A stretch of DNA of 64,000 bases, taken from contig NZ_LR593886.1 in NCBI RefSeq assembly GCF_901538265.1, forward strand, positions 5,105,738-5,169,737. The letters are read 5' to 3'. The translations under genes and the position numbers were made by a program. This DNA comes from Gemmata massiliana. GTDB lineage: Bacteria > Planctomycetota > Planctomycetia > Gemmatales > Gemmataceae. Of this stretch, positions 1-64,000 are shown piece after piece. The first letter of the stretch is position 1; every line of letters begins with the position of its first letter. Below the pieces are notes generated by a model that made no database searches, was not told the origin of the DNA, and was given only the letters and a program-made list of their open reading frames with translations.

Positions 1-190
1 CGTCCTGGTGGTGCCGGGTGATGCGCCGGCAAACCGCGAGCACCATCGCCCCGTGTCGGTGAACCAACTGGGAGAATGCGTCCGAATCGCCGGTTGCTGC
101 GAATCGCTCGACAAGCTCTCCATCGGATGTGGGACGATGGACGGCTCTAAGGGCGCGGTTTACCGCGGCTGTACACACGGTCTGCGGCAT
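1..190 (-). CDS. ECF sigma factor, N-terminal part only (cut by left edge)
   Basis: The minus strand is open from an ATG at 190 to the window edge, 63 codons. The translation contains the start of an ECF sigma region 2: GELVERFAATGDSDAF followed by LVHRHGAMV and VCRRITRHHQD. It matches the same part of the sigma/WD40 fusion at 601, which has ELLGRFVATRDEEAF and LVDRHGPMV, so it is a paralog transcribed divergently. The rest, including region 4 and any C-terminal sensor, is outside the window. Family assignment is firm; whether it is also a fusion cannot be seen. Confidence 0.85.
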   Translation of the reverse strand, partial: MPQTVCTAAVNRALRAVHRPTSDGELVERFAATGDSDAFSQLVHRHGAMVLAVCRRITRHHQD

Positions 191-402
191 TCCATTGTCT
201 CCGATGGTCGGCGTCGTGCCGACCTACCGTATATTGGCTCCCCGACGAGCCACCCTTCGACCCGGCGAAAAAGAATAATCCGCAAGGATGGAAGTGCGAC
301 AGCATACCCGCGTTCGATGCGGGGCCGCTAGCCGAGCAACGGGAAGCAATTAACGCGGTGAAGCAGATACGGCGTTCGACCTATGTTTGAAGAGAACCGG
401 TA

Positions 403-459
403 GGTAGTACGGGCGCGTGGAGCCTGTGTCCGACACAGGCTCCACGCGCCCGTACTACC
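403..459. repeat. 28-bp perfect palindrome
   Basis: Bases 403-430 are the exact reverse complement of 432-459, with a single base between them. There is no T-tract on either side, so it is not a standard intrinsic terminator. It lies between divergent genes, where terminators are not expected. It looks like a REP-type or other dispersed palindromic element. Confidence 0.85.
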
Positions 460-537
460 CGTGACCCACAACCACCGAATCGCTGATCACTTCGACTTCC
501 AAGAGCCCGCCGAGAAACTCGGACGAAATTCAAAAAT

Positions 538-592
538 CGGGTAAAAACTCGGATCGGCCCGTGCAAGTGGTTAGGTGAGCAGTTTTTACCCG
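538..592 (+). promoter_or_regulatory. 12-bp inverted repeat before the sigma/WD40 start
   Basis: CGGGTAAAAACT (538-549) is the exact complement of AGTTTTTACCCG (581-592), 31 bases apart. The right arm ends at the first base of the GAGG ribosome binding site (592-595) of the gene starting at 601. In DNA it could be an operator; in RNA it could form a hairpin next to the ribosome binding site. Which of these, if either, is inference. Confidence 0.5.
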
Positions 593-600
593 AGGAATGC

Positions 601-3600
601 ATGGGACGTGCCCCCGATCTCCTCACCCGTCTCTTTCGACGGGCTACCGACAGGCGGGGAGCGGAAGCGACCACCGCCGAGCTACTCGGACGGTTCGTCG
701 CGACCCGCGACGAAGAGGCGTTCCGCGCCCTCGTCGATCGACACGGTCCAATGGTTTGGGGGGTGTGCTCCCGGGTCCTCCGGCAGCCGCAAGACATCGA
801 AGACGCGTTCCAGGCGACATTTATCGTGCTGGCCCGGCGCGCGGCCATCGTCCGCCCACCGGAACTGCTCCCGGCGTGGCTCCACGGTGTCGCCCGGCGG
901 TCCGCGCTTCGCGTCATGCGAATCTCCGCCCGACGTCGTGAGGTGCAAGTGAGTACCATGCCGAACCCCGCCGCCGCGATGATAAACGACCTACTCGACC
1001 TCCCGGCGGTGCTCGACGAGGAACTCGGCCGGCTCCCGTCGAAGCTCCGGCAGGCGGTCGTCTTGTGCCACCTCCAGAGTCGGACCTACTCCGACGCCGC
1101 TCGGGAGATGAAGTGCTCGATCGCGGCCGTGGCCAAGCGCCTGGACCGGGCCGCGGAACGGCTCCGCGGCCGGCTGGCCCGGCGCGGGCTGGCCCCGATC
1201 GGGTGTACGGCCTGGGGCTTGCTGGCCGGGGCGCCGGAAGCCCTGGCCGTGCCCGCGGACGTGGCGGCCCGAACGACCGCGGCTGCTCTCGGTACAGTTA
1301 CAGGGGCGGCCGCGACCGGGGTCGCCGCAGCGACCGCGCGCGAGGTCGCCACGACGGTGACTCGCGTTCCCCTCCGTATTCTTGCAACCGCAGTTGCGGT
1401 ACTCATCGCCGGGGCCGGGCTCGCGGTCGTTCAACGCGCGGCCGCTCCGCCCGTACCGAAACCCGTCGTCGCCCAATCGACCGAGGCGGTTCGGCTCGAC
1501 CGGTTCGGCGACCCGCTGCCAGCCGGAGCGGTCGCCCGGCTCGGAACCGTCCGCTTTCGGACGGGCAAGGCGCCGTGCCCCGGTGGGGTCGGGTTCCTGG
1601 CCGATGGCAAAACGCTGGTGTCGGCCCACGAATCCGGGACCATCGTTTTTTGGGACGCAACGACCGGGAAGGAAACGGACCGGATCGACGGGCCGCCCGG
1701 AGCGGTGTCGCTCGTCGTATCGGCCGACGGCCGGCGGATGGTCGCGGTCGGGACCGAGATGTGGGCCTGGGACATCACCCCGAACGGGGTCAAATCGCTC
1801 TGGAAGACCCCCGGTTCGAGCAAGGGAGAACTGGTCGCCACGGCCGCACTCAGTCCGAACGGTAAGGTTCTGGCCTACGGATCGCGGACCGGCGGGCAGT
1901 TGATCGACGCCGACACCGGCGACCTGCTCCAACCCCTCGCGGTGAAGGCCACCCGGGTGATGGCGTTCTCGGCGGACGGGCGGGCGCTCGTCGTCGCCGG
2001 GGACGGCCCGGTTCTGTTGCTCGACCCGGCCACCGGAAAGGAGCAGCGGCGCTTCGATCCCAAAGGGAGCCTCACCCAACTGGCCGTTGCCCCGGACGGG
2101 GCGCGCGTCGCGGCGATCACGGGCCAAATGATCCGGATCTGGGACGCGGCGAGCGGCCGGGAATTGGCCGGGGTTCCGTCCGCCGGCAATTCTTCCGCCG
2201 CACTATTTTTCGCGCCGGACGGCCGCACCCTGCTGGAGGCCGGGGGCGAGCGCATCCGCTATCGCGACCCGGGGACCGGGAAAGAGTCGCGCCCGGCGGT
2301 TAACGCACCGCACCTCCAGCCGCACCAATCGTCCTTTTTGTTCTTCTACTACAACCCCGTTGTCCCCGCCGTGTCGCCGGACGGGAAGCGGGTCGCCGTG
2401 ATCGTCGGGGGCGGGGCGGTGGGCGTGTGGCGGACCGACACCGGGGCCGAAGTCGGACCGTCCGGCGGGCCGCACGGCGAAGTCACCGCCCTGGCATTCA
2501 CGCCCAACGGAAACGAGATCCTCACTGCAGCGGCCCCCGATCACTTCCAGGCCTGGAACCCGGCGACCGGGGCGCCGGGGCGCCGACTGGCCACGCCGGC
2601 ACCCGGGATGACCACGCGGTCGCTGGTCGTTGCGCCGAGCGGAGAAGTCGAGGCCATCTGCGCTCAGACCCAGTTCGGGGGGTTCCGCCACCTGCCCGGA
2701 ATCGTCGAGTGGGGCGCTCGGGCCACCGGTCCCGGGGTCGACCGGCACCGCGTTCCCGCGGAGGTGACCAAGTCTAAGGTCTGGAGCCCAGTAACCGCCG
2801 CTGAGTCGGCGGACGGGCGGCGCGTGATTTGGGGGACCGGGACGGTCCTGATCGTCACCGATCGTGCGACCGGGGCCGAGGTCCGGCGCGTGGACACGAA
2901 GGTGGCCGTGACCGGCGTGACCGTATCGGCCGACGGCGAAACCGCAGCGGCGTTTGCCTCGAAGGAGGGCGTCGTATCGGTCTGGGATCTGGGTGCGGCA
3001 CGGGAACGAATGCGGGTGTCGGCCCGGCTGAATCAATCCGCGTCCTGCGCGCCGCTCGCGCTCTCGGCGGACGGGCGGTGGTTGGCCGGCGTGGAGGGCG
3101 GTCCCAAAGGGGCGCAGGCCGTCCAGTTGTGGGAAGTCGCTTCCAACCGGGTCGGCCCCCGGTTCCCGGTCGGCGCCGCGGCCGTGCTCCCGCTGACGTT
3201 TTCCCCGAACGGTCGTCTGCTGGCGGGGGGGGGGCGGGAGGGCAAAATTCGGGTGTGGGATCTGGCAACCGGGACCGAGGCCCGGCAGTACACCGGCCAC
3301 CGCGGTCCCGTTCAGGCCCTGGAGTTCGCCCCGAACGGCGAGCGACTGGCGTCCGGCAGTACCGACGCCACCGCCCTGGTTTGGGACACCCGGCCGCTGC
3401 TCGCATGGCCCCCGCTCCCGGCCCGGTCGTGGGAGGCGACGGACGCACAGTGGGCCGGGCTGGGAAAGGACGACCCGAGCCAGGCAGTGCGGACCGTTTG
3501 GGCACTGGTGGCCGCCGGGGACGACGCGGTCCCGTTCCTACGAACCCGATTGCTGCGCCGCCCCCCACCCCCATCGGCCGAACGGGTGACCGCTGTGATC

Positions 3601-3933
3601 AAGCAGTTGGGGAGCGAAGAGTTCGCAGAGCGCGAGCGCGCGACGGACGAGTTGGCCGGGTTGGGGATCGGGGCCGAACTGGCCCTCCGGGCCGCGCGGA
3701 CCACGGACAACCCGGAGATCCGGGCGCGCCTCGATCGTCTGCTGGCCCGGCTCGCGCCGACGCGGGCGCCGGAATTGTTAGCGGCCGTTCGCGGGATCGC
3801 CGCCCTGGAACGAATCGGTACCCCGGCCGCCGCCGACGCGCTGAAGGAAATCACGGCCGGGCGCGGGCACGCCGTAGTCACTGCCGAAGCCGAGGCCGCG
3901 GTCCGACGGGTAGCGGCCCGACCGAAGCCCTGA
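601..3933 (+). CDS. ECF sigma factor fused to membrane helix and WD40 propeller
   Basis: This 1110-residue protein begins with sigma-70 region 2 (about residues 25-95) and region 4 (about 135-195, with a helix-turn-helix around SDAAREMKCSIAAVAKRL). An Ala/Val-rich hydrophobic segment at about 259-278 looks like a single membrane span. WD40-like repeats follow from about 310 to 930, with recurring VWDLATG-type and SPNG/SADG turns, then a helical HEAT-like tail. Such sigma/WD40 fusions are typical of planctomycetes; an outside propeller could sense a signal and control sigma release, which is inference. The ATG at 601 is chosen for GAGG 5 bases upstream. A divergent ECF paralog lies at the left edge, and a DUF1559 gene follows on the same strand. 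Confidence 0.9.
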   Translation: MGRAPDLLTRLFRRATDRRGAEATTAELLGRFVATRDEEAFRALVDRHGPMVWGVCSRVLRQPQDIEDAFQATFIVLARRAAIVRPPELLPAWLHGVARRSALRVMRISARRREVQVSTMPNPAAAMINDLLDLPAVLDEELGRLPSKLRQAVVLCHLQSRTYSDAAREMKCSIAAVAKRLDRAAERLRGRLARRGLAPIGCTAWGLLAGAPEALAVPADVAARTTAAALGTVTGAAATGVAAATAREVATTVTRVPLRILATAVAVLIAGAGLAVVQRAAAPPVPKPVVAQSTEAVRLDRFGDPLPAGAVARLGTVRFRTGKAPCPGGVGFLADGKTLVSAHESGTIVFWDATTGKETDRIDGPPGAVSLVVSADGRRMVAVGTEMWAWDITPNGVKSLWKTPGSSKGELVATAALSPNGKVLAYGSRTGGQLIDADTGDLLQPLAVKATRVMAFSADGRALVVAGDGPVLLLDPATGKEQRRFDPKGSLTQLAVAPDGARVAAITGQMIRIWDAASGRELAGVPSAGNSSAALFFAPDGRTLLEAGGERIRYRDPGTGKESRPAVNAPHLQPHQSSFLFFYYNPVVPAVSPDGKRVAVIVGGGAVGVWRTDTGAEVGPSGGPHGEVTALAFTPNGNEILTAAAPDHFQAWNPATGAPGRRLATPAPGMTTRSLVVAPSGEVEAICAQTQFGGFRHLPGIVEWGARATGPGVDRHRVPAEVTKSKVWSPVTAAESADGRRVIWGTGTVLIVTDRATGAEVRRVDTKVAVTGVTVSADGETAAAFASKEGVVSVWDLGAARERMRVSARLNQSASCAPLALSADGRWLAGVEGGPKGAQAVQLWEVASNRVGPRFPVGAAAVLPLTFSPNGRLLAGGGREGKIRVWDLATGTEARQYTGHRGPVQALEFAPNGERLASGSTDATALVWDTRPLLAWPPLPARSWEATDAQWAGLGKDDPSQAVRTVWALVAAGDDAVPFLRTRLLRRPPPPSAERVTAVIKQLGSEEFAERERATDELAGLGIGAELALRAARTTDNPEIRARLDRLLARLAPTRAPELLAAVRGIAALERIGTPAAADALKEITAGRGHAVVTAEAEAAVRRVAARPKP

Positions 3934-4083
3934 TGGTTTGCGGATTTATCGCCATAGGTTCGACCGGTCCGATGTTCCCGTGCCGGTTCGCGGTGGACGA
4001 GTCCCTCCCCTCGAACGCCAACCGGCCGCCCACACACAGCTCTTCATCCATCATTCCAGGGCGCGAGCCCGATCGGAGGAATT

Positions 4084-4812
4084 ATGCGCTCAGTTGTTTC
4101 CCGGCCCGTGCGCCGCGAGTCCGGCTTCACGCTCATAGAGTTGTTGGTGGTGATCGCGATCATCGCGGTCCTCATCGGGCTATTGCTCCCCGCCGTCCAG
4201 AAGGTCCGGATGGCCGCCAACCGAGCCCGGTCGTCGAACGACCTGAAGCAAATCACCCTCGGGGTCCACTCCTTCGAGAACACCACCGGCGCACTGCCGC
4301 TCGGTTGGACCGTCGATGCGTCACTCAACACGGTGTACGTTCACTATCAAATTCTTCCCTACGTCGAGGGCAACACCGCCATCTACCGGTGCGCCGGGGA
4401 TCCAACGAACGAGACCGCCACCATCGTCACGAGCTACGTGGAGAACGGCAGCCTGTTCTCGCTGACGCCGCGGAAAATAATTCACATCCCGGCCGGCACG
4501 TCGAACGTGCTCGCCTTCGGCCCTATTTACCGGAACTGCAACAACAACCTGGTCAAATGGCAGAAGGGGCTTTCGGACACGGGCTACGTGCCGGACCTTA
4601 TCTCGTTCCCAACCACGATGACCGACCCGGTGCGGTTCCAGGTCCCGACCGCCCAATGCACGAGCGACCGATTCGTGAGCCCGTTCCCGGTCGCGCTGTT
4701 CTCGTTCTGCGACGGAAGCGTTCGGGGGCTGAGCCCAGGGGGCACTAGCACGACGTTCATGAACCAGATCATGAACCCCAAGAACGACCAACCAGTTATC
4801 TTCCCGGATTAA
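4084..4812 (+). CDS. DUF1559 prepilin-like protein
   Basis: This 242-residue protein has a type IV pilin-like N-terminus: after a short basic leader comes [19 protein letters not shown], with the prepilin peptidase site expected after the glycine. The following LLPAVQKVR and the late [12 protein letters not shown] segment are hallmarks of DUF1559 proteins, which are highly multiplied in planctomycetes and thought to form surface or pseudopilus-like structures. GGAGG sits 4 bases before the ATG. The gene lies 150 bp after the sigma/WD40 fusion on the same strand and is followed by a hairpin at 4824. Confidence 0.93.
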
Positions 4813-4823
4813 TGACGCACGCC

Positions 4824-4843
4824 CCGCGGTTTTTTAACCGCGG
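4824..4843 (+). terminator. Small hairpin after DUF1559 gene
   Basis: CCGCGGTT (4824-4831) pairs with AACCGCGG (4836-4843) around a TTTT loop, 11 bases after the stop codon. There is no T-tract downstream, so termination is plausible but not certain. Confidence 0.5.
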
Positions 4844-5006
4844 CCTACGCGAAATTCAGGGCCGATGGAACGACGGGGACGGGAAAATCTGCCCGGTCCC
4901 CAATTCTTCGGTCTCACTCAATTCCGGTCATTTTCGGCAGTGAAATCGTCAGGTTTATTCCCCTGTTCTACCATCGCCCGCCCGCGGGCACTCGGAGATC
5001 GCAGCC

Positions 5007-5897
5007 ATGTCCGCGAAGAGGGTCGGGTTGATCCTGGCTGGAATGTTCCTGTTCGTCGGATCGACCGGGGCGATCTGGTTCCTGTGGCCCCGACCGACAA
5101 CGGGGTTGGTGTTCCACACGCCGCCCGACGGAGCCCCGCTCACACTGGACATCGATTACCCGTCGACCGGGCGCAAGCCGTTCCCGGTACTCGTGTTCGT
5201 CCCGCACGACGGAACCTGGCACCCGGACTTCAAGCAGGAGGATCAGATTCGGCTGGTGGTCGAGGTGTTTAACCGGGCCGGGTACGCGGTGGCCACCATC
5301 CACTACCGTGATCCCCGCAAGGCCCCGTTCCCGGGTCCGGTTCAGGACGCCAAGGCCGCCGTTCGGTGGGTGCGTGCGAACGCCGCTCAGTACCGGCTGA
5401 ACCCCGACCGGATCGGAGCGATGGGCGCGTCGGCGGGCGGGTTCGGGGCGTGCCTGCTCGGAACGGCCGGGCCGGAGGACGGGTTCGAGCCGCCCGGAGA
5501 ACCCGCCGGCGTGTCGTGCCGCGTGCAGGCGGTGGCGGCACTCGCCGCGCCGTGTGATCTGACGCGGAAAACGTGGCCGGAACTCGCCGAGCACGGGTTC
5601 CTGAAGCCGTTTCTGGGTGCCACGTTCAAGGAAAACCCGGCCGTGTACCGGAAGGCGTCCCCGGGTACCTATGCGACCCCGGACGACCCGCCGTTCCTGC
5701 TCCTGCACTCGCCCTCGGACCCGATCGTCAACATCTCCCACTCGCGCGCGTTCGCCGATCAGTTGAAGCGCGGCGGGGTGGACGCCACGCTGACCGAACT
5801 ACCGGCCTGGGAGCACGGCCACGTTCCCACGGGGACGGAACTGGAACAGATCATCCAGCAAGCCGTCCCGTTCTTCGACCGGCACCTCAAACAGTAA
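5007..5897 (+). CDS. Alpha/beta hydrolase, esterase/lipase-like
   Basis: This 296-residue protein starts with a hydrophobic segment (about 8-28) that would anchor or export it. The fold is shown by the nucleophile elbow GASAGG (GxSxG, about residue 136), an acid in SPSDPIVNI and the catalytic His in WEHGHVP near the end. This is the order of BD-FAE/carboxylesterase-type hydrolases, which often remove acyl groups from polysaccharides. The substrate is unknown. The ATG at 5007 has GGAG 9 bases upstream. It stands alone, with a long hairpin (5944-6012) between it and the convergent MarR gene. Confidence 0.85.
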   Translation: MSAKRVGLILAGMFLFVGSTGAIWFLWPRPTTGLVFHTPPDGAPLTLDIDYPSTGRKPFPVLVFVPHDGTWHPDFKQEDQIRLVVEVFNRAGYAVATIHYRDPRKAPFPGPVQDAKAAVRWVRANAAQYRLNPDRIGAMGASAGGFGACLLGTAGPEDGFEPPGEPAGVSCRVQAVAALAAPCDLTRKTWPELAEHGFLKPFLGATFKENPAVYRKASPGTYATPDDPPFLLLHSPSDPIVNISHSRAFADQLKRGGVDATLTELPAWEHGHVPTGTELEQIIQQAVPFFDRHLKQ

Positions 5898-5943
5898 CCG
5901 ACAAATCTGGTACCTTTGAAAAACTCTCGGTCCGGCCCGGAAA

Positions 5944-6012
5944 CGCCGTGCCGCGCCAACGCGCCGGGAGCGGAACAAACTTCCGCTCCCGGCGCGTTGG
6001 CGCGGCACGGCG
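5944..6012. repeat. 32-bp stem, 5-base loop hairpin between convergent genes
   Basis: Bases 5944-5975 are the exact reverse complement of 5981-6012. The element lies 47 bases after the hydrolase stop and 65 bases before the 3' end of the convergent MarR gene, so a two-way terminator is possible. There is no T-tract, and the length and perfection of the stem are more like a palindromic repeat element. Confidence 0.85.
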
Positions 6013-6077
6013 CGCGTTACAGCGTTCCTGAATACCACGAAACCGAGAACCGACGAAACCGTTCCGCGCTCGATGCC

Positions 6078-6623
6078 TCAGCCGGCGACTTCCGCGAGCC
6101 AGCGCCGGAGCAGGTTCGTCAGCAGCGTCATCTCGCTCTCGCTCAGGTTCGGGAGCGATTCCTTGGCTTCGTTGAAGCGCGTTTTGGTCGCGGTATCGAT
6201 CGCCCGGCGCCCCTTCGCGGTGAGCTCGATCACCACCATGCGGCGATCAGTGGGGTTCGGCTTGCGGAAGATGTAGCCCGCCTCCGCAAGCGCGTCGAGC
6301 CGGGCCGTCATCCCGCCGCTGGAGAGGACCACGCTCTCCAACAATTGCGTGGGTGTCAGCCCGCCCTTCTTGCTGCGGCGCCGGAGCGTGGCGAGGATGT
6401 CGAACTGTCCCAGTGTGAGTTTGTGTTTCTCTAAACTAGCCTCGACGCTGCGTTCCAGGTGCTGTGCCAGCACGATGACGCGGCCGACGATCCCGAGGGG
6501 CGACGGGTCCAGTTCCGGGCGCGCCGCGCGCCACTGCACGAGGAGCCGGTCCACCACGTCGCGCTCGGCCCGGGCGCCGAGGTCCGGGGAACCGGTCGGG
6601 CGCTGTGCGTCTGTCGTGTCCAT
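6078..6623 (-). CDS. MarR family transcriptional regulator
   Basis: This 181-residue protein has a MarR winged helix: the FDILATLRRR helix, the recognition region SSGGMTARLDALAEAGYI, and the wing marked by PTDRRMVVIELTAKGR (the DRR signature). MarR proteins bind as dimers to palindromes and respond to small ligands or oxidants. The start at 6623 is preferred over an upstream Met because the family fold begins well after it. It is divergent from ilvC with 80 bp between the starts, so it may control itself and possibly ilvC; that second link is inference. Confidence 0.9.
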   Translation of the reverse strand: MDTTDAQRPTGSPDLGARAERDVVDRLLVQWRAARPELDPSPLGIVGRVIVLAQHLERSVEASLEKHKLTLGQFDILATLRRRSKKGGLTPTQLLESVVLSSGGMTARLDALAEAGYIFRKPNPTDRRMVVIELTAKGRRAIDTATKTRFNEAKESLPNLSESEMTLLTNLLRRWLAEVAG

Positions 6624-6703
6624 GTTTGATTTCTTGACGTCGAGGTAATTTCTCGTACCCTCTCGGGAGAGCATAGTCCCTTCCTCTTCAGGCGAGTAGA
6701 CCC
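6624..6703. promoter_or_regulatory. Shared marR/ilvC promoter region
   Basis: This 80-bp divergent spacer must hold promoters for both genes. A possible plus-strand -35 is TTGACG (6634-6639), with a poor -10 TACCCT (6656-6661) 16 bases later. No clean MarR-type palindrome is evident, apart from the short GACGTC. Confidence 0.35.
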
Positions 6704-7753
6704 ATGAAAGAGATTCGCATCGGCGACACCGTGGAGCAGGCGATCGAGCGCGCCGACTACCCCGTGGACCGCGTCCGGAGCATCCTCAAGGACGAAGTGG
6801 TCGCCGTCCTCGGGTACGGCGTCCAGGGCCGCGGCCAGTCACTCAACATGCGTGACAACGGCATCAAGGTGATCGTCGGCCAGCGCAAGGGCGGCAAGGC
6901 CTACGACCTCTGCATCGAAGACGGGTGGAAGCCGGGCGAGACGCTGTTCGACCCGGAAGAGGCCGCGGCGAAGGGGACCGTGATCCAGTACCTGCTCTCC
7001 GACGCGGGCCAGAAGGAGATGTGGCCCAAGATCAAGCCGCTGCTCACCAAGGGCAAGGCGCTGTACTTCTCCCACGGCTTCTCGATCGTGTTCAGCGACC
7101 AGACGGGCGTGGTCCCGACGCCGGACATCGACGTGATCCTCGTCGCGCCGAAGGGCTCGGGCACCACCGTCCGGCGCCTGTTCCTTGAGGGCCGCGGGAT
7201 CAACTCCAGCTTCGCCGTTCACCAGGACGCGACCGGGAAGGCCCGCGAGCGCTGCCTGGCGCTCGGGATCGCGATCGGGTCCGGGTACCTGTTCGAGACC
7301 ACCTTCAAGAAGGAAGTCGTTTCCGACCTGACGGGCGAGCGCGGCGTGCTCATGGGCGCGATCTACGGGCTGTGGCTCGCGCAGTACGAAGTGCTCCGCG
7401 CGAACGGGCACTCCCCGAGCGAAGCGTTCAACGAGACGGTCGAAGAAGCGACCCAGAGCCTGTACCCGCTGATCGCGGAAAAGGGCATGGACTGGATGTA
7501 CGCGAACTGCTCGACCACCGCCCAGCGCGGCGCGCTCGACTGGTTCAAGGCGTTCCGCGACGCCTCGAAGCCGGTGTTCGAGCAACTGTACCAGTCCGTC
7601 GCGACCGGCGAAGAGGCGCGGCGCACGCTCGACGCGAACAGCCGCCCCGACTACCGCCAGCAGCTCGAGAAGGAGCTGAAGGAGATCGCCGAGAGCGAGA
7701 TGTGGAAGGCCGGTGCCCAGGTGCGGGCGCTGCGCCCCGAGCGCCAGGGCTGA
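6704..7753 (+). CDS. ilvC: Ketol-acid reductoisomerase
   Basis: IlvC converts 2-acetolactate (or 2-aceto-2-hydroxybutyrate) to the dihydroxy acid with NADPH and Mg2+, the second common step of valine, isoleucine and leucine synthesis. The 349-residue protein has the nucleotide loop GYGVQGRGQ near residue 40, the SHGFSI segment, and the metal-binding DLTGERGVLMG and NETVEEATQSLYPLIAEKG helices. At this length it is a short-form enzyme. The gene is monocistronic: it is divergent from MarR and closed by a strong terminator at 7773. Other branched-chain genes are not in the window. Confidence 0.97.
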   Translation: MKEIRIGDTVEQAIERADYPVDRVRSILKDEVVAVLGYGVQGRGQSLNMRDNGIKVIVGQRKGGKAYDLCIEDGWKPGETLFDPEEAAAKGTVIQYLLSDAGQKEMWPKIKPLLTKGKALYFSHGFSIVFSDQTGVVPTPDIDVILVAPKGSGTTVRRLFLEGRGINSSFAVHQDATGKARERCLALGIAIGSGYLFETTFKKEVVSDLTGERGVLMGAIYGLWLAQYEVLRANGHSPSEAFNETVEEATQSLYPLIAEKGMDWMYANCSTTAQRGALDWFKAFRDASKPVFEQLYQSVATGEEARRTLDANSRPDYRQQLEKELKEIAESEMWKAGAQVRALRPERQG

Positions 7754-7772
7754 TTCGGCGCAAGTGACCACA

Positions 7773-7827
7773 GAGCACGGTGGGCGAGTGACAACGCATT
7801 GTCACTCGCCCACCGTGCTCCGTTTTT
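7773..7827 (+). terminator. Intrinsic terminator of ilvC
   Basis: A perfect 22-bp stem (7773-7794 with 7799-7820) closes on the loop CGCA and is followed by CG and TTTTT. It begins 20 bases after the ilvC stop codon. Confidence 0.92.
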
Positions 7828-8090
7828 ATCCCCTCGCACCCATTTCCTTACAAGCGCCTAGCAATCCCAGTTGTTCCACACTATAAGGTGACACCCAATA
7901 ATCACAAACGAATATAATTATTACTAAAGCGATTTCCGAAATTCCCTCTACCGACTTCAATCAACTTGGAATTTTTTTTCGGCCCAGATCCGTCGCGGGC
8001 GTCGGCCGTAACTACTTACCCCTCCCGCTGAACCGCTAAACGCCCGGGACGCTATCACCGTCGAGCGAATATTGCCGGTCGGGTGGCCTA
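7828..8090. other. Gene-free, partly AT-rich spacer
   Basis: No gene is supported here. The part from about 7880 to 7980 is strikingly AT-rich for this genome, with runs such as ATATAATTATTA and a T8 tract, and it ends just before the promoter at 8091. It may act as an upstream promoter or curved-DNA element. Confidence 0.45.
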
Positions 8091-8120
8091 TTGACACCCC
8101 TCAAAACCACCTTCTATGAT
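8091..8120 (+). promoter_or_regulatory. Near-consensus sigma-70 promoter
   Basis: TTGACA at 8091-8096 and TATGAT at 8115-8120 are 18 bases apart. Transcription would start near 8127 and give a leader of roughly 145 bases to the gene at 8274. It is the best housekeeping-type promoter seen in the window. Confidence 0.7.
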
Positions 8121-8273
8121 GCCCTCACTCAACTGAGCCGCCGCCACCGTCATCCCTGAGCGGCCCAGACGATTCGTGCCAATGATTTGACCTATCATCA
8201 CGGCACACAAGCTTTTACAGACTGTGTTTCGTTTCCGCCGGTCCGCGGTTTGGTTCCGCGGGGGAGTGTCGCC

Positions 8274-8660
8274 GTGCCGACTCACGATCCCGTGTCTGAG
8301 TTTCGGGCCGAATGGCTGCCGCACGTGACGAGAGACGGGCTTTCGCGCATCATCGAGTTGCTGGAAAAGGGCAGCCCGCTGCTAATCCACGGTGCGTTCA
8401 CGCGAACAATGCCAATGGGCTGTCTCGCGTCACATATTGCCTGGAATCACCCGCAGACGTGCAAGTACCAGCACGAAGCCGGGGTGATGTGGCTCTCGCG
8501 TGTCGCGAAGCTGAACCCCGCGACGTCGTCCGTGATTCTCGCATGGGACCGACACGGCGCCGCGGACTTCACTCTGCGTTCCGATTTGCTCGAAGCCTGC
8601 ATGGAAGAGCAACAGCGGCGTGAAGAAGCCTGCGATACCTGCGAACCCGTGCTCTGCTGA
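8274..8660 (+). CDS. Small protein of unknown function
   Basis: I do not recognise this 128-residue protein. It has no signal peptide or membrane segment; the middle contains SPLLIHGAFTRTMPMGCLASHIAW, and the end is acidic with three cysteines (CDTCEPVLC). The GTG at 8274 is chosen because GGGGAG lies 8 bases before it; an in-frame ATG at 8187 lacks a binding site. The gene follows the promoter at 8091 and ends 17 bases before the MlaE-like permease, so the two are probably co-transcribed, but nothing else ties it to that transporter. Confidence 0.6.
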   Translation: MPTHDPVSEFRAEWLPHVTRDGLSRIIELLEKGSPLLIHGAFTRTMPMGCLASHIAWNHPQTCKYQHEAGVMWLSRVAKLNPATSSVILAWDRHGAADFTLRSDLLEACMEEQQRREEACDTCEPVLC

Positions 8661-8677
8661 TCCTCCCGGCGCCCAGC

Positions 8678-9448
8678 GTGCTCAACGCGATCACTAATCT
8701 CGAACGATTCGGCCAGCTCGTGGCGTTCGCGCTGCGAGCCGTGCCTACTTCTGCCACCGCATTTCCCCGATTCGGACAGTGGCTCCGGCCGTTTTACAGC
8801 GTCGTCGTCGGCGGGCTCCCGCTCGCGGTCGTCACGGGCCTGGCGCTCGGCGTCGTGATTTGGATGCACACGCGCGACGTGCTCGCGCGCACCGGAACCG
8901 GAGCCGTTGAGTATCTGCCCACATTCCTCGCAGCGGCCGTACTGCTCGAACTCGCACCGGTTGGGGCGGGGTTGATTGTCGCGGCGCGCACGGGCGCGAG
9001 TTTGGGTGCGGAACTCGCTTCGATGCGCGTGACGGAACAGATCGACGCGCTCGAACTACTCGGCGTATCCCCACTGCGCCGATTGGTTGGTCCGCGGATC
9101 GTCGCGTGCGTGTTTGCGGTGCCCGTCTTGCACGTTTTGATTGCTGCGACCGCGCTTGGCAGCGGATTCGTCGCCGAGCAAGTCACCGGCTCGACAACCT
9201 ATCTGAAGTACGACACGGCAGCCGTGCGCGAACTGCTTCTGCAAGACGTGGTCCCGGCGGGCCTCAAGACGCTCGTCTTCGGTTTGGTCGTCGGCGTGAC
9301 GGGGTGCTTCATCGGGCTGAACGCCCGCGAAGGGTCCGAGGGTGTGGGGCGCGCCGCGACCGACAGCGTGGTCGCGTGCGTGCTTCTCGTGCTTGCAGTG
9401 GACGTGCTACTCGTCGGACTCATCAAGGCGGGCCAGCAGTTCATTTAA
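8678..9448 (+). CDS. MlaE-like ABC transporter permease
   Basis: This 256-residue membrane protein has about five hydrophobic segments and the conserved core of MlaE/YrbE permeases, including ELAPVGAGLIVAARTGASLGAELASMRVTEQIDAL and the nearby LLGVSPLRRLVGPR. In MlaFEDB-type systems this subunit moves phospholipids between the inner and outer membranes. No MlaF ATPase, MlaD or other partner is adjacent, so they must be elsewhere or this is an orphan subunit. The start is a GTG 17 bases after the preceding stop codon, which suggests translational coupling to the small gene upstream. Confidence 0.9.
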   Translation: MLNAITNLERFGQLVAFALRAVPTSATAFPRFGQWLRPFYSVVVGGLPLAVVTGLALGVVIWMHTRDVLARTGTGAVEYLPTFLAAAVLLELAPVGAGLIVAARTGASLGAELASMRVTEQIDALELLGVSPLRRLVGPRIVACVFAVPVLHVLIAATALGSGFVAEQVTGSTTYLKYDTAAVRELLLQDVVPAGLKTLVFGLVVGVTGCFIGLNAREGSEGVGRAATDSVVACVLLVLAVDVLLVGLIKAGQQFI

Positions 9449-9573
9449 CGACCACCGAATTAACCCGGTGGTCGTAGTGGTCCGACTATCGCTTGAGGTC
9501 GGGTAGTTTAGGGCCGAAAAGCCTGTGATTTTCAGCCAAACAGCCCGACATCGAGTGATAGACGGACCACTAC
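9448..9573. terminator. Hairpins between convergent permease and oxidoreductase genes
   Basis: ACGACCACCG (9448-9457) pairs with CGGTGGTCGT (9466-9475), starting inside the permease stop codon. A second, wider pair joins GTAGTGGTCCG (9474-9484) and CGGACCACTAC (9563-9573). There is no T-tract; a two-way termination role is inferred from position. Confidence 0.45.
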
Positions 9574-9589
9574 AACACGATCCCGAGCT

Positions 9590-10900
9590 TTACTTCGGCA
9601 GCTCCCATCCCTTGCGGTATTCGCGGCTCAGGAACACGTCGGCGCTGGCATCGCCGGTCGTGCCCTTCTCTGCATCCCAGCGGATCTCTTTCCCCGCGCG
9701 GTACGCGACGTTCCCCAAAAGCACGGCTTCGGCCAGGCGCCCCGAATACTCGAAGTTGCAGAGCGTGGTGCCGTTGCCCTTAATCGCTTCGGTCCACTCC
9801 TTATGGTGCCCGATCGACGGCTTGATGCTCTTTTCCGGCGCCTTGAACCCCTTCGCGAACTCGCCCGGCAGAATCAGGTACTTGCCGTAGTCCGCGACGA
9901 GCTTCCCCTTCGTCCCTTCAAACAAAATGCCCGAGTCGTAGCCCTTGTAGATGTCCTTACCACCATTCGGCCCGGTCACCCCGTGTTCCCACGACAACTT
10001 GACCGCGGGGCGGGTCTTCGTTGCGGGGAACGTGTACGCCACCTGCATCACGTCCGGCGTGGTGTTGTCACCGGCATAGTTTTTACTTCCTGTTGCAGAA
10101 ACGGACGTCGGCGAGGTGAGTCTGAGCGCCCAATACGGCAGGTCGATGTAGTGGCAGCCGAGGTCCGCGAGCGTGCCGCCGCCGAACTCCCACCACCAGC
10201 GCCAGTGGAAGTGCGGCCACGCGAAGTTCCAGTTCGACTTGTTCACCTCGGCTTCAAAGAACTCGGCCTTAGTTGGCCCGAGCCAAAGATCGAGGTCGAA
10301 CTTCGCCGACGGCTTGGTCGCGAGCCGCTTCCCGCCCACCGGCTTGCTGCTGTTCCACACGCGAACTTGCGTGATGTCGCCGAGCAGCCCGGACTGCACG
10401 ATCTCCACCACGCGGCGGTAGTTCTCTCCCGCGTGGATCTGCGTACCCATCTGCGTGACGACTTTGTATTTCGCAGCCAACTCCCGCATGTGGCGCACTT
10501 CGGCCACCGTTTCGGCCATCGGCTTTTCGCAATAAACGGGCTTCCCCAAACTCATGGCGATGCACGCGGGCAGCGCGTGCGTGTGGTCCGGCGTACTCAC
10601 CACCACCGCATCAATGCCCTTCGCGGCTTTGTCGAACATCTGGCGGAAATCGGTGTAGAAAGCCGCCTTCGAGAACTGGTCGCGCGCCTTCTTCGCGTTG
10701 TCCGGGTCCACGTCGCACAGTGCCACGATGTTTTCTTGGGTTAAGCCTAAACCCTTCAGGTTCTCCGCACCGCGGTTCGCGACCCCGATCACCGCAAGAT
10801 TGAGCTTCTCGTTCGCGTTACGGGCGCGAATGATCGAGGGAGCGGTCAGCGCGACTGCTGACGCAGCCAGGAATTTTCGGCGATTGAGCTTGGCAGCCAT
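9590..10900 (-). CDS. Tat-exported Gfo/Idh/MocA oxidoreductase
   Basis: This 436-residue protein starts with a twin-arginine signal (NRRKFLAASAVALTAPSI), so it is exported folded, probably with its NAD(P) cofactor. The Rossmann part follows (LNLAVIGVANRG, VVVSTPDHTHA) with the family motif CEKPMA (about residue 130), then the C-terminal substrate domain with several WWW/GGG segments and GCHYIDLP. Such proteins act on sugars or glycosides and are heavily amplified in planctomycetes; the substrate is unknown. GGAGG lies 4 bases before the ATG. It stands alone on the minus strand. Confidence 0.93.
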   Translation of the reverse strand: MAAKLNRRKFLAASAVALTAPSIIRARNANEKLNLAVIGVANRGAENLKGLGLTQENIVALCDVDPDNAKKARDQFSKAAFYTDFRQMFDKAAKGIDAVVVSTPDHTHALPACIAMSLGKPVYCEKPMAETVAEVRHMRELAAKYKVVTQMGTQIHAGENYRRVVEIVQSGLLGDITQVRVWNSSKPVGGKRLATKPSAKFDLDLWLGPTKAEFFEAEVNKSNWNFAWPHFHWRWWWEFGGGTLADLGCHYIDLPYWALRLTSPTSVSATGSKNYAGDNTTPDVMQVAYTFPATKTRPAVKLSWEHGVTGPNGGKDIYKGYDSGILFEGTKGKLVADYGKYLILPGEFAKGFKAPEKSIKPSIGHHKEWTEAIKGNGTTLCNFEYSGRLAEAVLLGNVAYRAGKEIRWDAEKGTTGDASADVFLSREYRKGWELPK

Positions 10901-11404
10901 CGTACCTCCAGGAGCGGTCCCGTACCGCGCAGCGCGGCGAACGGTCGCTTCGAGTGTACTCGGCAGAAATCTCGTGGGAAGTGCGGAGATGTGTTGAAAA
11001 CCGGACGGGGGAGGACGGCGCGTAGGGCGAACCTGGGCGACGCGCCGTCCTCGACCCCGACCCGTGCTCCTGGGCGACGTGGAGCGTGGTCGGTGATAAG
11101 GCTCGTAAAGAGCCGTTTATTTCCTGCTACTACTGCGTAACGAAAGGAATCATTGCATTCGGCCTGCCAAAAGGATTAAAAACCTCTCAAAAACTACGTA
11201 AGTAACGACCATTCAAATACTTAAATTTTTCATTTCGACTGTCCAACTCCTCCGGCGCGTTTCCAAAGGTTGTCGGGCGGTCCGACACGGACGGACATTC
11301 TCGACAACGCCTCTCGTCGGGATCTATGTCGTTCGTTTCGCGACACCGGCGGGGTGAGTCATTACAATCGCGGCGAGACGCTCCACGTTTCGAGGATCTC
11401 CGTC
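10901..11404. other. Gene-free region between divergent sugar-enzyme genes
   Basis: No gene is supported. It holds a 13-bp stem hairpin (11011-11023 with 11040-11052) and a small GGCTC/GAGCC hairpin at 11100-11114 followed by GTTTATTT. From about 11130 to 11235 the sequence is AT-rich, a likely promoter area for the isomerase gene at 11405, but I cannot pick out a -35/-10 pair. Confidence 0.5.
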
Positions 11405-12244
11405 ATGCCGATTCCGCCGCTCATGATCGGGGTTTGTAGCTGGTCGCTCCAGGTAACCAACGTTCCGGAGTTGAAGGGCTTTCTCGACAAGCTGGGAATT
11501 AATGTTGTGCAAATTGCGTGTGGCGACCCCCACCACGCGAGCTGGGCGGAAGGCGACGCGATGCCCGCAGCAGCACGTGCGGCCGGGTTCCAGATGTCCG
11601 GCGCGATGCTGGGGTTCCCCGGAGAAGACTACACCTCGCCGCAAACGATCGAGAAAACCGGCGGGTTCGGCGACCCGGCCACACGACCGGAGCGCCTGGA
11701 GCGGTTCAAGTGGGCTCTGGCGCGCACGAAAGAACTGGGATTAACCGACCTGATGCTCCACGCGGGGTTCATTCCCGAAGTGGGCGCCCCCGAGCGCAAA
11801 GCGTTCCTCGACACACTCACACAGGTCGCGGACCTCGCGAAGCAAGCGGACGTGATTGTGGCCTTCGAGACGGGTCAAGAGTCTGCCACGCTGCTCCGGC
11901 GCACGCTCGATGACCTGAAGGCGCCGAACCTGAAGGTGAATTTCGACCCCGCGAACATGCTACTCTACGACAAGGACGAGCCGCTCAAAGTGCTCGATCT
12001 GCTCGCGCCCGACATCCGCAGCGTTCACCTCAAGGACGCCAAGCGCCCGACCGTGAAGGGGTCGTGGGGCGAAGAGGTTCCGCTCGGTACGGGCCAAACG
12101 GACACGAAGGGGTTCGTGAAAGCACTCCAGCGGATCGGTTTCACCGGCCCGCTGTGCATCGAGCGCGAGGTGGGCACGCAAGCGGACCGGTTCCGCGACA
12201 TCGAGCACGGCGTCCGGTTCCTACGTGAGTGCCTCGCGAGTTAA
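11405..12244 (+). CDS. Sugar phosphate isomerase/epimerase (AP-endonuclease-2 fold TIM barrel)
   Basis: This 279-residue cytoplasmic TIM barrel belongs to the xylose isomerase-like family. Strand-end residues expected for metal binding are visible: the Glu in VAFETGQES, NFDPANMLLY, SVHLKDAKRP and the late CIEREVG. Family members isomerise or epimerise sugars and their acids or phosphates; the substrate here is unknown. I choose the ATG at 11405, with GAGG 9 bases upstream, over an in-frame start at 11270, because the family fold begins at MIGVCSWSL. It converges with the SMP-30 gene, with the stop codons only 2 bases apart. Confidence 0.88.
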   Translation: MPIPPLMIGVCSWSLQVTNVPELKGFLDKLGINVVQIACGDPHHASWAEGDAMPAAARAAGFQMSGAMLGFPGEDYTSPQTIEKTGGFGDPATRPERLERFKWALARTKELGLTDLMLHAGFIPEVGAPERKAFLDTLTQVADLAKQADVIVAFETGQESATLLRRTLDDLKAPNLKVNFDPANMLLYDKDEPLKVLDLLAPDIRSVHLKDAKRPTVKGSWGEEVPLGTGQTDTKGFVKALQRIGFTGPLCIEREVGTQADRFRDIEHGVRFLRECLAS

Positions 12245-12246
12245 AC

Positions 12247-13221
12247 TCACGACAACTGAACGACTTCGGGCGCCGGGCAATCGGCGAACTGAGTATCTGC
12301 GATGAACAGGCAGCCGGCATTCGGGCACTTCGCCCGCATGTCGGCGGGCATGCCCTCGGACGCAGTAGTGAGCAGAAGTTTCACGCCACTTGGTCGCTTC
12401 ACGAGTAGCGGGCACGTGACGCGCGGTGAACCGGGCGTGGTCCACTCTTCCAGCGCCTCACCCGTTGCCAGTGAAAACCGTACGGCCCTTCCCTTCTCCG
12501 CCAAGTCCGGATTAAAGAACGCGACAATCACGGTCCCGTCACCGCAATCGCACATCCCGTCCGGGAATCCGACCTGATTCGCGAGGTCGAGTGCCACACC
12601 GTCGGGAGTCGCAGTGCGGGCCGCCACATCGAGTCGGTAACGCACGACCTTCCGCGTTGGGGTGTCGATGTCGAACAGAATCAGTCCGTTCGCGTCGCTC
12701 GCGAACACCTTCCCGTTGGAACAGACCTGTTTATCCGCGAGTAGCGTTACTTGGTCGTCGTCGGTGGTGTAGAGGTACAACTGAGCGAGTTTCGCGTCGG
12801 CATCGAACTGCGTGTCCTTCGTGCCAAAGACAACGGCTTTTCCACCGGGAACAATTTCGGCGTCGTTAATGATCGTTCGCAGGTTGTCATCGGGAATGGT
12901 TGCGAGTGATTCGGTCCAGGTCGAGTCGACGAGGTTGCAGATCCGTAGGTCTTTCTCCACCCCGACGAGAACACAATCCGTATCCGCTGCGGGAAGAACG
13001 AACCCCGGTCGGCCGGGACAGGGTAGTCCCGAATCGCTGCTTCCATCTGTGCCGGGGAAGTGAACGTTAATCTCGCCTTCGCGTGTACTCGCATCCAGTT
13101 GGATGTTGACCCACACCAGAGCCGGCCGCCCACCGATCGTCGCCCAGCGCGGCCCTTCGGGAAGGAACCGATCGTGTTCTTCCGTAAAGTCGATGTACAC
13201 GCGGGCTTCGGTGCTTCTCAT
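12247..13221 (-). CDS. SMP-30/gluconolactonase-like beta-propeller
   Basis: This 324-residue protein has the six-bladed propeller pattern of the SMP-30/gluconolactonase/LRE family. The metal-ligand Glu is in PEGPRW near residue 22, later loops include CSNGKVFASDANG, and GFPDGMCDCGDGTVIVAFF carries the conserved Asp near the C-terminal third. Members hydrolyse sugar lactones using a divalent metal. There is no signal peptide. With the adjacent isomerase and SDR genes it could belong to sugar-acid metabolism, but the genes are on different strands and not an operon. Confidence 0.88.
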   Translation of the reverse strand: MRSTEARVYIDFTEEHDRFLPEGPRWATIGGRPALVWVNIQLDASTREGEINVHFPGTDGSSDSGLPCPGRPGFVLPAADTDCVLVGVEKDLRICNLVDSTWTESLATIPDDNLRTIINDAEIVPGGKAVVFGTKDTQFDADAKLAQLYLYTTDDDQVTLLADKQVCSNGKVFASDANGLILFDIDTPTRKVVRYRLDVAARTATPDGVALDLANQVGFPDGMCDCGDGTVIVAFFNPDLAEKGRAVRFSLATGEALEEWTTPGSPRVTCPLLVKRPSGVKLLLTTASEGMPADMRAKCPNAGCLFIADTQFADCPAPEVVQLS

Positions 13222-13293
13222 CGTGGTACTCCCGTTGCGGTGCGGTTGCTACGTTAGGCGGTACTCGCTTCCGCGGCGAGCCGGAGATTTGAC

Positions 13294-14097
13294 ATGTTAG
13301 GTGGTAAATCGGCACTCATTACCGGGAGCAGCCAGGGGATCGGTCTCGGCGTCGCGCAGGCGTTCGCCGCGAGCGGGGCGAAGGTGATCGTCACCTCAGA
13401 GAAACCGCTCACGAGTTGCCCGGAAGTGCAGCGCCTGCTCAGCGACTACGAGCACACCCGGTACGTGCAGGCGGATTTACTCGCGGACGGCGAACCCGAA
13501 CGGCTCGTCGCGGAAGCATGGGCCGCGTTCGGCGGAATCGATGTGCTGGTGAACAACCTCGGCACGTATAAAGAACCGCCACTGGCTCAGATCACGCGAG
13601 ACCACTTCGACTTCATTTTCCGGCTCAACGTGTGGATTCCCGTCGCCCTGTCGCGTGAGCTCGTTCGGCGCGCCCAAGCCGCCAAACGCGGGGGCCGAAT
13701 CTTGTTCAGCACCTCGCTGAACGCAACTCGCTCCGAACCGCTCCACACGCTCTACGACGCGAGCAAGGGTGCGGTGAACGCTCTCACGAGGCAGTTAGCG
13801 GTTGAACTCGCCCCGCACGGCTTTACCACAGCCGCCGTTGCGCCGGGGCTGGTGGAAACACCACTCACCGACTTCGGGTTGCAATCCTCACCGGCGGAGC
13901 GCGAAGCGGTGATCGCCCAGATCCCGATTCGCCGAATCGCAACGGTGGAAGACGTCGCGTGGTGGTACGTGTTCCTCGCGTCCGACCGCGCGAGCTACAG
14001 CACCGGGAGCGTCTTCGCGGTGGACGGCGGACTCGACGCACAGCAAATGGCTCAGCGCCCCGTAACGGAAGCCGAGAGGGGAGAACAAAAGTCATGA
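13294..14097 (+). CDS. Short-chain dehydrogenase/reductase
   Basis: This 267-residue protein is a classical SDR: cofactor loop TGSSQGIG (about 10-17), the NNLG motif near residue 87, a catalytic Ser in FSTSLN, and YDASK with the catalytic Tyr and Lys near residue 155. The C-terminal VFAVDGGLDAQ is also typical. It should oxidise or reduce an alcohol/ketone with NAD(P); the substrate is unknown. It is divergent from the SMP-30 gene (72 bp between starts) and may share its control region. A palindromic repeat begins 3 bases after its stop. Confidence 0.92.
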   Translation: MLGGKSALITGSSQGIGLGVAQAFAASGAKVIVTSEKPLTSCPEVQRLLSDYEHTRYVQADLLADGEPERLVAEAWAAFGGIDVLVNNLGTYKEPPLAQITRDHFDFIFRLNVWIPVALSRELVRRAQAAKRGGRILFSTSLNATRSEPLHTLYDASKGAVNALTRQLAVELAPHGFTTAAVAPGLVETPLTDFGLQSSPAEREAVIAQIPIRRIATVEDVAWWYVFLASDRASYSTGSVFAVDGGLDAQQMAQRPVTEAERGEQKS

Positions 14098-14099
14098 AT

Positions 14100-14190
14100 C
14101 GCGGATAAACGCAGATCACGCGGATCAGGACAAAAGACCGAATCGGAATTGGTCCTCTGTCTTGATCCGCGTGATCTGCGTTTATCCGCG
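14100..14190. repeat. Stand-alone hairpin related to the GxxExxY-flanking repeat
   Basis: Bases 14100-14127 are the exact reverse complement of 14163-14190 (28 bp); pairing extends to 14132/14158 with one G-T pair. The arm sequence has the pattern CRCGGATRAACRCRG...CRCGGATCA, which is also seen in the repeats at 55544 and 56035. It fills nearly the whole gap between the SDR gene and the convergent TIM-barrel gene, encodes nothing, and has no T-tract. Confidence 0.85.
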
Positions 14191-14206
14191 GCGCATTGTC
14201 TGCAAA

Positions 14207-15100
14207 TCACTTCCACGTGCGGTAAGTGGGACGAGGCCCCGGCTCCTTGCCGGCGAGTTCCCGACGCAACCACCCCAATCCGTCGAGGTTGTCCGCGAGG
14301 CGCTCGGCCGCGTCGTCCTGCGTGTGCCCCAGGATGCCGATCGGCCCACTGTACCCGCTATCGCGGATGTCACGGAGCACGGTCAAATCCAGTTCGCCTG
14401 TACCGAGAGGCAGGATCTTCTTGCCGACCTTATCCCCCCCCTTCGTGCTGCCGTTGATGTTCAGAGCGAACAGGTGCGGTTTCATCAGTTTGAGGAGTGC
14501 CGGAAACCGGTCGAAGTGGTCGTGGCCGTGGTGCAGGTTGTACACAATGCCGACGTTCTTGAGTTTGAGTGCATCGATAATGGCGACCTGATTTTCCGGC
14601 TCACCGAACCAGCCACCGTGGTTGTACAGCGCGAGTTTGCACCCGCACTTCGCGGCCTCTTCCGCAATGGGTTTGAGCACTTTCACCGCGCTCTCGACTT
14701 TCGCGACCTGGTCCTTCCCCGCGGGGTCGCCCATCGTGACCCAGAGTTGCGTCTTGATATCGTGCTTCTTGATGACCTCAAGGAGCTTCTGTGCATCCGG
14801 ACCGAGGTTCGCAGGGAACCAAACTGCCGTCAGTTCGATCTTCGCCTTCTTCAGCAGCCCGACCTCTTCATCGAACGTTGGGAGATGCTCCGCGCGCCAG
14901 TCGTAGGCGTAGTTCTTGAACCCGATCTTTTTGAGCATCTCCACCCGCTCCGCGGGAGTTCGTTTCTTTGCGTCGAACGGAACAATGCACCACGCGACGA
15001 GTTTGTCCCGGGTGAAGGGGTCTGCTGGTGGGTTATCAGCCGCCCGCACGGGTTGAGGGAAGCACACAGCAATCGTGGCGAGTAGCAGCGCTCGTGACAT
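14207..15100 (-). CDS. Secreted sugar isomerase/epimerase-like TIM barrel
   Basis: This 297-residue protein begins with a signal peptide (MSRALLLATIAVCF to a PVRAAD cleavage site) and continues as a xylose-isomerase-like TIM barrel. Family features include LALYNHGGWFGEP, GIVYNLHHGHDHFDRFP, and the late GTGELDL. It is a periplasmic cousin of the protein at 11405; such exported isomerases are common in planctomycetes. The substrate is unknown. The Met at 15100 is chosen because the signal peptide starts there; an upstream in-frame Met adds only 11 residues. Confidence 0.87.
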   Translation of the reverse strand: MSRALLLATIAVCFPQPVRAADNPPADPFTRDKLVAWCIVPFDAKKRTPAERVEMLKKIGFKNYAYDWRAEHLPTFDEEVGLLKKAKIELTAVWFPANLGPDAQKLLEVIKKHDIKTQLWVTMGDPAGKDQVAKVESAVKVLKPIAEEAAKCGCKLALYNHGGWFGEPENQVAIIDALKLKNVGIVYNLHHGHDHFDRFPALLKLMKPHLFALNINGSTKGGDKVGKKILPLGTGELDLTVLRDIRDSGYSGPIGILGHTQDDAAERLADNLDGLGWLRRELAGKEPGPRPTYRTWK

Positions 15101-15193
15101 TGGAGTTCGGTGGGGGGAGGGAGTGAAGCACAACTCCCTCTAACTACACGATGCCGAACCCGAGTGCCATCGTGAAACGAAGAGCGAAACCAT

Positions 15194-15222
15194 TTGTAAT
15201 CCTTTGTCCACTAGTGTATAAT
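15194..15222 (+). promoter_or_regulatory. Promoter-like TTGTAA-N17-TATAAT
   Basis: TTGTAA (15194-15199) and a perfect TATAAT (15217-15222) are 17 bases apart. It points away from the minus-strand TIM-barrel gene and towards a region with no plus-strand gene before 16703. Confidence 0.45.
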
Positions 15223-15491
15223 TTACCGCAGCGAGGTGTTGTCTGCGTGGGTAGTCACTGGCGTGAAGCGACCGTGGGCCGAATGCTAACAAAACGCCGC
15301 GAAATGTTAGCCGTTGTCAGCGTTCAGCGCGGTGTCGAGGCGGAGGCGAGCACGACTTAAATGCTTACCAATTTGGCACTTAGCAATCTCACCGCCTTGC
15401 GCAACACCCCAGAAAGCGGTTTGGGGCCAAAATGTTATCTTTTGTTACCCGAAGCAGATTGGGAGGCGCGAACGTGTTGTGGGAAATGACA

Positions 15492-15518
15492 TTCGGCGGG
15501 GCTACAAACCCCGCCGAA
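15492..15518 (-). terminator. Hairpin after the BON-domain gene
   Basis: TTCGGCGGGG (15492-15501) pairs with CCCCGCCGAA (15509-15518), 32 bases downstream of the BON gene's stop on the minus strand. The sequence after it has only a short T-run, so this is a probable but not strong terminator. Confidence 0.55.
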
Positions 15519-15549
15519 CGCGAATTACTCAACTTGGCCTAACTCGATC

Positions 15550-16266
15550 TCACCAGAACTTGACGCGCCAGTAGTCGTGCGGAGCAGACTGGCGGCCGAG
15601 GTACCAGTGGCCGTCGTCCCATTCGAGGGTCACTTTCCGCCAGCCGAGCGGAACCTTCGGGAACGGGTAGTACGGCCCGATGAAGGGGAAGGCGTTGTAC
15701 GGGTAGGCTTGCGGGTATGCAACGCGGCTGACGTTCCCGTAAGGAGCGTAGGTCGGCCACGCATAAGGCGGCATGTTCGGGGCTTGCATGTCGGGCGCGG
15801 CCTGACCCGGGTGGCCGAGCGGAGCCGGTTCCACGATCGGGTTGCCGATCGGAGGATTGTTCGGGGCCAGCGCGTTCATCGGGATACCGGTCGGCCCGAG
15901 CGGGGTCGGGGCGATCGGAGCCAGGTCTTGGACTTGCACCACGCCCGCCGTGATCGAACGGAGCTTGTCGCTCACGATCACGACGCCGGTCACGGCCTTC
16001 GCGTCCGCGATGATGCGGGACTTCTGGGCCGCGTCCTTGACCGTACCCGTCAGGGTCACGGTGCCTTCTTGGGCCACGATGGACACGTCGGCGCCGCTCG
16101 CGTTCCCGGTGGACCGGAGCTTGAACGCCACGTCGTCGGCGAGGGTTTGGTTCGGGTTAGCGCTCGCGGCGGAAGCAGAAACCGGGAGCGGAGCCGGAGG
16201 GGTTGCGATCGCGGACCCGGACAAGCCGGCAACGAGAGTCAACGAGAAAAGAGCACGCACTTTCAC
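15550..16266 (-). CDS. Secreted BON-domain protein
   Basis: This 238-residue protein has a signal peptide (about 1-21, KVRALFSLTLVAGLSGSAIA), a BON domain at about 35-105 (DVAFKLRSTGNASGADVSI, GTVTLTGTVKDAAQKSR), a Pro/Ala-rich linker, and an aromatic C-terminus with WRKVTLEWDDGHWYLG. BON domains bind phospholipids or envelope surfaces, so an envelope role is likely. I choose the GTG at 16266 because GGAGG lies 6 bases upstream and the signal peptide starts there; upstream in-frame Mets lack such a site. It is monocistronic and divergent from the MoxR operon. Confidence 0.85.
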   Translation of the reverse strand: MKVRALFSLTLVAGLSGSAIATPPAPLPVSASAASANPNQTLADDVAFKLRSTGNASGADVSIVAQEGTVTLTGTVKDAAQKSRIIADAKAVTGVVIVSDKLRSITAGVVQVQDLAPIAPTPLGPTGIPMNALAPNNPPIGNPIVEPAPLGHPGQAAPDMQAPNMPPYAWPTYAPYGNVSRVAYPQAYPYNAFPFIGPYYPFPKVPLGWRKVTLEWDDGHWYLGRQSAPHDYWRVKFW

Positions 16267-16702
16267 AGCGGACCTCCATGTACGGGAGAAGTGCGGGGCA
16301 CTCATCACCGAATTGAGCATTGCCCCAACTCACTCTCCGGTCAAACAACGGGCGAGAAAGTTTCCCCCGCCCGGGTGCCCGCTCCGCCGCGTTTTGGGTG
16401 CAACCGCTCGGACGGCTACACCCCGCGGAAGTCGATGTGTTTCAAGGGTTCGTGGCCCACTTTCACTGAGAATTATTCAAGTCGGTCGCGTTGGGCAGTT
16501 TGGTGGGGCGTCGTGGTGTGGCTCTGGCAGCAGAAGACAAAGAACGTTCAACGAAAACGGCGGTTGAATTGGGTTCCGAGTACAGACGTTACTTGTTCGA
16601 GGGGTCGCAGCGCGAACACGACTCGCGGCTTGACTTCCTCATCATTCTTCGGTCTGATACAACGATACGTACAGAACCTAATCGATTCACGAGGCGCGTC
16701 TC
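16267..16702. other. Divergent spacer before the MoxR/ABC/vWA operon
   Basis: No gene is supported in this 436-bp gap, which must carry promoters for both the BON gene and the operon at 16703. A weak plus-strand candidate is TTGACT (16630-16635) with TGATAC (16655-16660) 19 bases later, giving a leader of about 35 bases. Confidence 0.4.
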
Positions 16703-18088
16703 ATGTCGCACGACGAGCAACTGGTCGGCCGGTTCTACAACCATCTCACCCGTTGGTTCGTTCTCCGTCAGTCCGTTGCCGCCGTGACCGTTTGGGCCTT
16801 CCTGTGGGGCACCGCGATCCTCGTACTGAAGGCCACGCAGGGCACCTCGGTTCCCACACTCGCGTGGGGCGCGATCGGGCTTCCGCTCGCGCTCGGTTTT
16901 GCAGTGTGGTCGGCGCTCCGCAGCCTACCCGACCGGAACGTGGTCCGGGCGCTCTTGGACGGGCGCGGGGAGTGCGGCGGGCTACTCATGGCCGGCGCCG
17001 AATGCGACCTCGGACGGTGGCAGGCCAAGCCCGCGGCCGAAATGCCCACTCTCCGTTGGCGCGCCCAGCGCCCACTCGGATTCCTCACACTAGCGATCGT
17101 ATTCGTCGCACTTGGCTTCCTAATTCCCGCACGCAGCCTCGCGGTGAACGATACACCGCTCGATATTAACCGACCCGCGGACCGACTCGCGGATCAGGTT
17201 CGCGTACTGCAAGAAGAAAAGATCCTCGACCCCGACCGCGCGGAGAACTTGAAGCAGAAGATCGAAGAACTGCGCTCGCAGTCCACCGGCAAAGATCCCG
17301 CCAAGGCACTCGAAGCACTCGACCACCTGAACGACGTAGTACGTCAGGTCGCGCGACAGGCGGCCGAAAAGAACTCCCGTCAGGCGAATCAATTGGGTCG
17401 GCTCGATGCCGCGGCCGAAGCGCTCCAAAAAGCCGCAGCAGGCCTCGACCCGCAAGAGGCGGCCGAACTGATGAAAGAACTGGCCGCGCTCGCTCAGAAA
17501 GCCGCAACGGAAGGCGACGCTCTGGAGAGCGAACTCGGTGCGGAACTGGCGGAAGCACTCAAAGAAGGCAAACTGACGTCCGAACAACTGGCGAAACTCG
17601 CGGCCGCCGCCAAGAGCGGTAAAGGGTCGATCTCGAAGATGGGCAAGAAGCTGTACAACGCCAAACTCATCGACGCGGACCAGCTTAAAGCGTGCGAGGG
17701 GGGCCAGTGCGATTCAGATGCCCTGGCCAAATATCTCGTGAAAAACAAGAAGACCAGCCTGAAGGAAGGGCTTAAGGACCAGGAGGGTAACGGCGGACTC
17801 GGTGACGACGGCCCCGGAAATACGGCCCTCAACTTCGGCGACCGGGCGAACGAAGACGGGACGAAGTTCAAAGAAGAAGCGTTGCCGCCGTCCGAACTCT
17901 CGGCGCTGAAAGAGAGCCAACTCTCAGGCGTCAGTAAGCTGCCGCCAAAGCGAGACACCAACGCGGGCGCGCCGCAATCGGGCGGGTTGACCGGCGCTGC
18001 GGTTGGGGGAGGCTCGGCGAACGCAGCGCCCGTATTGCCGCAGCACCGCGGCGCGGTCGGTCGCTACTTCGATCGGCCCGTGAAGTGA
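16703..18088 (+). CDS. Membrane protein with coiled-coil region, unknown function
   Basis: I do not recognise a family in this 461-residue protein. It has two adjacent hydrophobic segments (about 25-70), a third at about 125-148, and then a long charged Ala/Glu/Lys-rich helical region (about 155-330) likely to form coiled coils. The C-terminal 120 residues are Gly/Asp-rich and low complexity. It is the first gene of an eight-gene operon and lies 78 bases before the MoxR gene, so it probably acts at the membrane with the MoxR/vWA proteins. Confidence 0.8.
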   Translation: MSHDEQLVGRFYNHLTRWFVLRQSVAAVTVWAFLWGTAILVLKATQGTSVPTLAWGAIGLPLALGFAVWSALRSLPDRNVVRALLDGRGECGGLLMAGAECDLGRWQAKPAAEMPTLRWRAQRPLGFLTLAIVFVALGFLIPARSLAVNDTPLDINRPADRLADQVRVLQEEKILDPDRAENLKQKIEELRSQSTGKDPAKALEALDHLNDVVRQVARQAAEKNSRQANQLGRLDAAAEALQKAAAGLDPQEAAELMKELAALAQKAATEGDALESELGAELAEALKEGKLTSEQLAKLAAAAKSGKGSISKMGKKLYNAKLIDADQLKACEGGQCDSDALAKYLVKNKKTSLKEGLKDQEGNGGLGDDGPGNTALNFGDRANEDGTKFKEEALPPSELSALKESQLSGVSKLPPKRDTNAGAPQSGGLTGAAVGGGSANAAPVLPQHRGAVGRYFDRPVK

Positions 18089-18166
18089 TCCCGGTTCGCA
18101 TTCGCGAAGCATTTTTCCGAGTTCGGTCGGCCCGGTTCGTCCGGTCCAGAATGGAATGAGGCCCGC

Positions 18167-19225
18167 ATGCCCGATACCGCGAAGCCCGCCGCGCTGCTGG
18201 AACCCGATGAACTGAAGCCGGCGACCGAACTCGCCGGCCAACTGTTGGAACAACTCGACACGATGCTCTTCGGGCGGCCCGACCTGCACCGCCTCGTGCT
18301 GATCGGCATCCTGAGTCGGGGGCACGTCCTGCTCGAAGGCGTTCCCGGTGTCGGGAAAACGGCCCTCGTCAAAGCACTCAGCCAGCTCCTCGGGCTGGAT
18401 TTCAAGCGCGTGCAGTTCACCCCAGACCTGATGCCCGGCGACATCCTCGGTTCGCACATTCTGCAAGAGGTGTCCGGGAGCGGGCGCGAGATGGTGTTCC
18501 GCGCTGGCCCGATCTTCACGCACCTGCTGCTCGCGGACGAAATCAACCGCGCTTCGCCGAAGACCCAGTCGGCCTTGCTTGAAGCGATGCAGGAGCGCTG
18601 CGTCACGCTGCTCGGCGCGACCCGACCGCTCCCCGACCCATTCTTCGTGCTCGCGACCCAGAACCCGATCGAACTCGAAGGCACGTACCCTCTGCCCGAA
18701 GCCCAACTGGACCGGTTCCTGTTCAAACTCGTCGTTGCCCCGGCGGACGCGGACACGTTGGACCGCATCATCAGTTCGCGGCGCCGCGGAGAGCCACCTC
18801 AACCGACATGGACGATGAGCGCCGAGCAACTGCGCGACGTCTTCGGAGTTATGGACCGGATCTTCTTACCGCGCCCGGTCGCGCGCTTCGTGTCGCGTCT
18901 CGTCGCGGCGACACACGGAAGCTCACCGGAAGCGACACCGCTGGTGAAAGCCTACGTGACTTTCGGCGCCTCCCCACGGGCCGCGATCGCGATTGCGGAG
19001 GCCGCGCGGGCCGCAGCGCTCCTTGCGGGCCGGCCGACGGTCGGGTTCGCCGACGTTCGCGCGGTGACGCCCGCGGTTCTGAACCACCGACTCATCCTCA
19101 ACTACAAGGCCCGGCTCGACGCAGTCGATGCGTTCGCGATCGTGCGCGAGTTGCTCGAAAAAACGGACGAGGCCGGTTTGAACCTCCCACGCGATCTGAC
19201 AGTTGCCGAGGTGAACCGTGCGTGA
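18167..19225 (+). CDS. MoxR-type AAA+ ATPase
   Basis: This 352-residue ATPase has Walker A GVPGVGKTALVKA (about 60), Walker B LLLADEINRASPKTQSALLEA (about 125), and a sensor region LATQNPIELEGTYPLPEAQLDRF. MoxR proteins act as chaperones that help assemble or activate complexes, often with vWA-domain partners. Here two vWA proteins and a DUF58 protein are in the same operon, which fits. The stop overlaps the next gene's start by 8 bases. It is only a distant relative of the MoxR ATPase at 41591. Confidence 0.95.
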   Translation: MPDTAKPAALLEPDELKPATELAGQLLEQLDTMLFGRPDLHRLVLIGILSRGHVLLEGVPGVGKTALVKALSQLLGLDFKRVQFTPDLMPGDILGSHILQEVSGSGREMVFRAGPIFTHLLLADEINRASPKTQSALLEAMQERCVTLLGATRPLPDPFFVLATQNPIELEGTYPLPEAQLDRFLFKLVVAPADADTLDRIISSRRRGEPPQPTWTMSAEQLRDVFGVMDRIFLPRPVARFVSRLVAATHGSSPEATPLVKAYVTFGASPRAAIAIAEAARAAALLAGRPTVGFADVRAVTPAVLNHRLILNYKARLDAVDAFAIVRELLEKTDEAGLNLPRDLTVAEVNRA

Positions 19226-21065
19226 AGCCCTGAACGAGCGGGGACGATCGGTCGCGCGATTGGTGGCCGCGTTCCTCGCGGTCTTCGTTGCTTCGTCGCT
19301 CGCCCACGCTGCCAAGTACGGCGACATTGAAGTCAGCATCAAGAGCGAGCCGCGCGGCACGGCGACCCACGGGTACGCCGAGGTCGAGTTCCTCGTCACC
19401 AACCGCTCGACGCAGGCGGCCCACGAGGTCCGCATCACCTACCCGAAGTCGAGTTACTCTTACGGTGGCGATCACCTCCGGGCCGTCTCCAAGAACGTAA
19501 CGGTTGGAGCGGGTGAGAGCGCCAAAGTGGTCCTCGCTTACCCCGAACGGATCGAACTTCGAGGGAACGGCGCGGGCGTCACCATCGACGGGCGCGAAGA
19601 AGAGTCAGCACTGCCAGTCGGAACCGGGAGCAGCTCGCGCGGCTACTACTCGTATGGCTCCTCGAGTCCCTCCCGCGGTCCCGGCACGCAAGTGCTCGTG
19701 CTGTACAGCAAGGGAGTTGATACCCGGTTCCCGGACTGGGTTACGCAATCCCAAGCCCAGTTCCAGTCCGCGGGAAAATACGTGTCGGCAGAGACCATTC
19801 GAGCGGACCAGCCGGTTGACCAGTGGAGCACGAACTGGCTCAGCTACACGCGGTACGACGGTGTCGTGGTCACCGCTACCGACCTCCGCAGCATGTCGAC
19901 CGAAGCCCGCAACGCGATCGGGCAGTATGTGGAGTGCGGCGGCTCACTCCTCGTGTTCGGGCGCGACCCGCAACTGCCCGGCCCGTGGAAGCTCAAAGCC
20001 GATACGAAGCACCCCGTTTCCGTGGCGAATCCCGGATTCGGTCAGTGCATCACCACGAACCAGACCGAACTCCCCCCGTTCCCAGCGCGGGTACTCACAC
20101 CCGTACTCGAATCCTGGTCCAGTACGGCCGCACCGTGGCAGCGCACACGAACACCTAACGACGCGAACCGCGCGTTCCCGGTCGTGGAGGACATCGGCGT
20201 CCCGGTAAAGGGATTGCTGGCGCTGATGTTCGTGTTCGTGATCGCTATCGGGCCGATCAACCTCATCGTCTTGGCCCGCAAGAAGCGAAAGCTCTGGCTG
20301 TTCTGGACCGTACCGCTGATGTCGTTCGTCACGTGCCTCACCGTGCTCATGTACATGGCCGTGACGGAAGGGTGGCAAGGTCGCAGCCGAATCGAAGGGG
20401 TGACAATACTCGACGAGAACAGCCGCCGCGCTTCGTCGCTGGGCTGGACCGGGTTTTATACACCACTGCTCCCAGGAAGCGGGCTGCGGTTCAGCCCGGA
20501 AACCGAGGTGTGCTACCAGAACGGCGAAGACCCGTACTCGTCGTCGTACAGCCGGCGCGGGTCTTCCAATTCCGCACTCAGCATCGACTGGACGAGCGAG
20601 CAACACTTCACGTCCGGCTGGCTGACGCCGCGCGTCCCGGCTCACTTCGCACTCCGCAAGAGTGAACTGCGGCGCGAACGCATGACGGTCTCGAAGGGCG
20701 CTGACGGTTCCCCCGAAGCCGTCAACGGGTTGGGCGCCGATCTGAGCCAGTTCTGGTACCGGGACGAGAACGGCAAAGTGTTCTTCGCCGAGGGGATTCC
20801 GGGTGGCGGGCGCGCCGCGTTGAAGCCGGCGGCAATCGTGGCGCCCGCGATAAGCGGAACGACGCTCCGCAGCTTCTACACCGGCGAATGGGCCACACTG
20901 CCGGAACGATTGAAGACCAACGGGCCGTCACTGCTCGCTCCGCGCACGTACCTCGGGGTAATGGACGCGACACCGTTCCTGGACGACGGCCTGCCAGGTG
21001 CGTCCGTTCGCAAGACGCGGACCGTGGTGTACGGCATTTTGAAGGAGGGCGGCGATGGAAATTGA
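19218..21065 (+). CDS. Large membrane protein of the MoxR/ABC operon
   Basis: This 615-residue protein has a signal peptide ending near residue 31 (SSLAHAAK), an extracytoplasmic region, a Rossmann-like middle segment beginning GTQVLVLYSKG that resembles the amidotransferase-like domains often found beside vWA proteins, and two membrane spans near 335-385 (GLLALMFVFVIAIGPINLIV and a second one). A soluble C-terminal half follows. I assign no function. It overlaps the MoxR gene by 8 bases and the ABC ATPase gene by 11, so it is part of the same unit. Confidence 0.8.
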   Translation: MREALNERGRSVARLVAAFLAVFVASSLAHAAKYGDIEVSIKSEPRGTATHGYAEVEFLVTNRSTQAAHEVRITYPKSSYSYGGDHLRAVSKNVTVGAGESAKVVLAYPERIELRGNGAGVTIDGREEESALPVGTGSSSRGYYSYGSSSPSRGPGTQVLVLYSKGVDTRFPDWVTQSQAQFQSAGKYVSAETIRADQPVDQWSTNWLSYTRYDGVVVTATDLRSMSTEARNAIGQYVECGGSLLVFGRDPQLPGPWKLKADTKHPVSVANPGFGQCITTNQTELPPFPARVLTPVLESWSSTAAPWQRTRTPNDANRAFPVVEDIGVPVKGLLALMFVFVIAIGPINLIVLARKKRKLWLFWTVPLMSFVTCLTVLMYMAVTEGWQGRSRIEGVTILDENSRRASSLGWTGFYTPLLPGSGLRFSPETEVCYQNGEDPYSSSYSRRGSSNSALSIDWTSEQHFTSGWLTPRVPAHFALRKSELRRERMTVSKGADGSPEAVNGLGADLSQFWYRDENGKVFFAEGIPGGGRAALKPAAIVAPAISGTTLRSFYTGEWATLPERLKTNGPSLLAPRTYLGVMDATPFLDDGLPGASVRKTRTVVYGILKEGGDGN

Positions 21066-21993
21066 GATCCAGAACCTGCGCAAGCAGTACGGCAATACGC
21101 ACGCCGTGAACGGTATCTCGTTCAGCTTCTCCTCCGGCCAGGTTTTCGGGTTCATCGGTCCCAACGGGGCCGGGAAATCGACCACGATGCGCGTGCTGGC
21201 CACGCTGGAAGAACCCACGTCCGGGAACGCCACCATCGACGGCGTCTCCGTGGTCGAGGAACCGGAGAAGGCCCACAAGTACATCGGGTATGTGCCCGAC
21301 AACCTGCCGTCGCACCGCGACATAACGGTTCACGAGTACCTGGACTTCTTCGCCCGCGCGTACAACATTCGCGGCGAGAAGCGTCGGAAGACCGTGGAAG
21401 GCGTTGAGGAGTTCACCAACCTACTCGGCATCCGCGACAAGACGCTCAACGCGCTCTCCAAGGGCATGAAGAACCGCGTGAGCATCGCCCGGGCACTCGT
21501 TCACGATCCGCCCGTGCTGCTCATGGACGAACCGGCGGCCGGACTCGATCCTCGCGCGCGCATTGAACTGCGCGAGTTGCTCAAGGTGCTCGCGAGCCAG
21601 GGCAAGGCGATCCTCATCAGTTCGCACATTCTCTCGGAACTGGCGGAGATCTGCACCGGTGCGGTCATCATCGAGCGCGGCAAAATCCTCCGCGCCGGGA
21701 CGCTGCAAGAGATCCTCACGCGGAACAGCAAGGGTAAGTCGCACCGCACGGTCGTGATCCGCCCGCTGAACCGCGCCGACGAATTGCTCAAGGCCGTGCT
21801 GGAACTGCCGGGGGTCGAGGACGCTCGGCCGATTGAAGGAGCCGTGGAAGTGGATCACTCCGGGGACGACGAAGGGTGCTGCGACTTGTTGGAGAACGTC
21901 ATCCGCGCCGGGTTCCGGCTCCTCGAATTCCGGCCCCGGCGGGCCGACCTGGAGCAGATCTTCCTGGACGTCACGCGGGGGGACGTTCAATGA
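21055..21993 (+). CDS. ABC transporter ATP-binding protein
   Basis: This 312-residue ATPase has Walker A GPNGAGKST (about 39-47), the signature LSKGMKNRVSIARAL, Walker B VLLMDEPAAGLD and the H-loop SSHILSEL, followed by a C-terminal extension of about 90 residues, as in ABC-2 exporters of the NatA/GldA kind. Its partner permease starts inside its stop codon. Being embedded in a MoxR/vWA operon, it likely powers export or envelope remodelling for that system; the substrate is unknown. Confidence 0.95.
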   Translation: MEIEIQNLRKQYGNTHAVNGISFSFSSGQVFGFIGPNGAGKSTTMRVLATLEEPTSGNATIDGVSVVEEPEKAHKYIGYVPDNLPSHRDITVHEYLDFFARAYNIRGEKRRKTVEGVEEFTNLLGIRDKTLNALSKGMKNRVSIARALVHDPPVLLMDEPAAGLDPRARIELRELLKVLASQGKAILISSHILSELAEICTGAVIIERGKILRAGTLQEILTRNSKGKSHRTVVIRPLNRADELLKAVLELPGVEDARPIEGAVEVDHSGDDEGCCDLLENVIRAGFRLLEFRPRRADLEQIFLDVTRGDVQ

Positions 21994-23519
21994 CCGAGTT
22001 CCTCACGCGGGTCGGCGACCGGATCAACCCGATTGTGGTGAAGGAGACGCGCCAGGCCGTCAACAGTCGGCTCGTCGCCGGGTTCCTGCTGCTGTTCCTC
22101 ACGGTGCAGTTGGTGGTCATGCTCCTGATGATTACCGGCCGTGAGATAGCGGACTCAGACAACATCAACCTCCGGATCGGGCGCGACATGTTCACGTTCG
22201 TGCAGGGCATCCTGCTCGGCGCGTGCATGATCCTGATCCCGACAATGACGGGCGCGCGGCTCGCCGCGGAGCGCTCCGACATCAACGTGGACCTGCTGTT
22301 CATCTCGTCGCTGACGCCGCGCGCGGTGCTCGCGGGGAAGTTGTTCGCGGCGGGTGCCCTGGCGCTGCTCATCTTCAGTGCCTGCGCGCCGTTCATGACG
22401 TTCGCCTACGTGATGCGTGGGCTGGACGTACCGACCATCTTCGTGATTCTCACAGCGGACTACCTCACCGTTCTCCTCGGGACGACGTTCACTCTCTTTT
22501 TGGCCTCTGTGCCTGCGAACCGCGGCCTGCGCATCTTGCTCGGATTGGGCGGCTTCATCCCGATGGTGTACCTCGGTGCGGGCCTCCTGGTGCTCACCGG
22601 CGGCTTCCTCCAGGGGCGCTCGTTCCTCGACATGAGTTCGCGTGACTTCTGGGCCGGGTGCGCCGGGGTGGTGCTCCTGGTGTTCGGGACCATCGGGCTC
22701 CTGTTCGTCTGGTCCGTGGCGCTAATTAGTCCGCCGGCCGCGAACCGGGCGTTCACCGTGCGCATTTACACGCTCGGGTTGTGGATCGCCGAGGGCATCG
22801 GGTTCGCGATCTGGAGCCTGTACATCAGCCGGCCCGAACCGATGGCGATTTGGGGAGTAATGGGCTGCGTGTTCTTTTCGCTCCAAATCGTGATCGCGAG
22901 CTGCGAGCGCGACGAATGGGGCGCCCGCGTTGCGCGTCGCATCCCGCGCCGGCTCGTCCTCCGGGTACCGGCGTTCTTCCTCTACAGCGGGGCGGCGGGC
23001 GGGATCGCGTTCGGGGTCATCGGGGCCGGGCTGACCGCGCTCATCCACGCCGGCTGGTACCTTGTTGTGCCCCCACCCTACGCGGGGATGGGAGCGCCCT
23101 CGCGCGAAACGGAACCGCTGCTGGTCGCGGTGCTGATCGCCGCTTATGCGTACTGCTACTCCCTTACGGCGGTTGTGATCCGGCGCGCGGTGTCCGGCTC
23201 CGGGTTCCGCTCGGGCTACACGTGGATCATTACTGCGCTTCTATTCGGGATCGGCTGTACGCTGCCGTACATCGCCCGTTTCGCCTTTTTTGAGCGCACC
23301 TACTACTACACGGACGACTACATCGCGCTCTACCTCACTAATCCCGTGGTCATGATCGGCGACGCCGTCTCGTCCTCGTCTTCGGGCGGGCACGTCGCGC
23401 TCACGGGGTTCTTTTTGGTGGCGTGGGCCGGCATCGTGACACTGGCGAACGTCACGTGGCTCGCGAAGCAGGTCATGAACTTCCGCCCGCCCGAAGCGGA
23501 ATACGAGGCGGACGAATGA
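21990..23519 (+). CDS. ABC-2 type transporter permease
   Basis: This 509-residue integral membrane protein has roughly ten hydrophobic segments and the ABC-2 feature of a conserved N-terminus (NPIVVKETRQAVNSR) before the first span, then GARLAAERSDINVDLLFISSLTPRAV. The ATG at 21990 overlaps the ATPase stop codon (ATGA arrangement), so the two are translationally coupled. It should form the channel partner of the ATPase at 21055. Confidence 0.9.
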   Translation: MTEFLTRVGDRINPIVVKETRQAVNSRLVAGFLLLFLTVQLVVMLLMITGREIADSDNINLRIGRDMFTFVQGILLGACMILIPTMTGARLAAERSDINVDLLFISSLTPRAVLAGKLFAAGALALLIFSACAPFMTFAYVMRGLDVPTIFVILTADYLTVLLGTTFTLFLASVPANRGLRILLGLGGFIPMVYLGAGLLVLTGGFLQGRSFLDMSSRDFWAGCAGVVLLVFGTIGLLFVWSVALISPPAANRAFTVRIYTLGLWIAEGIGFAIWSLYISRPEPMAIWGVMGCVFFSLQIVIASCERDEWGARVARRIPRRLVLRVPAFFLYSGAAGGIAFGVIGAGLTALIHAGWYLVVPPPYAGMGAPSRETEPLLVAVLIAAYAYCYSLTAVVIRRAVSGSGFRSGYTWIITALLFGIGCTLPYIARFAFFERTYYYTDDYIALYLTNPVVMIGDAVSSSSSGGHVALTGFFLVAWAGIVTLANVTWLAKQVMNFRPPEAEYEADE

Positions 23520-24382
23520 GTGCGTCCGCGTTCCTCCAGGAAGGTGCGGCAGCGGCCCAGCGGTTCACGCTGACCACCCCGCGCCACGGACCGGCGAACC
23601 GTACCGGCTCCGCGCTGGGCGCGCGGGCCGGTTCCTCGCTGGAGTTCCGCGACTACCGCGGGTACGAACCCGGCGACGACCTGCGGCACGTGGACTGGTC
23701 CGCGTTCGCCCGCAGCGACCAACTGAGCGTGAAACTGTTCCGCGAAGAAGTCGCGCCACACCTGGACCTGCTCATTGATGGATCGAAATCAATGGCGCTG
23801 GCGGGTTCGGCGAAATTACAAGGCACGCTAGCCCTCGCCGGTTTTTTCGCGGCGGCTGCGGCGAACGCGGGGTACTCGCATTCTGGGTGGCAACTCGGTG
23901 CCGAAGCTGCACCACTCGGGGACTATCGGCACCGCCCGGCCGAATGGGACGCGATCCGCTTCGAGCACCGCGACAGCCCCGTGCGGGCGCTTGCCGACGT
24001 TGCAGCGCGCTGGCGCCCACGCAGTGCGCGAGTTCTGCTCAGCGATCTGTTATGGAACGCGGACCCTGGGCAAGCCGCGCGCATGTTGGCCGATCGCGCT
24101 TCGACCGCGGTCGTGGTTCAGGTGCTCGCGCACGCGGACGTGAACCCTCCGGTCAGTGGGCACCTGCGCCTGCTCGACAGTGAATCAGATGAGGTGCGCG
24201 AGGTGCGCATCGACGCCGCGGCCGCAGCGCGGTACCGCGAGAACCTGGCCCGGCTCCAGGGCCACTGGCACGACGCCTGTCGCGCGGTCGGCGCCGTATT
24301 CACCACGGTCGTGGCCGAAGACGTTCTCCGCGACTGGCGCCTGGACCCGCTCGTTGCCGCGGGCGTGTTAGAAGTTGGGTGA
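23516..24382 (+). CDS. DUF58 domain protein
   Basis: This 288-residue protein carries the DUF58 signature, including EFRDYRGYEPGDDLRHVDW and WSAFARSDQLSVKLFREE (about 45-80), followed by a vWA-like segment LDLLIDGSKSM in which the metal-site motif DGSKS is present. DUF58 proteins are regular partners of MoxR ATPases and vWA proteins, as in the Bacteroides aerotolerance (Bat) operons. The ATG at 23516 overlaps the permease stop by 4 bases. Confidence 0.93.
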   Translation: MSASAFLQEGAAAAQRFTLTTPRHGPANRTGSALGARAGSSLEFRDYRGYEPGDDLRHVDWSAFARSDQLSVKLFREEVAPHLDLLIDGSKSMALAGSAKLQGTLALAGFFAAAAANAGYSHSGWQLGAEAAPLGDYRHRPAEWDAIRFEHRDSPVRALADVAARWRPRSARVLLSDLLWNADPGQAARMLADRASTAVVVQVLAHADVNPPVSGHLRLLDSESDEVREVRIDAAAAARYRENLARLQGHWHDACRAVGAVFTTVVAEDVLRDWRLDPLVAAGVLEVG

Positions 24383-24428
24383 TGTGCCCCGAAACGAGCT
24401 TCGTGCTCCGGGTCTTACGAGCCGCTCC

Positions 24429-26195
24429 ATGCTCCCGGTGTTCTCGACCCCACTGGCACTCCTCGGACTGACAGCGCTCCCGGCGCTGGCGGCGATCTAT
24501 TACCTGCACGCTCGCTCGCGCCTCCACCCCGTTTCGAGCCTGCTCCTGTGGTCGGACGCGCGGGTCGCCCCCGACGGCGGGCGCCAGATCGATCGCCCGC
24601 GCTTGCCGCTCGTGTTCTGGCTCGAACTTCTCGTGCTCGCGCTCCTCGCACTCGCGGCAGCCGGGGTTCATGTGCCCGCGCCCACGGGTGCCGGTCCTCT
24701 CATCGTTGTGCTGGACGATTCGTTCTCGATGCGAGCCGGGGCACCCGATTCACCGCGAAAACGTGCGGCCGAAGCTCTACTCGATGATCTCCGTCGCGTG
24801 CCACGAAGTTCAGTGCGATTCGTCCTCGCGGGCGATCGCCCGCAAATCCTGGGGGAAGCAGTTTCGCACACGAGCGAGATCGAACAACTCCTGGAAGGTT
24901 GGACGTGTCAGGCACCCACCGCTCGGCTCGATTCAGCGGTGGCCCTCGCACTTGAACTCGGCGGCGAATCAGCACGCCTGCTGGTACTCACGGACCACGC
25001 CCCCGACGCGCCGCCCAAAGAGGGGCGCGTGCGCTGGTGGGCGCTGGGTTCGGTCACACCCAACTGGGCGTTCGTGAACGCGAGTCGCACTGCCGGACCG
25101 CGCGGCGACCGCCTGTTAATCGAAGTCGCGAACCTCGCCACAGACGCCCGTTCAACAACACTCCGGCTCGAAGAGGTACAACCAGCGCGCGAACTTCGCC
25201 GATCAGAACTGCGCGCGGCTGCCGGTGAAACCCAGCGCTTGGTACTGGAACTTCCCGAAGGCGCGGGAACCGTGCGCGCTGTTGTGGACGACAACGAACT
25301 GGAAATCGACAACTCCGTGTCGCTCCTTCCCACAACGCGCAGGTCGGTGACATACGGTGTGCAACTCGCCGACAAGGAACTGCAATCCGCGTTCGAGCGC
25401 GCATTAAAGGCGACCGGTACCGCAACCACCGCTAAAGAGAACGCGCACCTCGTTTTCGTTGATGGCACCGCCGCAGCGCCGGACGTGCCAGATTCATGGA
25501 CCGTTCGCGTGATCCGAGAAACCGAGGCCGAGGCGTTTACCGGACCGTTCGTGCTCGATCGGTCTCACCCGTTAACGGACGGGCTGTCTTTAACGGGCGT
25601 CGTTTGGGGTGGAGGAAAAGGCCCGCTGCCCGGTTCGCCGGTGGTCATGGCGGGGAACGTTCCGCTACTCACGGACACCGAATCCGCGAGCGGGCGACAC
25701 GAAATCCAGTTGCGCGTGCGGACCGACCTCTCGACACTGACGCAATCACCCGCGTGGCCCGCGCTCGTCTGGAACCTGGTTCACTGGCGGTCGACGTTCC
25801 AACCCGGACTCCAGCGCGCGAACGTGCGCGTCGGTGAAGAAGCTGCCTGGGTACTCACATCGTCTCCCGGTTCGGTCGACGTGACGCGGCCCGGGGGCGA
25901 GCGATCCACCGTACCGGTGTACGCCCGGCGCGCGACAATTCGTGCGGACCGACCCGGGATCTATTCGTTGCAAGCCGGTGCCGAGAGCGTCTCGTTCGCG
26001 GCGAACACACTGAACCGTGACGAATCGAACTTGACCCAATGTGTGACCGGGCGCTGGGGCGACGAACTCAACGAAACAACGCTCCGTAACGACTACCGCG
26101 ACGTAACGGCGTGGTTCGTGCTGGTGGCCCTGGCAATCGCCACGCTGCACGTGAGGCTGTTGGCTCGCAAGCCTGCCACGGGAGCGAATCCGTGA
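24429..26195 (+). CDS. BatA-like membrane protein with vWA domain
   Basis: This 588-residue protein starts with the BatA/aerotolerance N-terminal region: two hydrophobic helices (about 5-25 and 58-78) around LHARSRLHPVSSLLLWSD. A vWA domain follows with the metal-site motif DDSFS (about 96-100), then a domain with an Ig-like or amidotransferase-like pattern, and a final membrane span near 550-570. I start at the ATG at 24429 because the first helix begins there. It lies 46 bases after the DUF58 gene and overlaps the next gene by 4 bases. Confidence 0.88.
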   Translation: MLPVFSTPLALLGLTALPALAAIYYLHARSRLHPVSSLLLWSDARVAPDGGRQIDRPRLPLVFWLELLVLALLALAAAGVHVPAPTGAGPLIVVLDDSFSMRAGAPDSPRKRAAEALLDDLRRVPRSSVRFVLAGDRPQILGEAVSHTSEIEQLLEGWTCQAPTARLDSAVALALELGGESARLLVLTDHAPDAPPKEGRVRWWALGSVTPNWAFVNASRTAGPRGDRLLIEVANLATDARSTTLRLEEVQPARELRRSELRAAAGETQRLVLELPEGAGTVRAVVDDNELEIDNSVSLLPTTRRSVTYGVQLADKELQSAFERALKATGTATTAKENAHLVFVDGTAAAPDVPDSWTVRVIRETEAEAFTGPFVLDRSHPLTDGLSLTGVVWGGGKGPLPGSPVVMAGNVPLLTDTESASGRHEIQLRVRTDLSTLTQSPAWPALVWNLVHWRSTFQPGLQRANVRVGEEAAWVLTSSPGSVDVTRPGGERSTVPVYARRATIRADRPGIYSLQAGAESVSFAANTLNRDESNLTQCVTGRWGDELNETTLRNDYRDVTAWFVLVALAIATLHVRLLARKPATGANP

Positions 26196-28978
26196 CGCTA
26201 CTCGAACCCCTTTGGCTGCTGCTCGCGGTGCCGCTCCTGGCAGCGCTGTTGCGGTACCCGCTGCCCGGCCGGTTGCTGAACGCGCTCCGTGTGGTGACCG
26301 TTCTCCTTACGGTTTTTGCACTCGCGGGACTGGCATTGCGGTTTCCGAGTCGCGCGGGAACCGTGGTCGTTGTGACGGACCGCAGCCGGTCCATGCCGGC
26401 CGGTTCGGACGCCGACCACAAGGAGCTCATCGACTTACTCCACTCCGCGATGGGTTCGAGCGACCGGCTCGCCGTAGTGTCATTCGGGGAAACGGTCGCG
26501 GTGGAACGTGCGCCGGGTGGCGACAAGTTCACCGGGTTCACGCACGAGATCGGCGCGGACGGGTCCAAGTTGGGCGAGGGGATCGATGCCGCCCTGTCAC
26601 TGGTTCCCAAGGACGCGCCCGGACGCATCCTTGTGCTTTCCGACGGTCGGTGGACGGGGCGCGATCCGGCAGCCCTCGCGGGATTAGCCGCGGATCGCCG
26701 CATCGCGGTCGATTACAGGCACCGTAGTCGCCCGACCGCGGGTGATCTGGCTGTCGCCCGAGTCGATGCGCCCACGGCGGTCGCGCCCGGCGAGGGGTTT
26801 CTCATCACGGCCTGGGTGCAATCACCCGTCGAGGACACCATTCGGTTCGAGGTGACGCGCGGGGACAAAATCATCGCCAGTGGCGAACAGCGTGTGACGG
26901 CCGGGCTAAACCGCCTGACGTTCCGTGACCGCGCGGCCGAACCCGGGAGCCAAAATTACCGCGTCCGCGTGCGCACCGCGGCCGATGACCCGGTACCCGA
27001 AAACAACACCGCGCGCGTGCTGGTCGGTGTAAACGGCCCGCGCCCGATTCTGCACCTCACCCCGACTGCATCCTCGGGCCTGACGGCACTCCTCAAGGGC
27101 GGCGGACTCGATGTTCGCGCGATGCCGGCGGACCGCTTCAACTTCACACTCGAAGAACTCTCCGGGTACTCGGCCGTGATCCTGGAGAACGTTCCCGCCG
27201 AGAAGATCGGAACGCGGAACATGGAAACGCTAGCGAGTTGGGTGCGGGCGAGCGGGTCCGGCCTCATGGTCACCGGCGGGAAACAGTCTTACGGTCCCGG
27301 TGGTTACTACAAGTCGCCGCTGGAGCCGATCATGCCCGTGTCGATGGAGCTACGCCAGGAGCACCGCAAGCTCGCGCTGGCCATCGTCGTCGCGCTCGAC
27401 CGCTCGGGCAGTATGGCGCTCCCGGCCGGCGGCGGGCGAGTGAAGATGGACCTCGCGAACCTCGGGGCAGCGCAGGTACTCGACATGCTCGGCCCGCTGG
27501 ACGAATTCGGGTGCTTCGCGGTCGATACCTCAGCTCACGAAATCGCCGAACTCGGCACGGTGAAAGACAAAGACCGCATTCGCGACAAGATCCTTCGGAT
27601 TCAGTCCTCCGGCGGCGGTATCTATGTAGACGAAGCACTCACCGCATCCGCGGACATGATTCGCCACGCGAAAGCGGGAACCAAGCACATTGTGCTGTTC
27701 GCCGACGCCGCAGACGCCGAGCAACCTGGTAACTACAAGGAACTGCTCGCCAACACTCGTAAAGCCGGAATTACAGTGAGCGTCATCGGCCTCGGTAAGA
27801 ACACGGACAAAGACGCGGCACTGTTGGAAGACGTGGCGAAGCGCGGGGGCGGGCGCATCTTCATCACCGATAGCCCGGAAGAGCTCCCTCGGCTCTTCGC
27901 GCAGGACACGTTCGTGGTGGCGCGGAACAGCTTCCTCGAAGATCCGGTCCGCGTGCAAGCCACCGCGGGCCTCACGGCACTGGCCGGTCGGTCGTTCGCG
28001 CTCGATCGCAGTATTGGTGGCTACAACCTGTGCTACCTGCGTCCCGAGGCCACGTTGGGCGTCGTGAGCCGGGACGAGTACAAGGCGCCGGTCGTCGCGT
28101 CGTGGCAAGCGGGTTCCGGGCGCGTGCTCTGCTACACGGGAGAAGCCGACGGGAAATTCGCCGGGGCGTTCGCGAAATCGCCTGAAACCGGTGAGTTTTA
28201 CGCGAGTTTGGCCCGCTGGACCGCGGGGCAATCGGGTTCGTTGGCCGAAGGTATGGCTGTGACGCAGGAAGTGCGAAACGGTGTGAATCGGATTCAGTTG
28301 CACCTCGACCCCGAGCGAAAAGCGGAACCGTTCGCGGGCGTGCCGCAACTCCGCACATTGCGCGCACGCCCCGGCGAAGCCCCTCGAACCGAAACCGTTC
28401 CGCTCGTCTGGGCTGGCCCCGATACGCTAGTCGCGGACGTTTCTCTGGAGGGCGAGGAAACTGCGCTCAGTACGGTTTCGGTCCCGGGACAAAAAACACA
28501 ATCGCTCCCGCCCGTCTGTTTGCCTTTTTCGCCGGAGTACGCACCGGCGCCGCTTGGTTCGAGCGACGATCGCGGGCGCGCGACACTCGAACGGCTCGCA
28601 CGGTCCACCGGTGGGGTCGAACGAATCGACCTTTCGGGCGTCTGGAAAGACCTCCCGCGGCGCCCGCGATCGTTCCCGCTCGCGCCGTGGTTTTTGCTTA
28701 CTGCCGTTGTGTGTTTGCTGCTCGAAGTGCTGGAACGGCGAACGGGTCTGCTGACATCCGCCGCCGCTGCAATACGGCCGAAATCGTTCCGATTCCGTTT
28801 CAAACGGAGAGTAGCAATCCCGACTCCTCTCACCGCAGCGAACGAGCCGGCCACCAAGAAATCGTCCGCACCCGTCGCAGCTCCCGAACAACCAAAAGTG
28901 GCCGCCCCTACCGAGACCAAAGGCGGCTTGCTCGATGCCATGCGTCAGGTCCGCGACCGGAAGCGCGGCGACGGTTGA
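26192..28978 (+). CDS. Large membrane protein with two vWA domains
   Basis: This 928-residue protein has two N-terminal membrane helices (about 4-22, 33-52), a first vWA-like domain with DRSRS (about 62-66), an amidotransferase-like segment (GYSAVILENVP, LMVTGGKQSYGPGGYY), a second vWA domain with a complete DRSGS motif (about 402-406), and a membrane helix near 830-850. The C-terminal tail is Lys/Pro/Ala-rich. The start is a GTG at 26192, with GGGAG 7 bases upstream, overlapping the previous stop. It closes the operon; the next gene is convergent. Confidence 0.9.
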   Translation: MTLLEPLWLLLAVPLLAALLRYPLPGRLLNALRVVTVLLTVFALAGLALRFPSRAGTVVVVTDRSRSMPAGSDADHKELIDLLHSAMGSSDRLAVVSFGETVAVERAPGGDKFTGFTHEIGADGSKLGEGIDAALSLVPKDAPGRILVLSDGRWTGRDPAALAGLAADRRIAVDYRHRSRPTAGDLAVARVDAPTAVAPGEGFLITAWVQSPVEDTIRFEVTRGDKIIASGEQRVTAGLNRLTFRDRAAEPGSQNYRVRVRTAADDPVPENNTARVLVGVNGPRPILHLTPTASSGLTALLKGGGLDVRAMPADRFNFTLEELSGYSAVILENVPAEKIGTRNMETLASWVRASGSGLMVTGGKQSYGPGGYYKSPLEPIMPVSMELRQEHRKLALAIVVALDRSGSMALPAGGGRVKMDLANLGAAQVLDMLGPLDEFGCFAVDTSAHEIAELGTVKDKDRIRDKILRIQSSGGGIYVDEALTASADMIRHAKAGTKHIVLFADAADAEQPGNYKELLANTRKAGITVSVIGLGKNTDKDAALLEDVAKRGGGRIFITDSPEELPRLFAQDTFVVARNSFLEDPVRVQATAGLTALAGRSFALDRSIGGYNLCYLRPEATLGVVSRDEYKAPVVASWQAGSGRVLCYTGEADGKFAGAFAKSPETGEFYASLARWTAGQSGSLAEGMAVTQEVRNGVNRIQLHLDPERKAEPFAGVPQLRTLRARPGEAPRTETVPLVWAGPDTLVADVSLEGEETALSTVSVPGQKTQSLPPVCLPFSPEYAPAPLGSSDDRGRATLERLARSTGGVERIDLSGVWKDLPRRPRSFPLAPWFLLTAVVCLLLEVLERRTGLLTSAAAAIRPKSFRFRFKRRVAIPTPLTAANEPATKKSSAPVAAPEQPKVAAPTETKGGLLDAMRQVRDRKRGDG

Positions 28979-28990
28979 GCGGCGGGGCAC

Positions 28991-30169
28991 CTACTCGACG
29001 CGACAGAACACGGCTTTCAGGTATCGACCCTCGGGCACGTGTAACAGGAACGGGTGGTCCGCAGCCGCTCCGCTGATTTTGAACACCTGAATCGTGCGCC
29101 CGGCCTGCCACGCGGCCCGGCGAATCGATTCGAGAAAGTCCGGTTCGCTGACCAAACCCGTGCAGGAGCACGTGAGCAGCACACCGCCGGGCTTCACCAC
29201 GTGCATCGCGAGCCGGTTCATGTCGCAGTACTTTTTCAGCGCCTGCTCGACGTCTTCGCGGTCGCGGGTGAGTTTCGCCGGATCAAGTACGACCGTATCG
29301 AACTTCTCGCCGTTCGGGATGATGTCACGCAGCCACGCGAACAGGTCGGCTTGGACGTAGCGAATCTGGGCGCCGTTCAGTTTGGCGTTCTGTTTCGCCA
29401 TGTCGAGCGCTTGTTCGTCGAGGTCCAGCCCGACGACCTCTGACGCACCGCCGAGTGCCTTCGCGTACACGCCGAAGCCGCCTGTGTTGCAGCAAATGTC
29501 CAGCACGCGCTTCCCGCGACAGAACTCGGAGAGCGTCTTGCGGTTGTCGCGCTGGTCAACGAAGAAGCCCGTCTTGTGCTTGCTCCCGGGAGCGACTCGG
29601 AACTTCAACCCGTGCTCCGTAATCACGTCCGGTGCCGGTGGTTCGGGCGCGCGGCAATCGAACGATTCCTGCTTGCCGACGTGTTCTTCGGCGAAGTAGT
29701 AGAACCGCGCAGCGGGGTAGTGCGCGCGCAGCGCGTCCATAATCACGCCGCGCTGTTTGTACATGCCGGCCGCGAAGAACTCCAGCACGAGCGTGTCGCC
29801 GAAGCGGTCCACGATCAGCCCGCTGAGCCCGTCGGCCTCGGAGTGGACGAGCCGGTAAGCGTTCGTCACGTCATCGAGTTTGAGTGCCTCGCGCCGGAAC
29901 GCGACCGCCGCGGCGAGCTTCCGCGCAAAGTAGTCCGCGTCCACGGCTTCGTTTTGCTTCGTGGTAAGTACGCGGAGGGTGATGCGCGAGTGGCCGTTGT
30001 AGAAGCCGCGGGCGACCCACAGACCGTTCTTGTCCTGGATGTCGACGACGCTGCCCGGCGCGATGCGCGTGGCGGGCTTCTCGACCATCTTCTGGAAGAT
30101 CCAGGGGTGCGACGATCGGCGCTCGATCTTCAACGTGACAACGGGAATCGGAGCAATTTCGGGATTCAT
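28991..30169 (-). CDS. Class I SAM methyltransferase, RlmI-like (23S rRNA m5C type)
   Basis: This 392-residue protein has an N-terminal PUA-like domain (residues 1-75, with HPWIFQKMVE), then a Rossmann methyltransferase domain: SAM loop LDICCNTGGFGVYA (about 222), LDLDEQALDMAKQNAKLNG, motif IV DPAKLTRD (about 297) and motif VI TCSCTG with the cysteine expected for m5C chemistry. This is the layout of RlmI and close relatives, which methylate 23S rRNA. Exact target is not certain. Convergent with the vWA operon (12 bases between the stops). Confidence 0.88.
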   Translation of the reverse strand: MNPEIAPIPVVTLKIERRSSHPWIFQKMVEKPATRIAPGSVVDIQDKNGLWVARGFYNGHSRITLRVLTTKQNEAVDADYFARKLAAAVAFRREALKLDDVTNAYRLVHSEADGLSGLIVDRFGDTLVLEFFAAGMYKQRGVIMDALRAHYPAARFYYFAEEHVGKQESFDCRAPEPPAPDVITEHGLKFRVAPGSKHKTGFFVDQRDNRKTLSEFCRGKRVLDICCNTGGFGVYAKALGGASEVVGLDLDEQALDMAKQNAKLNGAQIRYVQADLFAWLRDIIPNGEKFDTVVLDPAKLTRDREDVEQALKKYCDMNRLAMHVVKPGGVLLTCSCTGLVSEPDFLESIRRAAWQAGRTIQVFKISGAAADHPFLLHVPEGRYLKAVFCRVE

Positions 30170-30199
30170 TGAGTCATGATAGGCAATGCGGCCTCAAGA

Positions 30200-30300
30200 C
30201 AGAATGGCCACAAAAAGGCACAAGAGGCACAAAAATGAACCGGAGAGATGGAGTTCCGCTTCTCTTGGTTTCCTTTGTGCCTCTTTGCGGCCATTCTGCC
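30200..30300. repeat. Imperfect inverted repeat with GGCACAA units
   Basis: The left arm (from 30200, AGAATGGCCACAAAAAGGCA) and right arm (ending 30300, TGCCTCTTTGCGGCCATTCT) are inverted copies with a few mismatches. The left side adds a tandem GGCACAAGAGGCACAAA. It fills the space between the methyltransferase start and the kinase stop, and resembles a dispersed palindromic element more than a terminator. Confidence 0.75.
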
Positions 30301-30319
30301 TTTTCGTTTTTCTCCGGGG

Positions 30320-31678
30320 CTACGCACCCAAATATTGCCGCAGCGCGAGGTGAAGTTTGTCGCAGCGGTCGTGCCAGTGGTGCTGGTCTTTCGGCGGGTA
30401 GTCTTTCAGAGGACTGAACGCCGCGACCACGTACAGCCGCGGTTGACCGGGATCGGGCTTGTCCATCTGGAGTTCGAGTTCGATCGGCTCCTGACCGCGC
30501 GGCACCGAGGGCCGACGTGCTGAAAACCACCCGAGGAGGCCGCTGCCCTCTTTCGCTTCCCGGTAGCCGTCGGGGACGCCGAGGCGCATCCGGATCACCC
30601 CGGGTTCGCTCGTGAGCACCTGACCGCCGAAGTCCTCCACGAACCCGCGGAGCTTGGCCGCCGCGAGGCGCTCCGGCATGAACGCCTCGAACTCGTGCGT
30701 CACGTGGTAAGGACTGGCCGGCACTCGCGGCGCGGGGACCGGTGCGTATTCGGCTCCCTCATCCGGTTCCTCCACAGCCATCGGCTCCCAGCCCTCGGGC
30801 ATCGTGGTGTCCCAGAAATTGTCACTGAGAGCCTGGCCGAACATATTCGCGAGTTCGTGCGCAGACTGCTGGCGCTCGTTCGGGTACTTGCACAGCGCGA
30901 GTTGCACCACCGCTTCGACCATCGGCGGAATGTCGCTGCACCCGATCTTGATGAACTTGGGCGGCGATTCCTTGATGTGAGCCGCGAGGAGCTTGTCCTG
31001 GTAGTCGTAGTTAAAGGGCAGCCGACCGGTGAGCATCTCGAAAAGGATGACGCCAACAGAGTAGAGGTCGCTACGAGTATCGACGCGGTCCCCGCGGATC
31101 ATCTCCGGACTGACGTACCCGGGCGTGCCGATAGCGTAGATCGGGCCGTGACCGGTAAGTTCGGCGAGCTGAATGTGCGGCTTCGCGGCGAACCCGGCGA
31201 ACCCGAAGTCCATGACCTTGAGTGTTTCCCGCTCCGTGTCCGCGTTCATCACCATCAGGTTCGATGGCTTCAGATCGCGGTGGATGATCCCCGCATCGTG
31301 TGCCGCCTGGAGTGCGTGGCAGAAGCACCCCAGCAGGCGGCCTACTCGTTCCGGCGACAACTGGCGGTGCTTGGTGAGCAGATCTTCGAGCGTGATCCCG
31401 GGCACGTACTCCATCACGAGGCACGGGCCGATGGGGTCATCGACCGCGGCTTCGAGGAGTTGCACCGCATAGGGGTGATTGAAGTTCGCCATCGACTGAA
31501 CTTCCGCCTCGAAGAGCTGGCGGAACTTCGGGTGCGTGACGACGTGGTCGTGGATGCGCTTCACCACGACGCGGAAGTCTGGGTACTGGATCGACTGCGC
31601 CAGGAACACTTCGGCGTTGCTCCCGCTACCGAGCGATTGGAGCAACCGATATTTGCCGAGCGCCGTGGTCCCCGCCAT
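30320..31678 (-). CDS. Serine/threonine protein kinase
   Basis: This 452-residue kinase of the PknB/Hanks type has the glycine loop LGSGSNAEVFLA, the VVVKR lysine, HRDLKPSN catalytic loop, DFG, and the APE-like TPGYVSPEM, all within about 280 residues. The C-terminal part (about 300-452) is soluble and of unknown function, with no membrane helix or PASTA domain, so unlike receptor kinases this one is cytoplasmic. Its target and partner phosphatase are not evident nearby. Confidence 0.93.
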   Translation of the reverse strand: MAGTTALGKYRLLQSLGSGSNAEVFLAQSIQYPDFRVVVKRIHDHVVTHPKFRQLFEAEVQSMANFNHPYAVQLLEAAVDDPIGPCLVMEYVPGITLEDLLTKHRQLSPERVGRLLGCFCHALQAAHDAGIIHRDLKPSNLMVMNADTERETLKVMDFGFAGFAAKPHIQLAELTGHGPIYAIGTPGYVSPEMIRGDRVDTRSDLYSVGVILFEMLTGRLPFNYDYQDKLLAAHIKESPPKFIKIGCSDIPPMVEAVVQLALCKYPNERQQSAHELANMFGQALSDNFWDTTMPEGWEPMAVEEPDEGAEYAPVPAPRVPASPYHVTHEFEAFMPERLAAAKLRGFVEDFGGQVLTSEPGVIRMRLGVPDGYREAKEGSGLLGWFSARRPSVPRGQEPIELELQMDKPDPGQPRLYVVAAFSPLKDYPPKDQHHWHDRCDKLHLALRQYLGA

Positions 31679-31771
31679 CCCGCGTACTCCACCGAGCGTA
31701 CAACGAAGTATGCAAGGCTAGGATGCGTTCCGGCGGGCGGCAAACGGTTACTGCCAGAGGTGAAATGGGGG

Positions 31772-32806
31772 TCAAATCTCGTTCGGCTCCCACACGTATT
31801 CGACCGCGCCCTCCCACACGCCACCCGGCGGAAGCACGCGCCATCCGCTGTCGATTCCGCGAGCCTGTAAGTTCGAGGCGTCGGCAGAACACGTGTACGG
31901 CTCGATCGCGAGCGCGTGACGGTGAGCGGGCGTAAATAGTACCAGTTCGCGGAAGGAAGCGTCCGCCCGCACCCGCAAACGCCCTACCGCATTCGGGTGC
32001 GAGAGGCGGGCGAGTTCGATGAACCCGCTGTTGCGGTCCTCGTTGGCGGACACACTCGTGAAGACATTATCGAGGGCCGTACCCCCAACCGCGCGCGGTT
32101 GCTGGAAATCGAGTTCGGCTGGTAGTTCCTTACGCCAACCCGTCGGCAGATTGTTCTCGTTCACTTCCCAGACTTCGGTGACGTTCGCCTGCAATACGCA
32201 GTCGGCGACATCGGGGCTGTTCATTCCGGGTAGCCGGAAGTAACCGTGGTAGCCCAATCCAAAGGGCAGCGGCCCCGAGCCAACATTCTCAACCCGCGCG
32301 TCCACGCGCAACTTGTTCGCGTAGAGCCGGTACGTCACGCTGAACCGAAAGTCTGACGGCCACAGTGGTAGAGATTCGGGCAGGTCTTTCGCGAGGTTGA
32401 ACTCCCCCGTAACAAATGCGAAATCCGAATCGCCGTTCCAGTCCGTCACGCGCCACTTGTTGCGCGGAGTGAACCCGTGGATCGCGTGAAGCTTTGAGGA
32501 CTCGTTGAGCGGGAGCTGGTACGTCTTACCTTCAAATGTGAAGCGCCCGTCGCGCAACCGACCCGGGAACGGGAACAGGATCGGGTGCCCGCTCCGCGTC
32601 GGAACCGGGTTGCTCTCCCAATCCGGCATGTGAAACAGGATGTCGGCCCAGCGATTATTTTCCTGGCGCACCTGCCATTTGAGGCAGTTGAACCCCCACT
32701 GCGGCCACACTTCGGCCCGCACCGTGCCGGCATCGTTCGTGAGCTCGTACACCTCACCACTGCGGTCCCCCGCCCTGCCCTGCGTTGTGCGCACTTCAAA
32801 GGCCAT
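31772..32806 (-). CDS. Aldose 1-epimerase (galactose mutarotase-like)
   Basis: This 344-residue protein has the supersandwich mutarotase pattern: FPFPGRLRDGRFTFEGK near residue 75, the His in HAIHGF (about 108) and the second catalytic-type His in GLGYHGYFRLP (about 180), followed by the family's late LDNVFT segment. These enzymes interconvert alpha and beta sugar anomers. There is no signal peptide. It lies 93 bases upstream of the kinase on the same strand. Confidence 0.88.
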   Translation of the reverse strand: MAFEVRTTQGRAGDRSGEVYELTNDAGTVRAEVWPQWGFNCLKWQVRQENNRWADILFHMPDWESNPVPTRSGHPILFPFPGRLRDGRFTFEGKTYQLPLNESSKLHAIHGFTPRNKWRVTDWNGDSDFAFVTGEFNLAKDLPESLPLWPSDFRFSVTYRLYANKLRVDARVENVGSGPLPFGLGYHGYFRLPGMNSPDVADCVLQANVTEVWEVNENNLPTGWRKELPAELDFQQPRAVGGTALDNVFTSVSANEDRNSGFIELARLSHPNAVGRLRVRADASFRELVLFTPAHRHALAIEPYTCSADASNLQARGIDSGWRVLPPGGVWEGAVEYVWEPNEI

Positions 32807-32884
32807 GATGCTACTCCCCTACGATAATGACGATTCGCGAGGTGATTGTACTCGCCCTCCACTCCCACTTTCACGAGCCTTCTG

Positions 32885-33937
32885 ATGCCGACGTTTTCCT
32901 CTTCCGCGCTCGTCGCGCTCACGCAGTCGATGTTTGAAGCCGCAGCCGTTCCGGTTGCTGATGCCGGCGTAGTCGCACGCAGCCTCGTGGACGCGAACCT
33001 GTGCGGGCACGATTCTCACGGTGTCATGCGGGTGCCGCAGTACATCGACTTCTTGCGGAAGGGGACGTACAAGGCCGGCGCGCCATTCACAGTGGTCTCC
33101 GAAACCCCGGCCGTCGTTGCGGCCGACGCGGGCTGGGGATTGGGGCAGGTTCAAACCTACCACTTGCTCGACAAACTGCTCCCCAAAGCGAAGGCACTCG
33201 GTATCGCGGCCGGCACCCTACGAAACTGCGGTCACATCGGGCGCCTGGGTGAATACGCAGAGTTCGCAGCGAAGGAGAACATGGCCCTGTTCGCGGCTGT
33301 GAACTCGCACGGTTCGGGGCGCCGCGTTGCACCGCCCGGCGGCACCGAGGGGCGCATCAGCACCAACCCGATCTGCATGGGCACCCCTACATCGGGCGCG
33401 CCAGTAGTCATCGACTTCGGAACCAGCGCCGCGGCGGAGGGGAAAGTTCGCGCCCAATTTCAGAAGAAAGAACCCGCGCAGGACGGCTGGCTCATCGACC
33501 ACACCGGTGCCCCCACGAACGACCCCAGCGTGCTCTACAACGAACCGCGTGGCAGCCTGATCCCGTTCGGTGGTACGCAAGCCTACAAGGGCTTCGGGTT
33601 GGGTCTACTGCTCGATCTCCTGTGCGGCGGGCTGTCGGGCGGCGCGTGTAGCAATCCCGCGTTCCCACTCGCGGGTCAGGGGAACGCAGCCGTATTCGTG
33701 CTGTTTAACCCGGCGCTCTTTGGCGGCACCGACCACTTCCTGAAGGAAACTGACGGGTTGACGGCATACGTCCGTTCGTGCCCAACTACTGCGGGGGTCA
33801 ACGCGATCACACTCCCCGGCGACCCGGAACGACTCACGAAAGAAAAGCGCCTCGTGACCGGCATCTCTATTCCCGACGGCACGTGGGAACTCGTCGCGAA
33901 GGCGGCCACGGAGTTGAAAGTGCCACTCCCGGCGTAA
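32885..33937 (+). CDS. Ldh-type malate/lactate/ureidoglycolate dehydrogenase
   Basis: This 350-residue protein belongs to the LDH2/MDG2 oxidoreductase family, which is not related to classical LDH. Visible family motifs are the catalytic His in CGHDSHGVMRVPQY (about 41-54), RNCGHIGRLGEY, and the NAD(P)-site region GRISTNPICMGTPT. Members reduce 2-oxoacids such as pyruvate, oxaloacetate, oxalurate or 2,3-diketogulonate, so the substrate is not fixed. The ATG at 32885 is preferred over an upstream start at 32846. Divergent from the mutarotase gene. Confidence 0.88.
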   Translation: MPTFSSSALVALTQSMFEAAAVPVADAGVVARSLVDANLCGHDSHGVMRVPQYIDFLRKGTYKAGAPFTVVSETPAVVAADAGWGLGQVQTYHLLDKLLPKAKALGIAAGTLRNCGHIGRLGEYAEFAAKENMALFAAVNSHGSGRRVAPPGGTEGRISTNPICMGTPTSGAPVVIDFGTSAAAEGKVRAQFQKKEPAQDGWLIDHTGAPTNDPSVLYNEPRGSLIPFGGTQAYKGFGLGLLLDLLCGGLSGGACSNPAFPLAGQGNAAVFVLFNPALFGGTDHFLKETDGLTAYVRSCPTTAGVNAITLPGDPERLTKEKRLVTGISIPDGTWELVAKAATELKVPLPA

Positions 33938-34006
33938 GCAGCCGTTGCGAATCGGGCCGATCCGCGGTTCGATTTACGTGGATTCGGCCCCGGAACGAGA
34001 ACTGTC

Positions 34007-34579
34007 ATGCCACTGTTTCGCAAGCCCTCGCCCGACGTCATTCAGAAGTTTCTCGCCGCGCAAGCACAACTCGATTTCTCCTACACAGCCGTTGGCACCA
34101 CCGCAACCACGCCCCCACCCGGCTTTGTCGTGGACCACACGCGGGCCAAGCTCGGTGAGGGCGAACGTGTGTTTCTCGCAGCGAAAGCCGCCCTCACGCG
34201 CTGGGAGCACTTTCGCCTCGGTTGGGTCGAAGCCGGCCCGTCCGACACACCCATCCAAACCGGCTCGTGCGTGGCGGTCGTTGCACGTGTGATGGGGTTC
34301 TGGTGGCTCAATGCGTGCCGGATCGTTTATCTCGTGAACGAAACGGACTCCGTAGCCCGATTCGGATTCGCTTACGGCACCCTTCCAGGACACGCGGAAT
34401 CGGGCGAAGAGCGGTTCATGGTCGAGTGGAACCGAGCCAGTGACGCCGTCTGGTACGACATCCTGGCGTTCTCACGTCCGAACCACCCGTTGGCCCGACT
34501 GGGCTACCCGCTCACGCGGAAAACGCAGCGCCGCTTCGCCCGAGACTCGGTCCGCGCGATGCAACGGGCCACGCACTAA
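34007..34579 (+). CDS. DUF1990 family protein
   Basis: This 190-residue protein shows the DUF1990 pattern: an N-terminal helix, FSYTAVG, the GEGERVFLAAKAALTRWEHF segment with FRLGWVE, and the later YGTLPGHAESGEERFMVEW. The function of the family is unknown; it resembles lipid- or ligand-binding folds. Its stop overlaps the stop of the convergent CPBP gene by 4 bases. It follows the dehydrogenase by about 70 bases. Confidence 0.85.
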   Translation: MPLFRKPSPDVIQKFLAAQAQLDFSYTAVGTTATTPPPGFVVDHTRAKLGEGERVFLAAKAALTRWEHFRLGWVEAGPSDTPIQTGSCVAVVARVMGFWWLNACRIVYLVNETDSVARFGFAYGTLPGHAESGEERFMVEWNRASDAVWYDILAFSRPNHPLARLGYPLTRKTQRRFARDSVRAMQRATH

Positions 34580-35361
34580 CTGAGCATCAGTTCCAACCGG
34601 ACGTTGTAAAGCGCGTGGGCCAAAACCAACGGCCACACGCGCCCGATACCCAAGAAGATAACCCCGTACATCACGCCGAATACGAACACGTCAATGAACC
34701 CTTGCAGCCCCTGATACACGTGGTACGAGGCGAACAAGATCGCAGCCACGAACACGGCCTCTCCGCGCGATTTCAACAATGTCGTTAAGCGAGTAATCAG
34801 GTACGCACGAGTCACGATCTCCTCGGCACACGCACCGAAGCCGTATTTCAGCACCATCATCGCGTGATCAGCCGTGTTGCGCGGGCGCGGGAAGTAGTCG
34901 TGTGCGAGTGGTTTCTCTGGAAATCCGAAGTCTGGTATCAGGCGCCAAATGAATATCGATGCGGTGAGAATGACGAACGCGAACGGCGCATCAATCGCGC
35001 GGACCGGTGCGACACCGAAATGCTCCCACGACTCCCCGCTCCGGCTCATCAAATAGAGGGTCACAAGGATCGTGCAACCACTCAAGACCACAAGCTGAAG
35101 TGAATCGAGCCAATAGGGTATAGGCGACGGCGGATGAACCAAAGAGTGCATCGCACTAAGTAAGTTCGGCACAACCCCGACGGCCATCACAGCCGCAACC
35201 TCCCACCACAATCCCCGCTGCACCGAACCAGGCGCCAAGGGCACGCTAGTGGAGGTGGGCACTAACACCGGCTCGGACTCGCTGGTGAGCGAGTCCGAGC
35301 CGGCCACTTCACTCGTTCCGGTTGCCCCCGGGCGCCCACAGGTGGGGCAATTGTTCACCAT
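34576..35361 (-). CDS. CPBP family intramembrane protease-like protein
   Basis: This 261-residue protein has a short Cys-containing N-terminus (NNCPTCGRPG, possibly a small zinc ribbon), a Ser/Glu-rich linker, and six or so membrane helices with the CPBP motifs: EEIVTR (ExxxR, about 185), FASYHVYQG (about 225) and AHALYN near the end. CPBP (Abi) proteins are glutamic intramembrane proteases, some involved in prenyl-protein processing or bacteriocin immunity. The linker DNA contains a perfect 16-bp hairpin (35268-35303). Confidence 0.88.
   Translation of the reverse strand: MVNNCPTCGRPGATGTSEVAGSDSLTSESEPVLVPTSTSVPLAPGSVQRGLWWEVAAVMAVGVVPNLLSAMHSLVHPPSPIPYWLDSLQLVVLSGCTILVTLYLMSRSGESWEHFGVAPVRAIDAPFAFVILTASIFIWRLIPDFGFPEKPLAHDYFPRPRNTADHAMMVLKYGFGACAEEIVTRAYLITRLTTLLKSRGEAVFVAAILFASYHVYQGLQGFIDVFVFGVMYGVIFLGIGRVWPLVLAHALYNVRLELMLS
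35268..35303. repeat. 16-bp perfect hairpin inside the CPBP coding region
   Basis: Bases 35268-35283 are the exact reverse complement of 35288-35303 with the loop GGTG. It encodes part of the acidic Ser/Glu linker (GSDSLTSESEP), between the Cys motif and the first membrane helix, and keeps the frame open. Confidence 0.8.
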
Positions 35362-35515
35362 GCGCTCTCCGTCCCGCCGAAACGAGTGATCCGACCAATC
35401 GAGCCGCTCATCCGCCGCAGGCGCAAATGACTCAGGTGAAACTAACTGCGACCGTGCTGATGGTTATACTACCAAGCACTGGTGCTCGATCAGCTCTTGC
35501 ACACACCGGGAAATA

Positions 35516-35866
35516 TCAGGCTCGCGTGTTCGGCAGAAGCAGAGCTCGAACCCGATCCGCTTCGACCACGAATCCCTCTTCCCCTAGAACGCGAGCCAAA
35601 ATAGTCAGGTAAACTTCTTCGGGAACGAATAGTTCGTACCCTTCCGGCGGTCCCCAGAAACCGTAAATGACAACGTAATTTGGTGGGATAAAGTGCCCTT
35701 CTACGAACCGGTCGTACTCATCCAAGTCACCCGGAAACGCTATTCCGAATCCGCCGTTGCTGTCGCGGTGACCGTGGCGCAGTTCAGCGAACTCGGCTAA
35801 ATCCGTTATCCGCAACCAATGATGAATCGCGTCCAAACAGGCGGTTTCGTAGTCGGGCTTCTCCAT
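35516..35866 (-). CDS. Small protein of unknown function
   Basis: I do not recognise this 116-residue protein. It is acidic and soluble, with recognisable stretches GFGIAFPGDLDEYDRF, YVVIYGFWGPPEGYELFVPEE and a C-terminal helix. It lies 13 bases after the SIS gene on the same strand, so the two are probably co-transcribed. Codon use and composition match its neighbours, which supports a real gene. It could be a small immunity- or regulatory-type protein, but nothing shows this. Confidence 0.65.
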   Translation of the reverse strand: MEKPDYETACLDAIHHWLRITDLAEFAELRHGHRDSNGGFGIAFPGDLDEYDRFVEGHFIPPNYVVIYGFWGPPEGYELFVPEEVYLTILARVLGEEGFVVEADRVRALLLPNTRA

Positions 35867-35879
35867 CGAATCGCGTTAC

Positions 35880-36470
35880 TCACATGCTGATCCGGCGATA
35901 GGTGTCGTCCACGACCCAGTGGAATGCGGTCAGGTGGATCGATTCGACGATGCCCATGTCGTCGAGCGGTACGTGGAGCCCGAAGTGGGCCAGCCCGCGG
36001 AGCTTTCCGCCCGAAAAGCCCGTGCAGCCGTATGTGGTGAGTCCGTGAGCGTTGGCCCACTCGACCGCGCGCAGGATGTTCGGGCTGTTCCCGCTCCCGC
36101 TGATCGCGATCAGCAAATCCCCGGGGCCGGCGAGGTTCTTCAACTGCTCCGAGAACACGCGATCGAAGCCCTCGTCGTTGCCCCAAGCCAGAATGTATGG
36201 CGTGTTGTCGGTCAGGCTCAGCACCTTCAGCCGCTTTTTCGTGTCGTCGTCGAAGAACTTGCGCGCGAGTGTGCCCTTCCCCATGTCTTCACAGAAGTGC
36301 GAAGCGTTCGACCCGCTCCCGCCGTTACCGATCACGAACACGAACCGCCCCGCAACGTACCGCTCGTGAACCAGATCGGAGAGCTTCTGAATCTCGGCCG
36401 GATCGATGCGGCCCAGTTCTTCGGCTACGCGGGAGAGGAACTGCTTCGGATTGAGCGTCGAGCCAAGCAT
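35880..36470 (-). CDS. SIS-domain phosphosugar isomerase (GmhA-like)
   Basis: This 196-residue protein has a single SIS domain with the phosphosugar-binding loops [14 protein letters not shown] (about 56) and [14 protein letters not shown] (about 120), and the late [12 protein letters not shown]. The layout is that of sedoheptulose-7-phosphate isomerase, which starts ADP-heptose synthesis, but other SIS sugar isomerases look alike. It is co-directional with the small gene 13 bases downstream and divergent from selB. Confidence 0.88.
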
Positions 36471-37018
36471 GTGTCGTTCTCAGTTCGAGAGGATCGGGTG
36501 GCGTGACCCCGGTACGCGAGCGTACCAAGTCGGGTCGAGTCAGTGCAGCGGTATGAGGATGTTCTATCGCTGCGACCTGTGTGATGACACCACCCGACTC
36601 CATACCGAACGAAGAACCCAGCCCACAACCCGAACGCGCTGCCAAGCAAACGACACCCGACCTCCCAGGCGGGTCGTCCGAAGCTAACAATTGCTAACAT
36701 TTCCCGGCTCGCCAGTCACACATCATCCTCGCAAACCCTATATCAGTAACGAGTTATAAAAAATACCAATGTACACTCGGTGTTAGCCACCGTTTCGCGT
36801 CCTATGCGTGACTGAACACCCCAAAGTGCCCGTCTCCGTACTCGCGGCAAATCTGAACAAATGAATGCTAACAGAAAAATTTAGCGCATACAAGAAAAAT
36901 ATGCTTCTAGTTGCGCATTCAAATCTTGTTCCGCTACCGATTCGACTTCGCGCCCACTGACCCGCGTGGCTCGGGATAGAATGCATCGTTGAACGCCCCG
37001 CGACGCGAGCCACTTCAT
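36471..37018. other. 548-bp divergent spacer with repeated GCTAACA motif
   Basis: No gene, tRNA or terminator is seen. It contains GCTAACA at 36683-36689, 36693-36699 and 36867-36873, and its complement TGTTAGC at 36781-36787. The stretch from about 36720 to 36920 is AT-rich and probably carries the selB promoter. Confidence 0.5.
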
Positions 37019-39268
37019 ATGCCACGCGACCTCATCCTCGGCACGGCCGGGCACATCGATCACGGAAAAACGTCACTCGTGAAGGTGCTCACCGGGATTG
37101 ATTGTGATCGGCTTCCGGAAGAAAAGGCACGCGGAATCACCATCGACATCGGGTTCGCGAACCTCGACCTCGGCGACGTCCGGCTCGGTATCGTGGACGT
37201 GCCCGGCCACGAGCGGTTCGTGAAGAACATGCTCGCGGGTGCGACCGGCATCGACCTCGCGCTCTTAGTGGTTGCGGCCGACGATTCGGTCATGCCGCAA
37301 ACGCGCGAGCACCTCGAAATCCTCAAACTCCTGGGCATCCGAAACGGCCTCATCGCGCTCACGAAGGCCGATTTGGTCGATGAAACGACACGCGACGTGG
37401 TCGGACTCGAACTTCGCGAACTCGTGCGCGGGTCGTTCCTCGAAGACGCGCCGATCATCCCCACCTCCGCGCACACGGGCTTGGGGATCACAGAGCTGAA
37501 AGACGCGCTGCGCGAGATGTGTCTGCGTGTGGGAAGCGAAGAACCTAACCCCCTAACCCCCTTCCCTAAAAAGGAAGGGGGAACAGAACCAAAGACGGTT
37601 TTAAGCCCCTCTCCGTGCTCCGGCCCGCGAGAAGCTCCGCTGACAGGGCCGGAGAGCAAGCAGGGAGGGGTTGGGGAGGGGTTACAGCCACAACCTACCC
37701 CCCCATCCCCCCTCCCTGAAGGGAAGGGGGAGCAGGCGCGCGATCCCGCTGTGTTTGAGGCTACGTCGGCGGACAATTCTTTCTCCCCCTTCCCTTCAGG
37801 GAGGGGGGATGGGGGGGTAGGTTCTTCGCCCCCCTCAGCGAACGCACACAGAGGCGGTTCCTCCTGGTTTCGGCTCCCCATTGATCGCTCGTTTGTGGTC
37901 CAGGGGCACGGCACGGTCGTGACCGGTTCAGTCGTATCCGGTTCGATCGCAGTCGGCGACGAACTGGAATGGCACCGCGGAGACGGAACGACGGATCTCG
38001 TCCGCGTGCGGGGGCTGAACAACCACGGCCGCCCCGCGACCGAAGTACATCGCGGACAACGCGCGGCCGTGAATCTCGCCGGAGTGCCGCACGAACAGGT
38101 GCGCCGCGGACAGGAACTCGCTCGGCCCGATTACCTCCTGCCAAGCAAGGTGGTCACCGTCCGACTGTTCGCGTCGGCCGAAGGTAGGCACGGCATCAAA
38201 CACCGCCTGCCGGTGCGGTTACACGTCGGGACCTCGGAGGTCATGGCGACCGTGTCGCTTCTCGACTGCGACACAATTGATCCGGGACAATGGGGGCTCG
38301 CACAACTATTCCTCTCGGAGCCGGTCACAACGGTTTGGGGGCAACCGTTCGTGCTACGCGACTCGTCCGCGGAGCACACCCTGGGCGGTGGGCAAGTTGT
38401 TCAGCCGACTGCGGCCAAAGTGCGCCGCAGACACATCGAAGCCATCGAACAGATTGAAAAGCTGTGGTCCGACGAGCTCCAAACACGGGCACTCGCGGTC
38501 GCGTGGTTCGCGGGTACACAGGGATTTGAACCGGACGATCTTGTGCGGTCGGCCGGCGTTGAACCCAATCAAATCGAAGGACTTGTTTCGCAACTCACAA
38601 CAAGTGGGAAACTCACGGAACTCGCGTTCGCGTCGAACCGTCGGCTTCTGATCCACACCGAGCGCGTCACGCAGTTGGAAGCGCGCGTACTCGACACACT
38701 CGGCACGATGCACGCCGAGAACCCGCTAATGACGACGCACGACCGACAAAAAGTGCTCGCCCGGCTCGACTTCGTCGGCGACGAACAGCTCCTTCAAGCG
38801 ATCGCGGACCGACTCCTTCGCACGAAGAAGGTTGTGGGAGACACGCGCCGAATCGCTCGGGCCGATTTCAAACCCAAGCTCAGTGCGAACCAGCGCAAAT
38901 TGAAAGACAAAATTGTTGAAGCCCACGTCAGCGCGGGCTTCGCACCACCAGAACCCAAAGAGTTTGCGAACCAAGCGGGCGGGAACGCGACCGCGCTCAA
39001 AGACATTTTCGAGGTCGCGTGTGCAGAAGGGTTCCTGGTGCGTGTAACGGACGAGATCTACCTATCGGCCAAAGCCGAAACCGAAATGCGGCGCCGCGTC
39101 ACTCAGCGCTTACAGACCGGCCCGGGTGCGACCGTCGCAGAAATCCGCGACCTGCTCGGCACGACGCGGAAGTTCGCTGTGCCGGTGTGCGAATACTTGG
39201 ACCGTGTCGGGCTCACGAAGCGCGCGGGAGATCTGCGTGTTTTGGCGGAACCGGCCGCAACGGGGTGA
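37019..39268 (+). CDS. selB: Selenocysteine-specific elongation factor SelB
   Basis: SelB brings Sec-tRNA to UGA codons by binding a hairpin in selenoprotein mRNAs. The 749-residue protein has an EF-Tu-like GTPase domain ([20 protein letters not shown], and LTKADL), domain II starting at [21 protein letters not shown], and C-terminal winged helices with [13 protein letters not shown] and [20 protein letters not shown] start at the ATG at 37019. SelB is usually 600-640 residues; most of the excess is about 105 residues (about 175-279) made of repeat DNA between domains I and II. No tRNA-Sec, selA or selD is in the window. It converges with an ECF sigma gene, with one base between the stops. 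Confidence 0.93.
37541..37855. repeat. Palindromic repeat cluster inside selB, with 40-bp perfect inverted repeat
   Basis: Bases 37693-37732 are the exact reverse complement of 37783-37822 (40 bp, 50-base spacer). Before it lies a 9-bp CCCCCTTCC/GGAAGGGGG hairpin (37557-37565 with 37573-37581) and a third unit of different sequence around 37607-37660. The composition is C/G-homopurine-homopyrimidine, unlike the flanking coding DNA. It is translated in frame as Pro/Gly/Ser/Lys-rich linker ([36 protein letters not shown]). Confidence 0.92.
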
Positions 39269-39269
39269 T

Positions 39270-39857
39270 TCAAACGCGATCGTCGCCGATGATCTCACGA
39301 ATCCGCTCGCAGGCCCGCGACCAGCGCCGGCGAATGGTGCGCTCGTCGACCTGGAACAGTTGCGCGATCCGAATTTGCGTCCAGCCGTGGTAGAACACCA
39401 GCCCCACGACCTCACGTTCCTCAACGGGCAGTTCGTCCACGGCCTCGTGGAACCGCACCCATAGGTCGAAGTCCGGCGGGGCGTCCGCGGCCGGTTCAAC
39501 GGGCGGGTGGGAATCACCGGGCACATCGAACGGCAGCCACGCTTTCCCGCGGCACCGGCGAGCCAGATCGATTAGTTCGCGCCGAATGTGGACCGCGGCG
39601 AGGTTGAAGAAATCCCGGGTCGTTTCCGGGTGCATCGTTCGGAGCGATCGCAGGAGTCGAATGGTGCTGTTCTGCAGCACGTCGCCCGTATCCGCCTGCG
39701 CACGAACGTTCGGGAACGATCGCGTCATCCGCCGGGCGAGCTTCTCCAGCCGCTTACCCGTTGCGCGCAGTAGTTCGTCTGCCGCTTCACGATCCCCCGA
39801 GCGCCACCGGGTCAGGCAGTCCTGAAGATTGATCGAGTCAAACGTGGTGTCTGCCAT
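39270..39857 (-). CDS. ECF sigma factor
   Basis: This 195-residue protein is a stand-alone ECF sigma factor: region 2 at about 20-95 (with TGDVLQNSTIRLLRSLRT) and region 4 at about 135-190 (ELPVEEREVVGLVFYHGWTQIRIAQLF). It has no membrane segment or C-terminal extension, unlike the fusion at 601. No anti-sigma gene is adjacent, so its control is not evident. It converges on selB. Confidence 0.92.
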   Translation of the reverse strand: MADTTFDSINLQDCLTRWRSGDREAADELLRATGKRLEKLARRMTRSFPNVRAQADTGDVLQNSTIRLLRSLRTMHPETTRDFFNLAAVHIRRELIDLARRCRGKAWLPFDVPGDSHPPVEPAADAPPDFDLWVRFHEAVDELPVEEREVVGLVFYHGWTQIRIAQLFQVDERTIRRRWSRACERIREIIGDDRV

Positions 39858-39990
39858 ACGAGTGCCGCAAAAGGGGATTGGTGCGAGCAGAAATATCCTA
39901 CCCGACCAGAACCCCCGGTGCCAAGCACGGCGTTTAAAGTTTGAAGTTTAAAACGCGGATCTCCCCTCAACACGCGACACGCTCTTGCGA

Positions 39991-40842
39991 CTACGGGAAT
40001 ATCAGTACAGCCTCTGCCTTTCCGTCCGTGATCCAAAGGCTGACCTTCACCCCCTCCTTGATGTCACTCAGTTCGGCCGATGGGACGAGTTTCCCCATTT
40101 GTTTGTGGATCGCCGTCACCTTAGTGATCGGAACGCCCGCGTCGCGGTCCTTCACGAACACGGTGGCGAGCACGTCCTTGTCCGACTCCTTGGCGGGAAC
40201 GAGCTTCGACACCACCGCTTCGACGTCCGGTTTGCGGACCGGGATCGCGGGCCTGAGTTTGTACATCTTCTCCGCGGTCACCACGTAATCGGCCATCGAC
40301 ATCAACCCGAGTTCCTTGCGGCGTGCGTCCAAGGTATCGGGGTCTTCCACGGGTCTGGGGACGAGTTTGCCGTTCTTCTGTTCGAGCTGTGTGCCATATC
40401 GCTGTTTCTTACCCTCGGCCGACAGGACGCGATCAGTGAGGTACGCCAAGTCCGTTCCCGTAGCCTCACCCGCCTTCGCCGCAGCGCCGAGCAGTTCCAG
40501 GCACTTCTTCTGGAACGCTACATCCGCGTCGGAGTGCTGAACCAGCAGCCACGCGGCGTGCGCTCCGTCCACGCCCACCAGTGTTTTGCCCGGCCAGCCA
40601 TGTTTCTCGACCAGCCCCTTGAGCCACGCGCGGTTCGTGTCGTCCACTTTCTTGAGTGTTTCCAATATCTCCTTCGGGGGCGGGTTCCCCGCATTAATCA
40701 GCTTCATGCGGGCTTCCTGGTCGGTCTTCACCCGTGAGAGCAGTTCTTCACGCAGTGCCGGCTCCTTGACCGCATCGGGTGGCGCGGCTTGAAGTGCCCC
40801 GGCGAGGATCAAAACCACAGGAACGGCGATTCGTTGCATCAT
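39991..40842 (-). CDS. Secreted DUF6624-like protein
   Basis: This 283-residue protein has a signal peptide (about 1-19, ending LQAAP). The body is helical and matches the pattern I associate with DUF6624: KHGWPGKTLVGVDGAHAAWLLVQHSD, LAYLTDRVLSAEGKKQRYGTQ and LDARRKELGLMSM. The family function is unknown. It is transcribed alone, away from the ternary-system operon that starts 132 bases upstream on the other strand. Confidence 0.75.
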   Translation of the reverse strand: MMQRIAVPVVLILAGALQAAPPDAVKEPALREELLSRVKTDQEARMKLINAGNPPPKEILETLKKVDDTNRAWLKGLVEKHGWPGKTLVGVDGAHAAWLLVQHSDADVAFQKKCLELLGAAAKAGEATGTDLAYLTDRVLSAEGKKQRYGTQLEQKNGKLVPRPVEDPDTLDARRKELGLMSMADYVVTAEKMYKLRPAIPVRKPDVEAVVSKLVPAKESDKDVLATVFVKDRDAGVPITKVTAIHKQMGKLVPSAELSDIKEGVKVSLWITDGKAEAVLIFP

Positions 40843-40974
40843 GTTCGCTCCGAAGTGACGACGTATCTTCCCACGATCGTATCAGCTAGTCGAGAGCCAA
40901 TCGAACTCGGACTCGCTTCCCGCCCCCGGTGTCGTACCGCTGTGGTATGATGGCGGGACCAAACCAGGTTGCCC

Positions 40975-41598
40975 ATGCGCCCGTTTCATGATTGGCTCGA
41001 TCGCGTACTCGATTCCGGCGAATCCGTTCAGGACGCGCCCCCGCACCTCGCCCCGGCCGAACGTACCGCGGTCGAAGCTCGGTTGCGCTCCGCGTTCGAT
41101 CTCCACGCGCTTGATGTTGCGGGACCGCCGGTCGCGTTCGACCCGGACACGGCACTTCGTGCGGCCACAATCTTAGCAAGGGCGTGCTGGCTGCTGGTTG
41201 GCACGGAAGAGAACGAGTCAGTGGCACTCACACTTCCACCCACAGAGGCACCTGCCGCGAACCTTTCGGCCGATGTCACGCTCCGGTTCATGCCGGCTGT
41301 CTACCGTCGCGCGCGGGCGCGCGATCCCGACAGCCCGCTCGTCACCGAACTGGACCGCCTGCTCCGGGCATGGCCCCTTTCGGGCGTACTGGCCGATCTC
41401 GACGGCGCGCCAACGCCCCCGCTCGATTTCGGCGGGCACACGGGCCTCCAGTTGCTTTATGCTGAACGTCTCGTCGCCACGGACCGGCCCGGCTGGATAC
41501 CGCCGAACGGCCCGGCACGGGCGTGGGCCGAGCGGATATTTGCCGAACGCGGAACACAGCTTCCTGTTGAACTTCCAAAAGGTGACGCCCGTGCCTGA
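40975..41598 (+). CDS. Small first gene of MoxR-vWA-propeller operon, unknown domain
   Basis: This 207-residue protein is mostly helical, has no membrane segment, and I cannot place it in a named domain beyond context. It has FHDWLDRVLDSGE near the start and VTELDRLLRAWPLSGVL in the middle, and ends over the start of the MoxR gene (8-base overlap). In ternary systems small uncharacterised domains named bpX0-bpX6 accompany the core, and this is a likely candidate. The ATG at 40975 is preferred to a TTG two codons upstream. Confidence 0.75.
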   Translation: MRPFHDWLDRVLDSGESVQDAPPHLAPAERTAVEARLRSAFDLHALDVAGPPVAFDPDTALRAATILARACWLLVGTEENESVALTLPPTEAPAANLSADVTLRFMPAVYRRARARDPDSPLVTELDRLLRAWPLSGVLADLDGAPTPPLDFGGHTGLQLLYAERLVATDRPGWIPPNGPARAWAERIFAERGTQLPVELPKGDARA

Positions 41599-42727
41599 TG
41601 CGCCCGCCGACCGCCTCCGCCACTCGGCAACCGATCGACTCAAAGCGCGATTCGTGGGGCGCGACGAGGTGATCGACCTCATCGCTCTGGCGGTCGTTGC
41701 GGGCGAACACCTATTTCTGTTCGGCCCACCGGGAACCGCGAAGTCGCTCCTCGTTCGCGAGTTCGCCGGAGCCGTTCACTGTCGCTACTTCGAGTACCTT
41801 CTCACGCGGTTCTCCGAACCCACGGAACTGTTCGGCCCCGTTGACTTGGCCCGGCTGCGAGAGGGTGTGGTCGCCACCGTCACCACCGGGATGCTTCCCG
41901 AGGCCGAGTTCGCGTTCCTGGACGAACTCTTCAACGCGAACAGTGCGATCCTGAACAACCTGCTCACGGTGCTCAACGAGCGCGTGTACCGGCGCGGCGC
42001 AGAAACTCACCGGTTGCCGCTGTTGAGTGCGTTCGCGGCATCCAATCACCTACCGGAAGACGACGCCCTTCAAGCTCTGTTCGACCGGTTCTTGCTCCGG
42101 TGCAAAGTAGACGCCCTCCCTCGCACACAACTACCCGCACTACTCGCCGCGGGATGGGCAATCGAGCGCAACGGGAAGCCCACCGCTGACAGAAGCGACG
42201 CCCTGACCGCGGACGACCTGCACGCAATGGGCCAGTTCGTCAAAGACGTGGTCCTCGAACCGATACTGGAAACCTACGCCGACGCGGTCGAGAAGGTGCG
42301 CGACCTCGGTGTCACGCTTTCCGACCGGCGTGCGGTGAAGGTGCTAAAACTGGTCGCGGCATCGGCGGTGATGTGCGGGCGCGCGACGGCTAACGTATCG
42401 GATCTGTGGGTGCTCCGGTACGTGTGGGACCGGGTGGAACAAATTGGACCACTCGGATCGCTGGTGTCCGGCATCCTCGATCACGCCAGTAAAGCAGATG
42501 CCCCTCACCCGCGTGCGGCCCAACCCGAAGCGGTCGATGTCGAGGCACTCGCTGCGGAACTGACCGAGGCCGAGCGCGAACTTGCGCTCGGACCGAAGCT
42601 CGTGGAAATCGCGCGCCTGCGCGAGCGCGTTCAAGCCGTAGCAGACCGCGCGTCGTGGGCGACCGATGCGACCGGCCGGGGTCACCTTCTGACCCAAGCG
42701 GGCGCTCTCCTGAAGAGGCTCGGATGA
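41591..42727 (+). CDS. MoxR-type AAA+ ATPase of ternary system
   Basis: This 378-residue ATPase has Walker A GPPGTAKS (about 46), Walker B FAFLDELFNANSAILNNLL (about 110) and sensor/arginine-finger region AASNHLPEDDALQALFDRFLL (about 152). It has the RavA-like VGRDEVIDLIALAVVAGEHL beginning, and a helical C-terminus. It should drive the vWA/propeller partners by ATP hydrolysis, acting as a chaperone or activator. The start is a GTG at 41591 with AAAAGG 8 bases upstream. It is only distantly similar to the MoxR at 18167, which argues against recent duplication. Confidence 0.93.
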   Translation: MPDAPADRLRHSATDRLKARFVGRDEVIDLIALAVVAGEHLFLFGPPGTAKSLLVREFAGAVHCRYFEYLLTRFSEPTELFGPVDLARLREGVVATVTTGMLPEAEFAFLDELFNANSAILNNLLTVLNERVYRRGAETHRLPLLSAFAASNHLPEDDALQALFDRFLLRCKVDALPRTQLPALLAAGWAIERNGKPTADRSDALTADDLHAMGQFVKDVVLEPILETYADAVEKVRDLGVTLSDRRAVKVLKLVAASAVMCGRATANVSDLWVLRYVWDRVEQIGPLGSLVSGILDHASKADAPHPRAAQPEAVDVEALAAELTEAERELALGPKLVEIARLRERVQAVADRASWATDATGRGHLLTQAGALLKRLG

Positions 42728-43458
42728 CCGTACCCACACACGACCCGTGGGCCGGTGTCTCGGCCGCCCGGTTGCCGCAAGAGCACCTCGCCGCACTCGC
42801 CGCGGTCCGCAACTTCACGGACGTCCGCGTGTTCCTGGAAGATGGCGTGGCCTGGGTGCGCTGGCCCGCGGGTCGAAGCGAAGTCGTGCGCGGCCTCCTC
42901 CCGGTACCCGGTGTGGTGTTTTACAGCCAGCGCGCGGGGACATGGGTCCGCTTCGGGCACCTCGTCCCCACCGACGACGCCCCGCCCACAACAGAAGGCA
43001 AGCCGATCGCGGAAGTGCTCGTACCGGCGCGGTTCGAGCCGATCCCGCCGAACGCGGCACTCCCCGCGCCTGTTATTCTCACTGTGGTTCGTGGTGGTAA
43101 CCCACAATCTGCTACGGCCCTTATTTGCACAATTGCGGAACTCGCAGAATGGGCCGACACCGCAACCACCGCGGAACTCGCTCGCGTGCGCGGGGCACGA
43201 ACCGGTGATCGCGTAGCACTGACCGGGGAGCAACTCCCGACAATTCTCCGCGCCAAGCGATTCTGGGGACGCGACGTCTTCGTGCCCGTCGGGTTCCGAC
43301 CCGAACCGGACCTACCAACGTCCGCGCTCCTCGCGGCAACCGGAACGACACCCAAAGAGTTCCTGTTTCTGGACGAAACCGGAGCAGACGTGATCCCTCG
43401 CGCCGCGTTCGAGCCGCTCACGCGCGCGGGGATACGGTTGGGGGTGTCCGAACGATGA
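42724..43458 (+). CDS. Third gene of MoxR-vWA-propeller operon, unknown domain
   Basis: I recognise no domain by name in this 244-residue protein. It is beta-rich in the first half (VRVFLEDGVAWVRWPAGRSE, VPGVVFYSQRAGTWVRFG) and mixed afterwards, with RFWGRDVFVPVGFRPEPDLP near the end. There is no signal peptide or membrane helix. It overlaps both neighbours by 4 bases (ATGA), so it is made together with the ATPase. It is a candidate bpX-type accessory domain by position. Confidence 0.78.
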   Translation: MTVPTHDPWAGVSAARLPQEHLAALAAVRNFTDVRVFLEDGVAWVRWPAGRSEVVRGLLPVPGVVFYSQRAGTWVRFGHLVPTDDAPPTTEGKPIAEVLVPARFEPIPPNAALPAPVILTVVRGGNPQSATALICTIAELAEWADTATTAELARVRGARTGDRVALTGEQLPTILRAKRFWGRDVFVPVGFRPEPDLPTSALLAATGTTPKEFLFLDETGADVIPRAAFEPLTRAGIRLGVSER

Positions 43459-46337
43459 ACACGCTCGATCGGGCCGAGCAGTACCTCGCCATCCCGCCCC
43501 AATACGGTGCCGACCTGGGCGGATTGTGGTGGTCGTCGCGCCGCGACGCCATCGAGCGACGTGACGGAGCCACGCTCGCCGTTGCAGACGAAATCCGCGC
43601 AGTGCTCGATGGCGCACTCACGCCCGCGACGGTGCCAGCGTTCGCGTTCGTGTTGAACGTACTGTTCCTGATGAAATCGAACGGTGGTACCCGGTTCGAG
43701 TCGCTCCACCAAGCCTACGCAGCCACACGCGGGGTCGCGGCTCGAGGACGAAACGTCGGGCTGTTGATCGCACGATTGTGCCGCGCCCTTCCTCCCGTTC
43801 CGGGGAGGATCACAATGGAGGACATCTCGGTCGCCCTCCGCTCGCTCCGGCTCTACGGACCGCACACGCGCACGGAATCGGCCGAAGAACCGCCGCTCAC
43901 GCGAGTCGAATTCGAGCAACACCTCGCGGACCAACTGACCCACTTCGATCGGGCAACGCTGATTCACTGGCTCACGCACGGGTGCGCGCCGGGCGCCGCG
44001 GGTCAACAACTGACCGAGCGCGCCGAAACGCTACCGGGGCGTGTAACGCAGCTCCTGTTGCTCGCTCGCAAGCGCGCGCGACTCGTCGGTGCTGCGTCGC
44101 TGGTATCGGCACTCGATGCCGCGCTCACGCTCCCGCCGCGCGGCCGGCCACCCAATGCTCTGCCGCTCGGCGGGTACTGCGACGTCACGACCCGCGGCGA
44201 CCCGGAGCGCCTGCTCCCGGGACAGTTCGCACTCGATCCGGACGAATTCGTGCGCCGGTTCGCTGCGAGCGAACTGTTGTACTTCAAGCGCGAGGAACCG
44301 CACGAAGCGGTGCGCCCGGAGCGCATCATCCTGCTCGATCAAGGTGTGCGAACGTGGGGGAGCGTCCGGTTCGCGCTCGCTGCTGCCGCGCTCGCGTTGC
44401 TCCGTGTGGATGCGAAACGGTCCGGCCCCGCGCGATTGTTCACCACGTCCGGCGCGGTCGACCTGTTGCACCCGAACCCGGCCGTGGTCGCGGACCGGTT
44501 GGAAGCGAGCGACTTGACCCCAAACCCGGGTGATGCCCTCGAACGACTGCTGCAAGCAGGTGAAGGAGAACCGCGCGACATCATCGTGTTGACGCACCCC
44601 CGGAACTGGCGCGAGCCGAACATCACCTCGGCCGCGGCGAAACACGCCGCCAACGATCGATTGTTCGCGGTCACCGTCGACGAAACCGGGCGGGCCGAAC
44701 TCTCACAGTGGATGCCGCACGGCGCGCGGGCACTGCGTTCGTTCCGCGTCGACCTCGTCGCGGCCGAAGCCGCACGCTCCGACTCAGACACCCCACGCCC
44801 AAAACTCGGTCCGTCACCCTCGACAGTCGGGTGGAGCGGCGAGGTCGAACCAGTGCCCTTCCCGTTCCGACCGGGTGTGGTCAGCGAACCGCAGCACTTT
44901 GGGTTCGCCACGCATTGCAGTTGGCTCGTGGCCGCCGGGCGCGATGGGGTACTTCACGGCTTCGCGTTCGACGGTACGCCGCCGGAAGTGCTCCCGCGCC
45001 CGTACCGAAGTGGTGTCGTGCTGAGGCACGTGGACGCGGTTCTCGGCGTGACTGGTGGTGTGGTCGTCTGCGGCCGAATGGCGGTGCTGAACGTACCGAC
45101 CGTTTCGGCCCCCGCGCCCCACGCCGTAACGTTGCACACCAGCGATTCCCCCGTGATGGCCTCCGGCGCGTCCGACGATCCCCTGCCGGAACAGTTGATC
45201 GCGGCCCACTACGACTGGGCGACTCGGCACGTCACTCTGCACGTACTCGGTCCGGTTTCGAGCGGTGCGCGCTGGTCGGCCTACCCGGACCTCCATTCCG
45301 TCACGGTGCGTACAAGTGGGGGAGCCGGCTGTGCCCTGGACCTCAGCACACACAGCCTTTTCCCTCAACCCAATCCGTCCCCCTCCACCATCGTTAGTCG
45401 CGCGCGCCACGCGTGGGATCGCGTTGCGAAGGGCGCACCGCCCTATGAGCTACCGATCTTGACCAAGTTTCCTGGCGAGGGCGTTTGGGACGCGCCGTTC
45501 GTGCTCCACACGAATCGGGGCGCGCTGACGATCCAACAACCACCGACACCCTGGCAAACAATCGCCCCGCTCCGCGACGGCAAGGTGTTTCTCACCGGCG
45601 CGCAATTCAATCGCGCTCAACTTGCCGGTGACGTGCTGGCGCTGTCGCACTCGAACGCCACAGAATCGAACCTTCTCTTACTCCGCGGACCAGACGGCGC
45701 GGTTCTCGGCGAGGTCCAACACCCCCAGGGCAAGCCCTTTGCACTTTCCGCCGATGGAATGCTCCTCGCTCGGTGCGACGGGGCGCATACGGTCACCATC
45801 ACGGACACGGCCGCACCCGCACAACCGTTCGCGACCGGAACACACGCCGCCCTTCACAACGGATTGCAGATCGAACTCAACGCGGCACCGTTCGAGCTGA
45901 CAATCACTATTGGTGGGTATCAGCATCGGCTCCGGATCGAATCCGGAGCGCTGCACTACGTTTCCCGTTGGGAAGTGCTGGAACAAGCGAATCCCCAGAA
46001 AAAGCCGGCTTATTACTCCCCGGCGAACTACGACACCGTTCGGTTCCCGATCCGTGAATCGGTGCTCGTTGACGGATGGATCGCGGTTGTTGATCGGCTC
46101 GGGCAGGTTCTGCTGTTCCGGCGCGAGGGGACGCTGGTCGCGGCGTTCGTGGTCCGGCGCGAGCGCGTGGCCGCATGGGTTCCCGGCGGAGTATTTTGGG
46201 GCGATGCGCGATTGATCGGCGGCCCGGCCACTCCGGACGCGGCCGAAAAAATTGGCCGGGCCATTTCCGAAGCGGGAGGCACCAGTGGAGATACCGTTCC
46301 GGTTGGTCCGGCGCGAGATTCCGGTCAGCGCGGCTGA
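43455..46337 (+). CDS. vWA-like plus beta-propeller protein of ternary system
   Basis: This 960-residue protein has a helical N-terminus (about 1-280), a vWA-like domain (about 285-445) and a beta-propeller (about 470-960, with repeated short strands such as HCSWLVAAGRDGVLHGF and GKPFALSADGMLLARCDG). The metal-site position reads ILLDQGVRTWGSV, where DxSxS is expected, so the MIDAS looks degenerate. It overlaps the preceding gene by 4 bases and the next by 53. The three-part set with MoxR fits the published ternary architecture; its biochemical role is unknown. Confidence 0.82.
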   Translation: MNTLDRAEQYLAIPPQYGADLGGLWWSSRRDAIERRDGATLAVADEIRAVLDGALTPATVPAFAFVLNVLFLMKSNGGTRFESLHQAYAATRGVAARGRNVGLLIARLCRALPPVPGRITMEDISVALRSLRLYGPHTRTESAEEPPLTRVEFEQHLADQLTHFDRATLIHWLTHGCAPGAAGQQLTERAETLPGRVTQLLLLARKRARLVGAASLVSALDAALTLPPRGRPPNALPLGGYCDVTTRGDPERLLPGQFALDPDEFVRRFAASELLYFKREEPHEAVRPERIILLDQGVRTWGSVRFALAAAALALLRVDAKRSGPARLFTTSGAVDLLHPNPAVVADRLEASDLTPNPGDALERLLQAGEGEPRDIIVLTHPRNWREPNITSAAAKHAANDRLFAVTVDETGRAELSQWMPHGARALRSFRVDLVAAEAARSDSDTPRPKLGPSPSTVGWSGEVEPVPFPFRPGVVSEPQHFGFATHCSWLVAAGRDGVLHGFAFDGTPPEVLPRPYRSGVVLRHVDAVLGVTGGVVVCGRMAVLNVPTVSAPAPHAVTLHTSDSPVMASGASDDPLPEQLIAAHYDWATRHVTLHVLGPVSSGARWSAYPDLHSVTVRTSGGAGCALDLSTHSLFPQPNPSPSTIVSRARHAWDRVAKGAPPYELPILTKFPGEGVWDAPFVLHTNRGALTIQQPPTPWQTIAPLRDGKVFLTGAQFNRAQLAGDVLALSHSNATESNLLLLRGPDGAVLGEVQHPQGKPFALSADGMLLARCDGAHTVTITDTAAPAQPFATGTHAALHNGLQIELNAAPFELTITIGGYQHRLRIESGALHYVSRWEVLEQANPQKKPAYYSPANYDTVRFPIRESVLVDGWIAVVDRLGQVLLFRREGTLVAAFVVRRERVAAWVPGGVFWGDARLIGGPATPDAAEKIGRAISEAGGTSGDTVPVGPARDSGQRG

Positions 46338-49029
46338 TGCGTTCCTGTTGTTCGCGAACGACGCGAGCGCGTTAGCCACAGCCTGCGCGCTGTTCGGTGA
46401 ACTCCCTGCGGTATTCGCGCTCCAGAACGGCTTCCTGCTCCTACCGAGCACTTCGGAGACGCGCGCGCTACCCGGCGCGATCCGATTGCGCCGACTGGCC
46501 GGCGACTTGTTCGTGCCGACCGACGCGAACTTGCTCCCGGCACTGCTCCCGGACGAAGCATCCGGTCTAACGCGGGACCGCGGGCTGGTGATTCTGGCGG
46601 GCGGAACCGTCCTCGCGTTCGATGTCATGCGCCCGCTACCGGTCACGAGTTGGCTCAAGCCCGCCGCACTGCGTCGCGCGGAGTGGCGCCCGCTCCCCGA
46701 GCGCCCGGAGCGTCCCAACACACTGATGGTGATCGAGCGCCCGGTGCCACCGGTCACGGCCGTGATCGAGATCCTCAGTGCGGGCGCACCTGATAGCACG
46801 CGCCCCCTTTCGGGAACGGGAGAAGACGAAAACGCCAGCTCAGGCGTTCCCGAAGAAGCGCGGCCGCGCAAGGGAGGGTCGATGTTGGGGCGGGCTGCTG
46901 CGGGCGCGGGGCTTGCGGCCGGCGGGTTCCTCGCGTGGCTCGGCAAGCAGTTCGGTTCAAATAAGTTGGCCCGGATCGGTGGCGATCTCGCGCACAAGGC
47001 ACTCGAACGTGTTCCGCGATTGAGCGAGAAGCTGTTCGGGGAGCAAGAAGCCGCGCTCCGCGAGGTGCTGCGACAGTTGCAGTCGGGCGACATCGAGAAG
47101 GGACTTCAGCACGCCCCGATCGCGGTGGCCGATCCCGATCAACCGGCCCGAGTCGGCAGGAACTCGAAGCTCGCGCGCCGCAACCCGCGGTACTCGCTCC
47201 GCGATCTGGTGGGGACCGGCGGGGGCGGTGGAACGGCGTGGTTGGGCGGCGGGGACGTGTGGTTGGAATTGGCACGCGAGTACCGCCGGCTCGCCGCCGA
47301 AGCGAGCGCACGCGGGGATCATCGCCGCGCCGCATACCTGTACGGGGTGCTGCTCCGCGACCTGCGAAGCGCGGCGAACGCACTCGTTGCTGGGGGACTG
47401 TTCCGCGACGCCGCAGTGCTGTTTCGCGACCGACTGAACGACCCTCGCGCCGCGGCGAGTGCGTTCGAGCGCGCCGGGATTCACGACGAGGCGCTGCGAC
47501 TGTTCGAGAAATTGGCGCTCTACGAGGAAGCCGGCGACTTGCTCCGACGCCTCGGTGACGAAGACCGCGCAGTGGTATCCTACCTCCGCGCCGCGAACCG
47601 ATTACGTAACGATCGAAAGTTCCTGGCCGCGGGCGATCTCGCGCTGTCCAAGGCGTACCGCCGGGACGTGGCGACGGACCTTTATCGACTCGGGTGGCAG
47701 CACTCCGGCAGCGCAGAATCCATTACGTGTGCAACGCGGCTACTCGACGGGTACGTTGCCACAAACGACCGATCCGCTTTCGGTCACTTCTTGAACGAGG
47801 CCGAAAGCGCGCTCGCCGACCGACCGCGTGACGGGGGGCGGTTCTTCAATTACGCCCTGAGTTCGAGTACCGAGTTTCTTCCCGAAGACGCTCGCGCGGA
47901 TCTCACTGATCGGGTGCGATTAATGTTCGCAGCACACTTACGCGCGCACGCCCTCATCGGCGGAGCCAGTGGGCTGGTCGGCGAGTTGTTCCGAACTGAT
48001 CGGGTCTGGTCGGCGCCCGTTCATCGAGACGCGGCGTTCGCCGCACACAGTCGCACAGTGCCCTCCGAACCACCCAAGCCGGTTCCGCCACGGGAACCGG
48101 ACCGACGCCTCGTCGCCGGTCCCGTCACGGCAGTCACGGCCGTGCGCGGAACGTTTGATGTGGTCGTCGCCGGAACGGGCGAGATCGTCTGTTGGCGGAT
48201 GTCGGACGGACGGGTTCAAGTGGTGGCGACGAAGAGCGAACGAGTCACCGCGCTGTCGGCGTCCGCGCGGGGTGATGTTATCTACGCCGTCACCACCAGC
48301 GCCGACCGAAAGTGGCGGCTCCGTTGTTTCGCCGCGGACCGCGGGGGCACGTTTCGGCCGACAACTCAGTACACGCTCCAGACCGACGATAGTACCGACC
48401 CCTTTATTTACCTGCAAACCGCGGCGCCGTTTCGTGCCGGCGAACACCGGGTTGCGGTTTCAACCCCCACTGAGAACCTCGCATTCGTCGGCCCGTACCT
48501 CCAGTCCGACCCAATGGACCCGTTTATCGGCGACGGTGTACCCACACATCTACTTGTAGAAACTGGGGACGGGGGAATCTGGTGCTGGACGGGTACGCGC
48601 ATCTGGCACCGCCCCAGTACGGACCCCACAGCGTGTTTGTGGAACGCTCCAAGCACTCCGGGCAATCAAGTCGATTGGCTCACGCCGACACCCTCGGCGC
48701 TAGAAATTGCAATGGTGACTATGACCGGCCAGGTTTGCTGGGCCGAATTCGACGCACACGATACGAAAAAGGGCCACAATCGTAGCGCCTTCACCGCACC
48801 GTCAACCTGTTACAGAGCGGCTTGTTTGGTTGCACCAAACACAATCGTCGCCGCCGCAGACCCGAACGAAGTTCATTGGCTCCGCGTCGCGGGAAATCAA
48901 TTGATCGTGTCGGACACAGTCACCCTAACGATACCCACTGTTGTGGTCTCACTGATCGCGCGACCCGATCCCAATGAGGTGATTGCAATTCTGTCGGACG
49001 GAGGGGGATACCGGATTCAACGGCCGTAA
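46285..49029 (+). CDS. Helical-repeat and beta-propeller protein of ternary system
   Basis: This 914-residue protein has an N-terminal unknown domain (about 1-170), a Gly/Ala-rich linker (SMLGRAAAGAGLAAGGFLAW), TPR-like helices (about 315-560, such as AAYLYGVLLRDLRSAANAL, AASAFERAGIHDEALRLFE) and a C-terminal propeller (about 590-914). The GTG at 46285 is chosen because GGGAGG sits 5 bases upstream; it starts inside the preceding gene. This is the last gene of the operon. The TPR part may hold partners while the propeller recognises a target; that is inference. Confidence 0.82.
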   Translation: MEIPFRLVRREIPVSAADAFLLFANDASALATACALFGELPAVFALQNGFLLLPSTSETRALPGAIRLRRLAGDLFVPTDANLLPALLPDEASGLTRDRGLVILAGGTVLAFDVMRPLPVTSWLKPAALRRAEWRPLPERPERPNTLMVIERPVPPVTAVIEILSAGAPDSTRPLSGTGEDENASSGVPEEARPRKGGSMLGRAAAGAGLAAGGFLAWLGKQFGSNKLARIGGDLAHKALERVPRLSEKLFGEQEAALREVLRQLQSGDIEKGLQHAPIAVADPDQPARVGRNSKLARRNPRYSLRDLVGTGGGGGTAWLGGGDVWLELAREYRRLAAEASARGDHRRAAYLYGVLLRDLRSAANALVAGGLFRDAAVLFRDRLNDPRAAASAFERAGIHDEALRLFEKLALYEEAGDLLRRLGDEDRAVVSYLRAANRLRNDRKFLAAGDLALSKAYRRDVATDLYRLGWQHSGSAESITCATRLLDGYVATNDRSAFGHFLNEAESALADRPRDGGRFFNYALSSSTEFLPEDARADLTDRVRLMFAAHLRAHALIGGASGLVGELFRTDRVWSAPVHRDAAFAAHSRTVPSEPPKPVPPREPDRRLVAGPVTAVTAVRGTFDVVVAGTGEIVCWRMSDGRVQVVATKSERVTALSASARGDVIYAVTTSADRKWRLRCFAADRGGTFRPTTQYTLQTDDSTDPFIYLQTAAPFRAGEHRVAVSTPTENLAFVGPYLQSDPMDPFIGDGVPTHLLVETGDGGIWCWTGTRIWHRPSTDPTACLWNAPSTPGNQVDWLTPTPSALEIAMVTMTGQVCWAEFDAHDTKKGHNRSAFTAPSTCYRAACLVAPNTIVAAADPNEVHWLRVAGNQLIVSDTVTLTIPTVVVSLIARPDPNEVIAILSDGGGYRIQRP

Positions 49030-49033
49030 ACCC

Positions 49034-49684
49034 TTATGCACCGCTGTTCGCGGGAACTGGTTCTGCCGGAGGTGCAAAGGCTTCTGCGTGCTCCCGGAGG
49101 AGTTGACCGGCAGCGACACCGTCGCCGCGTTCCAGAGCCGCGAGAATCCGAGCATAAGACGTTTCGGCCACTTTACGGTTAATCTCGCCCCATCCGAGCC
49201 GGATGCGCACCCACGTCTCGAACGCAAGTGATTCCCATAGACGAAGAAGCGTCGCGTTCCCAGAGGCCGCGACGATCATTCGGTGGAGCGTGTAAACGTG
49301 GGCCGCTTGGTCCGGATAATCCTTCGCATCCGCCGCCCGAAGAATGCACGCGACCTCGATACGCAGTTCTTCAACGCCGTTCACGAACGCCGCAGCCGCA
49401 GTTGTCGCAGCCGCCTGCTCTAATAATCCACGTGCGGCATACGCTTCGCGGATCTCCGGGACACCCACGATTCGGACCCGCGTGCCGCGATGGGGCGTGG
49501 TTTCTACCAGATGGGTCGCTTCCAGTTCGCGCAGAGCTTCGCGGACCGATCCCTGACTCGTGCCCAGTTCCCGGGCAATTTGAAGCTCAATGAGCCGCTC
49601 GCCCGGCTGGTAGTGACCGGCCAGAATGCGTTCCGTCAAGGTTCGGCGCACCTGATCCCGAACGCTCGCCTTTTTCACGGCCAT
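49034..49684 (-). CDS. GntR family transcriptional regulator (FCD type)
   Basis: This 216-residue protein has a winged helix (SVRDQVRRTLTERILAGHYQPGERL, QGSVREALRELEATHLVE) and an FCD-type helical ligand domain with the metal-binding-type His in LHRMIVAASGN and a later His in REHAEAF. FCD regulators respond to organic acids or similar. It is divergent from the RND pump genes, with 196 bp between, so it probably represses them and itself. Its 3' end abuts the ternary operon by 4 bases. Confidence 0.92.
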   Translation of the reverse strand: MAVKKASVRDQVRRTLTERILAGHYQPGERLIELQIARELGTSQGSVREALRELEATHLVETTPHRGTRVRIVGVPEIREAYAARGLLEQAAATTAAAAFVNGVEELRIEVACILRAADAKDYPDQAAHVYTLHRMIVAASGNATLLRLWESLAFETWVRIRLGWGEINRKVAETSYARILAALERGDGVAAGQLLREHAEAFAPPAEPVPANSGA

Positions 49685-49767
49685 CGCGCGAACCTCGGAG
49701 AGTAGGTCGTTGAGGTATTATTCGTGCCACACAGCCTTTCCGCCAGCAAGCCGAATCACGAATTATC

Positions 49768-49781
49768 AATTATCGATAATT
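49768..49781. promoter_or_regulatory. 14-bp palindrome, candidate GntR operator
   Basis: AATTATCGATAATT is a perfect palindrome, preceded at 49761 by a further half site AATTATC. It lies between the divergent GntR and RND genes in an otherwise GC-rich region. Operator role is inferred from position and symmetry. Confidence 0.5.
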
Positions 49782-49880
49782 TCTGACAGCCCACTGAGCC
49801 GGGCTGGTATCCCTTAACCGAACGGGTTCATTCGCGTTTGTTGCTTCGTTGCGAGTGACCCGTGATTGAGGGGCCGGGAG

Positions 49881-52800
49881 ATGTGGATCGTTAGGCTCGC
49901 CCTTGATCGGCCGTACACGTTTATCGTCACGTCCCTCCTCATTCTCGTGGTCGGGATGGTGGCCATCCGCAAGATGCCCGTGGACAACTTCCCGGACATC
50001 GACATCCCGGTTGTTACGGTCGTCTACCTGTACCCCGGGATGCCGCCGGACGACGTGGAGAAGCGCATTCTGCTTGTGACCGAACGGGTGCTCACCGCGT
50101 CGGTGAACGACATCGAGCACATGGAGAGCCAGGCGTACACCGGCACCGGGGTGATCCGCATCTACTTCCAGCCGAAAGCCAAGATCGAGGCCGCGACCGC
50201 ACAAGTCACCGCGACCTGCCAGACCGTTCTGAACAACATGCCGCCCGGCACGACACCGCCGTACATCGTGCGCTACAGCGCGACGAGCGTACCGGTCGCA
50301 CAGATCGCGGTTTCGAGTGACACACTGACCGAAGCCGAACTGTACGACTTCGCCGCCAACTTCATCATTCAGCGCCTCGGTACCGTGCAAGGCGCGCGGG
50401 TGCCGCAGCCCTACGGCGGCAAGCCGCGCCAGATCATGGTGGACCTCCAGCCGGACCAACTCTACGCACGCGGGCTGTCCGCGGCCGACGTCAGCACAGC
50501 CGTGAACGCCCAGAACCTCATTCTCCCGGCCGGGACCGCGAAGATCGGTGACACCGACTTCAACATCAAGGTGAACAGCAGCCCGGAAGTCGTGGATGCG
50601 TTCAACCAAATTCCAGTGAAGACGGTGAATGGCGCACCGGTGTACCTGCGCGACGTGGCTCAAGTGCGGGACGGGTACGCGGTCCAAACGAACGTGGTCC
50701 GGCGCGACGGGAAGCGGGCGGTACTGCTGCCGATCCTCAAGAGCGAGGGGGCGTCCACGCTGGACGTCGTGACCCGCGTGCGCGCGGCCCTGCCGGGGAT
50801 TCAGGCGCAACTGCCGCCGGAACTGAAGTTGGAAATTCTCTTCGACCAATCGGTGTTCGTCCGCGAATCGGTAGACGGAGTGTTGAAGGAAGGTGCGATT
50901 GCTGCGGGGCTGACCGCGATCCTGATCCTGGTCTTCCTCGGGTCGTGGCGCTCGACGCTCATCATCATTATCTCCATTCCGCTGTCGGTCTTATGCTCGA
51001 TCGTCACGCTGTGGGCGTTCGGCGAAACGCTCAACGTGATGACGCTGGGCGGACTGGCTCTGGCGGTCGGTATCCTGGTGGACGACGCGACGGTCGAAAT
51101 CGAGAACGTTCACCGCAACCTCGGGATGAGGAAGCCGCTGCGCGAGGCCATTCTCGATGGTGCGGCCCAAATCGCGGTACCGGCCCTCGTCTCGACGCTG
51201 TCGATCTGCATCGTGTTCGTCCCGGTCGTGTTCCTCACGGGTCCGGCCGCGTACCTGTTCATTCCGCTCGCGCTGGCCGTGATTTTCGCCATGCTCGCGA
51301 GCTACTTCCTGTCGCGGACGCTCGTGCCGACGCTCATGCTGTTCCTGTTGGGCCGCGAGGCCGATCAGTACGCGAGCGGGCACCACGAATCGGGCGGGTT
51401 CTTCGGCCGGCTGCACGCCCGGTTCGAGCACACGTTCGAGTGTGTGCGCCAGGCGTACCGCGGACTGCTGGACTGGGCACTCGCGAACCGCGGGATCACA
51501 GTCGTGGTCATGCTGGTGTTCGCGGTCGGGTCGTTTGCGCTCATCCCGTTCATCGGGCGCGATTTCTTCCCGACGGTCGACGCGGGCCAGATCCGGCTCC
51601 ACGTTCGGGCGCCGGTCGGCACGCGCATCGAGGAAACGGAACGCATATTCGGGCAGATCGAAGATGTGATTCGCAAAGAAGTGCCGGACGAGGAACGCGA
51701 CTCGATCATCGACAACATGGGCGTATCGCCGTTTTACACGAACACAGCGTACATCAACAATGAACTCGTCAGCGTCTACGACGGCGAGATCCTGGTTTCA
51801 CTCAAGCACGACCACAAGCCCACGGCGGAACACATCCGTCGGTTGCGCCAGGAGCTGCCGAAGCGGTTCCCGGGCTGCACATTCGACTTCCTACCGGCCG
51901 ACGTGACCGGGCAGGTGCTCACGTTCGGCAAGTCGGCGCCGATCAACGTCCAGGTGGTGGGCGTTCGGCGCGAAGAGAACCTCGCGGTCGCCAAGCGACT
52001 CCGGGAGCGGCTCGCTCGCATCCCGGGTGTGGTGGATGTCCGCATGCGGCAAATTCCCGACGCACCAGAACTGCGTATCGACGTAGACCGGGTGATGGCG
52101 AGCGGGCTGAACGTGACGCAGCAAGAAGCCGCACGGTCGCTGCTCGTGTCGCTGAGTTCGTCGTTCCAGGGCACGCCGAACTTCTGGGTGAGCCCCAAGA
52201 ACGGCGTGAACTATCGCGTCGCGGTTCAAACTCCGCAGGGGAAGATCGACTCCGTCGACGCCCTCCTCAGTACGCCGGTTACGACCTCCGGTGGGGTCGG
52301 CCAACCGCAACTGTTGACCAACCTGGCCTCGCTACGGCGCTCGGAATCGGCCGGTCTCATCAGCCACTACAACGTGCAGACCGTTTACGAAGTGTGCGCG
52401 ACCGTTCAGGACCGCGACCTCGGCGGCGCGGCATCCGAGATCCGCTCGCTGGTCGAGGAGACACGCGGAACGCTGCCAAAGGGGAGCACGATCGCGATCC
52501 GCGGGCAGATCGAGAGCATGGACGAATCGTTCGCGGGCCTCGGCTTCGGGCTGTTGTTCGCGGTGCTGTTGGTGTACCTGCTCATGGTCGTCAACTTCCA
52601 ATCGTGGATCGATCCGTTCATCATCCTCACCGCCCTTCCGGGTGCGGCTGGCGGCATCCTCTGGGCGCTGTTCAGCACGGGAACCACGGTCAGCGTCCCG
52701 GCCCTGATGGGCGGGATCATGACCGTCGGCGTGGCGACCGCGAACAGCATCCTGATGGTGACGTTCGCCAACGAGCAGCGCGCCGCGGGTCTGGACGGTC

Positions 52801-53066
52801 GCAGTGCCGCACTCGCCGCCGGTTCCACCCGCCTGCGACCCGTGCTCATGACCGCGATGGCGATGATCGTCGGGATGCTGCCAATGTCCCTGGGCCACGG
52901 CGAGGGCGGCGAACAAAACGCCCCTCTCGGCCGGGCCGTGATCGGCGGGTTGAGCATCGCAACAATGTACACCCTGTTCTTCGTGCCCGTTATGTACAGT
53001 CTGCTTCGCCGCCGGTCGAGCGACGCGGCGAGCCCTGATGCCAGCCCCGAAAGGAGCCAGTCATGA
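49881..53066 (+). CDS. RND efflux transporter, inner-membrane pump
   Basis: This 1061-residue protein is an AcrB/HAE1-family RND pump: an N-terminal membrane helix, PVDNFPDIDIPVVTVV, two large periplasmic loops, and helices with the proton-relay region LAVGILVDDATVEIEN near residue 400 (both Asp residues kept). It exports drugs or other compounds using the proton gradient. The ATG at 49881 has GAGGGG 7 bases upstream. The adaptor gene overlaps its end by 4 bases; no TolC-like outer-membrane channel is beside it. Confidence 0.95.
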   Translation: MWIVRLALDRPYTFIVTSLLILVVGMVAIRKMPVDNFPDIDIPVVTVVYLYPGMPPDDVEKRILLVTERVLTASVNDIEHMESQAYTGTGVIRIYFQPKAKIEAATAQVTATCQTVLNNMPPGTTPPYIVRYSATSVPVAQIAVSSDTLTEAELYDFAANFIIQRLGTVQGARVPQPYGGKPRQIMVDLQPDQLYARGLSAADVSTAVNAQNLILPAGTAKIGDTDFNIKVNSSPEVVDAFNQIPVKTVNGAPVYLRDVAQVRDGYAVQTNVVRRDGKRAVLLPILKSEGASTLDVVTRVRAALPGIQAQLPPELKLEILFDQSVFVRESVDGVLKEGAIAAGLTAILILVFLGSWRSTLIIIISIPLSVLCSIVTLWAFGETLNVMTLGGLALAVGILVDDATVEIENVHRNLGMRKPLREAILDGAAQIAVPALVSTLSICIVFVPVVFLTGPAAYLFIPLALAVIFAMLASYFLSRTLVPTLMLFLLGREADQYASGHHESGGFFGRLHARFEHTFECVRQAYRGLLDWALANRGITVVVMLVFAVGSFALIPFIGRDFFPTVDAGQIRLHVRAPVGTRIEETERIFGQIEDVIRKEVPDEERDSIIDNMGVSPFYTNTAYINNELVSVYDGEILVSLKHDHKPTAEHIRRLRQELPKRFPGCTFDFLPADVTGQVLTFGKSAPINVQVVGVRREENLAVAKRLRERLARIPGVVDVRMRQIPDAPELRIDVDRVMASGLNVTQQEAARSLLVSLSSSFQGTPNFWVSPKNGVNYRVAVQTPQGKIDSVDALLSTPVTTSGGVGQPQLLTNLASLRRSESAGLISHYNVQTVYEVCATVQDRDLGGAASEIRSLVEETRGTLPKGSTIAIRGQIESMDESFAGLGFGLLFAVLLVYLLMVVNFQSWIDPFIILTALPGAAGGILWALFSTGTTVSVPALMGGIMTVGVATANSILMVTFANEQRAAGLDGRSAALAAGSTRLRPVLMTAMAMIVGMLPMSLGHGEGGEQNAPLGRAVIGGLSIATMYTLFFVPVMYSLLRRRSSDAASPDASPERSQS

Positions 53067-54307
53067 GTGTGACACCCTCAGCGCATTCCGCGCACCATGA
53101 AGGACCAGAGGCCGCCCCGGCGCGCCCGTCCTTCTTCCGACTGGCTTTCCTGGCCGTACTCGTTCTCGCTACGCTGGGCGCTCTCGGGGTCGCAGGTGTG
53201 CGAGCACGAAACAAGCAACAGACCGACCGCACCGAAACCGCGGAAGCGGCCCGCACGGACCGACCGCGTGTACTCACAGTGACGGCCGAGCGCGCACCGG
53301 CGCGGGTCGAACAGGTTCTCCCCGGCACCGCGTCGCCGTTCCGCGAGACGGCCGTTTACGCCCGAACGAGCGGCTATCTCCGCCGGTGGCTAGTAGACAA
53401 GGGCGATACGGTGAGCGAGGGGCAGTTACTCGCCGAGATTGAGACGCCGGAAGTCAACGCACAGTTGCTCCAGGCGCGAGCGGCCGTCGCCGAAGCGACC
53501 GCGACACGAGACCGAAACCGGGCCAGCGCCGAACTCGCTCGCTTGAACTTGGTCCGCGTGCGGCAAACGTTCGAGACGGGTGTCGGTTCGCGCCAGGAGA
53601 TGGACGAAGCGGACGCGGCTCTGAAGGTGGCAGAGGCCACGATCCGCTTGTCTGAAGCCAACATTCGGGCGGGCGAAGCGAACGTGAAGCGACTGGAAGA
53701 CCTCCAGCAGTTCCAGAAGGTCGTTGCCCCGTTCAGTGGAGTCATCACCGCCCGGAACTACGACCCCGGAGCGCTCGTCGTCGCCGATAGTTCTTCCGGA
53801 CCCGAGATGTTCCACATCTCTCAAACCGAAACCCTGCGCGTGCAAGTGGACGTGCCCCAAACGTTTGCCACGTCGGTTCATGTTGGCCAGCCGGCACCCG
53901 TATCTCGGCGCGAGGAGCCGGGCCGGGAATACAAGGGAGCTGTGGGACGAACGACGAACGCCGTGAACGTCCAAACGCGCACGCTGCGAGTGGAAGTCGA
54001 TGTGCCGAACAAGGACCACGCCCTTCTGCCGGGCATGTACTTGCAGGTGAAGTTCCATTTGGACGCGCCGGCCAAAGTGATCCGCGTCCCTGGGGCTGCC
54101 GTCGTCACTCGTGCGGAGGGCACGAAAGTGGCCGTCGTCGAATCGAACGGCCGGATCGGGTACCGCACGGTGAAAGTGGGCCGCGATTACGGCACCATCG
54201 TTGAAGTCACCGAAGGGTTGACCGGTGGGGAGAAACTCGTCGTGCGCCCCGGCGACGACCTCGCAGAAGGGACAGAGGTCGACCCCGTCACTGCGACCGA
54301 ACGCTAA
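53063..54307 (+). CDS. RND efflux periplasmic adaptor subunit
   Basis: This 414-residue protein is a membrane fusion protein: one N-terminal helix (about 24-46), a lipoyl-like half motif (YARTSGYLRRWLVDKGDTVSEGQLLAEIE), a coiled-coil hairpin rich in Ala/Arg/Glu (about 140-215), then beta-barrel and membrane-proximal domains. It links the pump at 49881 to an outer-membrane channel encoded elsewhere. Translation is coupled to the pump by an ATGA overlap. Confidence 0.93.
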   Translation: MSVTPSAHSAHHEGPEAAPARPSFFRLAFLAVLVLATLGALGVAGVRARNKQQTDRTETAEAARTDRPRVLTVTAERAPARVEQVLPGTASPFRETAVYARTSGYLRRWLVDKGDTVSEGQLLAEIETPEVNAQLLQARAAVAEATATRDRNRASAELARLNLVRVRQTFETGVGSRQEMDEADAALKVAEATIRLSEANIRAGEANVKRLEDLQQFQKVVAPFSGVITARNYDPGALVVADSSSGPEMFHISQTETLRVQVDVPQTFATSVHVGQPAPVSRREEPGREYKGAVGRTTNAVNVQTRTLRVEVDVPNKDHALLPGMYLQVKFHLDAPAKVIRVPGAAVVTRAEGTKVAVVESNGRIGYRTVKVGRDYGTIVEVTEGLTGGEKLVVRPGDDLAEGTEVDPVTATER

Positions 54308-54322
54308 ACCGACCCATCCATC

Positions 54323-54351
54323 ACGACCGGGGAGAATTGCTCCCCGGTCGT
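54323..54351. terminator. Hairpin between convergent efflux and oxidoreductase genes
   Basis: A 12-bp stem (54323-54334 with 54340-54351) with loop AATTG lies 16 bases after the adaptor stop and 11 bases before the 3' end of the convergent gene. No T-tract is present; a two-way terminator is likely from position. Confidence 0.6.
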
Positions 54352-54361
54352 TGCAAACGAC

Positions 54362-55513
54362 TCACCCCTTCGGCACGTCCACCCACTTCTGACTCTTGGC
54401 CGAATCGAGGATGGCGTCCAGCACGCACTGCGTTTCGAGTGCGTCGCGGAACGTCGGGCCTTGCGGCTTGCCGCTCTCGAGTCCCTGGATGAAGTCCGCG
54501 ACCTGGTGCGTGAAGCTCGAATCGTAGCCGATCGCCAGCCCCGGCACCCACCAGTTCTGCATGTACGGGTGGTCGCCGCCGTTGTCGGTGACGTGGATGC
54601 TCGACCAACCGCGGAGCTTCCCCTCCACCTTGTAGTCGAAGATCTGCAACCGGTGCAGGTCGTGCAGATCCCAGAACAGCGACATGTCTTCGCCGTTGAT
54701 CTCGAACGTGTACAGTGCCTTGTGCCCGCGTGCGTACCGGGTGCTCTCGAAGTTCGCCAGCGATCCGTTCTCGTAGCGGCCCATGAACGTGCAGGCGTCG
54801 TCGATGCCGACCTTCTCGACCTTCCCGGTCAGGTTGTGCATCCGCTCCTTCACGAACGTTTCCGTCATCGCGCACACGCTGTCGAGCCGGCCGTTCAGCC
54901 AGAGGCTCGTGTCGATGCAGTGCGCCAGGAGGTCGCCGCTGACGCCGCTGCCGGCGGCAGCCACGTCGAGCCGCCAAAGCCCCTGCCCGCCTTGCGGCAG
55001 GTCGGACTTGATCGTCCAGTCCTGGAGGAACTTCGCGCGGTAGTGGAAGATCCGGCCCAGGCGCCCCTCGTCGATGAGCTTCTTCGCGAGCGTGACCGCG
55101 GGGATGCGGCGGTAGTTGTACCACACCATGTTCGGCACGCCGGCCTTCTCGACCGCGGCGACCATCTCGCGGCCCTCGGGCACGTTCATCGCGAGCGGCT
55201 TCTCGCACAGGATCGCCTTACCCGCCGCGGCCGCGGCAATGGCGATCTCCTTGTGCATGTTGTTCGGCGTGCAGATGTCGACGACGTCGATGTCCTTGCG
55301 CTCGATCAGCTTCCGCCAGTCAGTTTCGGTGGACTCGTAGCCCCACTGGTTCGCGAACGCCTTGATCTTCTCGGCGTCGCGAGCACAAGCGGCTTTCAGC
55401 ACCACTTCGTGCTGCGAGGGGAAGAACTGACCCACCTGCTTGTACGCATTCGAGTGGGCACGGCCCATGAACCCGTACCCGATCATGCCCACGCGAAGCT
55501 GTTTCTTGGCCAT
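54362..55513 (-). CDS. Gfo/Idh/MocA family oxidoreductase (cytoplasmic)
   Basis: This 383-residue protein starts directly with the Rossmann domain ([18 protein letters not shown]) and has the family's [10 protein letters not shown] and CEKPLAMN, with a C-terminal substrate domain containing [12 protein letters not shown]. Unlike the protein at 9590, it has no Tat signal. The start at 55513 is chosen because the Rossmann fold begins there. Its upstream region holds a repeat (55544-55576) that borders the GxxExxY gene. Confidence 0.92.
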
Positions 55514-55543
55514 TTGGAGAGACCTCAAGGAAAACAGAGACAG

Positions 55544-55576
55544 AGCCACGGATTAACACAGAAAACACGGATCAGA
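55544..55576. repeat. Repeat copy at the 3' side of the GxxExxY gene
   Basis: The 33-base sequence AGCCACGGATTAACACAG... ends exactly one base before the stop codon of the GxxExxY gene. Its reverse complement occurs at 56035-56068 with two mismatches and one added base. Confidence 0.85.
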
Positions 55577-56011
55577 TCAAGCAGATTCGATCTTCGGCCG
55601 CGACCGCTTGCGCTCGTTGTCGAACACCAGGCGCTTGAACCGCGGTTTCGGTCCGAAGTTGAGCAGCATTCCCACTTCGGCGGGCGAGGCTTTCAGATAG
55701 TTCAGTAGCTGCGAATTATGAGCGGGGTCTAACTCGTCCGCGGCCTTCAATTCGAGGATCACGGCACGTTCCACAAAGATATCGGCGAAGAAATCTCCGA
55801 CGAGGTGACCGCGGAAAAAGACGGGTAAGTGAACCTGAGTTTCGGCCCTCAATCCCGCATCGGCGAGCACGTGCAGCATCGCTTTGTGGTACACGCTTTC
55901 CAGAAACCCGAACCCCAACTCGTTGTACACCTCGAAGAACACGCCGATGATTTTCTCGGTGATCTCGCCGTGCCGGAGGTCACCGCGCGGGGCGTAATCG
56001 GGCGCGTTCAT
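55577..56011 (-). CDS. GxxExxY protein (PD-(D/E)XK-like)
   Basis: This 144-residue protein has the name motif G35-F-L-E38-S-V-Y41 and, further on, D77 and E87-L-K89, the residues expected for a PD-(D/E)XK nuclease fold (Pfam PDDEXK_3 group). Other features are GFGFLESVYHKAM and LKAADELDPAHNSQLLNYLK. The family function is unknown. Its stop codon begins right after one repeat (ends 55576), and an inverted copy (56035-56068) lies 23 bases before its start, so the gene and repeats look like one unit. Confidence 0.9.
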   Translation of the reverse strand: MNAPDYAPRGDLRHGEITEKIIGVFFEVYNELGFGFLESVYHKAMLHVLADAGLRAETQVHLPVFFRGHLVGDFFADIFVERAVILELKAADELDPAHNSQLLNYLKASPAEVGMLLNFGPKPRFKRLVFDNERKRSRPKIESA

Positions 56012-56034
56012 GTGGCTGATCCAAATGAATCTCT

Positions 56035-56068
56035 TCTGATCCGTGTTTTTCCGTGTTCATCCGTGGCT
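56035..56068. repeat. Inverted repeat copy at the 5' side of the GxxExxY gene
   Basis: This 34-base sequence is the reverse complement of the copy at 55544-55576, with two mismatches and one extra A. It reaches into the stop codon of the upstream beta-lactamase-like gene (56067-56069). Confidence 0.85.
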
Positions 56069-56954
56069 ATTTCTTCTCTTCCTTCTTCTCCCCATAGTGC
56101 TCGTAGACCTCTTTGGCGATCTTCCCGATCAGCACCTGGGCCGCGTTATCAGCTACCCAGCGCTTGTCATCGTTTCCGTCGGTGAGCACACACAGCACGA
56201 CGGGGCCGGATTTCAGGTACACGATGCCGGCGTCGGTTTTGGAAGCGTTCACGGAGCCGGTCTTGTGCGCGACGACCGTACCTGCCGGTAAATAGCGGGT
56301 CATCTTCTCTTTGTCGTCGCACGCCTTCAGGTGACCGAGCATCTCCTTACACGCTTCCGGCGACGCGACTTTCCCCGTTTCAATCAGTTCGAGGAGCTGC
56401 ACCATTTCCTTCGCGGTGGTGCTGCCGAGGCCGTACTTGTCGGTGCGCGCCTTATCGATGCTCGTGGTACTCCCCTTGAACACCTTGGCGTGAACCTTGG
56501 TGTTCTTAAGCCCGAGCTTCTCCATGCGCGTGTTGGTCGATGGGATACCGATCTGGTCGAGCACCATGTTGGTCGCAGTGTTGTCGGAATACACGATCAT
56601 CAGCCGCACCGCGTCCTTGAGCGGGAACGTGGCGCCGTCGCTAAAGTGCGATGTGAGGATGCCGCTGCCGCCCACCTTGTCGTCTTTCGTGAGGGTCAGT
56701 TTCGTATCGAGCTTCACCTTTTCCTCGTGCGCCTGCCAGTACGTTTCCACCATCACGGGCAGTTTGATGAGGCTCGCGGTGGGCATTGCCTCGTCCGCGT
56801 TGAGGTAGAACTCCTCACCGGTCTTCAGATGCTTCACCGCGACCGCGACTTTTCCCTTGTGGTCCTTCGCGAGCGGTGCGATGCGGCTTTCGAGATCGGC
56901 AGAAGAAGAGGGTGCGGCAAATAGCATGGTGGCAGCGAGTGTAACCAGACGCAT
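56067..56954 (-). CDS. Class A beta-lactamase-like serine hydrolase
   Basis: This 295-residue protein has a signal peptide (about 1-19), then SxxK (S61-L-I-K64), YSDN (S123-D-N125) and KTG (231-233), in the order and spacing of class A beta-lactamases. The omega-loop Glu-x-x-Asn motif expected about 34 residues after the SDN asparagine is not seen; that stretch reads VFKGSTTSIDKART. So it may be a peptidase or esterase with the same fold, and resistance should not be assumed. Start at 56954 chosen because the signal peptide begins there. Confidence 0.85.
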   Translation of the reverse strand: MRLVTLAATMLFAAPSSSADLESRIAPLAKDHKGKVAVAVKHLKTGEEFYLNADEAMPTASLIKLPVMVETYWQAHEEKVKLDTKLTLTKDDKVGGSGILTSHFSDGATFPLKDAVRLMIVYSDNTATNMVLDQIGIPSTNTRMEKLGLKNTKVHAKVFKGSTTSIDKARTDKYGLGSTTAKEMVQLLELIETGKVASPEACKEMLGHLKACDDKEKMTRYLPAGTVVAHKTGSVNASKTDAGIVYLKSGPVVLCVLTDGNDDKRWVADNAAQVLIGKIAKEVYEHYGEKKEEKK

Positions 56955-57052
56955 GGAAGCTCCAAAAATGCAACGAGCCGCGACCGCAAAAAAGCGGTCA
57001 CGGCCCACGAAATCCTACCGCGAGGGAGCGCTCGCGGCTCGTCAAAATCGCC

Positions 57053-57799
57053 TCACGCGGCGCTGGCGGCGTTGGCAAACGTGGTGAACAGCCGCTTCAT
57101 TCCGGGCTGTGTTTCGGTCAGCTCCTCCGGGTGCCACTGCACCGCAACGAGGTACTGATCGTCCCGGCCCTCGACCCCTTCGATAATGCCGTCCGGTGCG
57201 AACGCGGTCGCCGCCAGTCGCGGTGCGAGGTCTTTGATCGCCTGGTGGTGCATGCTGTTCACTGGCACCACACCGTCGCCCAGGATGTGTCCCAGGCGCG
57301 AACCGGCCTTCACCGTAATGTCGTGCGCGAGGTATTTGCGACTCGGTTGCTCGGGCGTGGGGAAGAAGTCGTGCTTGAGCGCCGCGGGCACCTGCGCGCT
57401 CACGTCCTGGTACAGCGTCCCGCCGCACGTGACATTCAGGATCTGAATACCGCGGCACACCGCGAGCACAGGAAGTTGCCGGTTCAGTGCGTGCTGAAGG
57501 AGTGCAATCTCGACCGCGTCGCGATCCGGATCGATAGTCCCGCACAGTTCCGTTTTCGGTTCACCGTACCGGGTGGGGTCCACATCGACGCCGCCCGTAA
57601 TGAACACGCCATCGAGCCGGTCGAAGATCTCCTGGAGCGTGCCCGGGTCGTGGGGGATGAGTGGAATCACCCAGGGCACCGCCCCGACCTTGCGCAGTTC
57701 TTCGATGTAGCTGCGCCCCATCAACCAACACGGCTGCCGCTCGCCCGGCTTACCGGGGAGGGTTTGTGTGGCGATTCCGATTACGGGTCGGCGGGACAT
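57053..57799 (-). CDS. Gamma-glutamyl-gamma-aminobutyrate hydrolase-like (peptidase C26)
   Basis: This 248-residue protein is a class I glutamine amidotransferase-like hydrolase: nucleophile Cys in LAVCRGIQILNV, and His/Glu in VQWHPEEL near the C-terminus, with TGGVDVDPTRYGEP in the substrate region. The family includes PuuD, which releases GABA from gamma-glutamyl-GABA in putrescine use. No other Puu genes are nearby, so the substrate is unsure. Start at 57799 chosen because the fold begins PVIGIATQ. Confidence 0.87.
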   Translation of the reverse strand: MSRRPVIGIATQTLPGKPGERQPCWLMGRSYIEELRKVGAVPWVIPLIPHDPGTLQEIFDRLDGVFITGGVDVDPTRYGEPKTELCGTIDPDRDAVEIALLQHALNRQLPVLAVCRGIQILNVTCGGTLYQDVSAQVPAALKHDFFPTPEQPSRKYLAHDITVKAGSRLGHILGDGVVPVNSMHHQAIKDLAPRLAATAFAPDGIIEGVEGRDDQYLVAVQWHPEELTETQPGMKRLFTTFANAASAA

Positions 57800-58103
57800 A
57801 GCGAGGCTCTCCAACACAAGCAAGCGCGCGGGGCTGCGCGAGAGGAGAGGAATGAGTACATGATATCAGATGGGTAAAGAGCCTGTCCAGAATATGAATG
57901 CTCGTAATGGAGTATAGGCGTGAAATTTGGGTAATTGGACACTGTCCCGGTAAGAGTCCGGAAACCAGCATTCACTACGATTGCACCGCGTGTGCCGGTG
58001 GTAGGGGCGAACTTCGTTCTACACGAAATATTCATCCGGAAACGGCTCAAGATCGCCGATATTTTCCGGCCCACTCCCAATGCAACACGCGAGCGAGACG
58101 ATC
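57800..58103. other. Divergent spacer before the porin gene
   Basis: No gene is supported in this 304-bp gap. It contains the short palindrome GGACACTGTCC (57937-57947) and TCCGG repeats. Promoters for both neighbours are expected, but no convincing -35/-10 pair was found. Confidence 0.4.
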
Positions 58104-59702
58104 ATGCGATTGCCCGTCCCCCTCTTCCGGCTGCGCTGCGGAACCCGTGCGGTTCTCTGCGCGCTCTTGGGAACGGCAACGGCAGCGGCCCAAGATTTTC
58201 CTCCGAGCACACCAAGTGTCGGAATACCCGCGCCGGGAACAAGCTTCCTTCCCCTCCGGCCGGCGGACGGCCCGGTGGTGCCCGTATCCCCCACGCCACC
58301 CGCACTCGGAACGAGCGCCGCCCCTCCAACGGCTACTCCTCCAATGGGAGCTGCGCCCACGGCTGATCCGATGCAGACGCTCGACGCTCTGCGCGCCCCG
58401 CCACCAGCACCGGCAAGTGCTCCGTCTTCCAGTAACACCCCGCTCAACGATTTCTGGCGGAACGGGCTGCGGTTCGAGTCCGCGGACAAAGCCTTTTCGC
58501 TGGCCGTGGGCGGTCGCGTGCAGTTCGACGCGGTGAGCTACCTCACGACAACGGCGATGCGACGCAACGTCCCGGGGAACAACCCGCTCGAAGACGGCGT
58601 CTCGTTCCGCCGGTTCCGCTTCGACGTGGGCGGTACGATCTACAAGAACATCGAGTTCTACGCGCAGATCGACTTCGTCAACGGGTTCGTGACGTCCGTC
58701 GCGGACAACCGACAGTCCAACGTGCCGGCCCCGACCGACTTGTGGGTGACGTACAAGGATCTGCCGTGGGTCGGCAACATCCGCGTCGGTAACCAGAAGC
58801 CGCTGTACTCGTTCGAGCACCTCACGAGCAGCCGGTTCCTGACCTTCCTGGAGCGGTCGCTCGGGTTCGATGCGTTCGCCGAAGGGTTCAACAACGGCTT
58901 CTCGCCCGGCATCACGATGTTCGACACGTTCGCGGAGAAGCGCGGTACCTGGGGCGTGGGTGTGTTCAAGAACACGCGCAGCATCTTCGCGTACAACGTC
59001 GGGCGGAACGAAACGGAAGTGAACGGGCGCGTCACCTACCTGCCGGTGTACGAGGACGACGGGAAACTCCTTGTTCACGTCGGCCTCGGTGCGGCGGCCC
59101 GAGATCTCGACCAGGATCAGGCCCGGTTCCGCGCCCGTTTGGACGCCCGCAACAGCCCGAGCGCGTTCTCCCCGCTCGTGGCCGATACGGGATTGTTCTT
59201 CGGGAATCACCAGCAGATTCTCGTTCCCGAATTGGTGGCCGTGATGGGGTCGTGGTCGTTCCAGAGCGAATACTACGCGAGCTGGGTCGGGCACGCCGCC
59301 GCGGTCGGGGCGAACAACCAGCGTTTGGCCGATCAGGGAACCGTTTTCATGCAATCGGCTTACGGCGAAGTAGCTTACTTCCTGACCGGTGAGCACCGCG
59401 AATACAACCGCGAAACCGGTACGTTCACGCGCGTGTCGCCGAAAACCCCGGTCACCTGGACGCGGTCCGGGTTCACCGGGTGCGGTGGGTGGCAGGTAGC
59501 TGCGCGCTACACGTACCTCGACCTGAACGACAAGGTTGTTCGCGGGGGCCAGATCCACGACATGACGCTGGGTCTGAACTGGTTCCTCAACCCGAACATG
59601 AAGATCCAGTCCAATTACTTCCTGACGGCGCGGAACGCGGTCGGCGGCGCGGGCGACGGCCTGATCCACGGGTTCGCGGTGCGCACCGCGATCGACTTCT
59701 AA
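58104..59702 (+). CDS. Outer membrane porin, OprO/P type
   Basis: This 532-residue protein has a signal peptide (about 1-27, ending TAAAQD), a Pro/Ala/Thr-rich region to about residue 115, and a beta-barrel beginning VGGRVQFDAVSYL. OprO/OprP family hallmarks follow: ENVEFYAQIDF-like KNIEFYAQIDFVNG, LWVTYKDLPWVGNIRVGNQK and PLYSFEHLTSSRFLTFLERS. Such porins favour anions such as phosphate. It ends in an aromatic residue (AIDF), as barrel proteins do. Met at 58104 preferred for the signal peptide. Confidence 0.92.
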   Translation: MRLPVPLFRLRCGTRAVLCALLGTATAAAQDFPPSTPSVGIPAPGTSFLPLRPADGPVVPVSPTPPALGTSAAPPTATPPMGAAPTADPMQTLDALRAPPPAPASAPSSSNTPLNDFWRNGLRFESADKAFSLAVGGRVQFDAVSYLTTTAMRRNVPGNNPLEDGVSFRRFRFDVGGTIYKNIEFYAQIDFVNGFVTSVADNRQSNVPAPTDLWVTYKDLPWVGNIRVGNQKPLYSFEHLTSSRFLTFLERSLGFDAFAEGFNNGFSPGITMFDTFAEKRGTWGVGVFKNTRSIFAYNVGRNETEVNGRVTYLPVYEDDGKLLVHVGLGAAARDLDQDQARFRARLDARNSPSAFSPLVADTGLFFGNHQQILVPELVAVMGSWSFQSEYYASWVGHAAAVGANNQRLADQGTVFMQSAYGEVAYFLTGEHREYNRETGTFTRVSPKTPVTWTRSGFTGCGGWQVAARYTYLDLNDKVVRGGQIHDMTLGLNWFLNPNMKIQSNYFLTARNAVGGAGDGLIHGFAVRTAIDF

Positions 59703-59726
59703 TCCGGCTTCCGACGATCGCACGGC

Positions 59727-60329
59727 GTGAAAAACGCTCAACGCCACAAGGGTAACGCCGTGCGTAAGTTGTGGCAGCGAGTCGAAGCGGTGCTACGGAG
59801 GGCCGCTCCCAACCTCCGTGCCGCGCTGCCCAGAGGAACATCGCCGACAGAACTGGCGAACGCAGAAAAGCAGTTGGGGCTCACGCTACCAGACGACATC
59901 CGAGCGTCATACGCGATTCATGACGGGACCGGCGGGGCAGATGTCCTACCGCAAAGTGCTTACGGCGGGGTTATTGGTGTTGCACAACTCTCGCTGAATG
60001 AGGTCATCCGCGACTGGCAAATGTGGCTGGATTCGTATGAGCGCGGGTTCGATGATAGTCGCGCTCGCCCCAAGGGGCCGATCAAAGCGAAGTGGTGGAA
60101 CCCTCGGTGGGTACCTGTCACTTGGGACGGTGGCGGGGACCACCTGTGTCTCGACCTCGACCCAGATGTCGGCGGAACGGTCGGCCAAGTGATCTGCTTC
60201 AGCCACGAAATCGGCCCCGTGGACGTAGTCGCCGAAAGTTGGCAAGTGTTCTTGGAACGATATGCGGCTGATCTGGAAGCAAATCGCCTACGATTCAACA
60301 CGGACGGCGAATTGATCGCCGCCTCATGA
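59727..60329 (+). CDS. SMI1/KNR4 (SUKH) domain protein
   Basis: This 200-residue protein shows the SUKH-1 pattern: an N-terminal helix, ELANAEKQLGLTLPDDIRAS with YAIHDG, then WWNPRWVPVTWDGGGDHLCLDLDP, and SWQVFLERYAADL near the end. SUKH proteins are often immunity proteins against nuclease or other toxins, but many are housekeeping; no toxin gene is next to it. It starts with GTG, 24 bases after the porin stop. Confidence 0.88.
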   Translation: MKNAQRHKGNAVRKLWQRVEAVLRRAAPNLRAALPRGTSPTELANAEKQLGLTLPDDIRASYAIHDGTGGADVLPQSAYGGVIGVAQLSLNEVIRDWQMWLDSYERGFDDSRARPKGPIKAKWWNPRWVPVTWDGGGDHLCLDLDPDVGGTVGQVICFSHEIGPVDVVAESWQVFLERYAADLEANRLRFNTDGELIAAS

Positions 60330-60396
60330 TCCAAACGGACTCAGATCGACAATGCAAGGGTTTCCTTCCCCTTGTGGGTGCCACTCGCTCAGCCTT

Positions 60397-61596
60397 CTAA
60401 ATCGAGACTTTGTCCGAAGCCGGTAGAACCGCGTGGAAGTCACGTGTGATGCGGTCCATGTATTGAGTGAGCAGTTCTTCGACGCGCTGAGGGGTGTCGG
60501 CCGCAACGACGAACCCAATATGGTTCTTCGTCGTCATCCGGTACACGATCTCCGGGTCGGTGAAGCCGGACGTATCCGGCCACTCCTGGCGCGCGAGTGA
60601 GATTACTACCCCACCGAAGCGCTGCTTCAACGGCGGAACCACATACGATTGCGTCCCGCGGCACGTCTCCAGCTTCGCCCACTCGGACCAAAGGTTCACG
60701 CCGGTCGCGTGCTCGACCATTTCCGCCGTGTTCGCACCCCCAACACGGGCGCTCGTCTCGATGAAGTAATACTGTCCGTCCGCGTGCGCCTTCATGAACT
60801 CGGTGTGCGACGCGCCCCACCCCAGCCCGAAGCCCTCTAATACTTGCGCGTTGGCACGTTTCAACTCGTCCACTTCCGGGCGGTCGCGCGGCACCGTGCG
60901 GGTCGCGTACACGCCGCCGCCCTGATACACATCGAGTAACGGGCGCCAGTAAGCGTTGACCTCCGCGAAAACCACGCGCCCGTCCGCACAGAGTGAATCG
61001 ACGTGGAACAGATCTCCGGGCACCATCTGCTCAATCAGGCAGAACGACTGGTCGTCGCCCAGTTCGTCGATGCGTTTCCAGACCTCGTCGGCGGTTTTCA
61101 GCTTGCGGATACCCGCCGCGGACGCTTCGGAGCGCGGTTTGATGAGCCACGGTCCCGGTACGCGGGCGAGAAACGATCGCACGTCGTCGTGGTTAAAGAT
61201 CGGGCAGTAATCCGGGATGCGAACGTCGATCTCGCGGGCCTTCGTGCGCATCGCGAGCTTGTCGCGAAAGAAGCGCGCGACCGATTCCCCGTGCCCGGTA
61301 TCCGTCATCCGGAAGTGCTCGCGCAGGTGCGCACCCACTTCCACATCGAAATCGTCCAGGGCTACGATGCGATCGATCTTGCGCGCCCGGTTGAGGTACG
61401 CGACTGCGTTGATGAGCGCGCGCCGGTCGTGGAAGTTACCGACCGCGAACACTTCGTCACAGGCGTGTCGCGCCCACGGCTCCTTGAGTGCGGACTCAAC
61501 CGTGAGCAGGTAAACCGTACACCCTTCGGCCTTGAGGCGCTCCAGGAACCGGTTGCCCTTGAAGTACGACGCGAGCGCGAGAACGGTAATTGACAT
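60397..61596 (-). CDS. ATP-grasp domain ligase
   Basis: This 399-residue protein has an N-terminal pre-ATP-grasp domain (TVLALASYFKGNRFLERL) and an ATP-grasp core with the nucleotide lysine in GPWLIKPRSEASAAGI, VFAEVNAYWRP, and the metal-site Glu in YYFIETSARVGGANTAEM. It should couple ATP to form an amide or thioester bond between a carboxylate and an amine; the substrate is unknown. It is transcribed alone; the next gene upstream on the strand is a transglutaminase 63 bases away. Confidence 0.88.
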   Translation of the reverse strand: MSITVLALASYFKGNRFLERLKAEGCTVYLLTVESALKEPWARHACDEVFAVGNFHDRRALINAVAYLNRARKIDRIVALDDFDVEVGAHLREHFRMTDTGHGESVARFFRDKLAMRTKAREIDVRIPDYCPIFNHDDVRSFLARVPGPWLIKPRSEASAAGIRKLKTADEVWKRIDELGDDQSFCLIEQMVPGDLFHVDSLCADGRVVFAEVNAYWRPLLDVYQGGGVYATRTVPRDRPEVDELKRANAQVLEGFGLGWGASHTEFMKAHADGQYYFIETSARVGGANTAEMVEHATGVNLWSEWAKLETCRGTQSYVVPPLKQRFGGVVISLARQEWPDTSGFTDPEIVYRMTTKNHIGFVVAADTPQRVEELLTQYMDRITRDFHAVLPASDKVSI

Positions 61597-61659
61597 GACA
61601 CCCAGAATACGGCCCCTCGCGCGGCCTGTCACGCAGAAGAATAGGCACGGTCTCGTGCG

Positions 61660-62796
61660 TCACTTCTGGGGCGCGAGTGTTTTCCAGTCGCGGAACGGGT
61701 ACGGTGCGACGCGGTCCGCGGTGTACTTGTGCGCGGTCATCCACGCGAACTCCCGCTTCGTCGGGTCGGCCGGGTCCGGTAGAGGCAGCAGCTTCCCGTC
61801 CGCTTCGGCGTAGATCGATGCCACGAGCGGCACCTTCTGCGACGCCTTGGGTGCGAGGTCGTAATCGGTGCCCTTCGAGTGCAGTAACCACGTATTGTCG
61901 CGGAACCCCTTCCGGAGCCGGTCGACTGCGGCCTTCACGAGCGCGGCTTTCTCGCCGGGCTTCAGGTCCGCGTTAGACTCCAGCGCTTTGATGAGGCGCT
62001 GCGTCTCGGACACATCGAAACTGACCCAGCCGTAAGGCGGGAGAAACGCTTCGAGTTTACAGTGGCACGGCAGGTTCTTCGGGAACAGGTGCAGCCCGTA
62101 GCACACGCGCGTCGGTAACCCGAGCGAGCGCCCGAGACTCGCGCACAGCCCGTGGTAATCGCTGCAATCGCCGCGTTTCTTGACGAGGGCGTGTTCCGAA
62201 CTGGCTACAAGTGACGTGTTCGAGTGGTCGTAAGTGAGGTTGTCAGTCGCCCAGGCCATGATCTCGTTCAGTTCCGCGAGCGGGTTCGGCTTGTCGCCCG
62301 CGATCTGCCCTGCGAGCTTTTTGAATCGGTCGTCGACCACAACGCGCGACTCGCTCCGGCGGTACGGGTCGAACACCGCGGGCCACTTCTCCACGCGCGT
62401 GACCTTCACCGGGTCCACGTCCCAGCGCTGTTCCCAGACGGTCGCGCGGAAGGTGTGCGAGATGATTTGCGCCCCTTGTGGGTTCGGGAACTCGAAGTAA
62501 GCAAACGTGTTGCCGAACACGGATTCGGTGTGCGTCGTGGGCTTCACTTCGACCGGGAACGTCGCGAACGTGCCGGGTTTAACCTCCTGCCCCTGATCCG
62601 ACAGCGGGACCGGCACCCACACACGGAGCACCTTTGTGCCCTGCGGCGCGGTCACAATGACGCGAAAATCGATGTCGTAAGTGACCGGGTTGAGGCGCGT
62701 TGCGGTCGATGGCTGGTTCGGGTCGGGATTAGCCGCACGCGCAAACGCGGGCAGGAGCGCAGCGAGCACGACCACGGCACACGTTGCTCGTAACAT
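61660..62796 (-). CDS. Secreted transglutaminase-like protein
   Basis: This 378-residue protein has a signal peptide (about 1-21, ending ARAAN), an N-terminal beta domain (about 35-150), and a transglutaminase-like domain with the catalytic Cys in KRGDCSDYHGLCASLGRSLG, a His in CHCKLEAFLPPYGW and Asp in VSFDVSE. The fold is found in proteases, amidases and transamidases; which activity applies is unknown. It may act with the ATP-grasp ligase downstream, but this is inference. Confidence 0.87.
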   Translation of the reverse strand: MLRATCAVVVLAALLPAFARAANPDPNQPSTATRLNPVTYDIDFRVIVTAPQGTKVLRVWVPVPLSDQGQEVKPGTFATFPVEVKPTTHTESVFGNTFAYFEFPNPQGAQIISHTFRATVWEQRWDVDPVKVTRVEKWPAVFDPYRRSESRVVVDDRFKKLAGQIAGDKPNPLAELNEIMAWATDNLTYDHSNTSLVASSEHALVKKRGDCSDYHGLCASLGRSLGLPTRVCYGLHLFPKNLPCHCKLEAFLPPYGWVSFDVSETQRLIKALESNADLKPGEKAALVKAAVDRLRKGFRDNTWLLHSKGTDYDLAPKASQKVPLVASIYAEADGKLLPLPDPADPTKREFAWMTAHKYTADRVAPYPFRDWKTLAPQK

Positions 62797-62847
62797 CTTC
62801 GCTCCCGGCTGTTCGTCAACGAAAACACACCGTCAGTAGAACAAAAG

Positions 62848-62885
62848 ACCCCGCGGCACGCGAAAGGAATCGTGTGCCGCGGGGT
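62848..62885 (-). terminator. Intrinsic terminator of the AhpD-like gene
   Basis: A 12-bp perfect stem (62848-62859 with 62874-62885), extended by three more pairs including one G-T, follows the AhpD-like gene by 20 bases. On the minus strand it is followed by CTTTTGTT. Confidence 0.8.
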
Positions 62886-62905
62886 GAAACGGAACTGTGT
62901 TCCTC

Positions 62906-64000
62906 TTACTTCTCCAACTGGAGCCCGGCGGACTCGGTGATGCGGTCGAAGGACGCGCGGGTGGTCACGTAGCTGATGAGCTGCACCACGTCGCGCGGAC
63001 CGACCAGTTTCACCGCCGCGGCCACGTCGTCGTCCGTCAACACGACCGGCGACGCGGCCAACTTCTTCGCGAGCGTGAACTGCGCGCGTTCGGCCGCGGT
63101 GTAGTCCTTCCACTCGCCGTCGAGCTTGTAAACCTGATCTTCCGACTGCCCGAGCGCGATCAGGCGCTGCTTCGCCAGCCCGGTCGCGTACGACGCGCGG
63201 TCCTGGCGCGCGACGATCCAGGACACCTGGGCCTTGAGGAGCGGCTTCAGGTCGCCCTTCTCGTCCGCGCTCACTTGGCTCGCGACCCGGGCCTTACCCT
63301 GGACCGGGAACGTCGCGAGCAGCCGGACCCATTGCGGCGCGTCACCCTTGGGGAAGTCGTCCGGCACGATCGCGCGGGCCTTGTCCTGATCCACCAGTGG
63401 GAGCCGGGGCTTGCGGGCACGGGCCTTTTCGAGTTCCTTCTCCACCACGTCACGCGGTTCCAGTTCGGGCCGGCGGCAAATCGTCTGGCGCGTGGGTTCG
63501 CCGGTCTTCGCGTCGATCGTGAGCGGCGCGACTTTCGTGACGAGGGTCTTGTTCTTCTCCGCGGTCGGAGTGAGGTAGGTGTGCTTCGCGGTCGGGTCGG
63601 CCGGCTCTTTACCTCCGAAGCCGCCACCGCCCTGCGATTGCGGCACGCCCGCGCCCTCTTTCCACCGGTTGATGGCGTTATTACCCGCCATCGAGAGGAT
63701 CATTTCCAGGATTTCTACGTCCTTGTAGTGCTTCCGCAGCCCGTCAATGTCCGCGTCGTTGAGCCGGTTCGGTTCGTAGGTGAACTTCCGCGCGAACGCG
63801 AACGCGGCTTGTTGGGCCTCGGTGAAACTCTTCCAGTCCCCGTCGAGGGCTGCGATTTCGTCCTCTTTCTGCCCGGCGCGGAGCAATTTGCTCTCCTGGT
63901 GGCCCTGGCAGTACTGGCAGTTGTTGGTGCGGCACACGATCCAGAACAGTTGCACCTTGAAGGTGTTGTCCAGCGTGGCTTCAGTGCCCGAGGGACCGAA
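62906..64000 (-). CDS. Duplicated AhpD/carboxymuconolactone decarboxylase-like protein (cut by right edge)
   Basis: The frame is open to the window edge; 364 codons are seen and the start is outside. The first half carries an AhpD-like active site, C-x2-C-x2-H (CQYCQGH, encoded at 63899-63919), after FWIVCRTNN. About 230 residues later a second copy of the same helices (SWIVARQDR, then ATGLAKQRLIALGQSED) has lost all cysteines and the histidine. AhpD-type proteins are thiol peroxidase/reductases. The active half may work with an inactive partner half. Confidence 0.87.
   Translation of the reverse strand, partial: FGPSGTEATLDNTFKVQLFWIVCRTNNCQYCQGHQESKLLRAGQKEDEIAALDGDWKSFTEAQQAAFAFARKFTYEPNRLNDADIDGLRKHYKDVEILEMILSMAGNNAINRWKEGAGVPQSQGGGGFGGKEPADPTAKHTYLTPTAEKNKTLVTKVAPLTIDAKTGEPTRQTICRRPELEPRDVVEKELEKARARKPRLPLVDQDKARAIVPDDFPKGDAPQWVRLLATFPVQGKARVASQVSADEKGDLKPLLKAQVSWIVARQDRASYATGLAKQRLIALGQSEDQVYKLDGEWKDYTAAERAQFTLAKKLAASPVVLTDDDVAAAVKLVGPRDVVQLISYVTTRASFDRITESAGLQLEK

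Follow-up and report, generated by a model that had tools for sequence, protein, structure and literature searches.

The locus raises the question of why a small gene of the GxxExxY family lies exactly between two copies of one repeat in mirror image, and whether such an arrangement is that of a mobile unit. The window, by which we mean the whole stretch of 64,000 nucleotides of the Gemmata massiliana chromosome that was analysed, contains the following features at this place:

55545..55576, + strand: left arm, outer end GCC, GCCACGGATTAACACAGAAAACACGGATCAGA
55577..56011, - strand: GxxExxY gene (TIGR04256 / PF13366 PDDEXK_3), 144 aa
56035..56067, - strand: right arm, inverted copy of the left arm, outer end GGC
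55545..56067, no strand: whole bracketed unit, 523 bp, found at the same position in Gemmata sp. IIL30 and the MAG RYN_437

The bracketed gene and its product

The two arms are inverted repeats of about 34 bp (GCC...GGC), and the unit, which occupies 5161282-5161804 of the chromosome, begins and ends with GCCACGG...CCGTGGC. Three sub-units of about 10 nt (CACGGAT/CACAGA/CACGGAT) make up the left arm. The inverted match (55538-55576 against 56035-56074) is composed of a 28-nt pair at 86% and, shifted against it by a 1-nt indel, an adjacent 15-nt pair at 100%, and the arms form a very stable stem (hairpin folding z -13 to -15). The inverted repeats that the sequence-only reading had described are in place: the TGA of the gene (complement of 55577-55579) directly adjoins the left arm, and the right arm, which starts 23 nt upstream of the ATG (56011), extends to 56067, where the stop codon of a neighbouring beta-lactamase-like ORF has its last base. 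Its statement that a 525-bp unit fills the whole gap between two genes is accurate on the beta-lactamase side, but about 30 bp are left before the ATG of the Gfo/Idh-type gene on the other side and the unit measures 523 bp. A TIGR04256 profile search gives a single match in the 10.1-Mb single-contig genome. The arm core CACGGATNNACACRGA, with up to one mismatch allowed, has 70 matches in that genome (36 on the + and 34 on the - strand), while the same pattern read backwards has none, and the orthologous unit has an inverted-repeat score of 34 against a maximum of 13 among within-locus controls; the bracketing is therefore not due to chance.

The unit is present at the same locus in Gemmata sp. 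IIL30 (G400) and in the Gemmataceae MAG RYN_437 (G412), so that the window's own unit is old, vertically inherited and unmoved in the window's lineage.

The protein matches TIGR04256 with 126 bits (curated cut-off 35) and PF13366 with 132.6 bits (cut-off 22). Across 38 homologs L32, G35, F36, D77 and G120 are invariant, E38, Y41, E87 and K89 are conserved in at least 90%, and Q101 and Y105 are nearly invariant too; E38, D77, E87-x-K89 and Q101-x3-Y105 are the candidate catalytic or motif residues. The AlphaFold model (pLDDT 86.6) finds its best match among solved structures in SSO0001 (4ic1; Foldseek E 7.6e-5, Z 9.6), which is a Cas4, followed by lambda-type exonucleases, AddB and Hjc resolvases, with XisH chains also among the matches (Z about 6). 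The motifs D77, E87-x-K89 and Q101-x3-Y105, together with the fold match, point to a predicted minimal Cas4/RecB-type PD-(D/E)XK nuclease. The assignment first made from D77 and E87-x-K89 (invariant and nearly invariant, respectively) is thus upheld as a prediction and sharpened to a Cas4/RecB-type fold. Searched against solved structures, the sequence profile gave only chance-level S100 matches; PADLOC gave weak matches only (E 1e-3) and PHROGs none. Nucleases of the Cas4/RecB type are repair or processing enzymes. The GxxExxY protein resembles Cas4 and the RecB-AddB-lambda-exonuclease group in predicted fold and in the D, ExK and QxxxY motifs, but at its length it has no Fe-S cysteine domain, it has no CRISPR or helicase partner, and it is tied to its own flanking repeats. 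It likewise shares the superfamily fold and a DNA element context with PD-(D/E)XK homing endonucleases and the XisH/fdxN excision factors, but the gene is not inserted in a gene or intron, its sites are dispersed and repeated, and no excised element was found.

Gene-less hairpins of the same family in Gemmata

An arm HMM run over sampled sites of the window's genome detected 81 arms, with 29 inward-facing pairs and no outward-facing one. Twenty-eight of these pairs are gene-less hairpins of 77-328 bp, too short to hold a GxxExxY gene, in which only the arms are conserved; the sole pair that does hold a gene holds the only GxxExxY gene of the genome. Hairpins of this kind fold with z-scores of -13 to -15. 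At 878912/880984 two inward-facing arms stand about 2 kb apart around an ordinary ORF, presumably sigma-factor-like; this pair was left out of the units. One further hairpin lies within the window itself:

14100..14192, no strand: gene-less hairpin, same repeat family, diverged, CGCGGATAAACGCAGATCACGCGGATCAGGACA ... GTCTTGATCCGCGTGATCTGCGTTTATCCGCGGC

This copy was missed by the genome-wide pattern, hence the true copy number exceeds 70. The two arms of one element are more similar to each other than arms of different elements (29.5 versus 27.8 of 34, p 2e-4), and at 6954442 and 6986283 both arms have changed in parallel relative to the close relative G400.

Hairpins nested in hairpins occur at seven places of the genome (2422072, 8047440, 8718235, 9004715, 9407764, 7093661 and 6875294). 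The inner ones are of another type, GGCCACAAAAAGGCACAAAG or GACAGGATTAACAGG, which in four sister species (G398, G394, G401 and G393) forms the arms of GxxExxY genes. The window's genome thus seems to contain repeats without their gene, and the inner repeats are apparently orphans. At 37528-37837 of the window, apparently between genes, there is also a set of nested inverted repeats that differ in type (AACCTACCCCCCCATCCCCCCTCCCTGAAGGGAAGGGGGAG, 41 nt, 100% complementary).

At four gaps that were compared, sister species either share the hairpin, lack it or have one from another family in its place. The hairpin is absent from G396 at 9004715 and from G392 and G396 at 7093661, and in the same gap other relatives carry a hairpin of a different kind. 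For some hairpin families of sister species (GGCCGGTGTAAGCCGG and GAACCCCGCCCGC) no nuclease is known, which means that hairpins like these can occur unlinked to GxxExxY. Additional families (GGCCGGTGTAAGCCGGCC, GAACCCCGCCCGCAAGGGCGG and CAGCTTTCAGCT) were seen in orthologous gaps of sister Gemmata genomes (L219-L235). In G396, a sister genome, two units of 82% identity occupy unrelated sites with homology that stops at the arms, indicating that duplication of a whole unit can happen. No target-site duplication is visible at the G396 units or the compared gaps, where the relatives are too diverged and include no very close empty site, and no excision intermediate was seen.

These data bear on a conventional autonomous transposon, moved by cut and paste by a PD-(D/E)XK transposase, of which the hairpins would be the MITEs. 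The exact GCC...GGC termini, the short gene-less derivatives with only their arms conserved and the G396 pair all agree with it, and MITEs with a parent DDE transposon show the same sharp-ended terminal inverted repeats and gene-less derivatives. We nevertheless consider it unlikely, since there is usually one unit per arm type in a genome, the parent unit is syntenic between genera, the units within one genome are mostly of different types, and at orthologous gaps a hairpin is often replaced by a different one and not cleanly absent; there is also no DDE enzyme, and target-site duplications were not seen in relatives that are, as said, too diverged. The sequence-only reading had proposed a transposable or REP/RAYT-like unit. 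The second half of that proposal is strongly supported, with a single-copy gene flanked by inverted repeats that recur elsewhere in gene-less inverted pairs, whereas the first, a freely moving transposon, is not supported for this copy, which keeps its place in Gemmata sp. IIL30 and the Gemmataceae MAG.

Arms, genes and repeats across genomes

A scan of a genome collection, made without selection for repeats, provided a first set of 53 GxxExxY loci from Planctomycetota, Acidobacteriota, Chloroflexota, Bacteroidota, Gemmatimonadota and other phyla, 46 of them testable. About 250-290 placements within each locus served as its control, and a locus was called bracketed when the flanking inverted repeat scored above all of them. 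This was the case for 30 of the 46 testable loci, for 14 of 29 among the best matches in the phylum, and for 40 of 59 from sister-genus and selected genomes. In the merged set, analysed with one ORF caller, 81 of 128 loci from several phyla are bracketed and 47 have no detectable bracket. The first set is the fair estimate because the Flavobacterium loci are non-independent and the later sets were partly picked from repeat-rich genomes. Most of the GxxExxY loci tested thus carry such flanks, a point on which the sequence-only reading had made its proposal depend. In Flavobacterium (L055, L057, L061, L064 and L073) the gene stays at one place, in an apparent biotin operon where a dethiobiotin-synthase-like gene follows closely downstream, and its arms stay inverted.

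TIGR04256 is found in 185 of 392 genomes of the phylum, the window's own genome included. Co-occurrence was tested in these 392 with the own genome excluded, using two repeat motifs and a threshold of at least 5 copies of either. The gene is present in 89 of 102 repeat-rich genomes (13 without it) versus 95 of the 289 others (194 without it; p 2.5e-22), and stratification by 12 hand-typed families leaves an odds ratio of 5 (p 4e-4). The 95 carriers with few copies may have other arm types, invisible to the two motifs. The 13 repeat-rich genomes without a GxxExxY gene are mostly incomplete MAGs, and a search of such genomes for degenerate PDDEXK_3 genes found none over the cut-off. One of the genomes without the gene, G291, is complete; its 44 copies of CCACGGAGGCACGGAGACACGGAG are solo and not paired (L308-L337), with the + strand predominating in an initial portion of the chromosome and the - strand in the remainder, a replichore-like strand bias. 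In the loci that were read these copies bracket no gene, and no substitute enzyme was found.

The type of the arms differs between genomes and between genes. The ortholog in RYN_437, which has the same neighbours, is flanked by GCCGCACGATAAACGCAGA, differing from the window's arms. Counted with up to one mismatch, GCACGATNAACGCAGA occurs 39 times in the genome of RYN_437, mostly in inverted pairs, whereas the window's genome has no exact copy of it and two with one mismatch. The arms and the dispersed copies of RYN_437 are of the same type and have therefore changed type together. Where one genome has several GxxExxY genes (G396, G412 and G386), each has a different arm type. Protein identity and arm similarity between genomes are correlated (rho 0.44), also among the non-syntenic pairs that are left once pairs with homologous flanks have been removed (Mantel rho 0.42, p 3e-4). 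The presence of a GAT or a GAG/AAG unit follows protein clades: scored by a GAT/no-GAT rule (a crude automatic unit count gave ambiguous labels), the arm state requires 12 changes on the maximum-likelihood protein tree, against a minimum of 20 and a mean of 25.6 after shuffling. This covariation, which extends to unlinked loci, and the fit to the tree establish that arm type is a property of the protein lineage and not of the genome.

Repeats are common in these genomes, and an abundant intergenic repeat could come to flank a gene by accident. Such a coincidence is scarcely credible in view of the within-locus controls in 128 loci, the one gene-holding pair of the window's genome that holds its one GxxExxY gene, and the covariation of arm and protein.

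A mobiliser of the RAYT type (a Y1 HUH transposase), with the GxxExxY genes as passengers of its REPs, would explain a layout that resembles REPIN/RAYT, but we regard it as highly improbable and reject it. Neither the window's genome nor G041, which has 65 motif copies, contains a PF01797 match, and of 10 Y1 loci in eight further genomes that carry the repeats, none has such flanks except for one weak match about 0.7-0.8 kb away in G044 (481 copies).

A more serious alternative is that the host has domesticated the nuclease and uses the arms as its binding or processing sites, for example in hairpin or cruciform trimming for repair or in the control of its own mRNA, while the hairpins owe their spread to something else, for instance replication slippage, recombination or a different transposase. 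The vertical inheritance at fixed loci (in Gemmataceae and in the bio operon of Flavobacterium), the very stable stem of the arms and the repair or processing functions of the Cas4/RecB family are all in keeping with this explanation. It is possible but doubtful, as the dispersed copies switch type when the arms of the gene do and the abundance of the repeats goes with the presence of the gene, a combination which argues that the gene is tied to the spread and not only to a local use; in addition, the genome has no Y1 transposase.

Relation to REP/RAYT systems and proposed mechanism

The closest known parallel is REP/REPIN with RAYT (PMC2817692, PMC3116915), in which a small single gene likewise lies between two inverted repeats, the repeats are mostly dispersed as inverted doublets forming hairpins, arm changes are compensatory, the gene locus is fixed and repeat type tracks protein type. 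The differences are in the enzyme and in the repeats. The GxxExxY enzyme is an unrelated, predicted PD-(D/E)XK nuclease with no HUH/Tyr motif; its arms are not individually palindromic, being arrays of 8-10-nt units, and lack the GTAG/CGTC tag; its hairpins are longer than REPINs and sometimes nested. With the HUH transposase absent and the repeats devoid of individual palindrome and tag, the GxxExxY system is not a member of REP/RAYT. The mirror-image arms, the scattered gene-less hairpins and a repeat type that tracks the nuclease type make it look like an undescribed counterpart of these repeat-spreading systems, built on an unrelated enzyme.

We consider it probable that this is a REPIN/RAYT-like repeat system in which an unrelated nuclease recognises its own arms and promotes the copying, spread or replacement of hairpins; the data above show that gene and repeats are associated and evolve together, and that the protein binds, cleaves and mobilises DNA is what we infer from this. 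We propose that the GxxExxY gene with its two inverted arms is the gene-bearing "parent" copy of a hairpin repeat family. The nuclease would recognise its own arm type, made of tandem 8-10-nt units (CRCRGAT in some protein clades, CRCRGAG/AAG in others) paired as a hairpin or cruciform, and would most likely do so once such a structure is exposed. Units in tandem at this spacing would lend themselves to successive contacts with the helix. It may then cut or trim the arms, whereupon gene-less hairpins would be copied, spread or replaced in intergenic gaps. A stand-alone Cas4/RecB-like PD-(D/E)XK nuclease would thus take the place of the HUH tyrosine transposase.

Our search of the open-access literature turned up no account of what GxxExxY proteins do or of the repeat sequences; in the papers found, GxxExxY is mentioned in passing only, in one instance for a Cas4 gene that was interpreted as GxxExxY (PMC8934634). 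Linking the GxxExxY genes, found in 185 of the 392 sampled genomes of this phylum and also in several others, with CACGGAT/CACGGAG-type repeats gives both of them a testable role. We are evenly divided on a wider claim, which would make GxxExxY proteins the founders of a large unrecognised class of bacterial repeat-propagation systems, with an arm code of tandem 8-10-nt units specific to each clade, by which matching hairpins are spread, and a Cas4/RecB-like mechanism unlike known transposition. If the nuclease does propagate the repeats, bacteria would have arrived at REPIN-like selfish or domesticated hairpins on two or more occasions by way of unrelated enzymes, and the link of a Cas4-like nuclease to DNA mobility would extend beyond CRISPR and casposons. 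With protein and arm types matched across species, a protein-DNA recognition code becomes open to direct test.
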